From assembly GCA_947628655.1 (NCBI GenBank), contig CANRAS010000004.1, positions 1 through 64,000 of the forward strand: a DNA stretch of 64,000 bases, written 5' to 3'. This stretch comes from an uncultured Clostridia bacterium (GTDB taxonomy: Bacteria > Bacillota > Clostridia > Oscillospirales > Ruminococcaceae). The translations under genes and the position numbers were made by a program. Below are positions 1 through 64,000 of the stretch, in pieces. Under the pieces are notes generated by a model. It had not been told where the DNA came from, ran no database searches, and worked only from the letters and a program-made list of their open reading frames with translations. Numbering within the stretch: the first letter of the stretch is position 1; each line of letters starts with the position of its first letter.

Positions 1-255
1 TGGGGCAAAGCCTCTTTGTGTTATAATATAGTCAGCGTATTATCTTTAACAGGATAAACGGTATACTTCAAAGGGGCATAATATTGGTATGGGGCAAAGC
101 CTCTTTGTGTTATAATATAGTCAGCGTATTATCTTTAACAGGATAAACGGTATACTTCAAAGGGGCGTAATATTGGTATGGGGCAAAGCCTCTTTGTGTT
201 ATAATATAATATAGTAAGCGTTTATCTTTCAAGATAAACGGTATAATAAATGATT
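1..255. repeat. Three tandem copies of an 89-bp intergenic repeat
   Basis: Copy 1 (1-89) and copy 2 (90-178) differ at one base (A at 78, G at 167). Copy 3 starts at 179 and diverges after about 30 bases. Each copy has a TATAAT box (22-27, 111-116 and near 201) and a short inverted repeat CAAAG-CCT-CTTTG. Copy 3 also has a hairpin, GTTTATCTT-TC-AAGATAAAC, ending at 239, and a second TATAAT at 242-247. No good -35 box sits 16-18 bases upstream of these -10 boxes. The array may hold tandem miaB promoters or be an intergenic repeat family; its left end is cut by the window edge. Confidence 0.85.
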
Positions 256-286
256 AAGGCAAATTAAATTTAAGGGAAATTGAGAT

Positions 287-1681
287 ATGACAACCAGGAT
301 AAGCCGTGAAGAAATGGCAGTTCAGCGCGACTTTATATACAAAGTCGCCGAGATAAACAGCAAAAAATCCCCGCCGACAGCGCACGTTCACACGTTCGGC
401 TGTCAGCAGAACGTGACGGACGGCGAGAAAATAAAGGGTATGCTCGAAAAAATGGGGTATTCTATTAAAGACGAGCCAAACGGAGCGGATTTGGTGATTT
501 TAAACACCTGCGCCGTCCGTGAAAACGCCGAGAACAGGGTTTTCGGAAATTTAGGCGCGCTAAAGCACGAAAAGCAGAATAACCCCGATATGATTATCGG
601 CGTGTGCGGGTGTATGACCCAGCAGGAACATATTACCGAGAAAATCCGTTCGAGTTTCCCGTTCGTCGATATGATATTCGGCGTGAACGCGCTCCACACT
701 TTTCCGCAGTTGTTATACGAGCAATTAAGCGAGCGTAAGCGGTGCGTGTGCGTACCGCAGGGCGACGGCGTAATCGCCGAGGGCGTTCCTCTGCGCCGCG
801 AAAGCAAGCTGAAAGCGAGCGTGCCGATAATGTACGGCTGTAATAATTTCTGCAGTTACTGCATTGTGCCGTATGTGCGCGGCAGAGAGCGTTCCCGCGA
901 AATGTCGGATATTATAGCGGAGGTAAAATCGGCACTAGCCGACGGTGCAAGGGAAATCCTGCTTTTGGGTCAGAATGTAAACAGCTACGGCAAGGAACTC
1001 GGCACTTCGTTCGCGGAACTTATTCGGAGGATAAACGCCCTTGACGGAGAGTTTCGGATATGCTATATGTCGAGCCACCCAAAGGATTTTACCAAACCGC
1101 TTATCGACGCCGTGGCGGAATGTGAAAAAGTAACGCGTCATTTTCATCTGCCCGTGCAAAGCGGTTCGGACCGCATACTGAAACTTATGAACCGTCATTA
1201 CGGGCGGGAGGATTACTTTGAGATGATAGACTATATCCGCAAAAAAGTCCCGAACGCCGCAGTAACATCTGATATAATCGTCGGCTTTCCGGGCGAGGAG
1301 CGCGAGGACTTTTTGCAAACGCTGTCACTTGTGGAGCGCGTAAAGTTCGATTCGCTTTTCACGTTTATCTACAGTCCGCGAAAGGGAACGAAAGCCGCCG
1401 AAATGCCCGACCCCATATCCGCTGAAGAAAAGGGGAAATGGTTTCGCGAATTGCTTGACGTTCAAGGGAAAATCGGCGGGAATGCTTATAACCGCTATGT
1501 CGGGCAGACTTTTCGGGTATTGTGCGAGGGCAAAGGCAGAACCGACGATAATTTGCTCACGGGCAAAACACCGCAGGACGTTATTGTAGATTTCGAGGGC
1601 GACAGTTCGCTTATCGGAAAATTTGCTGACGTAAAGATAATAAGAGCCTTAAATTGGGCTCTTATAGGAAAATTAGTTTGA
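287..1681 (+). CDS. miaB: MiaB, tRNA-2-methylthio-N6-isopentenyladenosine(37) synthase
   Basis: This radical-SAM methylthiotransferase adds the 2-methylthio group to isopentenyl-A37 in tRNAs that read UNN codons. The N-terminal UPF0004 domain carries cluster-binding Cys39, Cys75 and Cys109. The radical-SAM motif CNNFCSYC supplies Cys185, Cys189 and Cys192. A TRAM-like tail follows. At 464 residues it has normal family length. An AAGGGA ribosome site lies about 10 bases before ATG 287; an internal ATG at 314 is possible but would trim a non-conserved end only. It heads a run in which miaA, the enzyme acting just before it on the same base, lies 5 kb downstream. Confidence 0.96.
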   Translation: MTTRISREEMAVQRDFIYKVAEINSKKSPPTAHVHTFGCQQNVTDGEKIKGMLEKMGYSIKDEPNGADLVILNTCAVRENAENRVFGNLGALKHEKQNNPDMIIGVCGCMTQQEHITEKIRSSFPFVDMIFGVNALHTFPQLLYEQLSERKRCVCVPQGDGVIAEGVPLRRESKLKASVPIMYGCNNFCSYCIVPYVRGRERSREMSDIIAEVKSALADGAREILLLGQNVNSYGKELGTSFAELIRRINALDGEFRICYMSSHPKDFTKPLIDAVAECEKVTRHFHLPVQSGSDRILKLMNRHYGREDYFEMIDYIRKKVPNAAVTSDIIVGFPGEEREDFLQTLSLVERVKFDSLFTFIYSPRKGTKAAEMPDPISAEEKGKWFRELLDVQGKIGGNAYNRYVGQTFRVLCEGKGRTDDNLLTGKTPQDVIVDFEGDSSLIGKFADVKIIRALNWALIGKLV

Positions 1682-1700
1682 TTTAAGGGAGGAAAACATT

Positions 1701-2120
1701 ATGACAGTTATTGAGGCTGCAAGAGCATTAGGCGAAGTCGTTCAGGCGGACGAACGCTACAAGGAGTATGTAAAGTGCAAGAATGCTAACGATAACGATG
1801 AAACGTTGCAGAACCTTATAGGCGAATTTAATCTGGTTCGGCAAAATCTCGCGATGGAATCCGACAAGCCTGACGGCGAGCGAAACGATGAAAAGGTAAA
1901 GGAACTCACCGCGAAAATGCACAAGGCATACGAGGACGTTATGTCGAACGAGAATATGGCGCTTTTCACGATGGCAAAGCAGGGTATGGATAAGCTGATG
2001 AGCGAGATAAACACAATTCTCACATATTCCGTTGAGGGAGAGGACCCCAAAACCTGCCCGTCCGAACCGCCGACGGCTGATTGTTCGGGCAGCTGCGGCA
2101 CTTGCGGCGGCTGCGGCTGA
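1701..2120 (+). CDS. YlbF/YmcA (RicF/RicA) family protein with Cys-rich tail
   Basis: This 139-residue, mostly helical protein matches the YlbF/YmcA family. In Bacillus subtilis those proteins form the Ric complex with YaaT, bind iron-sulfur clusters, and affect mRNA processing and development. The body (1-110) is helical with many charged residues. The last 21 residues hold Cys119, Cys128, Cys132, Cys135 and Cys138 in a Gly/Ser-rich stretch. The miaB neighbourhood supports the call, because ymcA sits beside miaB (ymcB) in Bacillus. The ribosome site is AGGGAGG before ATG 1701. Metal or cluster binding by the tail is inferred. It cannot be assigned to RicA or RicF from sequence alone. Confidence 0.85.
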   Translation: MTVIEAARALGEVVQADERYKEYVKCKNANDNDETLQNLIGEFNLVRQNLAMESDKPDGERNDEKVKELTAKMHKAYEDVMSNENMALFTMAKQGMDKLMSEINTILTYSVEGEDPKTCPSEPPTADCSGSCGTCGGCG

Positions 2121-2160
2121 TGTATAATTTACTTTAAGTTTAGTTTTAGGCGGTGATGAA

Positions 2161-4776
2161 ATGGCACAGGAAAACGGACAGGCGCAAAAAGAAAAAGTAT
2201 CTCCGATGCTAAAGCAGTATCTTGATATAAAAAAGCTCTACGGCAATTATATCCTGTTCTTTCGCTTAGGCGATTTTTACGAGATGTTCTTTGACGACGC
2301 TATAACGGTGTCTAAGGAATTGGAGCTTGCTCTGACTTCCCGCGCGGGTTCGCCTATGTGCGGAGTGCCGTTTCACAGTTCCGAAATCTATATCAAAAAG
2401 CTGATTGACAAGGGCTTTAGAGTAGCTATCTGCGAACAGCTCCAAGACCCGAAACTCACCAAGGGATTAGTAGAGCGCGGAGTTGTCCGTCTGGTGACGG
2501 CAGGCACGGTGACGGAGCAGTCTATGCTGTCAGAGGACAGCAATAACTTCATAGCGTCTGTTTTCGCCGAAAAAGACGGGATAGGCATATCTTTCGCGGA
2601 TATATCCACGGGAGAAGTACACGTTTACGAGAAACTCGGCAAAAACCGCGAACAGGACGCCATATCGGAACTTTCGCGCTATGCTCCCGTTGAAATGCTG
2701 ATAAACGGCGGTTTTCTTGACTATAAAGAACTCGACGGGTTTGTAAAGAACCGCCTGTATCGCTGTTCTGTTGAAATGACCGACGACGAACAATTCGACA
2801 ATTCGGATATTTCCGTTATAACATCGCAGTTTGACAAAGAAGTCACGGCGGGGGAACTCGGCATTACAATGCTCCCGCTTGTGCAGAAATCCTTGTGCGC
2901 GCTGTTTCGTTACGTCTGCGACGCACAGAAAGCCACAGTTAAACGCTTTGTGACCCTGTCAGTTCACAGCGGCGCGGAGTTTATGGGATTGTCGCTTACC
3001 GCGCGCAGAAATCTTGAACTTTGTGAAACTATGCGTTCCAAAGAAAAACGAGGTTCGCTCCTCTGGGTGCTTGACAAAACCGTCACGGCAATGGGACGGC
3101 GCAAACTTCGCTCGTGGACGGAATCTCCGCTTATCTCGCACACGCGCATACTGTCAAGGCTTGACGCGGTGGAAGAACTTGTAAAAAATCCCTCGGTACT
3201 CGCCGATATAAGGGAAGAACTAAAAGGCGTTTACGATTTGGAGCGCCTTATGTCGCGCGTTATGTATTATTCGGCAACCCCGAAAGATATTTACGCGCTG
3301 GGGCAGACTTTCGTGAAACTTCCCGCTCTGAAACAAACGCTTGCCGATTTGAGTTCGCGTATGATGACGGAGATAAACGAAAGCATTTTTGAACTCGGCG
3401 ACGCAGCTCAACTTATTAAGAACGCGATAACAGACGACCCGCCGATGACCCTAAAGGACGGCGGAGTTATAAAAGCGGGGTTCAACGAGGAAATAGACCG
3501 CCTGCGAAAAATATCGGGCGGGGGAAAAGACGTTTTACAGCAGATTGAACAGCGCGAACGCGAGGCGACAAATATCCGCACATTGAAAGTCGGCTATAAT
3601 CGTGTTTTCGGTTATTACATAGAGGTATCAAAGAGTTTTATGGGTCAGGTCCCCCCGCACTATATCCGCAAGCAAACGCTTACAAACGGCGAACGTTACA
3701 TAACCGAAGAACTGAAAAAGGTCGAGGGCGAGATATTAGGCGCAAACGACCGTATTATAGGACTTGAACAGGCGGTTTTCCGCGAAGTGCTGGATTTCAT
3801 TGCGACAAAACTAGCCCTGATACAGCAAACGGCAAGCGCGGTGTCAACATTGGACGCGCTGTGTTCGTTCGCGCAGGTATCGCTGGAATACGGCTATGTA
3901 AAGCCCGAAATAACGCTTGACCCCGTTATTGAGATAAAAGACGGCAGACACCCCGTTATAGAAAAAATTATGCAGGACCATATGTTCACGCCGAATGATG
4001 TTCTGCTTGATAATAATGAAAACAAACTGCTTATCATTACAGGTCCGAATATGTCGGGAAAATCCACGTTTATGCGCCAGACGGCGATAATTGTGCTTAT
4101 GGCGCAAATGGGGTGCTTTGTTCCCGCGAAATACGCGAAAATAGGCGTTGTCGATCAGATATTCACGCGCGTCGGCGCGTCCGATGATTTGACGGCGGGG
4201 CAGTCTACATTTATGGTTGAGATGAACGAGGTTGCCGAAATACTTAAAAACGCGACAAAAAACAGTCTTGTGATACTCGACGAGATAGGACGCGGAACGT
4301 CCACGTTCGACGGAATTTCAATAGCAAAGTCCGTAGCGGAGCATATCTGCAAGAAAATCGGGTGCAAGACCCTTTTCGCAACGCATTATCACGAACTTAT
4401 CACGATGGAAAACGAAATGGAAGGTGTGAGGAATTTCAGCGTTGCCGTGTCGCGGCACGGAGATGATATTAAATTCCTCCACAAGATAATTGCGGGCGGT
4501 ACGGACGACAGCTACGGAATAGAAGTCGCAAAACTTGCGGGTCTGCCGAACACAGTTATAAAACGCGCCAAAGAGGAACTCAAAGACCTTGAAATCAGCG
4601 GAAAGGTGCGCTTAGCGCAGGCAATTGAAAACAGCCGTGACAGTCAGTTCAGCTTTTCGGCGGTAAACGAGCAGAACACGATAGCCAGAATACGCGCGGT
4701 GGATATAAACTCCCTAAGCCCGCTTGACGCGCTTATGATGATAAAGGATATGAAAGAAACTTTGGAGGAGAATTGA
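2161..4776 (+). CDS. mutS: MutS, DNA mismatch recognition ATPase
   Basis: MutS recognises mispaired bases and, with ATP, recruits MutL. The N-terminal mismatch-contact motif reads GDFYEMF (near residue 40), with the expected Phe and Glu. The ATPase has a Walker A loop GPNMSGKST at about 628-636 and Walker B VILDEIGRG near 704. The FATHYHEL signature follows. At 871 residues it is full length and has the usual MutS C-terminal tail. Its stop is 42 bases before the mutL start, and a perfect hairpin lies between them (4781-4800). No mutH or mutS2 is in the window. Confidence 0.97.
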   Translation: MAQENGQAQKEKVSPMLKQYLDIKKLYGNYILFFRLGDFYEMFFDDAITVSKELELALTSRAGSPMCGVPFHSSEIYIKKLIDKGFRVAICEQLQDPKLTKGLVERGVVRLVTAGTVTEQSMLSEDSNNFIASVFAEKDGIGISFADISTGEVHVYEKLGKNREQDAISELSRYAPVEMLINGGFLDYKELDGFVKNRLYRCSVEMTDDEQFDNSDISVITSQFDKEVTAGELGITMLPLVQKSLCALFRYVCDAQKATVKRFVTLSVHSGAEFMGLSLTARRNLELCETMRSKEKRGSLLWVLDKTVTAMGRRKLRSWTESPLISHTRILSRLDAVEELVKNPSVLADIREELKGVYDLERLMSRVMYYSATPKDIYALGQTFVKLPALKQTLADLSSRMMTEINESIFELGDAAQLIKNAITDDPPMTLKDGGVIKAGFNEEIDRLRKISGGGKDVLQQIEQREREATNIRTLKVGYNRVFGYYIEVSKSFMGQVPPHYIRKQTLTNGERYITEELKKVEGEILGANDRIIGLEQAVFREVLDFIATKLALIQQTASAVSTLDALCSFAQVSLEYGYVKPEITLDPVIEIKDGRHPVIEKIMQDHMFTPNDVLLDNNENKLLIITGPNMSGKSTFMRQTAIIVLMAQMGCFVPAKYAKIGVVDQIFTRVGASDDLTAGQSTFMVEMNEVAEILKNATKNSLVILDEIGRGTSTFDGISIAKSVAEHICKKIGCKTLFATHYHELITMENEMEGVRNFSVAVSRHGDDIKFLHKIIAGGTDDSYGIEVAKLAGLPNTVIKRAKEELKDLEISGKVRLAQAIENSRDSQFSFSAVNEQNTIARIRAVDINSLSPLDALMMIKDMKETLEEN

Positions 4777-4780
4777 TAAG

Positions 4781-4800
4781 GGGCAAACGTCCGTTTGCCC
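4781..4800 (+). other. Perfect 9-bp hairpin in the mutS-mutL gap
   Basis: GGGCAAACG (4781-4789) pairs with CGTTTGCCC (4792-4800) around two bases, or as an 8-bp stem with a four-base loop. No T-run follows, so this is not a standard terminator. It ends 18 bases before the mutL ATG and occupies the place where a ribosome site would be expected, so it could affect mutL translation or coupling to mutS. Confidence 0.6.
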
Positions 4801-4818
4801 GTTGTCAGTTATGAAAAA

Positions 4819-6771
4819 ATGCCTAAGATTAATCAGCTTGACAAAAGCATTTACGAACTTATAGCGGCGGGCGAGGTCATAGAACGCCCCGCCTCCGTTA
4901 TAAAAGAACTTGCGGAAAACGCTATAGACGCGGGCGCGCATATTATTACCGTGGAAATAAGGCGCGGCGGGATAACCTATATGCGGGTTACCGACAACGG
5001 CTGCGGAATTTCTTACGAGGACGTGCCTCTTGCTTTTCAGCGCCATGCTACAAGCAAGATAACCACCGCGCAGGACTTGGAAAACATAAACACATTAGGT
5101 TTTCGCGGCGAGGCGCTGGCGTCGGTCGCGGCGGTTTCGCGCATTGAACTTGTGACAAAGCGCGCCGAGGACGAGTTGGGGACGTGCTATCGCATTGAGG
5201 GTACAGTTCCCGCCGAATACGACCATATAGGCTGCGCCGACGGCACGACGCTTATTATCCGCGAACTGTTCTACAATACGCCCGCAAGACTGAAGTTCCT
5301 AAAAAAAGACGTTACCGAGGGAAATTACTGCGCGAACGTTATCGAAAAACTTGCGCTCTCGCACCCCGATATTTCGTTCCGCTTTATACGAGAGGGAAAG
5401 CAGGTGCTGTTTACTCCGGGCGACGCAGACTATTTCAACGCAATCCGCGCGGTTTTCGGACGGCAGTTCGCCGCGGGAATGATAGCCGTTGACAATATCT
5501 ACCGCGATATAGGAGTAACGGGCTATGTAAGTTCTCCGCTGTTTACGCGCTCTAACCGAACTATGCAGAATTTCTTCGTAAACGGCAGAAGTGTGAAAAA
5601 TCCCGTGTGCTGCGCCGCGCTCGAAGAGGCGTTCAGAAACAGCATAATGGTGGGAAAATTCCCCGCGTGTGTGCTGAATGTCAATCTTGACCCCGCGCTT
5701 CTTGACGCGAATATCTCCCCCGCAAAAACGGAGGTAAGGTTTTCAAATGAAAAAGCCGTCTTTGACGCGGTGTATTACGCCGTCAAAAGCTGTCTTATGG
5801 GATTTGACGAAAGCAGGGAGATAATCCTCCCGAAAGCGAATGCAGAAACCGCCGAAACACCCGCCGATGATGTACAAAGCGAACCAAAGCCCCTTACCGT
5901 GCCGATACCCACGGGCGGGAGCGTTGACGTTTCGCTAAGTCCCACGCGCCCCGACGCGGAGAACTTTTACCGCAAATCCGTGCCGTTTATGTTTCCAAAC
6001 GCTGACGAGAAAGCGGAGCAGACGGTATTGCCCGAATGTGAACCGCTCCTTGTTAAAAACGAACCCCATAAATCCGATGAAGTGCCTTTGGAAGAACTGC
6101 CGGGGTTTGCTTACCTTTCCAAAAAGTCGTTTGAGGAAAGAAAAGACGAACCGCCCGCTGACAGTCAACCCGAAGATACTCCCGCCGACACGGGCGAGGA
6201 TTACGGCGATGTCCGCATAATCGGCGAACTTTTTAAGACATACATATTGTGCGAGAGCGAAAAAACACTTATTCTTATCGACAAACACGCCGCGCACGAA
6301 CGAATTAACTTCGAGCGTTTGAAAAGAGAGCGGAGCAGTAACGTGCAGTTTCTTTTAGAGCCTAAAACGGTATTCCTGCTCCCCGAAGAATACGACGCCG
6401 TGAGCAGTTTTAAAAGCAGTCTTGAAAGCGTCGGAATATCTTTAAGATTTGAGAGCGACGGAAAAGTAATCGTAGACGGACTGCCCGAAATGCTCGCCGA
6501 ATGTGACCCCGAAGATTTACTGCAAAGCGTTGCCGAAACCTTAGCGCAGAACAACACGAATACAGAGGGCGTATTGTTTGATGACGTTCTCCACACAATG
6601 GCGTGCAAGGCGAGCATACGCGCAAATGAAAATCAGGATATTTCGGAACTCGCGTACCTTGCGAACATAGTCCTGCGCGACAACAATATAAGATTTTGTC
6701 CGCACGGCAGACCCGTTTTGACGCAAATATCAAAACGCCAGATTGAAAAATATTTCGGGAGGATAGTTTGA
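4819..6771 (+). CDS. mutL: MutL, mismatch repair ATPase/endonuclease
   Basis: MutL couples MutS to strand removal. The N-terminal GHKL ATPase holds ELAENAIDAGA, DNGCGI and GFRGEAL. A non-conserved acidic/proline linker covers roughly residues 330-465. The C-terminal domain has the latent endonuclease motif DKHAAHERINFE and the CPHGRP zinc-site motif, as expected in bacteria without MutH. I place the start at ATG 4819, giving 650 residues. An upstream in-frame TTG (4795) lies inside the intergenic hairpin and adds only non-conserved residues. No clear ribosome site precedes ATG 4819, which is odd beside its neighbours. miaA follows after 60 bases. Confidence 0.95.
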   Translation: MPKINQLDKSIYELIAAGEVIERPASVIKELAENAIDAGAHIITVEIRRGGITYMRVTDNGCGISYEDVPLAFQRHATSKITTAQDLENINTLGFRGEALASVAAVSRIELVTKRAEDELGTCYRIEGTVPAEYDHIGCADGTTLIIRELFYNTPARLKFLKKDVTEGNYCANVIEKLALSHPDISFRFIREGKQVLFTPGDADYFNAIRAVFGRQFAAGMIAVDNIYRDIGVTGYVSSPLFTRSNRTMQNFFVNGRSVKNPVCCAALEEAFRNSIMVGKFPACVLNVNLDPALLDANISPAKTEVRFSNEKAVFDAVYYAVKSCLMGFDESREIILPKANAETAETPADDVQSEPKPLTVPIPTGGSVDVSLSPTRPDAENFYRKSVPFMFPNADEKAEQTVLPECEPLLVKNEPHKSDEVPLEELPGFAYLSKKSFEERKDEPPADSQPEDTPADTGEDYGDVRIIGELFKTYILCESEKTLILIDKHAAHERINFERLKRERSSNVQFLLEPKTVFLLPEEYDAVSSFKSSLESVGISLRFESDGKVIVDGLPEMLAECDPEDLLQSVAETLAQNNTNTEGVLFDDVLHTMACKASIRANENQDISELAYLANIVLRDNNIRFCPHGRPVLTQISKRQIEKYFGRIV

Positions 6772-6831
6772 TATGCCGTCGAAAAGATGTTCGGCGGTTA
6801 AGGGATTTAAAAATCACAAAAAGGATAGAAA

Positions 6832-7761
6832 ATGAACAAGATAATAGTGGTCTGCGGACCTACCGCGTCGGGTAAGACCGCCCTTTCGGCGGAACTTGCC
6901 AAAATATACGGAGGAGAAGTCGTTTCAGCGGACAGTATGCAGATATACACGGATATGGACATAGCGTCCGCAAAGCCGACAGCGGAGGAAATGCAGGGCA
7001 TACCGCATCACCTGATAGGATTTCTTGACCCGAAACAGAGCTTTTCGGTCGCGGATTATGTAAAACTTTGCGATAATTGCGTTCGTGATATTATATCGCG
7101 CGGGAAAATTCCTATAATATGCGGAGGCACGGGGCTTTATATCAGTTCTTTTAAGGATAATATAACGTTTGACGACAGCAGACAGGATTTTGAATTTAGA
7201 CGTGAAATGCAAAAGTTCGCCGAAGAACACGGCAATTCGGCGCTCCTCGAAAAACTGTGCGAGGTTGACAGCGAAACGGCAAATTCACTCCACGCAAACA
7301 ATGTAGGAAGAATTATCCGCGCATTGGAAGTTTATCACACGACAGGTCATACGATGTCGCAGGCAAAGGCGTTATCGCGCGAAAAGCCCTCGCCGTATGA
7401 TTTTATAACGCTTTCGCTTGAATTTGAGGACAGAAATCTGCTGTATGACCGCATAAACAGGCGCGTTGACGAAATGGTGCGCCGCGGACTTGTCGATGAG
7501 GCGCGAAAATGTTTTGAGCAACCCGACAGACCCACCGCCGCGCAGGCTATTGGGTGCAAGGAACTGTATCCATATTTCAGGGGCGAGCGTTCTCTCGAAG
7601 AATGTATTGAGGAAATTAAACTCCGCACACGGCAGTATGCAAAAAGACAGATGACGTGGCTTCGTCGTGATAAACAAATTGAGCGGATAAAAATTAGCGA
7701 AAATGACGAACTCGCCGATGTGGTCAAAAAAGCTGTCGCTATTATAAACAGTAAAATTTAG
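6832..7761 (+). CDS. miaA: MiaA, tRNA dimethylallyltransferase
   Basis: MiaA transfers the dimethylallyl group from DMAPP to N6 of A37 in tRNA, making the substrate of MiaB. The P-loop GPTASGKTALS is at residues 8-18. The SADSMQIY and GGTGLYI motifs and the RRDKQIE tail are typical, and 309 residues is the usual length. An AAAGGAT ribosome site precedes ATG 6832. miaA followed by hfq is a recurrent gene order in bacteria. Confidence 0.97.
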   Translation: MNKIIVVCGPTASGKTALSAELAKIYGGEVVSADSMQIYTDMDIASAKPTAEEMQGIPHHLIGFLDPKQSFSVADYVKLCDNCVRDIISRGKIPIICGGTGLYISSFKDNITFDDSRQDFEFRREMQKFAEEHGNSALLEKLCEVDSETANSLHANNVGRIIRALEVYHTTGHTMSQAKALSREKPSPYDFITLSLEFEDRNLLYDRINRRVDEMVRRGLVDEARKCFEQPDRPTAAQAIGCKELYPYFRGERSLEECIEEIKLRTRQYAKRQMTWLRRDKQIERIKISENDELADVVKKAVAIINSKI

Positions 7762-7979
7762 GAATTTTGCATACAGATTTATACAAAACTGTAAATAATT
7801 GGAATTTTTTAAGGATTTATTTAAAATTTTTCTAAAAAAATTAGATTTTTTTTCAAAAAACAGTAGCATTTTTTTTAAAAGTATGTTATACTATAATCAT
7901 ATAGTTGGGGATATTTGTGCTTATGTGCATTTTCGCACAAAGGTTCAGATATGTTTTACAGAGAGAAAAGGTGATAAAT
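7762..7979 (+). promoter_or_regulatory. AT-rich miaA-hfq gap: candidate hfq promoter and leader hairpin
   Basis: This gap has a long T/A-rich stretch (7800-7880) and then TGTTATACTATAAT (7884-7897), which offers an extended -10 (TGT-TATACT) or an overlapping TATAAT; no good -35 is visible. A leader hairpin follows, TTTGTGC (7914-7920) with GCACAAA (7935-7941), and its loop holds a competing GTGC/GCAC pair. The hfq ribosome site (AAAAGGTGA) lies about 30 bases beyond. This suggests that hfq has its own promoter and possibly leader control. Confidence 0.45.
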
Positions 7980-8225
7980 ATGGCAAAGGACATTAATTTG
8001 CAGGATGTTTTTCTTAATCAGGCAAGAAAGGATAAGATACCCGTTACTATCTACATCACGAACGGTTTTCAATTCAAGGGGATCGTAAAGGGCTTTGATA
8101 ATTATACCGTCATTCTTGACACGGACGGAAAGCAGAACCTTATTTATAAACACGCTATCTCAACTATAACGCCGTTTAAGCCGGTTTCTATTCTTGACGC
8201 TTACGAAAAGAGCGAGGAAGAATAA
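7980..8225 (+). CDS. hfq: Hfq, RNA chaperone
   Basis: Hfq forms a hexameric Sm-like ring that binds small RNAs and U-rich 3' ends. This 81-residue protein has Gln8 and the Sm2 residues YKHAIS (Tyr56, Lys57, His58), all key RNA-contact positions, plus the Sm1 stretch [15 protein letters not shown]. The start is ATG 7980, with ribosome site AAAAGGTGA; an upstream in-frame TTG only adds leader sequence. Its C-terminal tail is short and acidic, as in Gram-positive Hfq. The stop overlaps the next start (TAATG), so the two are translationally coupled. Confidence 0.97.
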
Positions 8226-9478
8226 TGAAATCGCCTTGGACGACTGTTGTCGTTGCGATAGTTTCTTTATTTATAATTCTGGTGGCGATAGGTCAGCTGT
8301 TCTTCGCGCGGGGAACGCAAATTTCAACCGAAGTCGCGTATTCGTATGACCACGAGGTCAATATTCCGTTCGAGGGTGTTTATATGCGCGATGAAACGCT
8401 TATTTACGACAGCGGAACGGGAGTGCTGAGTTTCGAGTGCGAGGACGGGACAAAGGTCGGGAAAAGTTCGGTTATCGCGAGAAGATACAAAAGCGAGAAC
8501 GATTCCGCTTATCTGCGCGAGATAGAGAAACTGCAAAAGCAAATTGACGTGCTTGACAGCGCTGAAAAGCTGGTCGGAACGGACAATTCTCAATTAGAGG
8601 CGATTTCTGCGCAGATAAACGAAAGCCATTCCGATATGGTTTCCGCGGTGCTGAGAGGGGATTATTCCGACGCCGCCGCAAAGCAGAACACATTGCTTGA
8701 GGCGATGTGCAAGCGCGAAATAACGCTTGAGCAGTCGCAGGGCTACGCAGAAAAGAAACTTGCGCTGGGTGCTGAAATGGAAAGACTTCAGTCGCTGATT
8801 TCGGGAAATGTTTACGACATCACGGCGAACAGCGCGGGATATTTTGTAAGCAATGTCGACGGATACGAGGGCGAGATAAGCTACTCCGATATTGACAAGA
8901 TGACTGAGGATAAAATAAACGAGGTCATTAACAGCCCGAAGAAAGTCAATTCGAGCGGGGCGGTCGGAAAGCTGATTTCCGATTACCATTGGCGAATAGC
9001 CGCCGTGATTGACAGCGAGGAGCTTGTCGGGATAGGAGAGGGCGACGACGCGGAACTTCGCGTAGGTTCTGACGGAAAAAAACTCGATGTCAAGGTCGTT
9101 TCGGTCACGCCTTGTGATGATAACAAGAAGATTTTCATATTCGAGTGCGACAAGCTGAATTCTACTGTCGTAATGGGCAGAACGGCGCGATTTAAGCTGA
9201 TAATAAACAGCTACGGCGGGCTTAGAGTTCCGAGAAAGGCTTTGCGCTACAACGATAACGGCGAGCGCGGCGTCTTTGTTGAACGCGGTCAGACGATAGT
9301 GTTCAAAAAGGTGGACGTTATATACTGGGCTGACGATTATGTGATATGCAGACAGAATGTATATAAGAAAACCGAAGGCGATGACGCCGAACAGCAGATA
9401 GACGAGGATTATCTCAAACTATACGATATTATTGTTACAGAGGGTAAAGATTTGCACGATGGATATTTTATCGGATAA
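8225..9478 (+). CDS. HlyD-like single-pass membrane protein of the division cluster
   Basis: The 417-residue protein has one N-terminal membrane segment (about 8-29), an extracytoplasmic beta-rich part, a helical coiled-coil insert (about 95-190) and a C-terminal beta-barrel-like part. This layout resembles membrane-fusion (HlyD-type) adaptors. I see no exporter ATPase or permease nearby. Similar proteins sit between hfq or yggS and sepF in many Clostridia, so a role in envelope or division work is more likely than classical type I secretion; that is inference. It overlaps hfq by 1 base and yggS by 20 bases. Confidence 0.7.
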   Translation: MKSPWTTVVVAIVSLFIILVAIGQLFFARGTQISTEVAYSYDHEVNIPFEGVYMRDETLIYDSGTGVLSFECEDGTKVGKSSVIARRYKSENDSAYLREIEKLQKQIDVLDSAEKLVGTDNSQLEAISAQINESHSDMVSAVLRGDYSDAAAKQNTLLEAMCKREITLEQSQGYAEKKLALGAEMERLQSLISGNVYDITANSAGYFVSNVDGYEGEISYSDIDKMTEDKINEVINSPKKVNSSGAVGKLISDYHWRIAAVIDSEELVGIGEGDDAELRVGSDGKKLDVKVVSVTPCDDNKKIFIFECDKLNSTVVMGRTARFKLIINSYGGLRVPRKALRYNDNGERGVFVERGQTIVFKKVDVIYWADDYVICRQNVYKKTEGDDAEQQIDEDYLKLYDIIVTEGKDLHDGYFIG

Positions 9479-10175
9479 TGAACATACGTCGTTTGAGGAT
9501 ATTCGAGAGAATTATCTGAAAATCTGCGATGATATATCCGAAGCCTGCTCACAGGCGGGGCGAAAGGATAAACCGCAGATTATGGCTGTTACGAAAACGG
9601 TATCTCCCGACCGCGTGAATTTCGCGATAGGGCTGGGGATTGGACTGTTGGGCGAGAACAGGGTTCAGGAGTTTATGGAAAAGCGCGGGAGTTATTCTCC
9701 CGCAGAAGTTCATTTCATAGGTTCGCTCCAGTCCAATAAAGTAAAATATATTATTGATAAGGTATCAATGATCCATTCCGTGGATAACTTGCATTTGGCG
9801 GGAGAAATCGACCGCAGGGCAGGACAGCACGGGGGGACTATGGATATACTCGCCGAGATAAATATAGGCGGGGAAGAAACAAAAAGCGGTGTTTCACCGC
9901 AGGACGCTATGGCGTTTTGCAGGGAACTGACACAGTTCGGGAACATTAGGCTGAAAGGCTTGATGTGTATTCCGCCGCCGCAGTGTTCGGAAAGTATTTA
10001 CGCGCAAATGCAGGAGCTTTTCGAGAACTTGAAATCCGAAATCGGCGACAGAGAAAATGCCGAGATCGACACGCTCTCAATGGGTATGTCGGGGGATTAC
10101 AAGACGGCGGTAAAGTATGGGGCCACAATTGTCCGAATAGGCTCAGCACTATTCGGATACAGGAAATATAAATAA
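9459..10175 (+). CDS. yggS: YggS/YlmE family PLP homeostasis protein
   Basis: This is a single-domain alanine-racemase-like TIM barrel that binds pyridoxal phosphate and keeps free PLP in balance. The PLP lysine is Lys46 in MAVTKTVS. The later motifs GENRVQEF, HFIGSLQSNK and SMGMSGDY are characteristic. I choose ATG 9459 (238 residues) with GAGGG upstream; an earlier in-frame TTG gives poor residues. It precedes sepF, the same order as ylmE-sepF(ylmF) in Bacillus. Confidence 0.94.
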   Translation: MDILSDNEHTSFEDIRENYLKICDDISEACSQAGRKDKPQIMAVTKTVSPDRVNFAIGLGIGLLGENRVQEFMEKRGSYSPAEVHFIGSLQSNKVKYIIDKVSMIHSVDNLHLAGEIDRRAGQHGGTMDILAEINIGGEETKSGVSPQDAMAFCRELTQFGNIRLKGLMCIPPPQCSESIYAQMQELFENLKSEIGDRENAEIDTLSMGMSGDYKTAVKYGATIVRIGSALFGYRKYK

Positions 10176-10191
10176 TTGGGAGGAAATAACA

Positions 10192-10638
10192 ATGGCAAGA
10201 AATTTCTTTAAGAGCATCTTTGGGACGGCAGACGATAACGAGGGCTTTTACGGCTCGGAACCGGATTATGTTGACCAGTCGTCTTCGGCTGTAACGGAAA
10301 CGGAGGCAGGCTATGATTACGGCAATGACTCCGATTATTCCTACAGCAGTAATTCGTCAAAAATCCTCAGTATGCACAATGGGGTAGATTCCCCCAAACT
10401 CTACGTTATGAAACCGTCGGGCTATGACGAGGTTATGAACGGCGCGGTTGATATGCTCCGCGAGGGAACAATCATCTTCCTTAACCTCAACGGCATAGAC
10501 AAGGAAGTCGGAACGCGCATCGTTGACTTTATGACAGGCGTTGCGGCGGCGTTTGAGGGAAGAATTAAAAAGGTTGACACCTGCTGTTATGCGGTTGCGC
10601 CTAAGAATGTTGAGTGGCTGAACACAATCGACGACTGA
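10192..10638 (+). CDS. sepF: SepF, cell division protein
   Basis: SepF bundles FtsZ filaments and tethers the Z ring to the membrane. The protein (148 residues) has an N-terminal amphipathic membrane anchor (MARNFFKSIFG), a low-complexity acidic Ser/Tyr linker (about 13-60) and the conserved C-terminal fold (about 64-145) with KPSGYDE and REGTIIFLNL. Length and order fit the family. A GGGAGG site precedes the start, and the next gene begins directly after its stop. Confidence 0.95.
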   Translation: MARNFFKSIFGTADDNEGFYGSEPDYVDQSSSAVTETEAGYDYGNDSDYSYSSNSSKILSMHNGVDSPKLYVMKPSGYDEVMNGAVDMLREGTIIFLNLNGIDKEVGTRIVDFMTGVAAAFEGRIKKVDTCCYAVAPKNVEWLNTIDD

Positions 10639-11415
10639 TTGATTTGTGCTTTGGAATTAAGTGATGACGAGCGTTTTTTGTCCGCGCATATTGCCAATCT
10701 TGCGGCGAACAGCCGCAAGACGGGCGTTGTGCGTTTCACACGGTTTCTCAATGAACGGGAGGCTGTCATAGCGCAAAACGCCGCTTTGGGCGAGAAAACA
10801 AAGCCGTACTTTTACGGCGGGTATGACGGCGCGGCAAGGACGGTATGCGGCTTTTTTGAAGGCACTTACGCCGAGGAATGGCCGCCGGGCGATAAACAAT
10901 CGTTATTTTCCGTGAGGGCTGTTACGTTTTCTTTTAGAAAATGCGATAAACTTTCACATCGTGATTTTTTGGGAGCGGTTCTGGCGGCGGGCGCGGAGCG
11001 TTCAATGCTGGGCGACATTTTGGTGGCTGAGGGTTACGCGGTGATTTTTTGCCTTGAAACGGCGGTCGAGATTGTTCTCGGCTTGACGAAAATAGGCAAA
11101 GTAGGCGTAAAATGCGAAAAAGGTGTCGCGGGAGAACTTCCCAAGTTAAAGTTTGAAACGCTGGAACGAACGGTTTCATCATTGAGATTAGACCGTGTGG
11201 TTTCGGCATGTATAAATATATCCGGTCAGAGATCCGCGTTGCTTATTAAATCGGGACAGGTGAGTGCGGATTTTTCGGTGTGTCTGAATGTAAGCGGCGT
11301 TGTGAGGGAAAACACCGTGATTTCGATACGCGGATACGGCAGGTTTAAACTTGCCCGAATTATCGGCGAAACCAAAAAGGGAAAACTGCATATTCTTATA
11401 GAAAAATATGTCTGA
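10639..11415 (+). CDS. ylmH: YlmH family S4-domain RNA-binding protein
   Basis: The C-terminal third carries an S4 RNA-binding domain (about 180-250: TVSSLRLDRVVSACINISGQ, then a GYGRFKL turn). The N-terminal part matches the YlmH fold. In Bacillus ylmH lies in the ylmDEFGH-divIVA cluster and is linked to ribosome rescue and division. The start is a TTG directly after the sepF stop (TGA-TTG), which gives 258 residues, the family length. The lack of a separate ribosome site suggests translation by reinitiation. YlmG, normally between sepF and ylmH, is absent here. Confidence 0.88.
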   Translation: MICALELSDDERFLSAHIANLAANSRKTGVVRFTRFLNEREAVIAQNAALGEKTKPYFYGGYDGAARTVCGFFEGTYAEEWPPGDKQSLFSVRAVTFSFRKCDKLSHRDFLGAVLAAGAERSMLGDILVAEGYAVIFCLETAVEIVLGLTKIGKVGVKCEKGVAGELPKLKFETLERTVSSLRLDRVVSACINISGQRSALLIKSGQVSADFSVCLNVSGVVRENTVISIRGYGRFKLARIIGETKKGKLHILIEKYV

Positions 11416-11452
11416 TTATTTCCCCGTGAAAATAGCGTTAAATGTGTTGTTC

Positions 11453-11479
11453 TTTACAAAGTTCGGCGCGTTTTATAAT
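11453..11479 (+). promoter_or_regulatory. Candidate divIVA promoter
   Basis: TTTACA (11453-11458) and TATAAT (11474-11479) are separated by only 15 bases, shorter than the ideal 17. The site lies in the 106-base gap before divIVA and about 40 bases from its ATG. Confidence 0.4.
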
Positions 11480-11521
11480 ACGGCAGGCGGCTGCCGAGAG
11501 GTATGAAAGGGATTTGATAAA

Positions 11522-12535
11522 ATGGTTGCTAAGGAAATCTTAAACAAGCAGTTTGACAAGGCAAAGCTGGGCGGTTACAAAATGGAGGACGTTGACGATT
11601 ACCTCAAAGAGGTATCCGAGGAGTTCGCCCAGCTGCAGAAAAGCAACAGCGAGTTGGAGAGAAAACTTGAGGTGTTGGCGGATAAAATCCGCGAATACCG
11701 CGACGACGAGGAGGCTCTTAAAGACGCGTTGCTGATAGCTCAAAAGCAGGGTAACGCAATAGTTGCGGAATCAAAGGCGTCCGCCGAAAATATTACGAGA
11801 GAAACGCGCGAGAAAGTCGAAAAGCTGCTTGCAGAATCCAAGGCAAAGTCCGAGCGTATGATAAACGACGCGAACGAGTATTCCGCCAAGACGCGCGCCG
11901 ACGCTGACGCGGCTGCGGAAAAGACAATAAACGACGCAAACAACAAAGCCGCCGAGATAAAAGCGGCTATGGATAAACAGCAGGCAATTCAGGAAAGTAT
12001 CATTCAGCAGACAAGGAAAGAGGCTCACGACTTTATGGATAAACTCCTTGCCGCTTATGACGCGCAAAAGGCTCTTATTGAAAATATGCCCGAAAAGTGC
12101 GAAACCGATTTTGTGAAGAGAATTTCCGAGGAAGTTGAAAAGCGCGAGCAGGAACGCAAGAAAGCCGAAGAACAGAGAGCCGCAAAGGCAAAGGCGGAGA
12201 AGAACGCCGCAGCGCAGCAAAAAGTAAAAGAGGCTGCCGCCGCCGCGAAAGCAGAGGCTGCCGCCGCCGCTAAGGCCGAGGCTGCCGCGAAAGAGGCGGT
12301 AAGTCCCGCAAAGCCGAAGATGTCCGACGGTATGGCAAAGCCCGAACAGCCGATGAAAAAGCCCGCCCAGAAAACTCCCGAAAAGGCGGCGGGCGTTCAA
12401 AAGGCAAGACCTGCCGAACCCGCAATTGTTCCCGAAAGAACAGCGGAAAACAATCTGCCGTTCTTCAATTCCGATACGCAGACGATAACTAAGCATGAAA
12501 ATCTTCAGTTCGGCAAGAATAATGACAAGAAATAA
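11522..12535 (+). CDS. divIVA: DivIVA-family coiled-coil polarity/division protein
   Basis: DivIVA binds curved membrane at division sites and poles and recruits partners. The N-terminal lipid-binding domain is clear (about 1-55: FDKAKLGGYKMEDVDDYL). A long coiled coil follows (about 35-230). Residues 210-260 are Lys/Ala/Glu-rich with repeated AAAKAEA units, then a Pro/Lys-rich tail. At 337 residues it is longer than Bacillus DivIVA (about 164) because of this tail. It closes the yggS-sepF-ylmH cluster. The tail end is not conserved and may bind partners. Confidence 0.92.
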   Translation: MVAKEILNKQFDKAKLGGYKMEDVDDYLKEVSEEFAQLQKSNSELERKLEVLADKIREYRDDEEALKDALLIAQKQGNAIVAESKASAENITRETREKVEKLLAESKAKSERMINDANEYSAKTRADADAAAEKTINDANNKAAEIKAAMDKQQAIQESIIQQTRKEAHDFMDKLLAAYDAQKALIENMPEKCETDFVKRISEEVEKREQERKKAEEQRAAKAKAEKNAAAQQKVKEAAAAAKAEAAAAAKAEAAAKEAVSPAKPKMSDGMAKPEQPMKKPAQKTPEKAAGVQKARPAEPAIVPERTAENNLPFFNSDTQTITKHENLQFGKNNDKK

Positions 12536-12569
12536 TTAAATACAGAAAACTTTAGAGGAGATAACTTTT

Positions 12570-15380
12570 ATGTCGATTGACCTTAACAACACCGTTAATC
12601 TTCCGCAGACGGATTTTCCTATGCGCGGCAATCTTCCGAAAAGAGAACCCGATATGCTCGCAAAATGGGAGCAGGAACGGCTTTATTATGCCCTAGCTGA
12701 AAAGAACAAAGGCAAGCCGTCGTACACTCTCCATGACGGTCCTCCGTACGCAAACGGAAATATCCACCTCGGAACGGCTCTTAACAAGGTGCTGAAAGAT
12801 ATTATTGTAAAATATAAGGCGATGACGGGATATAATTCAAATTATGTTCCCGGCTGGGACTGCCACGGTCTGCCTATCGAACTTAAAGCGATAAAGCAGT
12901 TAGGCGTTGACAGCGGCGCGGCTGACCCCGTGGCGCTTCGCAAGTCTTGCAGACAGTTCGCGCTGTCCTGCCTTGACGAGCAAAAACAGCAGTTCAAGCG
13001 CCTTGGAGTTTGGGGAGATTTCGATGACCCGTACCTTACAATAAAGCCCGAATTTGAGGCAAAGCAGGTAGAAGTATTCGGCGAGATATACAAGAAAGGC
13101 TATATCTATAAGGGGCTTAAACCCGTTTACTGGTGCGCTGACTGCAACACCGCACTGGCGGAGGCGGAAATCGAGTATCAGGACGACCCGTGTTATTCTA
13201 TATATGTGAAATTCCCTGTCGCCGATGATAAGGGAAAATTCGCCGACCTCGGAATTGACCTCAAAAAGGCGTATGTAGTTATCTGGACTACCACTACTTG
13301 GACGCTCCCCGGAAACCTCGCTGTTTGCTTAGGACCAAACTATGATTATACGTTCGTCAAGGTCGAGGACGAGGAAAGCCGTTCGTGCGGGGAATATCTC
13401 CTTATGGCAACCGAACTTGTCGATACCGTGATGAATACGGTCGGTATAAAAAAGTACAGTACCATAGGCTCTTTCAAGGGACAGGAACTGGAATTTGTGG
13501 AAACTGACCACCCGTTTATGGGCAGAAAATCTCCGCTTATCGTCGGAAATCACGTTACGCTTGACAGCGGTACGGGTTGTGTTCATACCGCGCCGGGATT
13601 TGGCGTGGAGGACTTTGAGGTATGCTTAAAGCCCGAATATAAAGGAATGTTCAAAATAATCGTACCCGTGGACGAAAAGGGTATACTTACCGACGAGGCG
13701 GGCGATTTTAAGGGACTAAAGACTTCCGACGCAAACAAGGCAATTGCTCAGCGTCTTGAGGACGACAACACTTTGCTTGCTATGCAGAAGATAGTTCACC
13801 CGTATCCGCATTGCTGGCGCTGTCACGAGCCTATTATATATCGTGCGACCGACCAGTGGTTCTGCAACGTTGAAATGTTCAAGCCCGAAACAATAAAGGC
13901 AATAGAGGAAGTAAAATGGATACCCGAATGGGGCGAGGAACGCATAAAGAATATGGTGAATATGCGTACAGACTGGTGCATTTCCCGTCAAAGACGCTGG
14001 GGCGTGCCTATTCCGATACTTTATTGTGAGAACTGCGGAAAAACTATCGTAAACGATACGACTATAAAAGCCATTTCCGACTTGTTCCGCAGGGAAAGTT
14101 CCGACGCGTGGTACGCAAAGGACGCGTCCGAGTTTATCCCGTCCGACGTCAAGTGCGAATGTGGGTGCGGAAAGTTCCGCAAGGAAATGGATATTTTCGA
14201 TGTGTGGTTTGACAGCGGATGTACGCACGCCGCTGTTTTAAAGGAGCGCCCCGAACTTTCGTGGCCTGCGGATATGTACCTTGAGGGCTGCGACCAGTAC
14301 AGAGGGTGGTTTCAGTCGAGTTTGCTCACGTCCGTAGCGACAACGGGCAGAGCGCCGTATAAGGCGGTCTGCACTCACGGCTGGGTAGTGGACGGAAACG
14401 GTCAGCAAATGCACAAATCCAAAGGGAATGTTATACTCCCCGAAGAGGTAATAAAAGATTTCGGCGCGGACGTTCTGCGCTTGTGGGTAGCGTCGCTTGA
14501 TTATCACAACGATATTCGTGTATCTAAGGATATGTTAAAACAGCTTTCGGAAAGCTATCGCAAGATACGCAACACCGCGCGCTATATCCTGGGCAATTTG
14601 GGCGACGGCAAGGGCTTTGACCCGAACACCGATTTGGTTGCTACAGACAAACTCCGTGATGTTGACAAGTGGGCGCTGTCGCGCCTTGACGAACTTATCG
14701 ACAAGGTAAAGGCGGCGTATGAGGCGTTCGACTACTATCTCGCTTATCACGCGCTTATCGGTTTCTGCGTTGTGGATATGTCGAACTTCTACCTCGATAT
14801 TGTTAAAGACGTGCTTTACTGCGAGGCTGAAAATTCTCCCGCAAGACGTTCCGTACAGACGGCTATGTATATCATTCTGGACGCTTTCGTGCGCCTTATC
14901 GCACCTATCCTGTGCTTTACTGCGGACGAGATATGGCAGTTTATGCCTCACAAAAAGGAGGACGACCTGCGTTCCGTGGTGTTCAATCAAATGCCTGAAA
15001 AAACGGGAGTATCGGCTGATAACGAGAAGTGGAACAAGATACACGCCATTCGCGACGACGTACTCGCGGCGCTGGAACTCAAGAGAAGTGATAAGGTCAT
15101 AGGTAAATCTCTGGAGGCTATGGTGGAGATATTCACCGACGATGAAAGCGTCAAGGCTCTTGAAAGCGAACTCGCCGACGCTTGCATTGTATCAGGCGTT
15201 AAGGTGACAATAGGCGGCGAGGGCGAATACAAAGGCGCGGTATGTTCGGCTGCGGTTACGAAAAAATCGGGCTGCGCGTGCGAACGCTGCTGGAAGTTTG
15301 ACGACACCGTTGGTACAGATGAAAAGTACCCCATGCTCTGCAAGCGCTGCGCCGATGTAATAAAACTTAATTTTGAATAA
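12570..15380 (+). CDS. ileS: Isoleucyl-tRNA synthetase
   Basis: This class I synthetase charges tRNA-Ile and edits valine. The HIGH-type motif is GNIHLG (63-68) and the KMSKS-type motif reads MHKSK (from 614), a variant with His in the usual Ser place. The editing domain lies between them. The C-terminus has a zinc-finger pattern (CERCW, then CKRC) near 905-931. Length is 936 residues, as expected. Only 34 bases separate it from divIVA, so there is no room for a T-box leader. A terminator hairpin follows at 15381-15418. Confidence 0.97.
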   Translation: MSIDLNNTVNLPQTDFPMRGNLPKREPDMLAKWEQERLYYALAEKNKGKPSYTLHDGPPYANGNIHLGTALNKVLKDIIVKYKAMTGYNSNYVPGWDCHGLPIELKAIKQLGVDSGAADPVALRKSCRQFALSCLDEQKQQFKRLGVWGDFDDPYLTIKPEFEAKQVEVFGEIYKKGYIYKGLKPVYWCADCNTALAEAEIEYQDDPCYSIYVKFPVADDKGKFADLGIDLKKAYVVIWTTTTWTLPGNLAVCLGPNYDYTFVKVEDEESRSCGEYLLMATELVDTVMNTVGIKKYSTIGSFKGQELEFVETDHPFMGRKSPLIVGNHVTLDSGTGCVHTAPGFGVEDFEVCLKPEYKGMFKIIVPVDEKGILTDEAGDFKGLKTSDANKAIAQRLEDDNTLLAMQKIVHPYPHCWRCHEPIIYRATDQWFCNVEMFKPETIKAIEEVKWIPEWGEERIKNMVNMRTDWCISRQRRWGVPIPILYCENCGKTIVNDTTIKAISDLFRRESSDAWYAKDASEFIPSDVKCECGCGKFRKEMDIFDVWFDSGCTHAAVLKERPELSWPADMYLEGCDQYRGWFQSSLLTSVATTGRAPYKAVCTHGWVVDGNGQQMHKSKGNVILPEEVIKDFGADVLRLWVASLDYHNDIRVSKDMLKQLSESYRKIRNTARYILGNLGDGKGFDPNTDLVATDKLRDVDKWALSRLDELIDKVKAAYEAFDYYLAYHALIGFCVVDMSNFYLDIVKDVLYCEAENSPARRSVQTAMYIILDAFVRLIAPILCFTADEIWQFMPHKKEDDLRSVVFNQMPEKTGVSADNEKWNKIHAIRDDVLAALELKRSDKVIGKSLEAMVEIFTDDESVKALESELADACIVSGVKVTIGGEGEYKGAVCSAAVTKKSGCACERCWKFDDTVGTDEKYPMLCKRCADVIKLNFE

Positions 15381-15418
15381 CAAAATTAGGAGGGGAAATT
15401 CTTCCCTCCTACATTTTG
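15381..15418 (+). terminator. Rho-independent terminator after ileS
   Basis: TAGGAGGGG (15387-15395) pairs with CCCTCCTA (15404-15411), and the flanks CAAAAT and ATTTTG extend the stem. The T-run is short and interrupted, so termination may be partial. Confidence 0.6.
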
Positions 15419-15490
15419 TGTGTGAGTTTGCGGAGGATTTTCCGCACGGGATTTACTTCGGTATTTTAATTGTAAAAAAGGTGAGATAGG

Positions 15491-16048
15491 TTGTATTATT
15501 TGTGGTTGTTGCTGGCGGCGGGGCTTGTGGGCATAGACAGGCTCACGAAATTCCTCGTTTATTCCAATATGCAGTTAAGTCAAAGCATTAATTTAATCAA
15601 GATAGGCGACACCGAAGTGCTTAATTTATATTACTGCCAAAACAGCGGCGCGGCGTTCAGCCGTCTTTCGGGGAAAACGATTTTCCTTATCGTGATAACC
15701 TCGCTTGTTATCATAGGCTTGCTCGTTCTTGTGTTTACAAAGCGTATTCAGCGCAAGGTTACGCTTTGCGCGGTTTCGCTGATGATAGGCGGAGGAGTTG
15801 GAAATCTTATAGACCGCATATTTAACGGCGGTAAGGTCATAGACTTTATTGACGTGCGGTTTATTAATTTCCCGATATTCAATTTCGCCGATATTTGCGC
15901 GGTGTGCGGCGCGGGTCTGCTGATACTTACGCTGATAATTGACGAAGTAAAAGAGCGCAGGCAAAGGAAAGCGCCGGCCGAAGGGCGCGCGGATATGAAC
16001 AATAAAAACGGCGTTTCCGCGCCCGAAGAAGATAACGCAAAGAAATGA
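15491..16048 (+). CDS. lspA: LspA, lipoprotein signal peptidase (signal peptidase II)
   Basis: LspA cleaves the signal peptide of prolipoproteins in the membrane; the window encodes at least one likely substrate (31926-33011). Four membrane segments are visible. The catalytic Asp residues lie in GNLIDRI and FNFADI, and the conserved NSGAAFS is near residue 51. The start is TTG 15491, with an AGGTGAG site 8 bases upstream. A charged tail of about 35 residues follows the last helix. Its stop overlaps the next start (ATGATG). Confidence 0.95.
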   Translation: MYYLWLLLAAGLVGIDRLTKFLVYSNMQLSQSINLIKIGDTEVLNLYYCQNSGAAFSRLSGKTIFLIVITSLVIIGLLVLVFTKRIQRKVTLCAVSLMIGGGVGNLIDRIFNGGKVIDFIDVRFINFPIFNFADICAVCGAGLLILTLIIDEVKERRQRKAPAEGRADMNNKNGVSAPEEDNAKK

Positions 16049-16941
16049 TGAATACGCTGAACTTTACTTCCGACGGCGAAAATCGCCTTGATAAGCAGAT
16101 AGCCGATAACTCCCCGCTTACGCGGAGCGCGGCGGTAAAACTTTTAGAGCAAGGCTTAGTGACGGTTGACGGCGGCGCGGCGGGAAAAAAGGACATACCC
16201 GCATACGGCGCGGAAATTGTGATAACTCTCCCCGAACCCCGCGCTGTCGATATAGTCCCCGAAAATATCCCGCTAGAGATAGTTTACGAGGACGACGACG
16301 TTCTTGTTGTCAACAAACCCAAAGGAATGGTAGTTCACCCCGCCGCGGGGCATTATACGGGTACGCTCGTAAATGCGCTGATGTATCATTGCAAGGATAG
16401 GTTATCGGGAATAAACGGCGAACTTCGCCCCGGTATCGTTCACCGCATAGATAAAGACACGAGCGGACTGCTTATGGTCGCAAAGAACGACGCGGCGCAC
16501 CTTAAACTTTCGGAGCAGATAAAAGACCACTCGTTCACGCGCGAATATCAGGCGGTCGTGACGGGTTCAATAAAAGAGGACGGTGTGGTAAACGCCCCGA
16601 TAGGCAGGCACAAGACCGACCGCAAAAAGATGTGTGTGACTATGGATAATTCCCGCGAGGCTGTAACGCATTATTTTGTGATACGAAATTACGCGGGCTA
16701 CACTCACCTGAATATCCGCCTTGAAACAGGGCGGACGCATCAGATAAGGGTGCATTTAAGCTACATCGGTCACGCAGTTGCGGGCGATGAAGTGTATGGA
16801 AACGGCAAGCCGAAGTGGCTTTGCGGGCAATGCCTGCACGCCCAAAAAATCGGTTTTGTCCACCCCGCGACAGGCGAGTATATGGAGTTCAGTTCGCCTC
16901 TTCCCGATTATTTTGTGAAGTTTCTCAAAAGCATAGAATAG
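16045..16941 (+). CDS. RluD-family 23S rRNA pseudouridine synthase
   Basis: The protein has an S4 domain (about 10-70) followed by the RluA/RluD catalytic fold. The active-site stretch is HRIDKDTSGLLMVAK, in which the first Asp is the nucleophile. GRTHQIRVHL and the HAQKIGFVHP segment are also typical. It is 298 residues. The start may be ATG 16045 or ATG 16048; both overlap the lspA stop, so lspA and this gene are coupled, a common pairing in Firmicutes (ylyB). The exact uridine targets cannot be set from sequence. Confidence 0.93.
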   Translation: MMNTLNFTSDGENRLDKQIADNSPLTRSAAVKLLEQGLVTVDGGAAGKKDIPAYGAEIVITLPEPRAVDIVPENIPLEIVYEDDDVLVVNKPKGMVVHPAAGHYTGTLVNALMYHCKDRLSGINGELRPGIVHRIDKDTSGLLMVAKNDAAHLKLSEQIKDHSFTREYQAVVTGSIKEDGVVNAPIGRHKTDRKKMCVTMDNSREAVTHYFVIRNYAGYTHLNIRLETGRTHQIRVHLSYIGHAVAGDEVYGNGKPKWLCGQCLHAQKIGFVHPATGEYMEFSSPLPDYFVKFLKSIE

Positions 16942-16980
16942 CGTAATTTCGCCGAATATCATAAAAATGCGGAGGTTTTT

Positions 16981-17790
16981 ATGGATTTTCATAATGTGAT
17001 ATTGGTGACAGACCTTGACGGCACTTTGCTTACCGACGACAAGCGGATAATCGACAAAGACCTTTCGGCAATAGAGCGTTTTCGCAAAGGCGGCGGGATT
17101 TTCTCAACGGCGACGGGACGAGGCTATTCAATGGCAAGGCGAATTGTCGAGGACGTCCTGCACCTCGATGTGCCGAGCGTTCTGTTCAACGGCGCGGGCG
17201 TTTTCGATTTCAAGCAGAATAAATTCCTCTGGCAATGCGAGATAGGCGGTTGGGCGCGGGATTACATACGCAGACTGAACGACGCTTTCCCGAATAAGCT
17301 GGGGTTTGAGGTTCTTCATAAACAAACTGTCTATGTGCCGTTTATCAATAAAACGGAGCAGGAACATCTCGATATGGAATGTGTAATTCCCGACCGACGC
17401 GCGCTCGGCGACATTCCCGAAGGCGGTTGGCTGAAAATAGTCATAGCGGCAGAACCGCCGATTGTGGACGAGGTTCAGAAAACGGTTGAAAAAGGCGGAT
17501 TTGAAAACGCGCAGTGGGTGCGTTCCGCGCCGCATTATTTTGAGTGCCTGCCAAAAGGCGTTGACAAATCGCGCGGGTTTGCGGAACTTATACGGATACT
17601 CGGCGCGGAAAACAGATTTTCCGCCGCAGCGGGGGATTATATGAACGACACCGCGATGATAGAAAAAGCCGACCTCGGCTGCGCGGTATCTTCCGCGCAG
17701 GATAGCGTAAAGCAGGCGGCGGACTTGATTGTCTGCGACAACAACAGCGGCGCTTTATCGGAAATAATCGGCTATATCGAGAAATTGTGA
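16981..17790 (+). CDS. HAD-superfamily (Cof-type, IIB) phosphatase
   Basis: Motif I is DLDGTLL, with the nucleophile and acid/base Asp; motif II is in TATGRGYS; motif IV reads GDYMNDTAMI. The Cof-type cap lies in between. Length (269) fits. These enzymes act on sugar phosphates, nucleotides or flavin phosphates, and the substrate cannot be inferred here. It follows the pseudouridine synthase by 39 bases with a GGAGG site and is probably in the same transcript. A second, unrelated-looking HAD-IIB gene is at 49209-50021. Confidence 0.9.
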   Translation: MDFHNVILVTDLDGTLLTDDKRIIDKDLSAIERFRKGGGIFSTATGRGYSMARRIVEDVLHLDVPSVLFNGAGVFDFKQNKFLWQCEIGGWARDYIRRLNDAFPNKLGFEVLHKQTVYVPFINKTEQEHLDMECVIPDRRALGDIPEGGWLKIVIAAEPPIVDEVQKTVEKGGFENAQWVRSAPHYFECLPKGVDKSRGFAELIRILGAENRFSAAAGDYMNDTAMIEKADLGCAVSSAQDSVKQAADLIVCDNNSGALSEIIGYIEKL

Positions 17791-17838
17791 TTATGTTGTT
17801 AAATTAAGTTTATTATAATGTGTAAAGGAGTATATGTT

Positions 17839-18522
17839 ATGGGATTTTTAGACCAGCTGTTCGGTAACAGTAAGTATCTTAATGAAAAACATTCCGAAGT
17901 TTCGGGGAAAGCGGAGAAAAAGCCGGAGCCTGTCCTGACCCCTGAAACAGGGAAAGACCCCGATTTCCCCGTGCCGTTCGGATATAAGTCCAATTGGCTT
18001 TGTGTGAAATCGGATAATCCGCTTGAAGTCATTGAAAAGTTAGGTCTGCAGAACGCGGAGCCGTCCAATTGGGACAAGGGCATTGAAATGGCGTATAACG
18101 GCTATCGTTTCGTATCGCCCGTGCTTGACGGATATGTTCTTGTCGTAAATTTCGGAATGGATACACTGACACTCGCGCCCGAACTCCTTGACGATAAGGC
18201 AAAGGAGTTTTCCGAACTTCAGTTTTTTGTAACACAGCGCGTTTCGGATTATCACGCGTGGGTAAAATATGTAAACGGAGAAATGCTCCGCGGCTACGGT
18301 TGGTGCGGGTGCGACGGCACGGTGTTCTTAAACAGGGGAGAACCTACCCCCGAAGAAGTCGAACTCGGCTTTACAAATCTTTTGCCCGACGACAACGCGG
18401 ATTGGTCGAATTACGTTACCCCCGATGAAGAGTACGTTTTGGGAATATCGTCCGCATGGGGAATTGACCCCAGCTTTTCCGCAAAGGATTATCCCAAGGG
18501 AATAGGTTATATTTGCAGGTAA
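17839..18522 (+). CDS. Unrecognised 227-residue soluble protein
   Basis: I do not recognise this family. The first 35 residues are a charged linker after an amphipathic start (MGFLDQLFGN), and the rest looks like one globular domain rich in Trp, Tyr and acidic residues (GYGWCGCDG, GISSAWGIDPSF). There is no signal peptide or membrane span. The start is ATG 17839, set by AAAGGAG at 17824-17830; an earlier in-frame ATG (17818) lies upstream of that site. A TATAAT at 17814-17819 may be its -10 box. It sits alone between a phosphatase and transketolase. The domain style recalls small immunity or SMI1-like proteins, but this is only an impression. Confidence 0.7.
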   Translation: MGFLDQLFGNSKYLNEKHSEVSGKAEKKPEPVLTPETGKDPDFPVPFGYKSNWLCVKSDNPLEVIEKLGLQNAEPSNWDKGIEMAYNGYRFVSPVLDGYVLVVNFGMDTLTLAPELLDDKAKEFSELQFFVTQRVSDYHAWVKYVNGEMLRGYGWCGCDGTVFLNRGEPTPEEVELGFTNLLPDDNADWSNYVTPDEEYVLGISSAWGIDPSFSAKDYPKGIGYICR

Positions 18523-18555
18523 ATAAAAAAGAACAAAAGAAAACAGGAGGAAGTT

Positions 18556-19395
18556 ATGGACAAACAGCTTGTAAGGCAGCTTGAAACAGACGCCGCCAAA
18601 GTCAGAATAGGAATAGTAGAGGGAATTTACTCCGCCAAAGCGGGACACCCCGGCGGTTCGCTTTCGTGCGCGGATTTGCTGACGTATCTGTATACGCACC
18701 GTTTGAACGTAGACCCTAAAAACCCCGATGACCCTAAGCGGGATCGTTTGGTGCTTTCTAAGGGACACGCCGCTCCCGCGCTTTACGCCGCTCTGGCGCT
18801 CCGTGGATTTTTCCCTATGGAGCAGATGAAAACCCTGCGCAAGATTGGTTCAAAACTGCAAGGTCATCCCGATATTAAAACGCCGGGCGTTGATATGAGT
18901 ACGGGGTCTTTGGGGCAAGGAATTTCTGCGGCGTGCGGAATGGCGCTTTCCGCAAAAATATCCTGCGACCACTACAAGGTTTACGCTCTGTTAGGCGACG
19001 GAGAGATACAAGAGGGCGAAGTATGGGAGGCGGCGATGTTCGCGGCGCATTATCAGCTTGATAATCTCGTGGCGATAGTCGATAACAACGGACTGCAGAT
19101 AGACGGCAAGGTGTCGGAAGTTATGTCGCCGTATCCGATTGACGAAAAGTTCAGCGCGTTCGGCTGGCACGTTATCAATATAAACGGTCACGATTTCAAT
19201 GAAATGGAAAAGGCGTTCAACGAGGCTGAAACAGTTATGCAAAAGCCCACTTTGATTGTTATGCGCACCACCAAGGGCAAGGGCGTATCCTATATGGAAA
19301 ACGGCGTTGATTGGCACGGAAAAGCCCCCAACGACGACGAGTACGCCGCGGCGATAAGCGAACTTAAAGCTAACCTTGCCGAACTTGAGAAGTGA
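18556..19395 (+). CDS. Transketolase, N-terminal (ThDP pyrophosphate-binding) subunit
   Basis: In many Firmicutes and archaea transketolase is split into two genes. This 279-residue part has KAGHPGGSLS, the SKGHAAPALYA segment and the ThDP pyrophosphate/Mg motif GDGEIQEGEVWEA, ending in NN. It catalyses two-carbon transfers of the non-oxidative pentose phosphate path together with the next gene product. The ribosome site is AGGAGG. The partner starts 19 bases after its stop. Confidence 0.95.
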   Translation: MDKQLVRQLETDAAKVRIGIVEGIYSAKAGHPGGSLSCADLLTYLYTHRLNVDPKNPDDPKRDRLVLSKGHAAPALYAALALRGFFPMEQMKTLRKIGSKLQGHPDIKTPGVDMSTGSLGQGISAACGMALSAKISCDHYKVYALLGDGEIQEGEVWEAAMFAAHYQLDNLVAIVDNNGLQIDGKVSEVMSPYPIDEKFSAFGWHVININGHDFNEMEKAFNEAETVMQKPTLIVMRTTKGKGVSYMENGVDWHGKAPNDDEYAAAISELKANLAELEK

Positions 19396-19414
19396 GAGGA
19401 GTGAATATTACAGT

Positions 19415-20347
19415 ATGGAAAAGAGAGCAACTCGTGAGGGCTACGGCGAGGGCTTGTGCGCACTTGCCGAAGTAAGACCCGACCTTTTGGTTCTTGACGC
19501 CGACCTTGCGGCGGCGACTAAGACGAATATATTTAAGAAAAAATACCCCGAAAAGCATTATGACTGCGGTATTGCCGAAGCGAATATGATGGGCGTTGCG
19601 GCGGGTATCGCGTCAACGGGAAAGTTAGTGTTCGCAAGCAGTTTTGCGATGTTCGCGGCGGGGAGAGCGTTTGAAATCATCAGAAACTCTATTTGCTACC
19701 CCAATCTTAACGTAAAAATCGGCGCTACTCACGCGGGAATATCCGTAGGCGAGGACGGCGCGACGCATCAGTGCAACGAAGATATTGCGCTTATGCGGGC
19801 TATCCCGAATATGACGGTCATCAATCCCGCAGACTTTGTTGAGGCAAAAGCCGCCGTGCTTGCAATGGCGGATTTCGTCGGACCGACATATATGCGTTTC
19901 GGTCGTCTTGCCGTGCCGATTTACAACGACGAGGCGACATATAAGTTTGAGGTAGGCAAGGGAATTACGCTCAAAGACGGCAAAGACGTAACGATTATCG
20001 CCACGGGTCTTATGGTTGCCGAGGCTGTCGAGGCGGCGAATGCTCTTCACGAGCAGGGAATAGACGCCCGTGTAATCAATATTCACACGATAAAGCCTAT
20101 CGACCGCGATATAATAATAAAATCGGCAAAGGAAACGGGCAAGATAGTTACCGTAGAGGAACACAGCATTATAGGCGGTTTGGGTTCTGCGGTCGGCGAT
20201 GTTGTGCTGGAGGAATGTCCCGTGCCTGTTGTTAAAATAGGCGTTAAGGACACGTTCGGTCACAGCGGTCCCGCAAAGGATTTGCTGAAGGAATACGGAC
20301 TTTGCGCTGAAAATATCGTGAACGTAGTAAAGAGCGTTGTAAAATAA
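19415..20347 (+). CDS. Transketolase, C-terminal (pyrimidine-binding) subunit
   Basis: This 310-residue partner has the transketolase pyrimidine-binding domain (catalytic Glu in CGIAEANMMGVAAG; EDGATHQ nearby) and the C-terminal domain (VEEHSIIGGLGS; FGHSGPAKDLL). ATG 19415 is chosen; GAGAGGAG lies about 13 bases upstream, and an earlier TTG at 19376 would overlap the first subunit. The pair is closed by a strong terminator at 20361-20402. The same fold occurs in DXS, but the split arrangement and motifs favour transketolase. Confidence 0.94.
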   Translation: MEKRATREGYGEGLCALAEVRPDLLVLDADLAAATKTNIFKKKYPEKHYDCGIAEANMMGVAAGIASTGKLVFASSFAMFAAGRAFEIIRNSICYPNLNVKIGATHAGISVGEDGATHQCNEDIALMRAIPNMTVINPADFVEAKAAVLAMADFVGPTYMRFGRLAVPIYNDEATYKFEVGKGITLKDGKDVTIIATGLMVAEAVEAANALHEQGIDARVINIHTIKPIDRDIIIKSAKETGKIVTVEEHSIIGGLGSAVGDVVLEECPVPVVKIGVKDTFGHSGPAKDLLKEYGLCAENIVNVVKSVVK

Positions 20348-20360
20348 GCGAAACGAAAAA

Positions 20361-20402
20361 TACCCCCGCACGGATTGATTTCCGCGCGGGGGATAATTTT
20401 TA
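20361..20402. terminator. Bidirectional terminator between transketolase and the galE pair
   Basis: CCCCCGC-A-CGGA pairs with TCCG-C-GCGGGGG (20362-20391). A T-run follows on the plus strand (20396-20400) and an A-run precedes it (20355-20359), so it can stop transcripts from both directions. Confidence 0.85.
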
Positions 20403-20729
20403 ATAATCGCCGTTTTTATATTTTTGCCGATCGTCGTCAGACCAGTCGAAATTGCTCGTTGTAAATATCAGCCCTCCATGCTCGTGAATGTGTTCCATAG
20501 CCTCGCGGGTGAAGTTATACGAGAAAAACAGAGTTTTCAGGTCGTTGTCGATTTTTTCTATGGCTTTTGAGGCTTGCCGCCCGAAAATCACCTTTGCGCT
20601 CAACGGGAACACCGCAATATTTATAGGGTCGTCACAAGGAGCATTTTTCGGAAGAAGTTCCCTGTAATATGCGGGAAGAAACTTCTGTATTTCAGAAAAA
20701 CTTATTTTCTGCTTTATGATTATTTTCAT
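20400..20729 (-). CDS. Unrecognised 109-residue protein coupled to galE
   Basis: I do not recognise this family. The protein is small, without signal or membrane segments; it starts with a beta-like stretch (MKIIIKQKISF), has a helical middle and ends with a charged tail (DDDRQKYKNGDY). Its ATG overlaps the galE stop (ATGA), which strongly suggests a real, co-translated gene. It lies between galE and the two-way terminator, so the transcript is galE plus this gene only. A link to galactose or surface sugar metabolism is possible from position alone. Confidence 0.7.
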   Translation of the reverse strand: MKIIIKQKISFSEIQKFLPAYYRELLPKNAPCDDPINIAVFPLSAKVIFGRQASKAIEKIDNDLKTLFFSYNFTREAMEHIHEHGGLIFTTSNFDWSDDDRQKYKNGDY

Positions 20730-21730
20730 ATTAATTTATTCCTGCGGAAATTCCACGCGTCGCGGCACATATCCTCTATGCCGAGTTCGGCTTTCCACCC
20801 AAGTTCCTTTTCGGCAAGCGAGGGGTCGGAATAGCACTCCGCCGCGTCGCCTTCGCGGCGCGGACCTATCGTGTATCCAAGGTCTATGTTGTTCACGCGC
20901 TGGAATGTATCGAGTATTTCTTTGACGGAATATCCGCGTCCCGTGCCGAGATTATACGCCTTACAGCCGTTTTCAAGTTCCCTTGCCTTTTTAACAGCCG
21001 AAACATGACCCTTTGCGAGGTCAACAACGTGAATGTAATCGCGTATGCAAGTGCCGTCGCGCGTCGGGTAATCGTCGCCCGTTATCTGCAAAACATCGCG
21101 CTTTCCCGTCGCTTTGTCAAGCACCAGCGGCATAAGATTATTCGGCTGATTGCCGGGGTCCTCTCCGATAAGCCCGCTTTTATGCGCGCCCACGGGGTTG
21201 AAGTACCGCAGTAAAATAAACGTCCACGCGTTGTTCGCCGTGTACATTTCGCGGCAAAGGTTCTCTATAATCAGCTTTGTAGAGCCGTAAGGATTAATAG
21301 CGGACAGCGGGAAATCCTCCTTTACGGGTACTGTTTCGGGAATACCGTAAACGGTCGCCGAAGAACTGAAAATGAATTTCGTACAGCCGTACTTCTTCAT
21401 TGTTTCCAGAATATTGAACGTTCCGCGCAGATTGTTGGAATAGTATTTCAGCGGGTGCTTTACGCTTTCGGGAACGGATTTGTACCCCGCAAAGTGTATC
21501 ACCTGTTCAATGTCGTTCTCGTCAAAAATATCGTCAATGCTTGACATTTCAAGCATATCCGCCTCATAGAACTTGAAATCCCTGCCTGTTATCTTACGGA
21601 TACCGTCCAACACCTGCGGATTTGAGTTGTAGAAATTATCAAATACGACAATATCCTCGCCTGCGTTAAGAAGTTCAACGCAGGTGTGCGAACCGATAAA
21701 ACCTGCTCCGCCGTTTACCAAAACAGCCAT
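20726..21730 (-). CDS. galE: GalE, UDP-glucose 4-epimerase
   Basis: This extended SDR enzyme interconverts UDP-glucose and UDP-galactose. The NAD-binding motif GGAGFIGSH is at the N-terminus, and the catalytic pair lies in NPYGSTK, with SSSATVYG upstream of it. Length is 334 residues from ATG 21730. GGAGGTG lies 6 bases before this ATG; a GTG nine bases earlier overlaps that ribosome site and is unlikely. A near-consensus promoter is at 21813-21841. UDP-galactose would feed surface glycans. Confidence 0.96.
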   Translation of the reverse strand: MAVLVNGGAGFIGSHTCVELLNAGEDIVVFDNFYNSNPQVLDGIRKITGRDFKFYEADMLEMSSIDDIFDENDIEQVIHFAGYKSVPESVKHPLKYYSNNLRGTFNILETMKKYGCTKFIFSSSATVYGIPETVPVKEDFPLSAINPYGSTKLIIENLCREMYTANNAWTFILLRYFNPVGAHKSGLIGEDPGNQPNNLMPLVLDKATGKRDVLQITGDDYPTRDGTCIRDYIHVVDLAKGHVSAVKKARELENGCKAYNLGTGRGYSVKEILDTFQRVNNIDLGYTIGPRREGDAAECYSDPSLAEKELGWKAELGIEDMCRDAWNFRRNKLI

Positions 21731-21812
21731 AGTGTTCACCTCCGATAAGAATTTGAGTTAAATTATATTAACCGATTTGCAAAAAATGCTCTAAAAAAGT
21801 GAATATACAATT

Positions 21813-21841
21813 ATTTTACCACAAAAAACGCCGTTTGTCAA
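21813..21841 (-). promoter_or_regulatory. galE promoter
   Basis: Reading leftward, TTGACA (21841-21836), a 17-base spacer ending in TGG (extended -10) and TAAAAT (21818-21813) form a strong sigma-A promoter about 83 bases before the galE ATG. Confidence 0.85.
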
Positions 21842-21924
21842 TTGCTTTTTCCGCAAATTTTGATAAAATATTGCGTTTATCGCCGCCCGCGGAAAATTTT
21901 GCCGTTTATATAGCAAAATACCCC

Positions 21925-21953
21925 TTGAAATCAGAGCCGTATTGTGGTATAAT
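21925..21953 (+). promoter_or_regulatory. ddl promoter
   Basis: TTGAAA (21925-21930), a 17-base spacer and TATAAT (21948-21953) with TG at the extended -10 position. The leader to the ddl start is about 120 bases; I see no known riboswitch in it. It is divergent from the galE promoter in the 352-base gap. Confidence 0.85.
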
Positions 21954-22082
21954 TGTAATAGTTGTGTATAAGAGAAATAGTACCCCAAAACGGGCATTTA
22001 GTGATTTTGCTTTGCAAACGCACATAGAATACGATAAATTCAAAAGGTAAAGAAAGGACGCTTTTGGCGAGAGGTGCAGAAT

Positions 22083-23156
22083 ATGGCTAAACTTAAAGTT
22101 GCCGTTATTTTTGGCGGCGTATCCAGCGAGCATGAAATTTCACTTGTTTCGGCTTATTCGGTATTAACGAATATACCTAAGGATTTATACGACGTTGTGT
22201 GTATCGGCATAACCAAAAAAGGGCATTGGATGTACTATCCGGGCGAGTACGAAAACATCAAGGACGGAACGTGGGAAAACGACCCCGACTGTTCCACCGC
22301 CGTGATAAGCCCCGACAGAGTTCACAAGGGAATTATGGTGATAGGCGAGGACGAAGTTTATTTGAGGAAGATAGACGTAGTTTTCCCCGTACTCCACGGC
22401 GCTAACGGCGAGGACGGTTCTGTGCAGGGGCTGTGTCAGCTTGCGGGACTTCCGTGCGTCGGCTGTGATATGACTTCTTCGGCGGTATGTATGGACAAAT
22501 CCCTGACGCATACTGTTCTGGACGCGGCGGGCATAAAAACGGCAAAATACTTGACGATTATGCGCCATTCGCTCGGAGATTTTGACGAGATATGCGAAAA
22601 TATCGAAACCGCGCTTTCATATCCCGTTTATGTAAAGCCGTCAAGCGCGGGCTCGTCGGTCGGAGTTTCGAGAGCCGCGAACCGCGCGGAACTGAAAGAC
22701 GGCTTGAAAAAGGCGTTTGCGCACGGCGATAAGGTTGTAGCTGAGCAGGAAATAATCGGCAAAGAAGTCGAGTGCGCCGTTTTGGGCAACGGCAAGGATA
22801 TAATAGCAAGCGTACCGGGGCAGATAACCACGGAGGAGGGATTTTACGATTACGACGCGAAGTATAAAAAGAACACGTCCGTGCTTGATATTCCCGCAAA
22901 GATAAGCGATGATGAAATGCGCGTCCTGCGCGAAACTGCGGGAAAGGCGTATAAGGCGTGCGGGTGCGGAGGAATGGCGAGAGTGGACTTCTTTGTGACG
23001 GAAAACGGCATTGTCCTGAATGAAATCAACACGATACCGGGCTTTACTCCGATAAGTATGTATCCTAAACTTATGGAGAATATGGGCATTACATATCCCG
23101 CTTTGCTAGACAGGCTTATACAGCTTGCGATTGAACGGCTGGACGCTGATAAATAA
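22083..23156 (+). CDS. ddl: Ddl, D-alanine--D-alanine ligase
   Basis: This ATP-grasp enzyme makes the D-Ala-D-Ala end of the peptidoglycan stem. It has GGVSSEHEISL at the N-terminus, the ATP loop KPSSAGSSVGVS and the metal-binding end GGMARVDFFV ... LNEINTIPGFT. The omega-loop YDYDAKY is that of D-Ala ligases and not of D-Ala-D-lactate (VanA-type) ligases, so vancomycin resistance is not suggested. ATG 22083 is set by GAGGTG; 357 residues. Two genes follow in the same direction. Confidence 0.96.
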   Translation: MAKLKVAVIFGGVSSEHEISLVSAYSVLTNIPKDLYDVVCIGITKKGHWMYYPGEYENIKDGTWENDPDCSTAVISPDRVHKGIMVIGEDEVYLRKIDVVFPVLHGANGEDGSVQGLCQLAGLPCVGCDMTSSAVCMDKSLTHTVLDAAGIKTAKYLTIMRHSLGDFDEICENIETALSYPVYVKPSSAGSSVGVSRAANRAELKDGLKKAFAHGDKVVAEQEIIGKEVECAVLGNGKDIIASVPGQITTEEGFYDYDAKYKKNTSVLDIPAKISDDEMRVLRETAGKAYKACGCGGMARVDFFVTENGIVLNEINTIPGFTPISMYPKLMENMGITYPALLDRLIQLAIERLDADK

Positions 23157-23166
23157 AGGAGATAAT

Positions 23167-23580
23167 ATGGAAAATTGTGCGATAGTACTGAATATAAAGC
23201 AAACCGCGGACGGAATAACGGACGAATCCGAACTCTATACGCGCGGGGAATTTCGCCTGCATAAAGGGCAATATTTCATTGATTATGATGAAAGCGAGGC
23301 TACGGGATTTGAGGGCAGTCACGCACAGCTTTGTATAGACCACGGCAAAATGACAATGACGCGCACAGGAACTACGTTTTCAAATCTCGTGTTTGAGGAC
23401 GGAACACGGCATTATTGCCATTACGGCACGGAATACGGCGACTGTATGGTCGGCATAACGACGCAGGAACTTCGCCATTCGCTCGGAGAAACGGGCGGGA
23501 CTATTCACTTGAAATATACCGTAGACGTTAATTCGGGTCTGATGACCGAAAATGATATAACAATCAGAGTAAAAATGTGA
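23167..23580 (+). CDS. DUF1934 (YwiB-like) beta-barrel protein
   Basis: The 137-residue protein is nearly all beta strand, as in the calycin-like DUF1934/YwiB family, with GEF, FIDYDES and a GTHY-like TRHY region. It has no signal peptide and its function is unknown. The neighbouring argS is the usual partner: ywiB sits next to argS in Bacillus. The ribosome site is AAAGGAG. It starts 11 bases after ddl and ends 11 bases before argS. Confidence 0.85.
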   Translation: MENCAIVLNIKQTADGITDESELYTRGEFRLHKGQYFIDYDESEATGFEGSHAQLCIDHGKMTMTRTGTTFSNLVFEDGTRHYCHYGTEYGDCMVGITTQELRHSLGETGGTIHLKYTVDVNSGLMTENDITIRVKM

Positions 23581-23590
23581 GGGACAGAAT

Positions 23591-25354
23591 ATGGGCTTTA
23601 ATGCGGTGAACGAGGCAAAATCGGAAATAAAAGAGATAATTATGAACGCTATGGGCGTATTGGTGAGCAAGGGGGCATTGCCCGCAGAGCCGCTCCCCGC
23701 GTTTCAAGTAACGATACCGAACGACAGCGCCCACGGCGATTTTTCGGCGAATGCCGCGCTCGTGTGCGCAAAGTCGCTTAAAACTAACCCGCGCGCGCTG
23801 GCTCAGCAGATAGTGGACGAGGCTGTTTTGGACGGGACAAGTTTTGATAAACTTGAACTTGCGGGTCCGGGATTTTTGAATTTTTATCTCGGACGCAACT
23901 GGTTTTCGGGCATAGTTCGGAAAATACTCGCTTTAGGCGCGGAATACGGAAAAACAGATTTGGGCAAGGGAAAACGCGTACTCGTTGAGTTTGTATCTGC
24001 AAACCCCACGGGACCTATGCATATAGGCAATGCCAGGGGCGGCGCGATAGGCGACTGCCTCGCCTCTCTGCTCCAAACGGCGGGCTATCAGGCGGACCGC
24101 GAGTTCTATATCAACGACGCGGGAAATCAAGTAGCGAAGTTCGGGAAATCGCTGTCGCTCCGTTATATGCAGATATGCAGTAAGGCGGGGCAGGAACTTA
24201 TAGAAAAATACGGTTCTGACAACGAAAAAATAACGTCCGAAATATACAGCAATACTCAAAACGACGATAATTTCGCTATGCCCGATGATGTGTATCTGGG
24301 ACAGGATATTATAGAACACGCGAAGAATTATTATGATATAAACGGCGCTTGTTTAGCGGACAAGCCCGAAGAGGAACGCGCAAAGGCTCTGTCCGACTAC
24401 GCTCTTCCGCTGAACGAACAAACCCTTGAAACGGACTTGCTGAAATATCGCATAAAGTATGACAATTGGTTCAAGGAAAGCACACTTCATAAAAGCGGCG
24501 CGGTGAACGAAGTGATAGAGCATTTGAAAGCGGGCGGTCACACTTACGAACAGGACGGCGCTTTATGGCTGAAAGCTGCCGACTTAGGGGGAGAGCAGGA
24601 TTTTGTTCTCGTGCGCTCCAACGGCTTTCCTACATACATAGTGCCCGATATTGCCTATCATTATAATAAATTAGTCACAAGGGGCTATGATAAAGCGATA
24701 GACGTCTTAGGCGCGGATCACCACGGTTATGTAAAGCGTATGCGCGTTTGCCTGAAAGCAATGGGAATAGACGAAAAACGCCTTGACGTGGTTATGTGCC
24801 AGATGGTAAACCTCGTGCGCGACGGAGAAGTCGTAAAGCTGTCAAAGCGTTCGGGAAAGGCGATAACGCTGTCAACCTTGCTAGATGAAGTGCCGATAGA
24901 CGAGGCGAGGTTCTTCTTTAATCTGCGCAGTGCGGATACTCACCTTGATTTTGACTTGGACCTTGCCGTTGAGGAAAGTTCCAAAAACCCCGTGTTTTAT
25001 GTTCAGTACGCCCACGCAAGAATATGCCGTCTGCTTGAAAAAATGGCGGAAAACGGCGTTAAATACGACGGCGGTGAAATGGAGTTTTCCGAGGAACAGG
25101 AGATTGCCCTGATACGCAAACTTGCCGAACTTCCCGAACTCGTGAACGAGGCGGCAAGCGAATACAGTCCGTTTAAAATGACAAAATATGTATACGAGTT
25201 GGCGCAGGTGTTCCATAAGTTCTACGACAGCTGTTCGATAAAGGACGCGGAAGAACTTGTAAGAACCTCAAGGCTCGGTCTTTGCGCGGCGGTAAAGACG
25301 GTTATTGCAAACGTACTCGCAATGTTAAAAATAGATGCTCCCGAAAAAATGTGA
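23591..25354 (+). CDS. argS: Arginyl-tRNA synthetase
   Basis: This class I synthetase charges tRNA-Arg. The N-terminal Arg-tRNA-binding (Add-1) domain spans about 1-115. The HIGH-type motif lies in PMHIGNARGG, and the KMSKS-type loop reads SKRSGKAITL. The DALR anticodon domain ends in the expected Met. Length is 587 residues. There is no T-box before it. Confidence 0.97.
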   Translation: MGFNAVNEAKSEIKEIIMNAMGVLVSKGALPAEPLPAFQVTIPNDSAHGDFSANAALVCAKSLKTNPRALAQQIVDEAVLDGTSFDKLELAGPGFLNFYLGRNWFSGIVRKILALGAEYGKTDLGKGKRVLVEFVSANPTGPMHIGNARGGAIGDCLASLLQTAGYQADREFYINDAGNQVAKFGKSLSLRYMQICSKAGQELIEKYGSDNEKITSEIYSNTQNDDNFAMPDDVYLGQDIIEHAKNYYDINGACLADKPEEERAKALSDYALPLNEQTLETDLLKYRIKYDNWFKESTLHKSGAVNEVIEHLKAGGHTYEQDGALWLKAADLGGEQDFVLVRSNGFPTYIVPDIAYHYNKLVTRGYDKAIDVLGADHHGYVKRMRVCLKAMGIDEKRLDVVMCQMVNLVRDGEVVKLSKRSGKAITLSTLLDEVPIDEARFFFNLRSADTHLDFDLDLAVEESSKNPVFYVQYAHARICRLLEKMAENGVKYDGGEMEFSEEQEIALIRKLAELPELVNEAASEYSPFKMTKYVYELAQVFHKFYDSCSIKDAEELVRTSRLGLCAAVKTVIANVLAMLKIDAPEKM

Positions 25355-25409
25355 GCATAGATTTATAGATAAACTTTCATTTCAGACCGAATTTCGGAGG
25401 ACGAATTCA

Positions 25410-28028
25410 ATGTTTAAGCAAGAGAAAAAGTATTATCGCAAAGCCTTTTTGGTTACAATGATAATGGCGTTTGCAATGTTTTTGCCGTATGTGATTTTTG
25501 ACAAGGGATATTTCATTTTCTACGGAGATTACAACGCACAGCAAATACCGTTCTTTAAACAATGTGTGGAGGCTGTTCACAACGGCACGCTGGGCTGGGA
25601 TTGGAAAACCGACCTCGGCGCGAATTTTATGGGCAGTTATACCTATTACACATTAGGCAGTCCGTTTTTCTGGTTTATGTGCCTGTTTCCCGCAAGCTGG
25701 GCGCCGTATCTGATGATGCCTCTGCTTTCCGTAAAATTCGGGCTGTTCGGCTTGTTTGCGTTTATCTATATCAGACGTTTCACAGCAAAACCTCAAAGCG
25801 CGCTGATAGGCGGGATACTCTACGCGTTCTCGTCGTTCAACCTCTACAACATCTTCTTCCAGTTTCAAGACGCGTTTATCTGGTTTCCGCTCCTGCTTAT
25901 TGCCGTGGAGGAGGCTGTCGTAAACAAGCGCAGGGGAGTATTGGCGCTTGCCGTCGCGATAAACTGCCTTGCAAACTACTTCTTCTTTATTCAGGAATGT
26001 ATCTTTTTATTAATATATTTCCTTGTAAGACTAGCCGTAGACGTGAAATTCTCAATCAAGGCAAAGGATTTCTTCTGCATGGCGTTCGAGTGCATTGTCG
26101 GCGTGTTTATCGCCGGGATACTGTTCATACCGTCGATTTATCAGGTGCTTGACGTTCCGCGCTCAAAGAACACTCTCGCGAATTGGAGTTTCCTGTTCTT
26201 CGGCGACGAACAGCGTTACGGACTGCTGTTTGAGAGTTTCTTCTTCCCGCCCGAAATCGCCGCGAGAAACAAGATGTTTGAAAACGCGAACGCCAAATGG
26301 TCGAGCGTCGCGCTGTATCTTCCGCTGTTCTCGATGTCGGGAGTAATAGCGTTCTTCAAGAGCGCGAAAAAGCATTGGATAAAGCCGCTGTTGCTTATCT
26401 GCCTGCTGTTTGCGTTTGTTCCGGGGCTTAATTCGTCGTTTACGCTGTTCAATAATAATTACTACACACGTTGGTTTTATATGCCCACGCTTATCTGCTG
26501 TCTTGCGACTGCGCTCGCTTTGGAAAACGCGGAATTTGATTTCAAGTACGGCGTTCGTGTGACGGCTATCGCCACGGGCATTATAGGCGGTCTTGCCTTG
26601 CTCGCTCCGTTTACAAAGACTGTCACGGAAAACGGCGAAACAAAGAAAATTGTCGTTCCGCGCTTTATGAACATCGACTATGTAATTTTGTGGATAGCGA
26701 TAGCGCTTGCGGTTATGGCTTTGTGCGCTATGGTATTCTTGACGAAGTACCGCGAAAAAGTACTGCAGAAAGATTTTATGAAACGCGCGTCAACCGTAAC
26801 AATTGCGTTCTCTATGCTGCTCGGCTTTTATTTCGTAGGTTCGGGACGTTCGATAGGACCGTATGTCGGACGGTTTAATAAAATGGTATCGTCGAAGTTT
26901 TCGATAGACGACCCCGAATTTTACAGAATAGAGGGTCTTGACGAGATAAACAACGTGAATATGTTCTGGGGAATGAGTTCCTTAAAGAGTTTTACAAGCA
27001 TTATCCCCGGTTCTACCTTTGAGTTTTACGACTTGCTCGGAATAGAACGCACGGTAAATTCCGCGCCCGACTATGACCGCTACGCGCTCAGAGCGTTCGC
27101 CCGCGTCAAATACATTATGGTTCCCGAAGATATGGTGAGTTCGGCGTCGGCGATAGATAAGCTGGAAATTTATGACAAGATTGACAAGCAGGGAATATAT
27201 GATATTTATAAAACGGATTACGCTCTGCCTATGGGATTTGCTTACGATGATTACTACCTGACAAAAGATGTCAAGGATAATGTAAAGGTCGATAATCTTA
27301 TGGTTCGCGCCGCGGTTCTCACCGAAGAACAAGCGTCGAAGTATTCCGATATTTTAAATCCCCTTGACGCGAACACAACGGGCGATGTTTCTCTTGAAGA
27401 GTTTAAACAGGACGCGCAGGCGCGTATTGCCGAGGGCGTTGAGGACTTTGCGATAAATAAAAAGGGATTTACCGCAGTAACGCACTACACCTCCGAAAAA
27501 CTCGTGGTTTTCAGCGTTCCGTGGTGCAAGGGCTGGTCTGCGACCGTGAACGGCAAGCCCGCAGAGGTTGACAAAATAAACGGCGGTATGTGCGCTGTCC
27601 GCGTACCTGCGGGAGATACAGAAATCTCGTTCACCTACACCACTCCCGGACTTAAAATAGGTATCATTATGTCGATAGGCGGCGTGCTGATGTTCGCTGT
27701 TTATATGCTGTATTTCCCGCTGTTCAAGCGCAGAAACGGACGTTCATATGCGCATATGTACACGACGGAGGGCATTACAGATGTTAAGGCGCATAAGTCG
27801 TATATCGACCAGCTTTCCGAAAGAATATACAACTGTCACGAGCGCGGCGGGAGAATAAGTTCCGATGAACAGGTAATCGAGTTCCCCGATGTTGACGAGA
27901 GTTTTATGGACAAGAAAAAATACGATTTCTCAAAACTCGTGCCAAAGAAACGAAATTCTCACATCACGGAGGACGACGAGGCATACCGCGTTATGGAAGA
28001 ACTTGACAAGAAAGACGATGAGGAGTAA
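25410..28028 (+). CDS. YfhO-family polytopic membrane protein
   Basis: The protein (872 residues) has about a dozen membrane helices in its first 520 residues, an extracytoplasmic domain (about 530-740), one more membrane helix near 755-775 and a charged cytoplasmic tail of about 100 residues. The FYGDYNAQQIPFF loop after the first helix and the aromatic-rich loops match YfhO, a GT-C-like family implicated in decorating teichoic or lipoteichoic acids. The start is ATG 25410 with CGGAGG. It lies between argS and a Nudix gene; whether it is catalytic is unknown. Confidence 0.85.
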   Translation: MFKQEKKYYRKAFLVTMIMAFAMFLPYVIFDKGYFIFYGDYNAQQIPFFKQCVEAVHNGTLGWDWKTDLGANFMGSYTYYTLGSPFFWFMCLFPASWAPYLMMPLLSVKFGLFGLFAFIYIRRFTAKPQSALIGGILYAFSSFNLYNIFFQFQDAFIWFPLLLIAVEEAVVNKRRGVLALAVAINCLANYFFFIQECIFLLIYFLVRLAVDVKFSIKAKDFFCMAFECIVGVFIAGILFIPSIYQVLDVPRSKNTLANWSFLFFGDEQRYGLLFESFFFPPEIAARNKMFENANAKWSSVALYLPLFSMSGVIAFFKSAKKHWIKPLLLICLLFAFVPGLNSSFTLFNNNYYTRWFYMPTLICCLATALALENAEFDFKYGVRVTAIATGIIGGLALLAPFTKTVTENGETKKIVVPRFMNIDYVILWIAIALAVMALCAMVFLTKYREKVLQKDFMKRASTVTIAFSMLLGFYFVGSGRSIGPYVGRFNKMVSSKFSIDDPEFYRIEGLDEINNVNMFWGMSSLKSFTSIIPGSTFEFYDLLGIERTVNSAPDYDRYALRAFARVKYIMVPEDMVSSASAIDKLEIYDKIDKQGIYDIYKTDYALPMGFAYDDYYLTKDVKDNVKVDNLMVRAAVLTEEQASKYSDILNPLDANTTGDVSLEEFKQDAQARIAEGVEDFAINKKGFTAVTHYTSEKLVVFSVPWCKGWSATVNGKPAEVDKINGGMCAVRVPAGDTEISFTYTTPGLKIGIIMSIGGVLMFAVYMLYFPLFKRRNGRSYAHMYTTEGITDVKAHKSYIDQLSERIYNCHERGGRISSDEQVIEFPDVDESFMDKKKYDFSKLVPKKRNSHITEDDEAYRVMEELDKKDDEE

Positions 28029-28030
28029 TT

Positions 28031-28567
28031 ATGCACCTTGAAGAAAAAACGCTGTCAAGCGAAATGATTTTCGACGGCAGGGTAGTAAAACTGTTTACGG
28101 ATAAAGCGGAACTTGAAAACGGCGAAATCGTATCCCGCGAAGTGATAAAGCACCCCGGCGGAGTATGTATCGTTCCGCTGGACAGCGAGGATAACGTGCT
28201 TATGGTTCGGCAGTTTCGCTATCCGTTTCAAAAAGTGCTGTTAGAAATTCCCGCGGGAAAAATGGAGTTCGGCGAAAACCCAGAAGAATGTGGTCTGCGC
28301 GAACTCCGCGAGGAAACAGGCTGTACCTGCGACAGCTTTGTGTCTTTGGGCAGACTGCTCCCAACGCCCGCTTATGACAGCGAGATAATCCATATGTATC
28401 TTGCAGCGGGACTTCACGGCGGTACACAGGATCTGGACGACGACGAATTTCTGGAGGTAAAGAAAATACCGCTCCAAAAAGCGGTAGAAATGATAATGAA
28501 AGGCGAGATAGAGGACGCGAAAACTCAGGCGGCTCTGCTTAAAACAAAACTTCTGTTAAACAGATAA
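28031..28567 (+). CDS. Nudix hydrolase, ADP-ribose pyrophosphatase type
   Basis: The Nudix box GX5EX7REUXEEXGU is complete (G K M E F G E ... R E L R E E T G), preceded by the EIPAGK motif of ADP-ribose pyrophosphatases (NudF). The length of 178 residues fits. It hydrolyses ADP-ribose or related nucleoside diphosphates. It starts 2 bases after the YfhO-type gene. Its stop codon abuts that of convergent spoVG with no gap, and I see no terminator between them. Confidence 0.92.
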   Translation: MHLEEKTLSSEMIFDGRVVKLFTDKAELENGEIVSREVIKHPGGVCIVPLDSEDNVLMVRQFRYPFQKVLLEIPAGKMEFGENPEECGLRELREETGCTCDSFVSLGRLLPTPAYDSEIIHMYLAAGLHGGTQDLDDDEFLEVKKIPLQKAVEMIMKGEIEDAKTQAALLKTKLLLNR

Positions 28568-28825
28568 TCACTGAATGTATTCGTTATAAGCGTCAAGTAT
28601 CTTCTTTTCCATTATATCGCGGACGTCCGCGGATATGGGATGAATGATGTCGCGAAAAACTCCGTTTTCTTCGCGTCGGCTGGGCATTGCGACAAACAGG
28701 CGTTCGTCGCCTTGAACAAGTTTAATGTCGTGGATTGCGAAAGCGTTGTCAATGGTAATAGACACCACCGCCCGCAGTCTGCCCTCGTGCATAGTTTTTC
28801 TTATCTTGATGTCGCTGATTTCCAT
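28568..28825 (-). CDS. spoVG: SpoVG family RNA/DNA-binding regulator
   Basis: SpoVG is a small nucleic-acid-binding protein; in Bacillus it affects asymmetric septation, and in other Firmicutes it tunes surface genes. The 85 residues match the family from MEISDIKIRK to the helix ending NEYIQ, including RDIIHPIS. The ribosome site is GGAGG. It is divergent from murC across a 153-base gap. Its presence fits, but does not prove, a sporulating lineage. Confidence 0.96.
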   Translation of the reverse strand: MEISDIKIRKTMHEGRLRAVVSITIDNAFAIHDIKLVQGDERLFVAMPSRREENGVFRDIIHPISADVRDIMEKKILDAYNEYIQ

Positions 28826-28906
28826 AATATTCCTCCGTTAAAATGTCTAAGACGGCGCTGAAACTGCGCGCGTCTTTCTTACAAGGTTATTTTTAGGAGA
28901 AAGGGC

Positions 28907-28930
28907 GCGAATATTCATAAAAATATTCGC
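28907..28930. other. Perfect 9-bp inverted repeat between spoVG and murC
   Basis: GCGAATATT (28907-28915) and AATATTCGC (28922-28930) flank a six-base loop. It lies in the divergent gap where both promoters must sit; I could not identify convincing -35/-10 pairs there. It could be an operator or an RNA hairpin. Confidence 0.5.
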
Positions 28931-28978
28931 GGCGGCATATATTTTTTGAATGAACGCTGAATAAAGGGGCGTGTTTAA

Positions 28979-30364
28979 ATGGAGAATTTTCTTAAAGGCA
29001 AAAAACACATACATTTTATAGGAATAGGCGGGAGCGGAATGTATCCGCTCGCGCAGATACTCCACACAAAAGGGTATTACCTCACTGGTTCGGACAACAA
29101 CGAAACGGCTACTTTGCAGGCTGTCCGCGCTATGGGTATCCCCGTGACGTTGGGACAGCGCGCTGAAAATATCGAGGGCGCGGACTGTATAGTCTTTTCC
29201 GCCGCGATTATGGAGGATAATCCCGAACTGATTGCCGCCCGCGAGGCGGCAAAGCGCGGTGTAAAACTCGCTGAAAGAAGTGAACTCTTAGGGTTAGTGA
29301 CCGAGCAGTTTTCAAAAGCGATGTGCGTTTCGGGCACTCACGGAAAGACCACGACAAGTTCTATGCTCACGATGATTTTGCTTGCGGCGGGAATAGACGC
29401 GTCCGCTGTTATAGGCGGGAAACTCCGCGCGATAAGCGGCAGCGGCAGAGCGGGGAAATCCGAATATATGGTGTGCGAGGCGTGCGAATTTAAGGATACG
29501 TTTCTTCATCTGTTCCCGAATATTTCCGTTATCCTGAACATCGACGAGGACCATATGGATTATTTCAAAAATATGGAAAATCTGAAACGCTCTTTTTTAA
29601 AATTCTGCGATATGACAACGGATATTATCGTCGCGAACGGTTCTGACGCGAACACGATGGAGGTCGTAAGAAAATGCAGTTCAAAAGCGAAAATTGTCAC
29701 TTTCGGCAAAACGTCGGACTGCGATTTCTACGCGGAAAACATTACGCAGATTTCCGATTTCCATAGGCGTTTTGATTTGATGAACAACGGGAAAAGACTT
29801 TGCGGGATAGACGTTCACGTTCCTGGCGAACACAACGTTTATAACGCCCTTGCCGCCTGCGCGGCGGCGTATTCCGCGGGAATACCCGCGGACGCTCTGC
29901 AAAAGGGGCTTTCCGAGTTTACGGGCGCAATGCGGCGCTTTGAAAAATTGGCGGAGATAAACGGCGTGACGTTCGTTGACGATTACGGACACCACCCCGC
30001 CGAAATCGGCGCTACCCTTAAAACCGCAAAGGAAATGAGTTTCAAGCGCGTTTGGTGCGTTCATCAGCCGTTTACTTATTCACGAACGGCAATGCTTTTA
30101 GATGAATTTGCAAAAGCGCTGTCTATTGCCGATAAAGTTGTTCTTACCGAAATAATGGGCGGGCGCGAAAAGAACACCTATAATATTTACGCGAAAGACC
30201 TCGCGGAAAAAATAGACGGCTGCGTATGGTTTCCGACGTTTGAGGAAGTCGCGGAATATGTGACCGATAACGTGCGCGAGGGCGACCTTGTGATAACAAC
30301 AAGCTGCGGCGACGTTTACAAAGTCGCGGATATGATGATAGAGATTATGAAAACGCGGGGCTAG
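28979..30364 (+). CDS. murC: MurC, UDP-N-acetylmuramate--L-alanine ligase
   Basis: This Mur ligase adds L-Ala to UDP-MurNAc. It has the N-terminal UDP-binding GIGGSGM, the ATP loop GTHGKTTTSS (near 120), the NIDEDHMDYF centre and the FVDDYGHHPAEI C-terminal motif. The length of 461 residues is typical. The start is ATG 28979. It is followed after 2 bases by a PepV-like peptidase, and both end at the terminator near 31800. Confidence 0.96.
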   Translation: MENFLKGKKHIHFIGIGGSGMYPLAQILHTKGYYLTGSDNNETATLQAVRAMGIPVTLGQRAENIEGADCIVFSAAIMEDNPELIAAREAAKRGVKLAERSELLGLVTEQFSKAMCVSGTHGKTTTSSMLTMILLAAGIDASAVIGGKLRAISGSGRAGKSEYMVCEACEFKDTFLHLFPNISVILNIDEDHMDYFKNMENLKRSFLKFCDMTTDIIVANGSDANTMEVVRKCSSKAKIVTFGKTSDCDFYAENITQISDFHRRFDLMNNGKRLCGIDVHVPGEHNVYNALAACAAAYSAGIPADALQKGLSEFTGAMRRFEKLAEINGVTFVDDYGHHPAEIGATLKTAKEMSFKRVWCVHQPFTYSRTAMLLDEFAKALSIADKVVLTEIMGGREKNTYNIYAKDLAEKIDGCVWFPTFEEVAEYVTDNVREGDLVITTSCGDVYKVADMMIEIMKTRG

Positions 30365-30366
30365 AT

Positions 30367-31782
30367 ATGTACGATAAATTTCACGATTATATTTTTTCGC
30401 ACGAAAACGAACTGAAAAAACTGCTCGGTGATTTGGTGCAGATACCCAGCGTTATGGGAAAATTTTTCGAAAACGCGCCTTTCGGCGAAGAGCCGAAAAA
30501 CGCGCTCTTATATCTTGAAAAAGTCTGCCGTGAGAAGGGATTTGAAGTAACGAATTACGAAAACGCCGTTCTCTGCGCGGACTATAATCCGCAAGGCGCG
30601 GAAACAACGCTCGGAATACTCGCGCATTTGGACGTAGTTCCCGCCGACGGCACGGGCTGGAACACAGACCCTTTTAAACTCGCCGACAAGGACGGGATTT
30701 TGTACGGCAGAGGAGTTATTGACGACAAAGGTCCCGCTGTCGCGGCGCTTTACGCGCTGTTATGCGTTAAGGAATTGGGTGTTCCGCTAAAAAAGGGCGT
30801 TCGGCTTATTTTCGGAACCAACGAGGAAAACGGCTCGGAAGATTTGGAAATCTACAAAAAGCACGACAAATTCCCGCCGAACGTGTTCACACCCGACGGC
30901 AGTTTCCCCGTAATCAATATAGAAAAGGGAATGATACGCGGCTGTTTTATCAGCAATCTTTCGGAGCGCGGGAACATTATGTCAATGGGCGGCGGCACGG
31001 TGATAAACGCCGTTCCCGACTGTGCCGCGGCGACATTGCAATCCGTAACGCGCGAGGAACTGCTTGAGGAAATTTCCCGCGACAGCACGGGCGTTAAGTT
31101 CGCGGTCGGGCAAGAACCCGACGACAACAGGTTTATCACGATAACGGCGACAGGGAAGGCGGCGCACGCGTCCGCTCCCGACGGAGGAAAAAACGCGCTG
31201 ACGGCGCTGGTTTCCTTGATAAACAGACTTTTCGACAGCGGGAAACTTCCCGTTTCCGATTGCAGACAGCGCGATGTCCTGCGCGGAATTGAAAAGCTGT
31301 TCCCGTTCGGAGAAACGGACGGCGGTTCGCTCGGACTGAAATGCTCCGACGAAAGCGGCGCGCTTACCTGCGTGTTCAGCAAATTCACACTAACGCGCAG
31401 TTCGGCAGTCGGTCAGTTTGACATTCGCTTTCCCGCTTGTATGAAACTGTCCGAAGTCGCGGAAAAATGCCGTGAAATATTTTCGGAAAACGGTTTCGGT
31501 TTTGAAGTTACATTAGGCGACGAACCGCATATCGTTTCGCCCGACAGCGATTTTGTGAAAAAACTGCTTTCTGTTTACGAAAAAGTCGAGGGCGAACGCG
31601 GATACTGCGTTGCGATAGGCGGGGGAACTTACGTTCACAATATCGAGGGAGGAGTGGCGTTCGGCGCGGAACGCGGCGACACGGACTATCATATGCACGG
31701 CGACAACGAGTTTATCACGGCAGAGGAACTGTTAAAAGACGCCGTTCTGTTCGCGCATACTATCGCGGAAATCTGCGGTTAA
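30367..31782 (+). CDS. PepV/Sapep-type M20 dipeptidase
   Basis: This M20 metallopeptidase has zinc ligands and catalytic residues in LAHLDVVPADG, GVIDDKGP and FGTNEENGSED, plus the late DTDYHMHGDNEF segment that carries the last His. The lid/dimer domain insert is present (about 185-380). It is 471 residues. Such enzymes cut Xaa dipeptides in the cytoplasm, and the link to murC suggests peptide or cell-wall recycling. A succinyl-diaminopimelate desuccinylase is the alternative, but length and motifs favour PepV. Confidence 0.9.
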   Translation: MYDKFHDYIFSHENELKKLLGDLVQIPSVMGKFFENAPFGEEPKNALLYLEKVCREKGFEVTNYENAVLCADYNPQGAETTLGILAHLDVVPADGTGWNTDPFKLADKDGILYGRGVIDDKGPAVAALYALLCVKELGVPLKKGVRLIFGTNEENGSEDLEIYKKHDKFPPNVFTPDGSFPVINIEKGMIRGCFISNLSERGNIMSMGGGTVINAVPDCAAATLQSVTREELLEEISRDSTGVKFAVGQEPDDNRFITITATGKAAHASAPDGGKNALTALVSLINRLFDSGKLPVSDCRQRDVLRGIEKLFPFGETDGGSLGLKCSDESGALTCVFSKFTLTRSSAVGQFDIRFPACMKLSEVAEKCREIFSENGFGFEVTLGDEPHIVSPDSDFVKKLLSVYEKVEGERGYCVAIGGGTYVHNIEGGVAFGAERGDTDYHMHGDNEFITAEELLKDAVLFAHTIAEICG

Positions 31783-31797
31783 AACGCGCATTTTCAT

Positions 31798-31828
31798 AAT
31801 CGCCCCGTAAATGCGGGGCGATTTTTTT
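31798..31828 (+). terminator. Strong terminator after murC-pepV
   Basis: AATCGCCCCG pairs with CGGGGCGATT around TAAATG, followed by seven T (31822-31828). Confidence 0.95.
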
Positions 31829-31866
31829 GTCGGATAATTGTTCAGAAAATCGTAAGAAGTCAAGTC

Positions 31867-31895
31867 TTGACAAAACGGATTTGTTGTGATATAAT
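31867..31895 (+). promoter_or_regulatory. Perfect sigma-A promoter of the VanY-like gene
   Basis: TTGACA (31867-31872), 17 bases, TATAAT (31890-31895), with TGA directly before the -10 (extended -10). It is 31 bases before the start codon. Confidence 0.93.
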
Positions 31896-31925
31896 TGTTG
31901 AAGAAAGAGAAATGGGGGAATATAT

Positions 31926-33011
31926 ATGAAAATAAAGCCGACTATGGCGGTTCTTGCCTTGACGGTGCTTTTGTGCGGGTGTTCGGACAGAACTGCGGGC
32001 GGGAGCAGTACCGCACAATCTGTTTCGTCAGCGCAAACCGCTTCGCAGGGCGCAGAGCAGTCGAGTTCTGAAAAAAGCGGTGCGCCCACGGTCATAGCGC
32101 CGAATTTTCAAAGCACCTCCGAAACGAGCGAAACCTCTGCGCCCGTCACTTCCGAAGGAATGTCCGCATCGTCGGGGGGCAATATGGAGGTTACGGAGGA
32201 ATACGCTCTGTCCGAGGATTTATATGTTGACGGCATACTCACGATAAAAGACGGCGGAACCGTTGTCGTTGGAAACGGGAAAACTCTGTACGTCAGCGGC
32301 GCTGTCGAAATGTCCGACAACGGCAAGCTGATAATAGAGGACGGCGGAAAACTCGTAATGGACGCCGACAGCGCGGAAATAAACGGCGGTTCGGTCACGG
32401 TAAACACGGATTTTGACAGCCTGTCCTGCGAAATGGGCACGGTAAATTCCCGCATAATCCCGCCCGAACGCAAGGTGACCGACGGCGTGACTACAGTCGG
32501 AGGAATTGTAATCGCAAACAAGGCGATAAAACTCCCGCCCGAATTTGGAAGTCATCTTTCGCTTGACGAGGTAGAACCCGAGGTTAATGCCGCACTCGAC
32601 GAGATGAATTCGATGTCCGAACATCAGTACATAAATGTGTCGGGCTATCGCTCGTATTACGACCAACAGGCGATTTTCCAAAACTACTGCGATATTTACG
32701 GCTATGACGAGGCTGATACGTTTTCCTCGCAGGCAGGTCACAGCGAACACCAGACGGGACTTACAATGGATCTTGACGCGTTTGAAGAAAGCTACGCCGA
32801 CACTCCCGAAGGGCAATGGCTTGCGGAAAATTGCTGGCGTTTCGGCTTTATAATCCGCTATCCTAAGGGAAAAGACGACATCACGGGGTATACTTACGAG
32901 CCGTGGCACGTCCGCTACTTAGGCAAAAGCACGGCAAAACTCGTTTACGACAGCGGTTTGACGCTCGAAGAATTTCTAAACGTTGAGGGCGGCAAGACTG
33001 TTATTGATTAG
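31926..33011 (+). CDS. Lipoprotein VanY-type D-Ala-D-Ala carboxypeptidase with beta-solenoid-like insert
   Basis: The protein (361 residues) starts with a lipoprotein signal whose lipobox LCGC puts the lipidated Cys at 19. A Ser/Thr/Gln-rich stalk follows (20-90), then a repetitive beta-rich region (about 98-163) with DGG/NGK turns about every 12-16 residues, like a short beta-solenoid. The C-terminal M15B domain has S273, H275, G278 and D282 of SxHxxGxxxD, and E325-P-W-H328. It should trim the terminal D-Ala of stem peptides outside the membrane. It is transcribed alone from a perfect promoter to the terminator at 33021-33047. Confidence 0.9.
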   Translation: MKIKPTMAVLALTVLLCGCSDRTAGGSSTAQSVSSAQTASQGAEQSSSEKSGAPTVIAPNFQSTSETSETSAPVTSEGMSASSGGNMEVTEEYALSEDLYVDGILTIKDGGTVVVGNGKTLYVSGAVEMSDNGKLIIEDGGKLVMDADSAEINGGSVTVNTDFDSLSCEMGTVNSRIIPPERKVTDGVTTVGGIVIANKAIKLPPEFGSHLSLDEVEPEVNAALDEMNSMSEHQYINVSGYRSYYDQQAIFQNYCDIYGYDEADTFSSQAGHSEHQTGLTMDLDAFEESYADTPEGQWLAENCWRFGFIIRYPKGKDDITGYTYEPWHVRYLGKSTAKLVYDSGLTLEEFLNVEGGKTVID

Positions 33012-33020
33012 AATATCTCA

Positions 33021-33047
33021 GGCTCTCCAAAACGGAGAGCCGTTTTT
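33021..33047 (+). terminator. Terminator after the VanY-like gene
   Basis: GGCTCTCC (33021-33028) pairs with GGAGAGCC (33034-33041), followed by GTTTTT. Confidence 0.93.
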
Positions 33048-33162
33048 ATCAAAATCAGCCGTCAGCGCACGAAAAGAAAACGTTTACATTCGTTTACAAA
33101 GAATTTGTGTACAAAAACCACAGACTGTTTTTTATACATTTGTAGAAATTAAACAAAAACTA

Positions 33163-33191
33163 TTGACATAGAGCGCATTTTCAGTTATAAT
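33163..33191 (+). promoter_or_regulatory. Perfect sigma-A promoter of the pseudo-FtsK operon
   Basis: TTGACA (33163-33168), 17 bases, TATAAT (33186-33191). The start codon of the 1324-residue gene lies 68 bases downstream. Confidence 0.93.
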
Positions 33192-33258
33192 TATTTTAGA
33201 TGATTGACGCGGGATAATTGTGCCCTCGTCGGCCCGAAATCGTAAAGGAGTTTTTGCT

Positions 33259-36200
33259 ATGTCTGAATATGTCAACGGATTACTAGGTAACCTTATTGAA
33301 CTGTCTTTGGAGGAAAAGCGCATCGCGCTGTCTATTGACGCCGCGCATAAGGAGTATACCGATTACTGCGCCGATTCCGAGGCGGATTTGAACAAGAAAA
33401 TCGAGGAAATAAATAAGAAAATCGAAAAACTCGATTATTATATTGATTACGCGCGTACACACGCTCACGGCGACGACCTTGAGGCGGCGGTTGAACCGTT
33501 CGATACGCCCGACGGTACTTTGGAAAGCATTCGCCAGACGATAAAGCTGGATTCTCACGACGACCCCAACGCCGAAACTCTTTACACGAAAGCAACGGGC
33601 AAAAAGCTGTACTATGAGGCTGAAATCGACCGTACCCGCAAACTTATTGAGGGAAGTAAAGTTCAGGCAAAGCGTCAATACGACAGCGATGTTGCAAAGC
33701 TGAACAGCACGAAAGAGGGGCATTTAGACAAAGTGCGCCGCTATGTGCAGTCGAATGAGTTTTCGGATTATCTGAAAATGCTGGTATACGACAAGTCCGC
33801 GTTTAACAGTCCCGGAACTATTAAACTCAGCGACGACGACCACGTAACTTTGGGTCAGCGCCGCGTAAGGCTTACCGTGCCTATGGACGTGGAACAGGAC
33901 GTTGCGCTGAACTCCAACGGCGAATACAACGCCGCCGCACGAACGATCGGCGCGCCTTATTACGTTTCCACGAAAAAGGGCGGCACGCTGTTTTTGGAGC
34001 ATGACGACAGAAACGGTCAGTATCTGCTGGGCGGCGTTCAGAGATTGCTTTTGAATTTCGTTAAGTATTTCGGCGATAATCTTTCGTATGTGATGTTTTG
34101 CGAACCCGAACATTTCAGCGTTGAAAGTTTGGGTAATATATCCGCACTCGGAAAGGGCATTAATCCGCTGATAACCGTTCCGAAAACGCTCGAAGAGGCG
34201 ACAGACAAGCTCGCTAAATTCACCGCAAAAGCGCAGTCCGCGCCCACGCCGAATATGGTTTCGAGAATACTCGTCCTGCAGGAATTTCCCGAAAAGTATT
34301 CTCCCGATATAGTCCAAAAGGTAGTTGAACTTTGCAAAAACGCGGAGCAGACGGGTTCGCTTATTGTTTTGACGCACGGTTTTTCAACGAATATGAGCCC
34401 CGAAGAATCGGAAATTCGCTCTATGGCGGAAGTTATCCGCAGCAGGAACGGCGGTTTCTGGATCGAACGCCTGCACGAAAGCCTGTTCTGGTACTCCGCG
34501 CCGTCTGATATTTCCGAAGAAGTACGCCAAAAGTATGTGGAACAACGCCGTCAAGAGGCATTAAAGGCAGTTCAGGAGGCGGAGGCAAGCGCTCCCGCGC
34601 CTGCTGAAGTTCCCGCGCCTACACTTGAAAAACCTGTAGAGAAAGCGCCCGAACCCGCGCCCGTAACCACTCCCGCGCCTGCGGTCGAGAAAGCACCCGA
34701 ACAGCCTGTTGCGGTAAGTACTCCCGCGCCCGAAGAACCGAAAGCGCCCGCAATGTTCGATATGGACAGCGAGCCTGATAATTCCGAGCCGAAAGACGAA
34801 CTTGAACTTGACAGTCAGGATATGTCCGATATGTTCGCGTCCGATGAACATCCTGTTGCCGATAATATCAACAGAAAACAGGATTTCGATATGTCCGATA
34901 TGTCCGAAGATTTGATGTCGGCGAATATGGAAGAACCCGCCGAAGAACCTGCGGACGAGCAAGATCTCACGGCAGAAGAAACACCCGCCGATAACGAGGA
35001 AACAGCCGAGGAAGAAACTCCCGAAACTCCCGCCGAAACGGATATGACCGAGCCGACAGAGAATTTCGAGGAAACCGCAGAGGATAATGCCGAGGAAAAG
35101 GACGACCTCGAACACTTAAAGACCGACGAAAACGGCGAACCCATTCCCGCGCATATTCTGTTCAATGTTCCCAGACCCAAGCCCGAACAAAAGGACGTTA
35201 CGATGACAGTCGTGTCGGAACTCAGCGACCAGCTTCCGCCTCCCGAACCCGAACCTGTTATGGAAAATCCGTTTGATTATGTGGATTATCGTCCCACAGA
35301 GAAATTAGACCCCGAACTTACATACAGGATTACAGACCGACCCGCCGCGAAACCTGCGCCCGAACCTGCTCCCGCTCCCGAACCCGAAAAGTCGCGCGCA
35401 ACCATTATGAGCGTTATCGACGCGGGCAGAAGAAAGATAGGCTCGTTTGTCGATAACCGCAAGGAAAGTTTTGCTAGAAGGTCGGAACAATCGGCGACGG
35501 CACAGCCCGCACCCGAACCGCCGATTGAAAATACAACTCCCGCATTTGCGGAAAATAATGCTAATAATTCGTACAATCCGTACAGTTCAAATAGTGCGCC
35601 TGCGCCTGCTGCGTCCGCGCCCGTGGAAGAACCTAAGCCCGAACCCGTTATCGAAACACCGCCCGCAGAGGAAGTATTTGAAAAAGGCAAGCGTATTCTT
35701 CCCGATATTCCGATTGGCAAGAACGTTGACGGCGACCCGATAACGCTTGATATTTCGGGCGGTATCACCTATATCTGCGGAAACCGCAGCGACGAGCGCT
35801 CAACTATCGTTGACCGTGTGATAACGGAAATAATCGCGAAAACACACCCCGATGATGTGGAATTGTGGATGTTCGACTGCGGAGAGGGCGAGTTCACGGA
35901 GTATAACGACAACCCCGACGAGCATATCAAGTACCTTGTACCCGACATCGGCGCGGACACGGCGGCAGATGTTGCGGATATAATCTCCGCGGAAATGGAA
36001 CACCGCGGCGCGAAGTTTGAGGAAAACGGCTACACGAGCCTTGACGACGTACCCGCAGACGTTTATATGCCGCGTATAGTCGTTGCGATAAACGCGTTCC
36101 CGAAGTTCTCTGAAAATATCTTCGGCACTAAGAAGTATTTCGGCAGAAATTACAGTAACCGTCTTGCAAATATTTTCAAGAGAGGTCTGAATTACGGTAT

Positions 36201-37233
36201 ACATTTTGTATTGGTCGGCGATAAATTCTCCGAAAACGGCGAATATCCTGCGTGTCTTGACGGCTGTCCGATTTACAGCGCCGTTGCGGTAAGCGGAAGA
36301 GACCGCCACGCGCATATGATATTCAGCAGAATAAAAATGTACGACAACGAAAAAGAGTCGCTTAAAAACATTCCCGCAGGATGCGCGTTCACAGCGGACG
36401 AGAATAGTGCTGACGGGCTTACGCTCGTGCGCATTTCGGGCGAAAACGCCGTGAATACCCACACCTATAAGAAAGTTTCCGAATATTCCGAGAATGTCGA
36501 GGAATATGTGGATAAATTGCCGTTTATCGGTGACAGAAGAACAGCGAACAAGTTCGACGACCGCCGTTCGTTCCGTGAGGAGCAAATCAAGGCGCGCGAG
36601 GACGACGAGTGTATCCTGTTCCTCGGTGAACCTTGCAGATTTATGGGCGAATATCCCGTTCGGCTGTTCGATGATTTCGGTGAAAATATCCTTACAATCG
36701 CGCCGACGCGCGACAAGAGCAGCGTTGCTCTCGTCATAAGAGCCGCGCTCCGTTCGCTGGAGGAGCAGGGAATAAGAACCGAAATCCTCGCAGGCAGAGG
36801 AAATCCTGTATACAAAGAACTTATCAAGACCGACGACCTTGAGAATGTTTCGGTATTTGAGGGCGCAAGGGCAGAGGATCGCATAAAGGACCTTGCGATG
36901 TCGCTTGACGACGGCGAGCGTTCCGACACTTTCGAGATTATCTTAGGAGGAGATCTGCTGGTAGCGTCGATGAACGCCGATGATATGCTCCCCGTACTGA
37001 AACGCGCGTTAGTCAACGGTCCTAGAATGGGCGTACACTTTATGTTCGTTTCGGGAAGTATTGCTCAAATGGAAGCGGGTTTCTTGTCGCTGTTCAGACA
37101 CAAACTCGTATATTCCTGCCCGTACAGCGAGGCGGAAAAACTTCTGCGCGACCCGAACTGCGATCTGCCCGAAACCGCGTTCAGACTTTCAAATGATTAT
37201 GACGAACTTACGCTTTTGCCGTATATAATGTAG
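33259..37233 (+). CDS. 1324-residue protein with three degenerate FtsK/EssC-like domains
   Basis: I recognise no named family. Residues 1-165 are mostly coiled coil. A first P-loop-like domain spans about 230-415: QYLLGGVQRL where Walker A would be, RILVLQEFP at the Walker B position, then SLIVLTHG. Residues 430-805 are a Pro/Ala/Glu-rich linker with DMSDM repeats. A second domain (815-1065) opens IPIGKNVDGDPITLDISGG and has CGNRSDERST where FtsK has GTTGSGKST, then MFDCGEGEF and RIVVAINAFPKF. A third domain (1110-1324) has IAPTRDKSS. None keeps the Walker A lysine in GKS/T form. There is no signal peptide or membrane helix. AAAGGAG sets ATG 33259. The three-domain plan recalls EssC of type VII secretion, but nothing else of that system is here. 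Confidence 0.75.
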   Translation: MSEYVNGLLGNLIELSLEEKRIALSIDAAHKEYTDYCADSEADLNKKIEEINKKIEKLDYYIDYARTHAHGDDLEAAVEPFDTPDGTLESIRQTIKLDSHDDPNAETLYTKATGKKLYYEAEIDRTRKLIEGSKVQAKRQYDSDVAKLNSTKEGHLDKVRRYVQSNEFSDYLKMLVYDKSAFNSPGTIKLSDDDHVTLGQRRVRLTVPMDVEQDVALNSNGEYNAAARTIGAPYYVSTKKGGTLFLEHDDRNGQYLLGGVQRLLLNFVKYFGDNLSYVMFCEPEHFSVESLGNISALGKGINPLITVPKTLEEATDKLAKFTAKAQSAPTPNMVSRILVLQEFPEKYSPDIVQKVVELCKNAEQTGSLIVLTHGFSTNMSPEESEIRSMAEVIRSRNGGFWIERLHESLFWYSAPSDISEEVRQKYVEQRRQEALKAVQEAEASAPAPAEVPAPTLEKPVEKAPEPAPVTTPAPAVEKAPEQPVAVSTPAPEEPKAPAMFDMDSEPDNSEPKDELELDSQDMSDMFASDEHPVADNINRKQDFDMSDMSEDLMSANMEEPAEEPADEQDLTAEETPADNEETAEEETPETPAETDMTEPTENFEETAEDNAEEKDDLEHLKTDENGEPIPAHILFNVPRPKPEQKDVTMTVVSELSDQLPPPEPEPVMENPFDYVDYRPTEKLDPELTYRITDRPAAKPAPEPAPAPEPEKSRATIMSVIDAGRRKIGSFVDNRKESFARRSEQSATAQPAPEPPIENTTPAFAENNANNSYNPYSSNSAPAPAASAPVEEPKPEPVIETPPAEEVFEKGKRILPDIPIGKNVDGDPITLDISGGITYICGNRSDERSTIVDRVITEIIAKTHPDDVELWMFDCGEGEFTEYNDNPDEHIKYLVPDIGADTAADVADIISAEMEHRGAKFEENGYTSLDDVPADVYMPRIVVAINAFPKFSENIFGTKKYFGRNYSNRLANIFKRGLNYGIHFVLVGDKFSENGEYPACLDGCPIYSAVAVSGRDRHAHMIFSRIKMYDNEKESLKNIPAGCAFTADENSADGLTLVRISGENAVNTHTYKKVSEYSENVEEYVDKLPFIGDRRTANKFDDRRSFREEQIKAREDDECILFLGEPCRFMGEYPVRLFDDFGENILTIAPTRDKSSVALVIRAALRSLEEQGIRTEILAGRGNPVYKELIKTDDLENVSVFEGARAEDRIKDLAMSLDDGERSDTFEIILGGDLLVASMNADDMLPVLKRALVNGPRMGVHFMFVSGSIAQMEAGFLSLFRHKLVYSCPYSEAEKLLRDPNCDLPETAFRLSNDYDELTLLPYIM

Positions 37234-37252
37234 GACCTCGGAGGTGAATGGT

Positions 37253-37603
37253 TTGAGTTTAATTGATGAAGTGAAGGCGTTGGGCGCAAATACCGACGAC
37301 GCGCTTTCAAGATTTATGGGAAACGCCGAACTTTACGAAAGAATGATAAAAAAACTGCCAAAGGTCATTGATGATTCGCCCGTGATGAGTTTCGCGCAGT
37401 CGGGGGATTATGAAACCGCCGCGTCGAACGCTCACGCGCTGAAAGGCGTAACGGGAAATCTGTCGCTTGACCCGCTTTACGCGAATTATACGGCGATAGT
37501 CGATATGTACCGCAGCGGCGAAAATGAAAACGCAACGGCGCTTTTAGCTGAAACGCTAGACGTCCAGCAGAAATTTGTGGATGTTATAAAAAAATATATT
37601 TGA
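37253..37603 (+). CDS. Hpt-domain phosphotransfer protein
   Basis: This 116-residue helical protein has the histidine phosphotransfer motif AHALKGVTGNL, with the phospho-acceptor His61. It lacks any kinase or receiver domain, so it must pass phosphate between proteins. The likely start is TTG 37253, with GGAGGTG 6 bases upstream; a GTG at 37244 overlaps that site, and the ATG at 37248 is out of frame. It lies between the pseudo-FtsK gene and the response regulator, spaced by 19 and 6 bases, so the three form one operon. Confidence 0.88.
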   Translation: MSLIDEVKALGANTDDALSRFMGNAELYERMIKKLPKVIDDSPVMSFAQSGDYETAASNAHALKGVTGNLSLDPLYANYTAIVDMYRSGENENATALLAETLDVQQKFVDVIKKYI

Positions 37604-37609
37604 AGTGGG

Positions 37610-38677
37610 ATGGTTGTTGTGAAGAATTCAATTTTGATAGTAGACGATCAGGAAATCAATCGCGTTATCTTAGCGGAGCTTTTCAAGGACGATTATAATG
37701 TCATTCAGGCGGAAAACGGAGAGCAGGCGTTAAAGATAATAAACAGCGATAATTCGATAATCGCTATTATGCTTGATTTGATTATGCCTGTTATGGACGG
37801 AATGTCCGTGCTGATTGAACTGAACCGCACAGGGAAAATATACCATATTCCCGTGTTTATCATCACGGCGGCGGACAATATGCAGCTTTTGCAAAGCGCA
37901 TACAGTCTTGGCGCGGTAGATGTAATTTCAAAGCCGTTTCGTATGTGCTTTATCAAGTCGCGTATCAGCAACATAATAGAACTTTATCGTCACAGAAACG
38001 AACTTGCCGAAATGGTCAACGAAAACGTTTCTAAAATTACACAGCTTAACGATAAAATGGTTGAAGTGCTGGCAACGCTTATCGAGTTCCGCGATGTCGA
38101 GTCGGGCGAGCATGTTAAGAGAATACGCGCGATTACGCTTTCGCTCCTTACGAGAATATGCGAGATGTATCCCGAATACTATCTTGATAAAATGGCAATC
38201 GACAAGATAGCCCAAGCGTCAATTCTTCACGACGTCGGCAAAATAGCGATCCCCGACAGTATATTGCAAAAGCCCGGTATGCTCACTCCCGAAGAGTTCA
38301 AGATAATGAAACAGCACACGGTCAAGGGCTGTGATATTCTCGCACAAATGCCGTCGGATATTATGGACGAGGAAGTTTATCGTTACAGTTACGATATTTG
38401 CCGTCACCACCACGAACGCTGGGACGGACGCGGTTATCCCGATGGACTGAAAGAGGACGAGATACCCATTTGGGCGCAGGTAGTAGCTGTAGCGGACGTT
38501 TTTGACGCGCTGACTTCACCGAGAGTTTACAAGGCGGCGTTTGATTATGACACGGCAATCGCTATGATAAATGACGGTGACTGCGGACTGTTTAATCCCA
38601 AAGTGCTGAAAGCGTTTAACGAAGTCGTAGGCGACATCATTAAACAGCGTCAAGAGGCGCTGAGTTCCCCTAAATAA
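37610..38677 (+). CDS. Response regulator with HD-GYP phosphodiesterase domain
   Basis: An N-terminal receiver domain (about 5-125) has Asp12/Asp13, phospho-acceptor Asp56, Thr86 and Lys108. After a helical linker comes a complete HD-GYP domain (about 150-345): His207-Asp208, HHE at 267-269 and GRGYPDGL at 273-280. Such proteins hydrolyse cyclic di-GMP when phosphorylated. The metal-site residues are intact, so activity is expected. The start is ATG 37610 or GTG 37619. The Hpt upstream is the obvious phosphate donor; the kinase must be elsewhere. The operon ends at 38682-38707. Confidence 0.93.
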   Translation: MVVVKNSILIVDDQEINRVILAELFKDDYNVIQAENGEQALKIINSDNSIIAIMLDLIMPVMDGMSVLIELNRTGKIYHIPVFIITAADNMQLLQSAYSLGAVDVISKPFRMCFIKSRISNIIELYRHRNELAEMVNENVSKITQLNDKMVEVLATLIEFRDVESGEHVKRIRAITLSLLTRICEMYPEYYLDKMAIDKIAQASILHDVGKIAIPDSILQKPGMLTPEEFKIMKQHTVKGCDILAQMPSDIMDEEVYRYSYDICRHHHERWDGRGYPDGLKEDEIPIWAQVVAVADVFDALTSPRVYKAAFDYDTAIAMINDGDCGLFNPKVLKAFNEVVGDIIKQRQEALSSPK

Positions 38678-38681
38678 ATAA

Positions 38682-38712
38682 AAAAGCGAGGAGAAATCCT
38701 CGCTTTTATTTT
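38682..38712. terminator. Bidirectional terminator shared by two operons
   Basis: AAAAGCGAGGA pairs with TCCTCGCTTTT around GAAA. It serves the HD-GYP operon and, through its A-run, the leftward hisS-addBA operon that ends at 38727. Confidence 0.93.
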
Positions 38713-38726
38713 ATGATGTCTGCGGT

Positions 38727-39590
38727 TTATGCGCCGACAGCAGTTATAGAATATGTGAACGCCTTTTCCTCGCCGCCTTTTAGAATAACGATACCGCGCT
38801 TTTCGGCAAATACCCCCGAACAGTCGTCAAAATCCGCCGAACCGCACCACGGCTCAATACAAAGAAACGGCGCGTCCTTTGCCTGCCAAACGCCAAGACT
38901 TGTGAAATCGGGGAAATCCACGCGCACGCCCTTGCCGTCTTTTCCGAGGAGCATAACAGAGCGGGATTTGAGTTTGTCAAAGTAGCAAACGTCGTTATAG
39001 AACATCTCGTGGTTCAGATGAACAACATTGTCGTTTTTAAGTATTTCACGGCGGTTGTTTTCTTCGTGCAGACCTGTTTCAAGGTTGTAGTTCGGCACGG
39101 CGGCGTCCTCCAATTTTTGAAACTCAAGCCGATAATCCGAAAACTCGCCGTCACAGGCAAACGCGGGGTGAGCGCCGATACAGAACGGCATTTCCGTTTC
39201 GGAATTGTTCGTTACGCGATAAGTGACCGTCACGCCGTCGGTTTTCAGCGTATACCTTACGGTAAACTTGAAATCAAACGGGAACATTTCTTTCGTGTAA
39301 TCATTTTGTTCGAGCGAAAACAGCGCGGACGTTCCCGAAATTAATTCGGGAGTAAGTTCAAGGTCGCGCGCAAAGCCGTGCTTTGTTATCCTGTATTCCT
39401 TGCCGTTTATAAGAGTTTTCCCGTCTTTGAGCGTTCCTATCATCGGAAACAGCAGGGGAGAGGTTTTCCCCCAAAATGCGGGGTCGGCGCGCCACATAAT
39501 TTCCCGCCCGTTTACCGCAAGGCTTTTCAGTTCCGCGCCCTTTGAAACGAGTTTCGCGGAGCAGTTTTCGTTTTTAAGCAATACTTCCAT
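38727..39590 (-). CDS. Aldose 1-epimerase-family protein (LacX-like)
   Basis: The 287-residue protein matches the galactose-mutarotase-like beta-sandwich family: FPMIGTLKDG, KHGFARD with the catalytic-type His, and IGAHPAF with the second His. LacX/YeaD-type members act on sugars or sugar phosphates, and the substrate is unknown. A GGAGG site precedes ATG 39590. It is the last gene of the leftward operon, 14 bases after the beta-propeller gene. Confidence 0.85.
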   Translation of the reverse strand: MEVLLKNENCSAKLVSKGAELKSLAVNGREIMWRADPAFWGKTSPLLFPMIGTLKDGKTLINGKEYRITKHGFARDLELTPELISGTSALFSLEQNDYTKEMFPFDFKFTVRYTLKTDGVTVTYRVTNNSETEMPFCIGAHPAFACDGEFSDYRLEFQKLEDAAVPNYNLETGLHEENNRREILKNDNVVHLNHEMFYNDVCYFDKLKSRSVMLLGKDGKGVRVDFPDFTSLGVWQAKDAPFLCIEPWCGSADFDDCSGVFAEKRGIVILKGGEEKAFTYSITAVGA

Positions 39591-39604
39591 AATATCCTCC
39601 TAGA

Positions 39605-40855
39605 TTAATATTCGGGCGGCTTTTTTTCCTGCCTTTTTTTCGCCCATGTTTTCAGTATCAGCAAAATCATAACGAAAATAGCGATAATCAGCACTATTTT
39701 CATAACGATAACAAATATATTCGTCTTAGTTTCGGAAATAGTCCAGACCTGCCCTTTTGCGTCACGAAAATACATCTTTCCGCTTTCGGAAACGTCGGCT
39801 TTGCCGTTTGTGTAGTCGAGTATCTTGATTATCTCCGACGCGCTCTGCACATCGTCGCTGTCAAGCACACTGTAAAGATACCAGCTGTCGCCGCTGCTGT
39901 CGGAGTGAGGCACGGCAATATACGCGCGGACGCCGTTCCCGACTGTAACAAACGGCGGCGAGGAATTTTTGAGTTCCTCGAATTTCTTCGTGATTTCCAT
40001 ATTCAGCCCGTCCACGACAAAGAACCCGTCCGCCGAACCGACATAGATGTGGTTGTCAATGCCCGTCGGCGCGGTAAGTTCCGCGCCGAGCAAGACCTGC
40101 GACAGCGAACCCTCCTCCGTTTTGCCGTCCTCGTCAAGCCTTAGCTTGCGCAGTTCACCGTTCCTGCACGACATAAACACAGCGTAATCTCCCGCGAAAA
40201 TGCGGGAAATTTCCGCGCCGACGGGATTTTCGATAAATTCGCCGTTTTTTACAGCTACGAGAGTATCTCCCGTCCCGAATACAACCGCGTCCCCAATTTT
40301 CGCGGCGGGAGTGACTGCGTTTTCGGAAGTGTATTCCCAAACCGTTTCAAGGTTTTTTGAAATATCCGCACAGCAGAATTTGAACTTGTCGCCGTCCTTA
40401 AAACCGAAATAAGCGAACGCGTCATCAACCGAAATATCCGTTGTGATTTCGCCGAATTTCCTTGAACAAGCAACATTCATATCCTCCGTATTCACAACGT
40501 AAACGGAGGTTTTTGTCGGCTGAACAAGCGTATTGTTTACGACAGCGCCGCTATATTCCTCGGACACTTTTTCGTCAAACTCAGCGGACGCGACAACGCT
40601 CCCGTCCTCTTCAGAGAGTTTATTCACCTTGTTGAGCGTCGGCAGGAGGACAAATTCCTTGTATGCTATCGGAACGCCTACCGTTTCGCCGATTGACGTG
40701 TGCCAGTCTATGCCGACATATTTTTTGTCATACGGTGTGTGCGCCGAAACCACCGCGTCGCTTTCCGATGCAAACCCCGCAGTTTCGGCAAACGCGGTGA
40801 ATGTTGTAAGCCAAAACACAACCGCAGACGTGATACATAATACAAGTTTTTTCAT
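39605..40855 (-). CDS. Membrane-anchored PQQ-like beta-propeller protein
   Basis: The protein (416 residues) has a cleavable-looking signal peptide (1-24, ending AFA), an extracytoplasmic domain of repeated beta strands of quinoprotein/beta-propeller type (about 45-365) and a C-terminal membrane helix (about 380-402) with a basic tail. It is likely a surface scaffold or sensor; I see no catalytic motif. Its ATG overlaps the addA stop (TAATG), so it is coupled to a DNA-repair gene, an unexpected partner. Confidence 0.75.
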   Translation of the reverse strand: MKKLVLCITSAVVFWLTTFTAFAETAGFASESDAVVSAHTPYDKKYVGIDWHTSIGETVGVPIAYKEFVLLPTLNKVNKLSEEDGSVVASAEFDEKVSEEYSGAVVNNTLVQPTKTSVYVVNTEDMNVACSRKFGEITTDISVDDAFAYFGFKDGDKFKFCCADISKNLETVWEYTSENAVTPAAKIGDAVVFGTGDTLVAVKNGEFIENPVGAEISRIFAGDYAVFMSCRNGELRKLRLDEDGKTEEGSLSQVLLGAELTAPTGIDNHIYVGSADGFFVVDGLNMEITKKFEELKNSSPPFVTVGNGVRAYIAVPHSDSSGDSWYLYSVLDSDDVQSASEIIKILDYTNGKADVSESGKMYFRDAKGQVWTISETKTNIFVIVMKIVLIIAIFVMILLILKTWAKKRQEKKPPEY

Positions 40856-43800
40856 TATACTTTAATTTCCTTATCATCAGTAAGAGCGTATAGGAACATC
40901 TCTTTTACGTTTTTCCCTGTAAGTTTTTTAAGAACCCGCGTATATATTTCCACTTGAAACTTGTAGTTTTCGAGTTCCTTTGAGAGATTTTTTTCCGTAT
41001 CGCTTTTGTAGTCCACAATAACAATTTCCCCGTTTTCGACAAAAAACATATCAATCTGCCCTTGAACGCTGATTATGCCGTCATAATCCTGTCGGACGTC
41101 GCGCCCGTTCAGTTCCGCGTAAAACGAGCGTTCGCGCTGAACGTTCTGCGGTGAGTTTTCATACGCCTTCAGCATTCGCCGTCCGAGTTCGCTTTGGAAG
41201 AACTGCGCTATGTGCTTTGTGTTCACGGTGTTTCTTTCCGTTTCGGTTATCTTGTTCTGCTCTAAAAGTTCCGTAAGAGCAGACTTCACCGCGCTTTCCG
41301 TATCCTCAAAACCCATATCCGCGCGGAGTTTGCCGAGCGGAAAATACTGCAGGCAATGATGATAGGCGTTTCCCGTTTCAACTCCCGACAAAGCCGTGTG
41401 AACCGACAAAAACGAGGGCTTTGTAAGCGCAATCGGCTTTGCGGCGTGCTTGTGGGCAAGCTCCGTTGCGGTGAACTTCGCCTGCTGTTTCGTATCGACT
41501 TCAAAATCATACCGCTGTTTTAGAAGTTCCGCTATCTGTTCTATATCGCTTTGCGGGATTTCTTCGGGTTCGCTGTCGCAAACGTTGTCGGTTATTTCAA
41601 CATTCTCGTCCTTTTCCTTGCCCTCCGACACGTTTACCGCGCTTACTTTACAATCAATATCTTTAAGACAGAACGTCTTTTCATCAGCGTCAATAATCGG
41701 AGCATACTGTAAAAGCGTCTTTAAAACGCACATAAACGGCTGTGTTGTATCGTAAACATTATCGTGCATTTCCTCGTCAATCTGGTCGGAATTAATGAAC
41801 TCGCCGAATTTCTCACTGTTGTCCTTGCTTAAACCCGACACCATAATCAGCTTTTCCTGCGCTCTCGTCATTGCGACATACAACAGCCGAAGTTCGTCGC
41901 CGATTGCGCGTTCGCGGATAAAACGGCTAAGTCCCATATATGCAAGCGTTTTGTATTTGCGCCGTGTTTTAATATCGGTGCGCTTTATCGCCATAAAATG
42001 CTTGTAATTCACGAGATAATTCCCCGAAAAGTCTTTGCCGTTCATATTCTTTTGCAGTTCCGCGAGTATGCAAATCGGCGCCTCAAGCCCTTTACTGCCG
42101 TGAAACGTCATTATTCGCACGGCGTTTGCGGAACTCTCCGTCCGCGAGGTTTCCTCAACGCCGTTTGAGGAGTTCTCCCGCGCGCGTTCCCAAAAGCGCA
42201 GGAAATCACTCAAAGCCCCGCCTCCGCGAGTTTCAAAGTCAACAGCGAGTTTTTGAAGTCTGCGAATGTTTTCCACACGTCCCTCGCTGTCCTCAAAAGC
42301 CGACACAACGGCGATAAGGTCGGTGTCCTCGTAAATCTTGCGGATAAGATTGTCAAGCGAGTTTGAGTTCATAAAACTTCTGAACGCGTGATAGTCGTTA
42401 TAGAACTTTTCGAGTTTCGGCGAGATTTGCCGTTTTACGTCAATCGTTTTCTTGCCGAATTTCGCCGTCTGCGTCATACAGTCGTTTATGCACGAGATAA
42501 ACGAGCGCTTTCTGTAAGTGCTTGAAATTTCTTTCAGTTCATCGGAACTTTTCCCCTCTATTCCGAAAACCCCTAACTTTATCTGCGCCGTTTCTTCGGC
42601 GGTAAAGCGATAAATCGGCGACATCAAGACCTTTAACGCCTCTTCTTTCAGATGCGGATTGTCGATTATCTTCAGATAATTGTACACCAAAAGCACTTCG
42701 TCTGTTTCAAAAAAGTTTGAACTTTTCGACGCGGAAGATAAAATATTCAGTTCCGACAGCGCCCTGCGGTAACAGTCTATCTTAGTTTTCGTACGCAAAA
42801 GTATAATAAAATCCGAATAATCCGCGCGCCTGTAAATAAAGTTTTTGTTTTCGTCCTTGCCGTCCGATATAAGAAAGTTCGGGTCGTCGTGAAGTTCCTT
42901 TATTCTTTTCGCGACAAAGCGGGGCATTGACATATCCTTGTCGTCCTCGTCATCGGAATTTTTTTGATTTAACCCCGACAGCAAATACAGTTCGGAAGAG
43001 TAAAGCTGTTTTCTGTTTTCGGGCGGTTCGGGCAGGGGACAGCCTAAATTCAGTTCGTTGCCGTCGGAATACTCAACACCGCCGTATTTTGGGGTCATCA
43101 GTCCCCTAAAAGCGGCGTTTACCGTTTCGATAACCGCCTTTCTGCTGCGGTAGTTCGTGTTCAGCGGGAGCGGTGTGAACCCGGAACTTTTATCTTCGCA
43201 AAGCTGTGCCATAATATACGGGTCTGCACCGCGAAACGCATAAATGGATTGCTTTACATCGCCGACATAAAACAGCCTGCCCTCGCCCAATAAGCGAAAA
43301 ATCTCCGCTTGAATGTTGTTGGAGTCTTGAAACTCGTCAACGATAATACACGAAAATCTTTCGGACAGCTGTTTGCGAAACTCGTTGTCACCGCCGTTTT
43401 CGCTTAATTTGTTATAGAGTTCTCTTTCGCAGTCCGAAAAATCTATGCATCCCGAATTTCTCTTTTCGTGGTCGTAGTACTCCATAAAAATCTTTAACAG
43501 CCTGAAAAATGTTTTAATAGTGCTTTGAACCGACTTAATCGAATTTTCCTCGCCGTTTAGGTCAAGTTTCATATCAAGTATCTTTGATGTATATTCCGAT
43601 ACTTTTTTTGCAATCTTGTTGAACAGCTTTTTGTATTCAAAATTTTTCCCGCTTTGGGCAAATCTGTCGGGCGGATTTTTTGAGTTTTCCTCAAGATTAT
43701 CGACAAGTTCGCATAACAGCTTGACGGACGGACTTTTCTTGTAATCCTCAAAGTCCGATTTTAGTTTTGCAATTCTGCTTTCGTCAAACGCTATATAATC

Positions 43801-44652
43801 TTTGACGGCAGGGTAGACCTCGTTTTCCGTTTTTTCGGCTGTCTTTTTTCTCGAACTGTTGCCGTTGTCTTTCACTTCCTGAATTTCAAAATAAAAGCTG
43901 TCCGCGACGTGATTAGCGGAATACTTTTCCGCGTTCATCACAGCGCCCTTTACAAGCAGTTCCAAACTGTCGCCGAGCAAAGGCAGATAATTCTGTTCAA
44001 GCGTTTTAATATCATTGTAGGAACTTACAGTATCTTCTATCCATTTATCGGGGTCGGGGAAACAGGACAGCTTTTCAGCAACGGCAAGTACCGCGTTTTC
44101 AAGCGCGCTGTCGTTTTCAAAGTTGAACGAAAAGAACAGCGCGTCGCGCTCCTTTTCGGTGAAGTTATCGCCGTAAAGTTCCTGCATGGCGTTTTTCAGC
44201 GCCTGCGACTGAAGTTCCGCTTTTTTCGCGCTGTCCGCTATGCTGAAGTTCAGCGGTAAATCAAACGCCTGCGCGTTATCCTTTATCATTCTGAGGCAGA
44301 ATGCGTCTATTGTGGAAATCGTCGCTTGCTTTAGCGAAAACACCTGTTTTTTCAGATAGTCATACTGTTCGCGTTCCTGCAAGGAAGTCTTGTCGGCGAG
44401 TTCGTCAATTTTCTTTGAGAGTTCTTTGTTCAGCTTTTCGCGCATATTTTTGGTCGCGTTTCGCGTAAACGTCATAATAGCGAGTTTATCCGCGGAAATG
44501 TCAAGCGACATATCCGAAATAAGCCGTATAACGCGCTGAACCAGCAGAGTGGTCTTTCCGCTCCCCGCCGCCGCGGTAACGACAGCGGGGGAGGTGTGCG
44601 GAAAATTAACCGCGTTATTTTGCGCGCCGTTCAGTTCTATCTCGTTTCCCAA
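40855..44652 (-). CDS. addA: AddA, ATP-dependent helicase/nuclease subunit A
   Basis: AddA is the UvrD-type 3'-5' helicase and nuclease of AddAB, which resects DNA double-strand ends up to Chi. Walker A is AAGSGKTTLL near the N-terminus, motif II is IIVDEFQDSN, and MTRAQEKLI is helicase motif VI. The C-terminal RecB-type nuclease has GQIDMFF and VDYKSD. TTG 44652 is the likely start: AAGGAGG is 10 bases upstream, and the longer TTG 44688 overlaps addB and has no site. This gives 1265 residues. Confidence 0.95.
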   Translation of the reverse strand: MGNEIELNGAQNNAVNFPHTSPAVVTAAAGSGKTTLLVQRVIRLISDMSLDISADKLAIMTFTRNATKNMREKLNKELSKKIDELADKTSLQEREQYDYLKKQVFSLKQATISTIDAFCLRMIKDNAQAFDLPLNFSIADSAKKAELQSQALKNAMQELYGDNFTEKERDALFFSFNFENDSALENAVLAVAEKLSCFPDPDKWIEDTVSSYNDIKTLEQNYLPLLGDSLELLVKGAVMNAEKYSANHVADSFYFEIQEVKDNGNSSRKKTAEKTENEVYPAVKDYIAFDESRIAKLKSDFEDYKKSPSVKLLCELVDNLEENSKNPPDRFAQSGKNFEYKKLFNKIAKKVSEYTSKILDMKLDLNGEENSIKSVQSTIKTFFRLLKIFMEYYDHEKRNSGCIDFSDCERELYNKLSENGGDNEFRKQLSERFSCIIVDEFQDSNNIQAEIFRLLGEGRLFYVGDVKQSIYAFRGADPYIMAQLCEDKSSGFTPLPLNTNYRSRKAVIETVNAAFRGLMTPKYGGVEYSDGNELNLGCPLPEPPENRKQLYSSELYLLSGLNQKNSDDEDDKDMSMPRFVAKRIKELHDDPNFLISDGKDENKNFIYRRADYSDFIILLRTKTKIDCYRRALSELNILSSASKSSNFFETDEVLLVYNYLKIIDNPHLKEEALKVLMSPIYRFTAEETAQIKLGVFGIEGKSSDELKEISSTYRKRSFISCINDCMTQTAKFGKKTIDVKRQISPKLEKFYNDYHAFRSFMNSNSLDNLIRKIYEDTDLIAVVSAFEDSEGRVENIRRLQKLAVDFETRGGGALSDFLRFWERARENSSNGVEETSRTESSANAVRIMTFHGSKGLEAPICILAELQKNMNGKDFSGNYLVNYKHFMAIKRTDIKTRRKYKTLAYMGLSRFIRERAIGDELRLLYVAMTRAQEKLIMVSGLSKDNSEKFGEFINSDQIDEEMHDNVYDTTQPFMCVLKTLLQYAPIIDADEKTFCLKDIDCKVSAVNVSEGKEKDENVEITDNVCDSEPEEIPQSDIEQIAELLKQRYDFEVDTKQQAKFTATELAHKHAAKPIALTKPSFLSVHTALSGVETGNAYHHCLQYFPLGKLRADMGFEDTESAVKSALTELLEQNKITETERNTVNTKHIAQFFQSELGRRMLKAYENSPQNVQRERSFYAELNGRDVRQDYDGIISVQGQIDMFFVENGEIVIVDYKSDTEKNLSKELENYKFQVEIYTRVLKKLTGKNVKEMFLYALTDDKEIKV

Positions 44653-44654
44653 TT

Positions 44655-47600
44655 TCAGTCGTCCTCCTTTATGTATTTGTTCTCCCAAAATTCGCGGTCG
44701 TCGTCTTTCTTTACGGTCTTAGGCTTTAAAACTGCCTTTTCAACGGTATTAACGTTTTTCCCCGCATTTTGGCAGATTTCCTTAAAACGGCAGTATTCGC
44801 AGGTGTTGTTGAATTTAGTGCCGTTTTTCCCGTCGGGTTTCACATAAGACTGATAATAAACCGTGGGAACAGCGTCAATCGTTCCGCTGAAAATCGCGTT
44901 CAGGTTTTCCTTTACTTTGTCGATGATGTCTTTCTGTAACTCCTTAAACGCGGGAGCGTCGGCAACGTTCAGTATGTTGGGCTCGAAAGAGTTTTTGACG
45001 TTTGCAAGCGCCTTTGGGTCGATTGTCGTATCTTCGTCCAATCGCTTTGAAATGAACTCCGTATAGTTCTTATTGTCTTTTTCGGTAGCCTCGTCTTTTA
45101 TCAGCAAACCGCTTTCGTGATAGTTCATTATCAGAAGTCTGTAAGGGTCGGTTTCCTCCTCTTGTGCGCCGCCGTTGTTGGACGGAATGTAGCTTACTCC
45201 GCCGGGACGAATTTCTATGGTCGGATTTTTTTCATTAGCGTTTTGCAAAGCGAACAGATAAAGGAGCATTTGTATGTTAACGCCGTTTTGCGCGTTGTGC
45301 AAATCAAAAGAGTGTACGGAGCTTTTATAGTCCACGACCCTTACATAAGCTATAGGCTTGCCGTCGCTGTTTTTTCCCTCGCCGAACATATCTACGCGGT
45401 CAATAACTCCGTGTACGGTAAACTTTGACCCGTCGTCGAGAGTAAGTTCCAGCGGCGCGGTGATAAGAAACGGCTCTTCTCCGCTTACATCAGCGGTATT
45501 CGGCGCGGGAGGAACGGCGGTTTCTTCGCTGAATATCTCCGCGTCATTAAGTTTTGCCGTTACTTCCTTTTCGTTGTCAATAATCGGGTGGTGCGGTTCG
45601 TTGTCGCTTATATTAAGTTCAAAGAACTTCGGGCGATAACGCCGTGCATACAACTCCGTCTGCATTGTTATAAGCACGTCCGCCGCGGAGTTCGCTATGT
45701 TGTTGAACAGATATTCCGTTCTCCTGTCCTCGGGGCTGTCGTTGTTTGTTTCTAAGGCGCGGTATTCCGCGAGGTATTTTTTCGCCAATGAAAGCAGTTC
45801 TCCGCGTTTAAGTCTGAAAAACGCGTCCATATCGCCCTTGTATTCCTCAAAAACTTTTTGAAAAACATAGTGTATGCTTTCCCCGCGCTTGTTTATCGTG
45901 AAACTTCGCTTACTGCGCTCGTCTATTTTAAGTCCGTATTCGCAGAAATATCTGAACTTGCAGATGTTCAGCTTTTCAATAGCGGTCGTGCCGACGGCGG
46001 GGGAGAACAAAAGACGCGCCGTGTCGCGGGAAATCCTATGTTTCCCCGAAAAGTCCTTGTCGTCCTTGTCTTTTACTTTCTCACTTCTGATGTTCTGTAT
46101 TTCGTCAAGCGCCTTTACAAAACCCTCGTCCTCGTTTTCGAGAACACGGCGCAGCACGCGGTTTTCCCGCGAACTGCTTTCAAGCCCCATGGCATAGCGC
46201 ATTTTAGCGGATTTAAGCGTTCGGCAGTAAAAGCTGTTGCCTTTTGTTTCCGCACGGATAATATCAACGTCCTTAAATGTTGTGGAAATTTCCTTGAAAA
46301 TCTCGGACAGCGAGAGTTCCTCTCCTCCGTCGCTGAACCTCGGACAGCTAATGCAGAGATACTCCGTCGGCAGAGTAACCGCTCTGTACGCGCGGTAAAG
46401 CGAAATGCAGTATTGTTCCTTTACCGACTTCAAACAGTATTCGCGCCTTATATTTTCCCCGATATGCGACACGGCGTCTATTGCCGAAGAAATTTCATCG
46501 GACGCGTTTTCAATGTGCATAATCTTGTCGTGGAGCAGTTCCACCTCGTATTGCGAGAAAATCCCGATTTCGGAAGTCGGCGTCGGGAACGCGTCGTCGG
46601 ACGCTCCGACGATAAACGCGGCTTTTATGTTGTCCGCGCGGGTGCGGTCGATGTCGCCGACAAGAACGCAGTCGATAAGCTGCGGCGGGTCGGCAAGCGT
46701 AGTCGCGGCGCATATTTCACGGAAAATATCGCGGTATTCGCCTATCGTAACGTTACTGTCCGAAAGTTCGGAGTGAAGTTTGTTGAAGATGTCGATAAGC
46801 GAGTTCCAAAGTCTTTGATAAAGCGCGACCTTTTCGGGGTCAAGCGGGCTTTCGTGCGGTTTATCATCGGCAGGCGCAAAGTTATCATACTTACATCTGC
46901 TGAACATCGCGCGCTCCATACCGACGTTGTTTATAAGAAAATCATAAATCCTCTCCGTGATATACCCTCCGTTTACAGTTTTGCCTTGCTTTCGGAGCGT
47001 TTTTTGAAGTTCAAGCAGCGGCACGGCAGCGGCGAGCCTTACTTCTTCCGCCGCCTTTTGCGTATAGTCGGGATTTCCGCTTGTAAAGCTGAACGGCTTT
47101 TTCAAATGCGAGGTTTTCAAATCCCATTCAAAGATATATCTTTCAAAATCGTCGATGTCCTTGTCGCTGAGTTTTGTAAACTTATCGTCTATATCCGCAG
47201 TTTCATCGTTAGTTTTCGTATTATCATCAGTATCCGCGCTTATCGGTTTCTGAAAAAAGTTAGTCTTAACACACCCCAAAACAGTATCGACCGAATAATC
47301 GTCGAGTGCGTTCAAAATAGAAATAACGAGATTAACAAGGGGCTGATACAGTATAGGTTCGGGCGTATCGAGGAAAATCGGAATATCGTATTTCCTGAAG
47401 GCGCTTTCAACGTATTTTCCGTAGGTATGCACATCGGGACAAAGCACCGCGATTTCGCTGTAGCGCATTTTCTTGTCTATCGTCAGTTCCTTTATCTTTG
47501 CGGCGGTGAAGTCGAGTTCTTCGTAAACATTCTTCGCCGTGACAAGTTCGCAGGAGTTACCTAGCGGATCTCTGCCCCGAAGATTTTGGAACAGATATTT

Positions 47601-48479
47601 GGAAAGCCCGCAAAGCGGTGAATTGTCGGCAAATCTGCTTTCGATACCGTAAGTTATAAATTCCGTGCTTATTCCCTCGTCAACGGCATATTGCCGAAGT
47701 TTTCCTATATAAGCGTTCGTCGCACGGAAAACGTCCAAATCGCTGTCCAGCTGTGTGATAAATCCGAAAGTCACGTTCGCCGAATTTTCGATAACCCGCC
47801 GTAAAAACATCAGCTGGCTTTGAGTAAAGTCGCTGAAACCGTTCACAAATACGCAGGCTCCGTCAAATACTCCGCACTTTTTATTTGCGATAAAATCCGC
47901 CGCCATCGCGGTAATATCCAGCTTGTCAACATATTCGCTCAAAAGAGCCTCGTAGTTTAAGTAAAGCATATCCGTTTCGGACAGTTTTTTCATTATCGGG
48001 CGGTCGGCAGAAAAGCTATCCTCCGTTTTCGCAAGCGTATTTATGCTGATTTCGAGGTCGCGCGCGGAAATTCCCGAAGTTTTAAGCGCGGAAACGGTCT
48101 TTACCATTCTCTCGCAAAAACCCGCCCTGGACGCGATTTTACTAAGCGCAGACAGAGAGTTTCTGTTTTCGTTTACGGCTTTGTGCATAATGATGTTTTT
48201 TACAATATCGTCGGCAAACGGTCGGCGTTCGCCGCAAAGCTCCAGTATCTCGCGGCAGAGCTTTTCAAAAGTCGTTATGCGTATTTCGTAAGAGCGGTGA
48301 AGAGCGTTCTTTTTATCAAGCGTTCTGTAAACGTATTTTTCCGTTTCGTATTCAAATTGGTCGGGAGTGATACAGATTATGTTCTGCTTTTCGTTACTGC
48401 TTTCAAGCAGAGAGATAAGTTCCCCGCGCACGGCGGAGGAAATATTCGCGTCGGCTTTCCCAACGATAAACTTTACCAT
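44655..48479 (-). CDS. addB: AddB, ATP-dependent nuclease subunit B
   Basis: AddB carries the second nuclease and the iron-sulfur site of AddAB. The C-terminal nuclease shows GVIDRVDM and VVDYKSS. Four Cys of the 4Fe-4S site are visible: one in EKLNICKF and three in CEYCRFKEIC near the end. The N-terminal P-loop that AddB usually keeps (GxxGSGKT) reads GKADANIS here, so nucleotide binding there is doubtful. It is 1274 residues, close to addA in position and order. It starts 2 bases after the upstream gene. Confidence 0.93.
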   Translation of the reverse strand: MVKFIVGKADANISSAVRGELISLLESSNEKQNIICITPDQFEYETEKYVYRTLDKKNALHRSYEIRITTFEKLCREILELCGERRPFADDIVKNIIMHKAVNENRNSLSALSKIASRAGFCERMVKTVSALKTSGISARDLEISINTLAKTEDSFSADRPIMKKLSETDMLYLNYEALLSEYVDKLDITAMAADFIANKKCGVFDGACVFVNGFSDFTQSQLMFLRRVIENSANVTFGFITQLDSDLDVFRATNAYIGKLRQYAVDEGISTEFITYGIESRFADNSPLCGLSKYLFQNLRGRDPLGNSCELVTAKNVYEELDFTAAKIKELTIDKKMRYSEIAVLCPDVHTYGKYVESAFRKYDIPIFLDTPEPILYQPLVNLVISILNALDDYSVDTVLGCVKTNFFQKPISADTDDNTKTNDETADIDDKFTKLSDKDIDDFERYIFEWDLKTSHLKKPFSFTSGNPDYTQKAAEEVRLAAAVPLLELQKTLRKQGKTVNGGYITERIYDFLINNVGMERAMFSRCKYDNFAPADDKPHESPLDPEKVALYQRLWNSLIDIFNKLHSELSDSNVTIGEYRDIFREICAATTLADPPQLIDCVLVGDIDRTRADNIKAAFIVGASDDAFPTPTSEIGIFSQYEVELLHDKIMHIENASDEISSAIDAVSHIGENIRREYCLKSVKEQYCISLYRAYRAVTLPTEYLCISCPRFSDGGEELSLSEIFKEISTTFKDVDIIRAETKGNSFYCRTLKSAKMRYAMGLESSSRENRVLRRVLENEDEGFVKALDEIQNIRSEKVKDKDDKDFSGKHRISRDTARLLFSPAVGTTAIEKLNICKFRYFCEYGLKIDERSKRSFTINKRGESIHYVFQKVFEEYKGDMDAFFRLKRGELLSLAKKYLAEYRALETNNDSPEDRRTEYLFNNIANSAADVLITMQTELYARRYRPKFFELNISDNEPHHPIIDNEKEVTAKLNDAEIFSEETAVPPAPNTADVSGEEPFLITAPLELTLDDGSKFTVHGVIDRVDMFGEGKNSDGKPIAYVRVVDYKSSVHSFDLHNAQNGVNIQMLLYLFALQNANEKNPTIEIRPGGVSYIPSNNGGAQEEETDPYRLLIMNYHESGLLIKDEATEKDNKNYTEFISKRLDEDTTIDPKALANVKNSFEPNILNVADAPAFKELQKDIIDKVKENLNAIFSGTIDAVPTVYYQSYVKPDGKNGTKFNNTCEYCRFKEICQNAGKNVNTVEKAVLKPKTVKKDDDREFWENKYIKEDD

Positions 48480-48481
48480 TA

Positions 48482-49252
48482 TTAACTCCTTTTGTATAAA
48501 TAGGCTCGACCGCGCTTTCCCGCCTGTTCAATAAGCCCGACAGTCCGCAGTACCTCCAGGCGCAGGGAAGACGCGCTTTCTTTCGCTGTTTTCGCGAACT
48601 CCTTTTTCGTAAATTCATCGGGCAAATCATCGGGCAGAAAGCGGGCGTAGTCGTTTTTGTTTTCGAGAATTATCTCGTCCGCAAACTCCAGAGGTATTTT
48701 CTCAATTCGGCACTTTTTCCGCTCGTTTCGGCTTGCCAAATTCGGCGGTTCATTTCCGCGGAAATAAACGCGCTTTTGAACATTCAGCCGCGCCAATATA
48801 ACACAAAGATTTTCGCTGTTCAGAAAATCGCGTATAGAATACAGTTCCTCGAATATTTTGAGCAGGGAATTGCTCCGTTTGAGCGGAGTTTCCTTTGCGA
48901 CTTCATCGCTTTCCTCGTTTATGTAAAGCGTCTGCAAAACGCACGCCGTGGGGAAAACCACGTTCACACGGGAAAATTCAAGAAACACATTCAGCTTTTC
49001 TCTTAGTTTGTAAAGCTGACGCGTCTGTATTTCAAAAATACCGTCCTCGCAAACCGCGTCGGCGAAAAATCCGCCTATCTTTACTTCCTGTTCATCGGAA
49101 AACGGCGCGTAGTAGTTTTTCAGCGCCGAATGGATAACTTTCTCGTTCTGTGTTCCCACGGAACCGTGCAAGCCCTTTTCCCGGCTTAAAGCCTTGTTCA
49201 GAGCCTCGTCAAATCTTAGGCTGTCTATCAATATATTTCGCCACCCCGTCAT
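48482..49252 (-). CDS. Possible PD-(D/E)XK nuclease linked to addAB
   Basis: The N-terminal half looks like a restriction-endonuclease fold: Glu37 in a first helix, then VKIGGFFADAV, CEDGIFEIQT (Asp65, Glu74, Gln76) and a helix before NVVFP. The last 70 residues look like a winged helix. The E-x-Q ending in place of E-x-K recalls a small uncharacterised family I remember as DUF8091; I could not check this. The start may be ATG 49252 or TTG 49231 (GGGGTGG upstream). It overlaps the HAD gene and is 2 bases from addB, so it is co-translated with addBA. Confidence 0.6.
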   Translation of the reverse strand: MTGWRNILIDSLRFDEALNKALSREKGLHGSVGTQNEKVIHSALKNYYAPFSDEQEVKIGGFFADAVCEDGIFEIQTRQLYKLREKLNVFLEFSRVNVVFPTACVLQTLYINEESDEVAKETPLKRSNSLLKIFEELYSIRDFLNSENLCVILARLNVQKRVYFRGNEPPNLASRNERKKCRIEKIPLEFADEIILENKNDYARFLPDDLPDEFTKKEFAKTAKESASSLRLEVLRTVGLIEQAGKRGRAYLYKRS

Positions 49253-50021
49253 CGTCGTTGCTGTCGGTAATATCGCCCGCGCACTTTTTAAGTTCCTCGT
49301 TTGCGTTCTCCACGGCTACTCCCAAATCGGAAACGCTTATCATTGAAATATCGTTGATGTTATCTCCAAAGCAAACAAGCCTGTCAGCGTTCAGCATTTC
49401 TTTAACCTGCAAAACGGCGTTCGCCTTTGACGCGCTTATGTCAAATATTTCATACCAAACAGAGCCGTCATAAGTATCAACTTGAACGTTCCTCGAAAAT
49501 CCGTTCTGCGCCGTGAAAAAGCTGTCAAGGAGTTTCACATCGTCGGGACTTATCAGCGTAAAGTAGAATACATTGCCTTTAAATAACTCGCAAAAGTCGC
49601 TTACGGGGCGCATTCTTTTGTCGTTTTTTCGGGAATTCAGATACCCCCGCGCCTTTTCCGAACGGCTTTCGAGATACGACACGCGCTGTTTTCCGTCAAT
49701 GTACGAATAAACAAGCGGTGCTATGTTTTCGCGGGTGAAAAATTCGCACGCGAGTTTGCGCGTTTTTTCGGGGAATATGTTCTCTTTAAGGTGCTGTCCC
49801 GTTTTCGGGTCAACAATGAAAACGCCGTTGAAAATAACGGCGGGACAGCGCAGATTAAGGTTCTTTACAAGCGGCGACGCGCTTGAATACGAGCGCGCCG
49901 TCGCATAAGTGAACATCACGTTTTCATTGATAAGTCGGTTCAGCGTATTTACGGAGTATTCGGAAACAGTCGTGTCGGAACGTAATAATGTTCCGTCCAA
50001 ATCGGTGACATAAAGCGTCAT
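49209..50021 (-). CDS. HAD-superfamily (Cof-type, IIB) phosphatase
   Basis: Motif I is DLDGTLL, motif II sits in TYATARS, and motif IV is FGDNINDISMI. The IIB cap lies between them. It has 270 residues. GGGAGGGG precedes ATG 50021. Its substrate is unknown; a sugar phosphate would fit the PfkB-type kinase just upstream, but the DNA-repair genes downstream give no support for that. It overlaps the next gene by up to 44 bases. Confidence 0.9.
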   Translation of the reverse strand: MTLYVTDLDGTLLRSDTTVSEYSVNTLNRLINENVMFTYATARSYSSASPLVKNLNLRCPAVIFNGVFIVDPKTGQHLKENIFPEKTRKLACEFFTRENIAPLVYSYIDGKQRVSYLESRSEKARGYLNSRKNDKRMRPVSDFCELFKGNVFYFTLISPDDVKLLDSFFTAQNGFSRNVQVDTYDGSVWYEIFDISASKANAVLQVKEMLNADRLVCFGDNINDISMISVSDLGVAVENANEELKKCAGDITDSNDDDGVAKYIDRQPKI

Positions 50022-50062
50022 AAAATACCCCTCCCAATTTAAGAGGTCTAATCGCGAACGCG

Positions 50063-50755
50063 TTAAAATTCTTTACAGCCGTCAACCACAAAACGGTGAC
50101 TCAGCATATACTCGCGCATTTCCGACTTGTCGGGGAAGTGTACGCCTTTTGTTTGTATAGAAATGCACCCGCAGGCATTTGCGCGGACGACAGCTTCAGC
50201 CAGCGGAATATCTTCAATAATTCCGCTTATCAGTCCCGCGGCAAACGCGTCGCCCGCGCCCGCCGTGTCAACCACCTTGTCCGCGCGGAACGTAGGAGCG
50301 TACCCGCTCTCTTTCGCGCTCTTAAAATACGCGCCTTTCTTTTCAAGAGTTATAACTATCTTACGAGTTCCTAGCGCAAGATAATGTTCGGCAACCTGTT
50401 CGGGTTCTGCATTACCAATAAGAGCCGTACAGTCCTCCTCGCTTGGCACAAATATCTCGCATTTTCCCGCGAGTTCGTTTATAAGCCCGTAGCAGTCAGC
50501 GCCCAGCGCCTCAATGTTTGGGTCGAATATCACGGGAATTTCAGCCGCGGCGCAGTTTTTGCAAAGCATATCTGCAAGCCGTGCGTTTTCCTCCGAAGAA
50601 ACGGCAAAATCCCCCGAAAAGAACACCGCCTCATATTTCGTGTAATCGCCGATGTCTTTTTCGCTGTCATAACAAGCCACATCAATATCAAGTTTTTCCA
50701 GACCTTTCGCCACAGAACTTTCTGTTACGCCGTCAGATGTCAAAACAAGTACCAT
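50063..50755 (-). CDS. Short PfkB/ribokinase-family sugar kinase
   Basis: The C-terminal ribokinase motif VDTAGAGDAFAAGLISG is intact, with the catalytic Asp and anion hole, and DPNIEALG is the family's central DPN motif. At 230 residues (ATG 50755, set by GAGGTG) it lacks about 60-70 residues at the N-terminus, where other members have the substrate lid and a Gly-Gly motif. It could use an unusual substrate, or be a reduced kinase. It follows hisS by 20 bases. Confidence 0.8.
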   Translation of the reverse strand: MVLVLTSDGVTESSVAKGLEKLDIDVACYDSEKDIGDYTKYEAVFFSGDFAVSSEENARLADMLCKNCAAAEIPVIFDPNIEALGADCYGLINELAGKCEIFVPSEEDCTALIGNAEPEQVAEHYLALGTRKIVITLEKKGAYFKSAKESGYAPTFRADKVVDTAGAGDAFAAGLISGIIEDIPLAEAVVRANACGCISIQTKGVHFPDKSEMREYMLSHRFVVDGCKEF

Positions 50756-50775
50756 ATTATGCACCTCGTATTTCG

Positions 50776-51999
50776 TTAAACATCAAAGAATTTTATATTT
50801 CCGTCCGCGTATGCAAAGCCCGCGAAACCGCCCGCCTGCAGGCGGTTTAGGAACGCGCCCTGCTTTTTCGGCTTTTTGAATATCGCAACGTCAAAATCCG
50901 TCCGCAGTTCTTCCGCTTTGGAATAAACCTCGCCGAAGTTCTCGTCGTAGAATATCGCGATTTTCTTTTTCGTCAATGCTTTACAGCCGTTTTCACTCAA
51001 AATGCTGAATATTCTTTCAAAGCCGATTGAAAATCCGCACGCGGGAATGTCCTCGCCGATAAACTTGCCGATCAGCTTGTCATAACGCCCGCCGCCCGCG
51101 ACAGAACTGCCGAAGTTCACGGAACGCACTTCAAAAACAGTTCCCGTGTAATATCCTTGCCCGCGCACGAGCGAAATATCAAATTCCACGCCGTATTTTC
51201 CGTCCGCTATAGCTTTGCTGTCGCTGATTATCTTAGAAAGCCGCGCGGTCACGTCCTCGCCGACAATTTCCGACACCTTTTCGAGCGTAAGCGGAAGACG
51301 GCTTAAAATATCGCTTAGTTTATCAACGGCTGTTCGGTCGTATCCTTTTTCGATAAGTTCGCCTGCCACACCCTCCGCGCCTATCTTGTCGAGTTTGTCA
51401 AAGCTGACGCACACGGAAGGAAGTTCCTCCGCCTTAAATCCTAGAGCAGACAGCATACCGTTTAATACCGCGCGGTCGTTTACCCGAACGGTAAATTCTC
51501 CGATGTTCAGCGCCATAAGCGCCTTAGCGGTCACGGCGATAAGTTCTGTCTCACATTCGGGTTCGGGGTCGCCGATAACGTCAATATCGCATTGCATAAA
51601 CTCGCGAAGTCTGCCTTTTTGCGGGTTTTCCGCACGATACACCTTATCGGTCTGAATAGCCTTTAACGGAAACGGGAGGTTTTGGCGGTTGGAGGCAAAA
51701 TATCTTGTAAGAGGCAACGTGAGGTCGTATCTTAAACCCAAATCGCACAACTCGTCCGCTTTTCCGCTTTCCAAAGCCTTTTGGAGCTTTTCACCGCGCT
51801 TTAGTATCTTAAAAATAAGATTGAGATTATCCCCGCCGTCGGATTTATCAAGATTTTCCGCGTCCTCAACGGCAGGCGTCATTATGCGCGCAAAGCCGTT
51901 TTTACGATAAATTTCGACAATCGTCTGCTGAATATATTCCCTCAGTTCCGCTTCCCTTGGCAGATAATCGCGCGTGCCTTTGACACATTTTGTTTTCAT
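50776..51999 (-). CDS. hisS: Histidyl-tRNA synthetase
   Basis: This class II synthetase has motif 1 near the N-terminus (GTRDYLP), motif 2 YRAENPQKGRLREFMQCDIDVIG, the His-specific RGQGYYTGTVFEV and motif 3 GFSIGFERI. Length is 407 residues, slightly short in the anticodon domain. HisZ is unlikely because the His-binding and motif 2 residues are kept. A perfect promoter lies 43 bases before the ATG, leaving no room for a T-box. It heads the operon running to 38727. Confidence 0.94.
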   Translation of the reverse strand: MKTKCVKGTRDYLPREAELREYIQQTIVEIYRKNGFARIMTPAVEDAENLDKSDGGDNLNLIFKILKRGEKLQKALESGKADELCDLGLRYDLTLPLTRYFASNRQNLPFPLKAIQTDKVYRAENPQKGRLREFMQCDIDVIGDPEPECETELIAVTAKALMALNIGEFTVRVNDRAVLNGMLSALGFKAEELPSVCVSFDKLDKIGAEGVAGELIEKGYDRTAVDKLSDILSRLPLTLEKVSEIVGEDVTARLSKIISDSKAIADGKYGVEFDISLVRGQGYYTGTVFEVRSVNFGSSVAGGGRYDKLIGKFIGEDIPACGFSIGFERIFSILSENGCKALTKKKIAIFYDENFGEVYSKAEELRTDFDVAIFKKPKKQGAFLNRLQAGGFAGFAYADGNIKFFDV

Positions 52000-52041
52000 A
52001 AACGATTTTTTCCTTTCAAATGTTACATTTTTCTATATTAA

Positions 52042-52070
52042 ATTATAACATTTTAGGATTATCTTGTCAA
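52042..52070 (-). promoter_or_regulatory. Perfect sigma-A promoter of the hisS operon
   Basis: Reading leftward, TTGACA (52070-52065), 17 bases ending TGT (extended -10) and TATAAT (52047-52042). It is the only clear promoter I found before 38727 on this strand. Confidence 0.92.
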
Positions 52071-52158
52071 GACAAATTGTAAGATACTTAAAAAAATAAT
52101 GCAGAAGTGTATGATTTTTTGGTAGAAATTCAGACTAGCCAAACACAATTTTGTATGT

Positions 52159-52164
52159 TATAAT
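52159..52164 (+). promoter_or_regulatory. Candidate -10 of the zinc-ribbon gene
   Basis: TGTTATAAT gives an extended -10 (TATAAT at 52159-52164). No good -35 is seen. It is 72 bases before the start codon. Confidence 0.5.
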
Positions 52165-52235
52165 AGTAATTGAGATAATTTGTTGTAGAAACAGATTGTG
52201 TTCGATTGGATTTATTGTTTATGGGAGGAAAAATT

Positions 52236-52832
52236 ATGTTTTGTGGAAAGTGCGGAAACGTGATCGATGATAACGCAAAGCAGTGTCCGTTCTGCGGTAC
52301 GCCTGTTGAAGAAATGCAGAGTCAGCCTGCACAGCCTCAGCAGTCAGCGCCTAGCGTAAATAACGGCGGTGCAGTTTTAAACCTTGACCCGAAGATTGTA
52401 AACTACATAAAGCTCGGGCTTATCGGGGTTATCGGTCTTTTGGCGCTTTTGGTGTTTATAGCGTCTATTGTTGTTTTGGGAACATTGGGTTCGGCGTTCC
52501 GGTCAGTAATGAGCGGTAGTTTCGGGGCAGTTTTAAGACTTCCCGGTGCTATCGGTTTTGCGAGAGTGACAGCTATTCTTTGTTTCTCGTTCTGCGTTTT
52601 GGGAGTTGTTTTTGTCGTATTGACAAAGCAAAAGTTTAATGTAATGTATGTTTGCGCTGGATTAAGCGTACTTATGTTCATATTTAACTTCGTTATGGGC
52701 AGTTGGCTTACGGCTGGTTCGCCTGCTCCGATAATCGTTGCGGCAATTTTCCTTCTTGCCAGCGCGTCCTCAATGTTGGGCGTTATCGCAAGAACGATTT
52801 TAAAGGAAGTTCTTCCGACATTCAAAAAGTAA
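52236..52832 (+). CDS. Zinc-ribbon membrane protein
   Basis: The first 25 residues form a zinc ribbon (MFCGKCGNVID, then QCPFCGTP: two CxxC pairs). A Gln/Pro-rich linker follows, then about four membrane helices (from residue 58 on) and a short basic tail. Such zinc-ribbon-plus-membrane proteins are common and mostly uncharacterised in Clostridia. The start is ATG 52236 with GGGAGG; 198 residues. It is a single-gene transcript that ends at the terminator at 52849-52881. Confidence 0.85.
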   Translation: MFCGKCGNVIDDNAKQCPFCGTPVEEMQSQPAQPQQSAPSVNNGGAVLNLDPKIVNYIKLGLIGVIGLLALLVFIASIVVLGTLGSAFRSVMSGSFGAVLRLPGAIGFARVTAILCFSFCVLGVVFVVLTKQKFNVMYVCAGLSVLMFIFNFVMGSWLTAGSPAPIIVAAIFLLASASSMLGVIARTILKEVLPTFKK

Positions 52833-52848
52833 TTTGAAAACAAATAAT

Positions 52849-52881
52849 AAACCCCGCGCGGAATTTCCCGCGCGGGGTTTT
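52849..52881. terminator. Bidirectional terminator
   Basis: AAACCCCGCGCGG and CCGCGCGGGGTTTT form a long GC-rich stem around a short loop. It serves the zinc-ribbon gene on one side and the GNAT gene on the other. Confidence 0.93.
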
Positions 52882-52898
52882 ATGTGCAAAAAAAGTTG

Positions 52899-53363
52899 TT
52901 ATTTCGGCAGTTCCATTTCATTATCCATTTTAATAAAGCCGTATTTTTCATACAAAGGACGTCCCATATCGGTTGCCTCTAAAGAAATATCGGTTATCCC
53001 CATACGTTTTGCGTCTTTAATAAGCGTATCTAGTGTTCTGTACGCAATCCCTTGCCGTCTGTAATCAGGATGTGTAAACATATTCATAATGTACGCTTTC
53101 ATTCCGCTTTGATTATGATATGTCGGCATAACTTGAAAAAAGCTGACACCGCCCGCTCCTACAAAACGATTTTCTTCAAATATTAAATATGCGATATGCG
53201 TGCCGTTGCAAAGAGCCTTTTTATAATAATCATAGGTTTGCCTTTTTACTTCACTCATATCAATGTCATCGGACAGCTTATTGGCGGCTCTAAGTACTTC
53301 AATTCTTGTTTCTGTCAATATATCTATATCCTCAATCGTTGCTTTTTTATATGTCAAATTCAT
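52899..53363 (-). CDS. GNAT-family N-acetyltransferase
   Basis: The 154-residue protein has the GNAT fold: a beta strand with GAGGVSFFQV, then the acetyl-CoA loop HPDYRRQGIAYRTL and a C-terminal LYEKYGFIKM. Its substrate is unknown. The start is ATG 53363 with GGAGGG; a TTG at 53381 overlaps the upstream stop. It is transcribed with the cysteine-cluster gene from the promoter at 53890-53918. Confidence 0.92.
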   Translation of the reverse strand: MNLTYKKATIEDIDILTETRIEVLRAANKLSDDIDMSEVKRQTYDYYKKALCNGTHIAYLIFEENRFVGAGGVSFFQVMPTYHNQSGMKAYIMNMFTHPDYRRQGIAYRTLDTLIKDAKRMGITDISLEATDMGRPLYEKYGFIKMDNEMELPK

Positions 53364-53377
53364 CGCGTAACCCTCCG

Positions 53378-53857
53378 TCAAATTTCCACATCAAGAATAG
53401 GATACCCCTTTATGTACGGCTTTACAATATCGGGGTGCTTATCGGCCTCGTCGAACAGCATTTGTGAAAAACCGTCCTTTCGGACAAATTCGGCAAGCGT
53501 TTTCAGCGGAAGAGAATAAACCGTTTCGCATACGGGAGAAACCGTAATAACGCGCATACCGCCTACGCTGTTTACGCGAAACGGCCAGACCGCGCAGTCG
53601 AACGGCTTTAAATTGCCGAGCATACAGCCGTTCTCTGAAAGGGCGGGGCAGTATGATATTGCACCTTTGCTGAAATCCATATCAAAAACGAACTCTTTTC
53701 CGCGCGGAATTAGCTTTGCGCCCAGCATTTGCGTAACTTCGGCGGAGTTTTCGCCGTAAATCAGCGGAATTTCCCAAACGTCCCCGCGCGTAAACCCGCA
53801 GCAAACACGGCATTCCGCGCAGGAATTGGGGGAAAGTATTGATTTTAACATACTCAT
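53378..53857 (-). CDS. YkgJ-family cysteine-cluster protein
   Basis: The 159-residue protein has eight or more Cys in the YkgJ pattern: CAECRVCCGF near the start, then CPALSENGCMLGNLKPFDCAVWPF. The family (PF03692) binds a zinc or iron-sulfur site and includes flagellin lysine N-methylase-like proteins. I see no flagellar genes here, so the role is open. GAGGAG sets ATG 53857. Confidence 0.88.
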   Translation of the reverse strand: MSMLKSILSPNSCAECRVCCGFTRGDVWEIPLIYGENSAEVTQMLGAKLIPRGKEFVFDMDFSKGAISYCPALSENGCMLGNLKPFDCAVWPFRVNSVGGMRVITVSPVCETVYSLPLKTLAEFVRKDGFSQMLFDEADKHPDIVKPYIKGYPILDVEI

Positions 53858-53889
53858 ACTATCACTCCTCAAAATTAATTGCTATGTTT

Positions 53890-53918
53890 ATTTTAAAATA
53901 TTTTAGCAAAAAAGTCAA
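53890..53918 (-). promoter_or_regulatory. Promoter of the YkgJ-GNAT pair
   Basis: Reading leftward, TTGACT (53918-53913), 17 bases, TAAAAT (53895-53890), each one base off consensus. Confidence 0.75.
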
Positions 53919-53995
53919 TATCGCACCTAAATTTCCATAATTTAGCAACACAGGAAAATTTCACATATTTTTCACACAAAATATTTCCAAAGCCC

Positions 53996-54024
53996 TTGAC
54001 ATATCGGAATAAATAGACTATAAT
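53996..54024 (+). promoter_or_regulatory. Perfect sigma-A promoter without an obvious large gene
   Basis: TTGACA (53996-54001), 17 bases, TATAAT (54019-54024). It should start a transcript near 54031 that runs through a hairpin and a 49-codon frame to the terminator at 54428-54462. Confidence 0.92.
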
Positions 54025-54123
54025 ATAAGTAATCACCAAAAATAAATATTTTGCAAGGACAACATACAAGTTTAGTTCTAAATGTATGTTATACCCCATA
54101 AATTTAAGATGAAGTCTTACAGA

Positions 54124-54151
54124 TATTGAATTTGCGAACGCAAATTCAATA
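54124..54151 (+). other. Perfect 13-bp leader hairpin
   Basis: TATTGAATTTGCG (54124-54136) and CGCAAATTCAATA (54139-54151) are exact complements with two bases between. It lies about 95 bases into the predicted transcript and 40 bases before the small ORF. As DNA it could also be an operator. Confidence 0.85.
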
Positions 54152-54191
54152 CGGCAGCTGTCAGTATTATAACGCTGCGGTAAGGAACGCG

Positions 54192-54341
54192 ATGGTATCG
54201 TTTGTCAAGAGAAAAAAAGATAACGACCGCCGCGAACGCGCGTTTTTATTACGGATAAGGGTAAGAAAAAAGCACGAAAAAGTTATCATCGCGAGGGTGA
54301 AAGCCGAAAGAAATAAATACGGCTCGCCTGAACAGGAATAA
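54192..54341 (+). CDS. Candidate 49-residue highly basic microprotein
   Basis: The frame starts at ATG 54192, with AAGGA five bases upstream. It has 17 Lys/Arg against 7 acidic residues and no Cys, with a helical-looking centre (ERAFLLRIRVRKK). I recognise no family. The strong promoter upstream and the terminator downstream support a real transcript; the charge suggests RNA, DNA or ribosome binding, but that is only a guess. It could instead be non-coding RNA with a chance frame. An upstream TTG in the same frame falls inside the hairpin and is unlikely. Confidence 0.45.
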   Translation: MVSFVKRKKDNDRRERAFLLRIRVRKKHEKVIIARVKAERNKYGSPEQE

Positions 54342-54427
54342 CTTTAAACGTGCAAACGCTCGTAAAAGAGCATTATTTAAAATGGAGAACAAGTAATTTT
54401 TCCTCTTATACGTTTTTTTCTTATTTT

Positions 54428-54462
54428 GGGTTTCCGATCCCCCTCGGAAACCCATTCCTTTT
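54428..54462 (+). terminator. Terminator of the small-transcript unit
   Basis: GGGTTTCCGA (54428-54437) and TCGGAAACCC (54444-54453) form a perfect 10-bp stem with a six-base loop, followed by ATTCCTTTT. On the other strand an A-rich tract follows, so it does not look like a terminator for the hydrogenase gene. Confidence 0.7.
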
Positions 54463-54472
54463 GTCTGATTTT

Positions 54473-55942
54473 TTAATTTCCCGAAATCTGAACTCCGCGT
54501 AAAGCGCCCGCAATCGTCTTTTCCGAGGATTCCTCGCCGTATCTGTCGGCTTTCGCCTTGTAATTCTCGCCGTGGGTAAGACAACCCGCGCCGCCGATAC
54601 AACCGCCTACGCACGCCATTCCCTCAATGAAGTTCGCGTCAAGCAGACCCTTGCTTTTCCTCAAAAGGGCAGATTTACATTCTTCAATGCCGTTACACGA
54701 AACCGCTTTTAGTTCAACATCAAGCTGACGTTCCGTCAGAGCCTGCGCAATAGCGTCGGACACGCCGCCGCTCCTCGCGAAAATCCTCCCGAAGTAAGAC
54801 GCGCCCTCAAGCGTTTCTTCCGAAAGCGCGGTAATATCAATATCCTTGCTGTCAAACAGCGCCTGAAGTTCCTCAAACGTAATAACGCAGTCGATATAGG
54901 GACGCACTTCTTCTTTTTGAAACTCCATTTTTTTCGCGGTGCAAGGACCTATGAAAACTATTTTGCAATCGGGGTCTGTCGATTTGATAAACTTTGCGAT
55001 AGTCGCGGCGGGGGAGAGGTTCTTTGAAATGTGTTCCGCGATATTCGGGAAACTTTTGTGTATGTAGTCCACAAACGCGGGACAACAGCTTGATGTGAGA
55101 AATTCGCTTTCGGCAAGTTCTCCCGCCTCCGTCCACGCGACCATATCCGCGCCCAAAGCCGCCTCGACGACTTTATAGAACCCAAGTTCCCTGATACCAT
55201 GCACGACTTGCCCAGATTTTGCATACGAAAACTGACACCCGATAGCGGGCGCCGCCAACGCATAAACCTTGTATTTAGAATTGTCCGCGCTCTTTTGAAT
55301 AATATCTATTACGTTTATTATGAACGATTTGTCGGTTATAGCGCCGAACGGGCATTGATAAACGCACGCTCCGCAGGAAATGCACTTGTCGTTGTTGATT
55401 ATCGCCGCCTTGTCCTCGTTCATTGAAATCGCGTTTACTTTGCACGCGCTCATACACGGGCGCTTGAAGTTCATAATAGCGGAGTAAGGGCAATGTTTCG
55501 CGCACAGACCGCACTCTACGCATTTGGTCTTGTCAATATGCGCTTTCTGTTGGTGGTCGAACGAAATCGCGCCCATACGGCAGACGTCCTCACAGCGGTG
55601 CGACAAACAGCCGCGGCACGCGTTTGTCACCTCGTAACCGCCCATAGGACATTCATCGCAGGCGGTTTCGATGACTTCAATTACATTCGGATTGTTTTTG
55701 TCGCCGCCCATTGCGATTTTGACGCGTTCGCCGAGAATAGCGCGCTCCTTGTATACACAGCATCGCATAGTCGGCACTTTTCCAGGTACTATCATCTTCG
55801 GAATATCGAGGACGTTCTCCAGCAGAGTACCCGCCCACGCCTCGCGAGCCACTTCGCGCAGAACCTTGTATTTCAGATACTGCACCTTGGTGTCAAACTT
55901 ATAATGCTGTTTTTCGCTTGATTTTTCTATTGCAGTTTGCAT
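54473..55942 (-). CDS. Monomeric [FeFe] hydrogenase, group B-like
   Basis: The protein (489 residues) carries several 4Fe-4S sites in its N-terminal half (Cys in 109-121, 141-151, 163-167 and 187-197) and an H-cluster domain. L1 is SSCCPAF (Cys286, Cys287), L2 is IGPCTAKKME (Cys334) and L3 is EGMACVGGCIGG (Cys444, Cys448). The AF ending of L1 and Gly before PC in L2 (Met in CpI) point to group B rather than A. It should evolve or oxidise H2 with ferredoxin in the cytoplasm. The maturases HydE, F and G are not in the window. AAGGAG precedes ATG 55942. No clear terminator follows. Confidence 0.92.
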   Translation of the reverse strand: MQTAIEKSSEKQHYKFDTKVQYLKYKVLREVAREAWAGTLLENVLDIPKMIVPGKVPTMRCCVYKERAILGERVKIAMGGDKNNPNVIEVIETACDECPMGGYEVTNACRGCLSHRCEDVCRMGAISFDHQQKAHIDKTKCVECGLCAKHCPYSAIMNFKRPCMSACKVNAISMNEDKAAIINNDKCISCGACVYQCPFGAITDKSFIINVIDIIQKSADNSKYKVYALAAPAIGCQFSYAKSGQVVHGIRELGFYKVVEAALGADMVAWTEAGELAESEFLTSSCCPAFVDYIHKSFPNIAEHISKNLSPAATIAKFIKSTDPDCKIVFIGPCTAKKMEFQKEEVRPYIDCVITFEELQALFDSKDIDITALSEETLEGASYFGRIFARSGGVSDAIAQALTERQLDVELKAVSCNGIEECKSALLRKSKGLLDANFIEGMACVGGCIGGAGCLTHGENYKAKADRYGEESSEKTIAGALRGVQISGN

Positions 55943-55973
55943 TTTCTCTCCTTAAATGCCGTAAATCTTTGAA

Positions 55974-56002
55974 TTTCCCGCTGCAAGGCTTGCAGCGGGA
56001 AA
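55974..56002. other. Perfect 14-bp inverted repeat before the hydrogenase gene
   Basis: TTTCCCGCTGCAAG (55974-55987) and CTTGCAGCGGGAAA (55989-56002) are exact complements around one base. It begins 31 bases upstream of the hydrogenase ATG, in a 99-base gap. Neither strand shows a T-run after it, so it is not a typical terminator. It may be an operator or an RNA-stabilising hairpin. Confidence 0.85.
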
Positions 56003-56041
56003 ACCGTATTCTACACAAATTTTAAAGTTTAGTGTGAGTAA

Positions 56042-56788
56042 TCAGTCATACTCCACAACATTTACCCAGCCTAAAAGGAAATCGCGTTCTTCCTTTTTGC
56101 CCTTTACGGATTGAGACGCGGCAACAATCGGCATCCACTTCTGAATATACTGCTTTGCGGTGTCGCTCTTCCTGCAGAACAGATTGAGATACTTTTCGGC
56201 AAGTTCATTCTCACCCGCAAGTTTAAACAGCAAATACGTTCTCGCAACGTCCGCGGAGGCGTTTCCTTGTGTAACGTGGCTCCAGTCGAGGACAAACGGT
56301 GTTCCGTCGTCCTTTATGATGATATTCGACGGGTTGAAGTCGCCGTGGCAAACCTTTGTGTGCTTGGGCATAGACGCAAGGCGCGCGTGAAGTTCATAAC
56401 GCGTCGTAGCGTCAATATCCGCCTCGCTTATCTTGCGGGCCATTTTGTCTTTCAGCTTGTTGAGCATAGGGCAGGTGCAGGAGTGAATTTTCATCTGCAA
56501 ATCCACGAACATTTCAAGATATTCGTCCATTTTTTCGGGGTGTTCTTTCATAAGCTGTTCCAAAGATACGCCCTGAATGTACTGATACGCGATAGCCCAT
56601 TTACCGTCTATCGTTTTTACTTCAAGTATCTTCGGAACATTAATTCCGATGTTTTCAACACGCGCTTGATTAAGCGCCTCGTTGAGTACGTCATACTTTG
56701 CGTAATCGGGTTCAAACACCTTAACGGCGGTGTCGCCCTCAAGATAGATTGTCTTGCGCGCACGAACGGCAATAATTTTATCAGCCAT
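56042..56788 (-). CDS. APH/choline-kinase-like phosphotransferase
   Basis: The protein (248 residues) has the APH-kinase core: a nucleotide-loop start (YLEGDTAVKVF with the Lys), the catalytic loop CHGDFNPSNIII and the metal-binding VLDWSHVTQGN. It probably phosphorylates a small hydroxyl compound. It is shorter than true aminoglycoside kinases, so antibiotic resistance is not implied. GGAGG precedes ATG 56788. It lies 47 bases after adhE and about 100 before the hydrogenase on one strand, so these may be co-transcribed. Confidence 0.85.
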   Translation of the reverse strand: MADKIIAVRARKTIYLEGDTAVKVFEPDYAKYDVLNEALNQARVENIGINVPKILEVKTIDGKWAIAYQYIQGVSLEQLMKEHPEKMDEYLEMFVDLQMKIHSCTCPMLNKLKDKMARKISEADIDATTRYELHARLASMPKHTKVCHGDFNPSNIIIKDDGTPFVLDWSHVTQGNASADVARTYLLFKLAGENELAEKYLNLFCRKSDTAKQYIQKWMPIVAASQSVKGKKEERDFLLGWVNVVEYD

Positions 56789-56835
56789 AGCTTTTTCCTC
56801 CTAATTTTATAGATATTCCGATGTAATGCCGAAAA

Positions 56836-59475
56836 TCACTTTTTCAGCAAACTTGTAGGTTTTCCGTAATAAACGTTTGTGTAAATTTCCTTTATCTCGC
56901 TTACAAGCGGATAGCGGGGGTTTGCGCCCGTGCATTGGTCGTCAAACGCCTGCTCGCACATCTCGTCAAGTTTCTCGAAGAAGTACTTTTCATCAACGCC
57001 GTAATCCTTGATAGACGGCTTAATTCCGATATACTTTTTAAGTTCGTCAATCTTAGCGATAAGCGCCTCGACCTTATCTTCGTCGGTCTTGCCCTTGCAG
57101 CCGAGATATTCGGCAACTTCGGCATACTTGCGCAGGGTTTTCGGATACTGATATTGAGAGAATGTCCCCATTTTCGGCGGTTTTTCGGACGAATTGAAAC
57201 GGATAACCTCGTCGATAAGCAAGGCGTTCGCTACGCCGTGAGGGAGGTGGTGGAACGCGCCGAGTTTGTGCGCCATAGAGTGGCATACGCCGAGGAACGC
57301 GTTCGCGAACGCCATACCCGCCATTGTCGCGGCATTTGCCATTTTCTCGCGCGCCTCGTCATCGTCGTGACCTGCGTCGTCTTTGGACGGCGCGGAATCA
57401 TACGCTCTCGGCAGATAATCAAAGATGACTTTCAGCGACTGTTTCGCAAGACCGTCCGTGAAATCCGTTGCCATAACGGACACGAGCGCCTCAAGGTCGT
57501 GCGTTACCGCGTCTATACCCGACGCAGATGTAAGGCTCTTAGGTCCTGTTTTCATAACATCGGGGTCAACTATAGCCATATTCGGCATAAGCTGATAGTC
57601 TGCGAGCGGATATTTAATTCCCGTATCCTGATCGGTTATTACCGCGAACGGAGTAACCTCCGAACCCGTACCCGCGGAAGTGGGTACTGCGATAAAGTAA
57701 GCCTTTTCGCCCATTTTCGGGAATGTGTAAACTCTCTTGCGAATATCTATAAAGCGCATTGCCATATCTTGGAAATCCGCTTCGGGGTGTTCGTACAGAA
57801 CCCACATAATTTTAGCCGCGTCCATTGCCGAGCCGCCGCCCATTGCGATGATAACATCAGGCTCAAACTTGCGCATAGCCTCCGCGCCCATTTGTGCGGA
57901 TTTCAAAGACGGGTCGGGTTCAACATCGGAGAACACCGTGAACGTCACGCCCATTTCGTGAAGTCTGTCCGTGATAACGGAAGTAAACCCGCTCTTAAAC
58001 ATAAACGAGTCTGTAACGATAAACGCTCTCTTTTTGCCTAAAACCTCTTTAAGTTCTCTAAGAGCGACAGGCAGACAGCCTTTTTTAATGTAAACCTTTT
58101 CGGGCGCACGGAACCACAGCATATTCTCTCTCCTCTCAGCAACGGTCTTGATGTTCAGCAGGTGCTTTACCCCAACATTTTCGGAAACGGAGTTTCCGCC
58201 CCACGAGCCGCAGCCCAGCGTAAGCGAGGGTTCGAGCTTGAAGTTGTAGAGGTCGCCAATTCCTCCCAAAGCGGACGGAGTGTTGATAATAAGGCGGGAC
58301 GTTTTCATTCTGTGCGAGAACTTTAACAGCTTTTCTCTCTCGCTCGGATTTATCCACAAAACAGACGTATGTCCCAAACCGCCGTTGTTGTGCAGAAGTG
58401 TATCCGCTATATCGAGCGCGTTGTCGAAGTTTTCGGACTTGTACATACCTAAGATTGTCGTCAGCTTTTCGTGTCCGAAAGCCTCGTCGGGGTCGGTGTT
58501 CGAGGTTTCGCCGATAAGTACCTTAACATCATCGGGAATATCAAAGCCCGCCATTTTGGCGATAGTTACGGGGCGCTGACCGACGATTTTCGCGTTTAAC
58601 GCGCCGTTTATCAGCATTGTGTTTCTGATAAGCTGCGCCTCCTTGTCGTTTAAGAAGTAAGCGCCGCGTCTGATAAACTCTTCCTTAACTTTATTGTAGA
58701 TTTTCTTATCCGCGATAACAGTCTGCTCCGTAGCGCAAATCATACCGTTGTCAAATGTTTTGGAGTGCATTATGGAACTTACCGCGTTGAGTATGTCGGC
58801 GGACGGGTCGATAATTGCGGAGGCGTTTCCCGCACCCACGCCGAGCGCAGGCGTACCCGATGAATACGCCGACTTTACCATTCCGTAACCGCCCGTCGCG
58901 AGTATCAAGTCAACCTCTTTCATAAGCCTTGTCGTAAGGTCGAGCGACGGAACGTCTATCCACGCGATAATCCCTTCGGGCGCGCCCGCCTCGACAGCCG
59001 CCTCCAGCACTATCCTTGCCGCCTCGATTGTGCATTTCTTTGCGCGGGGGTGAGGGCTGATGATAATGCCGTTTCTTGTTTTAAGGCAGATAAGGCACTT
59101 GAAAATAGCCGTAGACGTGGGGTTCGTCGTCGGAATAACCGCGCCGATAACTCCGACAGGCTCCGCTATTTTTGTTATGCCGAAAGTTTCGTCAGTTTCG
59201 ATAACTCCGCAGGTCTTAACATTCTTATACGCGTTATAAATATGTTCCGCGGCGTAGTTGTTTTTAATGACCTTATCTTCCATAATGCCCATACCTGTTT
59301 CCTCAACAGCCATTTTGGCAAGCGGAATTCTCATTTTGTTAGCGGCAGACGCGGCGGCAAGGAAAATCTTATCTACCTGCTCCTGCGAATATTCGCTGAA
59401 TTCAGCCTGCGCCGCTCTAACCTTGGCAAGCGCGGCGTCAAAGCTCTTTGCGCTGTCAACTGTCTTGTGGTTCAT
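56836..59475 (-). CDS. adhE: AdhE, bifunctional acetaldehyde-CoA/alcohol dehydrogenase
   Basis: AdhE reduces acetyl-CoA to ethanol and regenerates two NAD+. The aldehyde dehydrogenase half has GVGAGNASAIID and the catalytic Cys in GMICATEQ. The iron-alcohol dehydrogenase half has GGGSAMDAAK and the metal ligands in DAVTHDLEALVS and CHSMAHKLGAFHHLPHG. The start is ATG 59475 with AAAGGAG (879 residues); an earlier in-frame start at 59535 lies in the control region. A near-perfect palindrome sits upstream at 59513-59536. Confidence 0.97.
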   Translation of the reverse strand: MNHKTVDSAKSFDAALAKVRAAQAEFSEYSQEQVDKIFLAAASAANKMRIPLAKMAVEETGMGIMEDKVIKNNYAAEHIYNAYKNVKTCGVIETDETFGITKIAEPVGVIGAVIPTTNPTSTAIFKCLICLKTRNGIIISPHPRAKKCTIEAARIVLEAAVEAGAPEGIIAWIDVPSLDLTTRLMKEVDLILATGGYGMVKSAYSSGTPALGVGAGNASAIIDPSADILNAVSSIMHSKTFDNGMICATEQTVIADKKIYNKVKEEFIRRGAYFLNDKEAQLIRNTMLINGALNAKIVGQRPVTIAKMAGFDIPDDVKVLIGETSNTDPDEAFGHEKLTTILGMYKSENFDNALDIADTLLHNNGGLGHTSVLWINPSEREKLLKFSHRMKTSRLIINTPSALGGIGDLYNFKLEPSLTLGCGSWGGNSVSENVGVKHLLNIKTVAERRENMLWFRAPEKVYIKKGCLPVALRELKEVLGKKRAFIVTDSFMFKSGFTSVITDRLHEMGVTFTVFSDVEPDPSLKSAQMGAEAMRKFEPDVIIAMGGGSAMDAAKIMWVLYEHPEADFQDMAMRFIDIRKRVYTFPKMGEKAYFIAVPTSAGTGSEVTPFAVITDQDTGIKYPLADYQLMPNMAIVDPDVMKTGPKSLTSASGIDAVTHDLEALVSVMATDFTDGLAKQSLKVIFDYLPRAYDSAPSKDDAGHDDDEAREKMANAATMAGMAFANAFLGVCHSMAHKLGAFHHLPHGVANALLIDEVIRFNSSEKPPKMGTFSQYQYPKTLRKYAEVAEYLGCKGKTDEDKVEALIAKIDELKKYIGIKPSIKDYGVDEKYFFEKLDEMCEQAFDDQCTGANPRYPLVSEIKEIYTNVYYGKPTSLLKK

Positions 59476-59512
59476 AATAATTATCTCCTTTACATATTCA
59501 TAAATGGGATAC

Positions 59513-59536
59513 CGTGTAAAATTTGCATTTAACACG
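59513..59536. promoter_or_regulatory. Candidate operator palindrome upstream of adhE
   Basis: CGTGTAAAAT (59513-59522), TTGC, ATTTAACACG (59527-59536): 9 of 10 arm positions pair. It lies 38-61 bases before the adhE ATG. The TGTTAA halves recall Rex (NADH sensor) sites, but the spacing differs from the usual TTGTTAA-N4-TTAACAA, so I do not assign it to Rex. Confidence 0.5.
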
Positions 59537-59583
59537 AATTATTTGCATTGCTAAATTAAAATCCGCAGCGGGGAAGTGAAAAG

Positions 59584-60060
59584 CTAGTCGCGTTCCAGCG
59601 CCGTTATCCCCGAACGCACCATTTTGATAATGCCGAAAGGCTTTAGTAAATTCAAAAAGCTGTCTATCTTTGCGGGTTCTCCCGTAAGTTCCAGCATAAT
59701 CGAATTTGCCGATATGTCAACGGGCTTTGCGCGGTAGAGGTTAGCGATTTCGATTATCTTGTGTCTGTCCTCGGCGGAGTTTCCCGCGCGGATAAGTATG
59801 TGTTCGCGCGTAACCGCGTCGGTGAGTATTTTCACTTCGTGAACATCATAAAGTTTCATAAGCTGGTTCTTTATCTGTTCGAGAACGCGCAAATCGCTTG
59901 AAACTACGATAGTAAGCCTTGAAATATCGGGTTCTTCTGTTTCGGCGGCGTTAAGGCTTTTAATACTGTAGCCCCGTCTGCTGAACAGCCCTCCGACGCG
60001 AGGAAGAACGCCGTTGTTGTTTGAAACCTTTACGGATAAAACATATTCTTGCTCGTTCAT
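59584..60060 (-). CDS. ilvN: Acetolactate synthase small (regulatory) subunit
   Basis: This 158-residue protein has an N-terminal ACT domain (VSNNNGVLPRVGGLFSRRGYSI) that binds branched-chain amino acids for feedback control, and the C-terminal ALS_ss domain. It activates and regulates the large subunit. The start is ATG 60060; its GGAGG lies in the last codons of ilvB, so the two are coupled. The name ilvH is equally used. Confidence 0.96.
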   Translation of the reverse strand: MNEQEYVLSVKVSNNNGVLPRVGGLFSRRGYSIKSLNAAETEEPDISRLTIVVSSDLRVLEQIKNQLMKLYDVHEVKILTDAVTREHILIRAGNSAEDRHKIIEIANLYRAKPVDISANSIMLELTGEPAKIDSFLNLLKPFGIIKMVRSGITALERD

Positions 60061-60062
60061 AA

Positions 60063-61748
60063 TCACGCCTCCAAATCTATCTCGGTTATCGGATTTACGA
60101 CGGGTTTTCCCGCGGGTATCATCGGGAGGACGTTTATGTCGCGGTCAATGCGGACTTCAATCATCACGGGAGCGGATTTTGAGATGTCAAGCGCTTTTTT
60201 GAGAACGGGTTCAATATCCTCGCATTTTTCAATAACGAACGTCTGTATCCCGAAACTCTCGCCGAGTTTCACATAATCAATATGCCGCGCGTCAAGAGTA
60301 GTCTGCGAAAAATGCTTGTTATAGAACAGCCTTTGCCATTGCCGAACCATTCCCAGCACCTTATTGTTCAGCACGAGTTCTATTATCGGGATATTGTGTG
60401 ACGACGCGGTAATAAGTTCGTTCAAGTTCATAGCGAAACTGCCGTCGCCCGCGATGTTCACGACCGTCTTGTCGGGTCTGCCGACTTTCGCGCCGATAGC
60501 CGCGCCCAAGCCAAATCCCATAGTCCCCAAACCGCCCGACGAAATGAAACTTCGCGGTTCTTTAAACTTGTAGTACTGCGCCGCCCACATCTGATTTTGT
60601 CCGACCTCCGTCGCGACAACAGCCTGTCCGTTTGTCAGTTTATCAAGCGTTTCTATTACCGCCTGCGGAGTAACGGGGAGTTCGCTTGTGCCTTTTTGAA
60701 CAGGTTCGCCGAAATCTCCGTTTATTATCTCGTCCGTCCAGCCGCATTTCTTTTGGGAAATTTTCCCGCACAGGTTTTTGAGAACTTCCTTTATATCGCC
60801 CTTTATCGTACAGCCGACTTCGACGTTTTTGTTAAATTCGGCGGGGTCAATGTCAATGTGAATGAATTTCGCGTTTTTTCCGAATACTTTCGCGTCGCCT
60901 ATAACTCTGTCCGAAAACCGCGTACCCATTCCTATGAACAAATCGCAGGAATTTAAAGCGGCGGCGGCTTTTACCGTGCCGTGCATACCGAGCATACCTA
61001 TGTATCTTCTGTCGGTCTGGTCGTATGCGCCCTGACCCATAAGCGAACAGGAAACAGGCGCGTCGCATAACTCGGCGAACGTTTTAAGTTCTTCTTCCGC
61101 GTTTGCAGAGATTATCCCGCCGCCCGCGTAAATATACGGCTTTTCCGACTTCTCAATAAGTTCCAAAGCGTAATCTATATTACTACTATCATATGTTTCC
61201 CGTCCCGCTTTGTTAATACTTTCCGCAGGGGAGTATTCATACGTTGCCGCGGTAATATCCTTTGGAATATCGACAAGCACGGGACCTTTTCGCCCGCTGT
61301 TCGCGATGTCAAACGCCAGCCGCAGAGTATCCGCAAGTTCGGCGATGTTTTTTACAATAAAGTTGTGCTTGGTTATCGGAATGGTAACGCCCGTAATATC
61401 GACTTCCTGAAAGCTGTCCAGACCGAGCAGGTCGGTGGACACGTTTCCCGTAATGGCAACGAGCGGCACGGAGTCCATATTCGCCGTAGCAAGTCCCGTT
61501 GTAAGATTAGTAGCGCCCGGACCGCTTGTCGCGATAACCACGCCCGTTTTCCCCGTAGCCCTCGCGAACCCGTCGGCGGCATGGCACGCGCCCTGTTCGT
61601 GAGAAGTAATGATGTGGCGCAGTTTATCGCTGTATTTATACAAGCTGTCATAAATATTCAGCACAGCGCCGCCAGGATAGCCGAAAACCGTATTAACGCC
61701 CTGTTCGAGCAGACATTCCACTATAATATCCGAACCCGATAATATCAT
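60063..61748 (-). CDS. ilvB: Acetolactate synthase large (catalytic) subunit
   Basis: This ThDP enzyme makes acetolactate, the first common step to valine, leucine and isoleucine. It has GYPGGAVLN, the catalytic Glu51 in HEQGACHAADG, the ThDP/Mg motif GDGSFAMN and the FAD/quinone-type region VRQWQRLFY of biosynthetic ALS. Length is 561 residues. GAGGTG precedes ATG 61748, and a perfect promoter is 46 bases further up. I see no leader peptide or T-box in the short leader. Confidence 0.96.
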   Translation of the reverse strand: MILSGSDIIVECLLEQGVNTVFGYPGGAVLNIYDSLYKYSDKLRHIITSHEQGACHAADGFARATGKTGVVIATSGPGATNLTTGLATANMDSVPLVAITGNVSTDLLGLDSFQEVDITGVTIPITKHNFIVKNIAELADTLRLAFDIANSGRKGPVLVDIPKDITAATYEYSPAESINKAGRETYDSSNIDYALELIEKSEKPYIYAGGGIISANAEEELKTFAELCDAPVSCSLMGQGAYDQTDRRYIGMLGMHGTVKAAAALNSCDLFIGMGTRFSDRVIGDAKVFGKNAKFIHIDIDPAEFNKNVEVGCTIKGDIKEVLKNLCGKISQKKCGWTDEIINGDFGEPVQKGTSELPVTPQAVIETLDKLTNGQAVVATEVGQNQMWAAQYYKFKEPRSFISSGGLGTMGFGLGAAIGAKVGRPDKTVVNIAGDGSFAMNLNELITASSHNIPIIELVLNNKVLGMVRQWQRLFYNKHFSQTTLDARHIDYVKLGESFGIQTFVIEKCEDIEPVLKKALDISKSAPVMIEVRIDRDINVLPMIPAGKPVVNPITEIDLEA

Positions 61749-61793
61749 AAATACACCTCTTTAAACGATTTGTATTAACCGCTAATCAAATAT

Positions 61794-61822
61794 ATTATAT
61801 CACATTATAACATTATTGTCAA
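61794..61822 (-). promoter_or_regulatory. Perfect sigma-A promoter of ilvBN
   Basis: Reading leftward, TTGACA (61822-61817), 17 bases ending TGA (extended -10) and TATAAT (61799-61794). A second TATAAT lies inside the spacer. Confidence 0.92.
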
Positions 61823-61993
61823 TGAAATTCTTTAAAAAAATTGCAATTTCTTTAAAATATTGCATTGCGATACATCAGAAAGCAAGTTTTCGGAAAACTA
61901 TTCCGAATTTAACCGCATTATAATTCAAATTTGTGAATTATTTCCCACATATAAACCCTTGAAATAAGTACAGAATAACATCGAGGTGGTTTT

Positions 61994-62344
61994 ATGAAAA
62001 ATGCGCGTAATTTTTTCGAGGGTACGCTTTGCGGTTTTCTTAACGGATTTTTCGGTTCGGGCGGGGGAGTGGTCGCCGTGCCTGTATTGGAAAAAGAAAA
62101 CTGTAAGCCGAACGAGGCGCACGCTACATCGGTCGCGCTTATATTGATATTAAGTTCCGTCACAACGTTGTTTTACGGCTTTTCGGGAAACCTCGATTAC
62201 TCCGCCGCGCGGCGGTATGTTCCGTGGGGAGCGGCGGGCGCGCTTTTGGGTTCGCTGTTTTTGAAGAAAATCAACGCAAAGACCCTGCGGCGGGTGTTCG
62301 GCGGTATAATAACGCTCGCGGCGCTGAGAATACTTGTGTTATGA
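61994..62344 (+). CDS. TSUP (TauE/SafE) permease, N-terminal half protein
   Basis: This 116-residue protein has four membrane helices and the TSUP repeat signature (GFFGSGGGVVAVPVL; AHATSVAL). It equals one half of a normal 250-residue TauE/SafE permease, which transports sulfite, sulfonates or other organic anions. Its stop overlaps the start of the second half (ATGA). GAGGTGG precedes ATG 61994. The substrate is unknown. Confidence 0.85.
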   Translation: MKNARNFFEGTLCGFLNGFFGSGGGVVAVPVLEKENCKPNEAHATSVALILILSSVTTLFYGFSGNLDYSAARRYVPWGAAGALLGSLFLKKINAKTLRRVFGGIITLAALRILVL

Positions 62345-62736
62345 GCGCGGTTATCGGATTTCTTACGGGAATACTAGCCTCCATGGGACTGGGCGGCGGT
62401 TTTATCCTTATGGTATGGCTTACCGCGTTTGAGAAAATAGAACAGCGGGCGGCGCAGGGGATAAATCTGCTGTTTTTTCTGCCGATTGCTATACTTTCAT
62501 TGATATTACATCTCAAAAACGGTCTTATCAACAAGGAACTTGTGAAAAAACTCGCGTTCGGCGGAATAATCGGCGCGATTATAGGAACATACGGCGCACA
62601 GCTTATTGATAATCAAGCGCTCCGAAAACTTTTCGCGCTGTTTTTGCTGTCTTTCGGACTTCGTGAACTTTTTTGGAACAAATCTCCCGCGCACGAAAAC
62701 ACCCCTAAAACCTCCGATTATCCCTTGACAAAATAG
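62341..62736 (+). CDS. TSUP (TauE/SafE) permease, C-terminal half protein
   Basis: The second half (131 residues) repeats the signature GILASMGLGGGFILMVWL and AAQGINLLFF across four helices, with a polar tail. ATG 62341 lies in the ATGA overlap. The two products probably pair as one transporter. The split is not a recent frameshift: each half has clean ends and the overlap is a standard coupling arrangement. The last codons contain the -35 box of a downstream promoter. Confidence 0.85.
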   Translation: MSAVIGFLTGILASMGLGGGFILMVWLTAFEKIEQRAAQGINLLFFLPIAILSLILHLKNGLINKELVKKLAFGGIIGAIIGTYGAQLIDNQALRKLFALFLLSFGLRELFWNKSPAHENTPKTSDYPLTK

Positions 62737-62753
62737 AGGTTTTGTTATATAAT
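62725..62753 (+). promoter_or_regulatory. Perfect sigma-A promoter of a small RNA
   Basis: TTGACA (62725-62730), 17 bases, TATAAT (62748-62753), no mismatch. The -35 overlaps the end of the TSUP gene. No plus-strand gene follows. Confidence 0.93.
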
Positions 62754-62759
62754 AACATT

Positions 62760-62828
62760 AGAAGTCAAGATTGTTAAAGCCCTTGGGGAATTCTAGTCCA
62801 AGCACACTGAACATTCTTGACTTTTTAT
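62760..62828 (+). ncRNA. Candidate orphan small RNA of about 70 nt
   Basis: The predicted start is near 62760. AAGTCAAGA (62762-62770) pairs exactly with TCTTGACTT (62815-62823), then TGTT (62772-62775) with AACA (62810-62813), and an inner hairpin joins CTTGG (62782-62786) with CCAAG (62798-62802). TTTATT follows, so the outer stem doubles as terminator. There is no start codon with a ribosome site inside and no tRNA T-loop. I do not recognise it as 6S, SRP, tmRNA or RNase P RNA. Hfq is encoded in the window and could be a partner. Confidence 0.65.
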
Positions 62829-62834
62829 TGCTCT

Positions 62835-62862
62835 AAAAAAAACGCCCCCGAAATCGGGAGCG
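62835..62862 (-). terminator. Terminator of rplJ-rplL
   Basis: On the minus strand CGCTCCCG pairs with CGGGGGCG (one G-U) around ATTT, followed by eight T (plus-strand A-run 62835-62842). Confidence 0.9.
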
Positions 62863-62888
62863 GTTGATTGTAATTAGAGTGAACCTGA

Positions 62889-63263
62889 TTACTTGAGTTC
62901 GATCTTAGCGCCTGCCTCTTCGAGCTTAGCCTTGATTTCTTCAGCTTCAGCCTTAGCAACGCCTTCTTTAAGGGTCTTAGGAGCAGCCTCAACGAGTTCC
63001 TTTGCCTCTTTAAGACCAAGACCGCAGATGTCCTTAACAGCCTTGATAACAGCCATTTTAGCGTCGCCGAACGATTCGAGAACAACGTCAAAGTCGGTCT
63101 TTTCAGCGGCAGCGCCTGCGCCTGCACCTGCGCCCGCACCGGGAGCAACGGAAACAGCGGCAGCAGATACGCCGAACTCTTCCTCAAGAGCCTTTACAAG
63201 GTCGTTAAGTTCAATAACGGTAAGCTCTTTTACTTCGTCAATGATTTTAGTAATATCAGCCAT
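62889..63263 (-). CDS. rplL: Ribosomal protein L7/L12
   Basis: This stalk protein binds L10 as dimers and recruits translation GTPases. The N-terminal dimer domain (1-35) is followed by an Ala/Gly-rich hinge (about 38-53) and the conserved C-terminal domain (EKTDFDVVL ... [20 protein letters not shown]). Length is 124 residues. GGAGG precedes ATG 63263. It follows rplJ after 93 bases that contain two hairpins. Confidence 0.98.
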
Positions 63264-63303
63264 TTTATTTACCTCCGTAAAATATGTGATTTCAATAGTT
63301 TCT

Positions 63304-63340
63304 GCGGTTCTAAACCGCGTTTGTTCGGCTTGAAAGCCGA
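63304..63340 (-). other. Two small hairpins in the rplJ-rplL gap
   Basis: GCGGTT-CTA-AACCGC (63304-63318) and TCGGCT-TGAA-AGCCGA (63325-63340) sit side by side between rplJ and rplL. Neither has a T-run. They may be processing or stability elements that help set the excess of L7/L12 over L10. Confidence 0.6.
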
Positions 63341-63356
63341 CAGTACCGCCGATTTA

Positions 63357-63863
63357 TCAAGCGGTTTCTTCGTTTTTCTTTGCAATCTCGCTTATTGCGA
63401 TAGCAAAACGCTGAATGGGACTTTGCAGCATAAATACAAGCTGTGACAGAAGTGTTTCCTTGTTCGGAAGTTTAGCGTATTTCTCAACTTCTTCCTTAGA
63501 AATGACCTGTCCGTCAACAAAGCCTTTCTTAATGCTGAATTGACCGTTTGAATCTTCAGCCTTTTTGTGCAGGATTTTCGGAGCAATGATAATATCCTCT
63601 TTCGAGAGAGCGATAGCGGTCGTTCCCACGAGAACATCATCAAGTCCCTCAAGTCCCGCGATGTCGCAAGCGCGTTTCAGCAGTTTGTTCTTAACAACAA
63701 AGTATTCAACGTCAGCCTCACGAAGTTCTTTTCTGAGCTTTGTGTCGTCCTCAACGGTGATACCTTTGTAGTCTACAAGCACACCGCCCGCCGCGCCTTT
63801 CAGCTTTTCAGCGAGGTCAGCGACAAATTGCTGTTTTTGAGCAAGTACAGACTCACTGGGCAT
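63357..63863 (-). CDS. rplJ: Ribosomal protein L10
   Basis: L10 anchors L7/L12 dimers to 23S rRNA. The N-terminal RNA-binding domain has LVDYKGITV, TKLRKELRE and VVKNKLLKRA; the C-terminal helix that holds L7/L12 is Ala/Ile-rich. Length is 168 residues. AAGGAGG precedes ATG 63863. It is preceded by an L10-type leader and followed by rplL. Confidence 0.97.
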   Translation of the reverse strand: MPSESVLAQKQQFVADLAEKLKGAAGGVLVDYKGITVEDDTKLRKELREADVEYFVVKNKLLKRACDIAGLEGLDDVLVGTTAIALSKEDIIIAPKILHKKAEDSNGQFSIKKGFVDGQVISKEEVEKYAKLPNKETLLSQLVFMLQSPIQRFAIAISEIAKKNEETA

Positions 63864-64000
63864 TTTGGTTTCCTCCTTATTTAAATTTTTCGCAAAGCCC
63901 TAGCCGAAAACGGCGCAAGACCCGCTAAGAAAACGCTGCCCAAAACAAAACCCCGTCCGCAAAAAGACAGACGAGGAGAATAGACATATTCTATCCATTC
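63864..64000 (-). promoter_or_regulatory. L10-type leader with internal terminator hairpin
   Basis: The 137 bases before rplJ hold, on the minus strand, CCTCGTCTG pairing with CGGACGGGG (two G-U pairs; plus-strand 63951-63976), followed by TTTTGTTTTG. This hairpin lies well inside the leader, about 90 bases before the rplJ ATG. In Firmicutes the rplJ leader binds excess L10(L12)4 and controls its own expression. The 5' part lies beyond the window, so I cannot rule out a terminator of an upstream gene such as rplA. Confidence 0.6.

Follow-up and report, generated by a model that had tools for sequence, protein, structure and literature searches.

An apparently inactive, genus-restricted EssC-like protein that shares an operon with Hpt and HD-GYP genes in one clade

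The operon described here is an unusual object, and the observation that singled it out was right: a described protein architecture, apparently inactive, is encoded in one clade together with a stand-alone Hpt phosphotransfer protein and a receiver-HD-GYP response regulator. Its large first product is best explained, from sequence comparison, as a genus-specific and apparently inactive branch of the EssC-like proteins that combine a coiled coil with three FtsK-type domains. Among the literature matches listed, no paper links an FtsK/EssC pseudo-ATPase to Hpt/HD-GYP.

All three genes lie on the forward strand of the window, the whole 64,000-nucleotide stretch of DNA that was analysed. Transcription is predicted to begin from a sigma-70 type promoter on the same strand (TTGACA-17-TATAAT, 33163..33191), which matches the consensus at 12/12 positions and is the top of 10 promoter hits across 7 kb. 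The upstream sequence was inspected in 13 out of 21 full-length large genes, the window's own included; TTGACN-17-TATAAT precedes the gene in 12 of these 13, L038 being the exception. The mechanical open reading frame of the large gene opens at GTG 33220; an AAAGGAG ribosome-binding site at 33244-33250 and the orthologs place the start at ATG 33259, giving a coding sequence of 33259..37233 and an EssC-like pseudo-ATPase of 1324 residues. The Hpt gene follows after 10-19 bases (37253..37603 from a TTG start, with an alternative GTG at 37244), and the gene for the response regulator, 37610..38677, after a further 6. A terminator-like hairpin with an 11-bp stem (38682..38707), scored in both directions and assigned to no strand, is common to the operon and a convergent aldose-epimerase-like gene at 38727-39590. 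The first-pass annotation had proposed a promoter, three tightly spaced genes and a terminator here, and each is borne out. One flank of the operon carries YfhO, NUDIX, Mur ligase, M20 peptidase and VanY-type genes, as assigned by Pfam; the opposite flank carries the aldose-epimerase-like gene, a gene with no Pfam hit and a UvrD-type helicase-nuclease.

The large protein divides into five parts, all encoded on the forward strand: an N-terminal charged region (residues 1-195, 33259..33843), a putative coiled coil, which is the most constrained part by dN/dS; D1, an FtsK-like domain that has no P-loop (residues 195-430, 33841..34548); an acidic, proline- and alanine-rich linker (residues 436-800, 34564..35658); D2, an FtsK/EssC domain with altered Walker A and Walker B motifs (residues 806-1075, 35674..36483); and D3, again FtsK-like and again with no P-loop (residues 1075-1324, 36481..37230). 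D1 and D3 are assigned by profile alignment, D2 by Pfam, profile alignment, motif counts and phylogeny. Pfam finds FtsK_SpoIIIE in D2 alone (residues 817-937, E 6e-9). The linker, defined by composition, is as long, acidic and proline-rich as first claimed, with 24% Asp plus Glu and 16% Pro in the window protein; its length ranges from 82 to 380 residues over 21 proteins. The window protein has no transmembrane-like segment (peak 19-residue hydropathy 1.3), no FHA match among the families listed in Pfam scans and no Walker A string anywhere along its length. Structure modelling of D1 gave a poor model, for which the structural neighbours listed are PLP-type enzymes. The model of D3 is of low confidence, and its top-ranked structural match is EccC.

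The closest described architecture appears in the sections of PMC11090510 (section 10) that deal, beside Type III-A CoCoNuTs, with the coiled-coil EssC-like FtsK ATPases of WXG100/TerY-P loci. These EssC homologs have three ATPase domains, of which D2 alone is predicted to be active; an N-terminal coiled coil replaces the FHA and membrane parts, and WXG100 proteins are their partners. The same sections judge the operon likely to be mobile and suggest that it could be a stand-alone cassette for secretion or defence. An EssC search in the order hit one such candidate, the L126 protein, which has a single P-loop, located in its middle domain, and whose locus contains kinase, VWA and PP2C genes and a WXG100-like protein that falls under the Pfam cut-off. 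The L141 locus has the same partner set. A template profile was made from six proteins of the coiled-coil group, with a 737-residue one in L147 omitted. Each of the six contains a single Walker A string, which lies in D2, in agreement with the description in those sections of PMC11090510, and a protein-kinase domain is encoded in four of the six loci (L126, L141, L143 and L145).

Alignment of profiles by hhalign matches the large protein to this template domain by domain. D1 aligns to D1 with probability 96.7 (E 4.2e-10, 195 columns), D2 to D2 with probability 99.6, and D3 to D3 with probability 97.4 (E 1.3e-11, 233 columns). Off the diagonal, D2 of the large protein reaches 90.5 against D1 of the template, and the other combinations reach at most 71. 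For control, the columns of each of four regions were shuffled 40 times; the 160 shuffles peak at 2.2, and those of D1 at 1.4. Reversed profiles stay at or below 0.2, and four unrelated sets of orthologs at or below 3.2. When each of the six template rows is left out in turn, the D1 match stays at 93.3-96.7 and the D3 match at 95.7-97.6. The N-terminal profiles of the large protein and the template do not match, their probability of 0.3 being less than that of the best shuffle. In a tree that includes 7 of the 21 large-protein D2 domains, these group with the D2 domains of EssC and of the coiled-coil group (support 98/91), separate from EssC D1 and from FtsK. Within that group, the best tree places them nearest EssC D2 (89/80) on a very long branch, and a tree constrained to join them to the coiled-coil group is not rejected (p-AU 0.245).

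The large protein resembles the coiled-coil group, as those sections of PMC11090510 present it, in its three FtsK-type domains, which correspond in order, with D1 and D3 having no P-loop. Its N-terminal region, soluble-looking where EssC has FHA and membrane helices, may be a further likeness, although the profiles of this region do not match. It differs in that D2 has no Walker consensus, the linker is long and acidic, the protein belongs to one genus, and Hpt and HD-GYP genes adjoin it in one clade. Pfam scans detected no WXG100, VWA, kinase or PP2C gene among eight neighbours in the window, nor among ten neighbours in L048, L049 and L055; in the remaining large-gene loci, neighbours were compared with the window genes only. 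Relative to EssC/EccC of Type VII secretion, the likenesses are the clustering of D2 with EssC D2 and the EccC match of the low-confidence D3 model, and the differences are the missing FHA hit, membrane-like segment and Walker A string. EssC of the T7SSb type was tried as an identity and rejected: the protein scores 31 bits against a cut-off of 778 for NCBIfam T7_EssCb_Firm and has neither an FHA hit nor Walker motifs in D1 and D2. A DNA translocase of the FtsK/SpoIIIE type was likewise set aside, as the protein has no hydrophobic stretch and no Walker A string. The strong FtsK match of the source genome sits elsewhere, at G000:C5.

The altered motifs of D2 begin at residue 841 (Walker A) and residue 939 (Walker B) of the window protein. 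At the P-loop, the Walker A consensus is found in none of the 21 full-length proteins. The first Gly is retained in 20/21, the second Gly of the consensus is replaced by an acidic residue in 19/21, and the Lys position holds Arg in 17/21 and Lys in four, three of which (L042, L044 and L046) retain Lys-Thr. One protein, L049, retains the Walker B Asp; the other 20 have Asn or Ser at that position. The altered P-loop is itself conserved, with G-x4-[DE]-[RK] fitting 18/21, and an acidic residue still follows the position of the lost Walker B Asp in many of the 21 rows. These changes are best read, from the motifs, as a loss of ATPase function, which would still be compatible with nucleotide binding, without hydrolysis, at this site. 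The first-pass annotation had seen three FtsK/EssC-like domains that had all lost the P-loop. D2 is indeed derived from FtsK/EssC and has no Walker consensus, and the profile matches place D1 and D3 in the same architecture. The loss reading does not carry over to D1 and D3: in the coiled-coil group, as described in those sections of PMC11090510, these domains already have no P-loop, and its absence here is therefore inherited. Relative to that group, the change in D2 is the only novelty.

As far as searched, the large protein is restricted to one genus. Whole-protein searches gave long matches in 27 of 37 genus genomes; short matches around D2 and no longer ones, as expected of FtsK proper, occurred in three genus genomes and in 5 of 24 genomes of other families. 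When 394 genomes of the order were searched with a profile built from the N-terminal 430 residues, the protein turned up in 3, each belonging to this genus, and in 0 of the 391 from other genera. The same profile found it in five of six further genus genomes, the sixth (G019) holding a 35-residue fragment at a contig edge. The genus total is 32 of 43 genomes with the large gene, one with the fragment and 10 without, several of the 10 being incomplete assemblies (69-99% complete). One relative has a name, Ruminococcaceae bacterium UBA5579 (L033), with 83% identity over D2-D3. Ortholog alignments comprised 15 of the 21 full-length proteins. Selection was assessed in seven hand-picked close species pairs, six of them from clades that have no adjacent pair and none including the window protein. 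Here, dN/dS is 0.01-0.08 for N-terminal residues 1-190, the lowest part in all seven pairs, 0.05-0.16 for D1, 0.08-0.20 for D2, 0.06-0.25 for D3 and 0.15-0.49 for the linker, where it was computable in six. In the pair L043/L045, D2 is less constrained than the linker. The domains of the large protein are kept by purifying selection, which is strongest at the N-terminus.

The products of the two downstream genes retain their catalytic residues, as had been claimed. Pfam matches the Hpt protein with E 7e-4 and 20.2 bits, below the cut-off of 24.6, and the phospho-acceptor His stands in an H-x-[LIM]-KG motif in 25/25 sequences, the window's included. The response regulator matches Response_reg (4e-21) and HD_5 (5e-31), and its phospho-acceptor Asp, HD and GYP motifs are present in 23/23 sequences, again including the window. 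The source genome also contains 31 receiver matches and 12 GGDEF matches; the one receiver reading frame that was checked, L066, is a hybrid kinase with HisKA, HATPase and receiver domains. A paralogous Hpt plus receiver-HD-GYP pair stands alone at G000:C13 in this genome. The operon shares catalytic residues and gene order with such stand-alone modules and differs in that a pseudo-ATPase gene has joined the pair in one clade.

Conservation of the operon was counted across all 43 genus genomes. Of the 32 that carry the large gene, 16 have the pair next to it and seven have it at another site; in eight it is absent or incomplete (including G036, which has Hpt but not HD-GYP), and in one (G033) a contig edge hides the arrangement. 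In G011, about 80 bases separate the end of the large gene from the convergent epimerase-like gene, with no Hpt/HD-GYP pair in between. Since eight genomes have the large gene without a complete pair, the relay is not essential to the large protein. The HD-GYP ortholog, scored at an identity of at least 58% (a contig-edge piece in G031 has 61%), is present in 24 of 43 genomes; all 24 have the large gene, and it is found in none of the 10 genomes without it. Shared ancestry could account for this co-occurrence. Adjacency of the three genes marks one clade (96/92) and amounts to one change on a tree of 30 of the 32 large-gene genomes (G011 and G026 omitted), with the root assumed on two hand-chosen long-branch rows. 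The proposal of a self-contained operon whose genes stay together holds for that clade, half of the large-gene genomes, and fails in those where the pair lies elsewhere or is incomplete or absent.

A catalytically dead, EssC-derived pseudo-ATPase acting as a scaffold is, by a narrow balance, the probable role of the large protein. As D2 has neither the Walker A consensus nor, in nearly all cases, the Walker B Asp, the protein is unlikely to be an ATP-driven motor. Partner proteins may be held by the N-terminal region and D1, where conservation is highest, and D2-D3 could form a docking or assembly platform tethered through the flexible acidic linker. Contacts between FtsK-type domains would hold the scaffold together, presumably as an oligomer. 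A link to the phosphorelay is no more than plausible: the scaffold may contact the relay, in which Hpt probably receives phosphate from a hybrid kinase and passes it to the receiver, and the phosphorylated receiver probably sets HD-GYP activity, leading to c-di-GMP breakdown. Active relatives also adjoin phosphorylation genes, as in the four template loci with a kinase domain, and this was counted for the scaffold reading. Counted against the scaffold and its descent were the placement of D2 nearest EssC, the N-terminal mismatch, the poor D1 model with its PLP-type neighbours, the eight genomes without a complete pair, and the conserved altered P-loop, which makes nucleotide binding possible. 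A more far-reaching version is doubtful: an EssC-type motor would have become an ATP-independent scaffold that gates the phosphorelay to HD-GYP, a hub that ties an envelope or nucleoid cue to c-di-GMP breakdown and replaces the kinase, phosphatase and VWA genes of its relatives.

A strong rival is that the three genes merely share transcription: the pseudo-ATPase on one side and the Hpt/HD-GYP pair on the other would be independent modules of the genus that came to be juxtaposed a single time. This has a substantial chance of being correct, though one short of even. Adjacency as a single change in one clade fits it well, as do the seven genomes with the pair elsewhere, the eight without a complete one and the paralogous pair that stands alone; against it, the genes run in the same direction and lie close together in the clade with an adjacent pair, and the HD-GYP ortholog occurs only with the large gene (24/24), though shared ancestry may explain this.

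The remaining two readings concern the large protein itself. It is improbable that it is what remains of a mobile WXG100-type cassette for secretion or defence, domesticated and now serving in defence or as an inhibitor of such a cassette. The nearest architecture does occur in WXG100-like/kinase/VWA/PP2C loci (L126 and L141), and the sections of PMC11090510 on such operons regard them as likely mobile. However, the source genome has no EssC and no WXG100 protein above cut-off (best WXG100 match 14 bits), an argument weakened by the scores of the WXG100-like proteins of L126 and L141, which at 17-21 bits miss that cut-off too. The stronger objection is that the gene is present in most genomes of the genus, is under purifying selection and often adjoins housekeeping genes. 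More improbable still is that D2 binds or hydrolyses nucleotide through a non-canonical P-loop, making the protein a nucleotide-controlled switch or a weak motor. The conserved G-x4-[DE]-[RK] pattern, the three proteins with Lys-Thr and the acidic residue after the lost Walker B Asp would suit such a site, but the acidic replacement of the second Gly in 19/21, the Lys-to-Arg change in 17/21 and the loss of the Walker B Asp in 20/21 all weigh against it.

With the inactive EssC-like scaffold as the preferred reading, the protein is a natural case of an FtsK-superfamily motor protein in which the ATPase consensus is gone from every domain and which is still under selection, and so could reveal which roles other than pumping such proteins have. 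Its active relatives stand beside protein kinases and phosphatases, and the large protein stands, in one clade, beside a phosphorelay. Sister lineages in which the relay genes are adjacent, located elsewhere or missing provide a natural experiment. If the link to the relay is true, EssC-like proteins would be signalling platforms besides secretion motors.

At the D2 P-loop of the large EssC-like protein (window positions 35779-35802), the positions proper to glycine and lysine are occupied by an acidic residue and arginine, and the resulting pattern, G-x4-[DE]-[RK], is kept in 18 of the 21 full-length proteins compared. The altered loop could itself serve a structural purpose or act in ligand binding. 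A coiled-coil EssC-like relative lies in a different family of the same order (L126:3776-13373), at a locus with WXG100-like, kinase, VWA and PP2C genes; the scan of this locus covered five of its genes in addition to the one for the EssC-like protein.

The acidic linker between D1 and D2 opens, in the protein of genome G431 (L118:1-2931), with near-perfect tandem repeats of ~15 residues each; the linker may therefore vary by repeat number. In two genomes, G028 (L051:6547-10615) and G026 (L054:3-2340), the large gene is present as two ORFs with the break within this linker, which may represent either a real split or sequencing errors.

Comparison of the regions upstream of the large gene revealed, in several orthologs, a TTGTACAA palindrome region followed by an A-rich run, directly 5' of the -35 box. 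This region is a possible operator. The counterpart in the window (33140-33158), just upstream of the -35 box, carries 3 mismatches and, taken alone, is no better than chance.

In six genomes that encode the Hpt and receiver-HD-GYP pair elsewhere (L111 to L116), the HD-GYP ORF spans ~710-720 aa. The three of these ORFs that were read (L111, L112 and L115) each contain two successive receiver-HD-GYP copies; the second looks degenerate, because its HD motif reads YD. The window's own genome holds a paralogous Hpt and receiver-HD-GYP pair at another site (L125:4211-6179, G000:C13; 541 aa, 45% identical), and many other members of the genus carry similar pairs. In G024, the Hpt ORF is interrupted (L050:8125-8474), which may be genuine or an assembly error.

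In each of the seven species pairs, residues 1-190 of the large protein (within window positions 33259-33843) are under stronger constraint, by dN/dS, than any of its FtsK-type domains. This points to the N-terminal 190 residues as the main functional surface of the protein.
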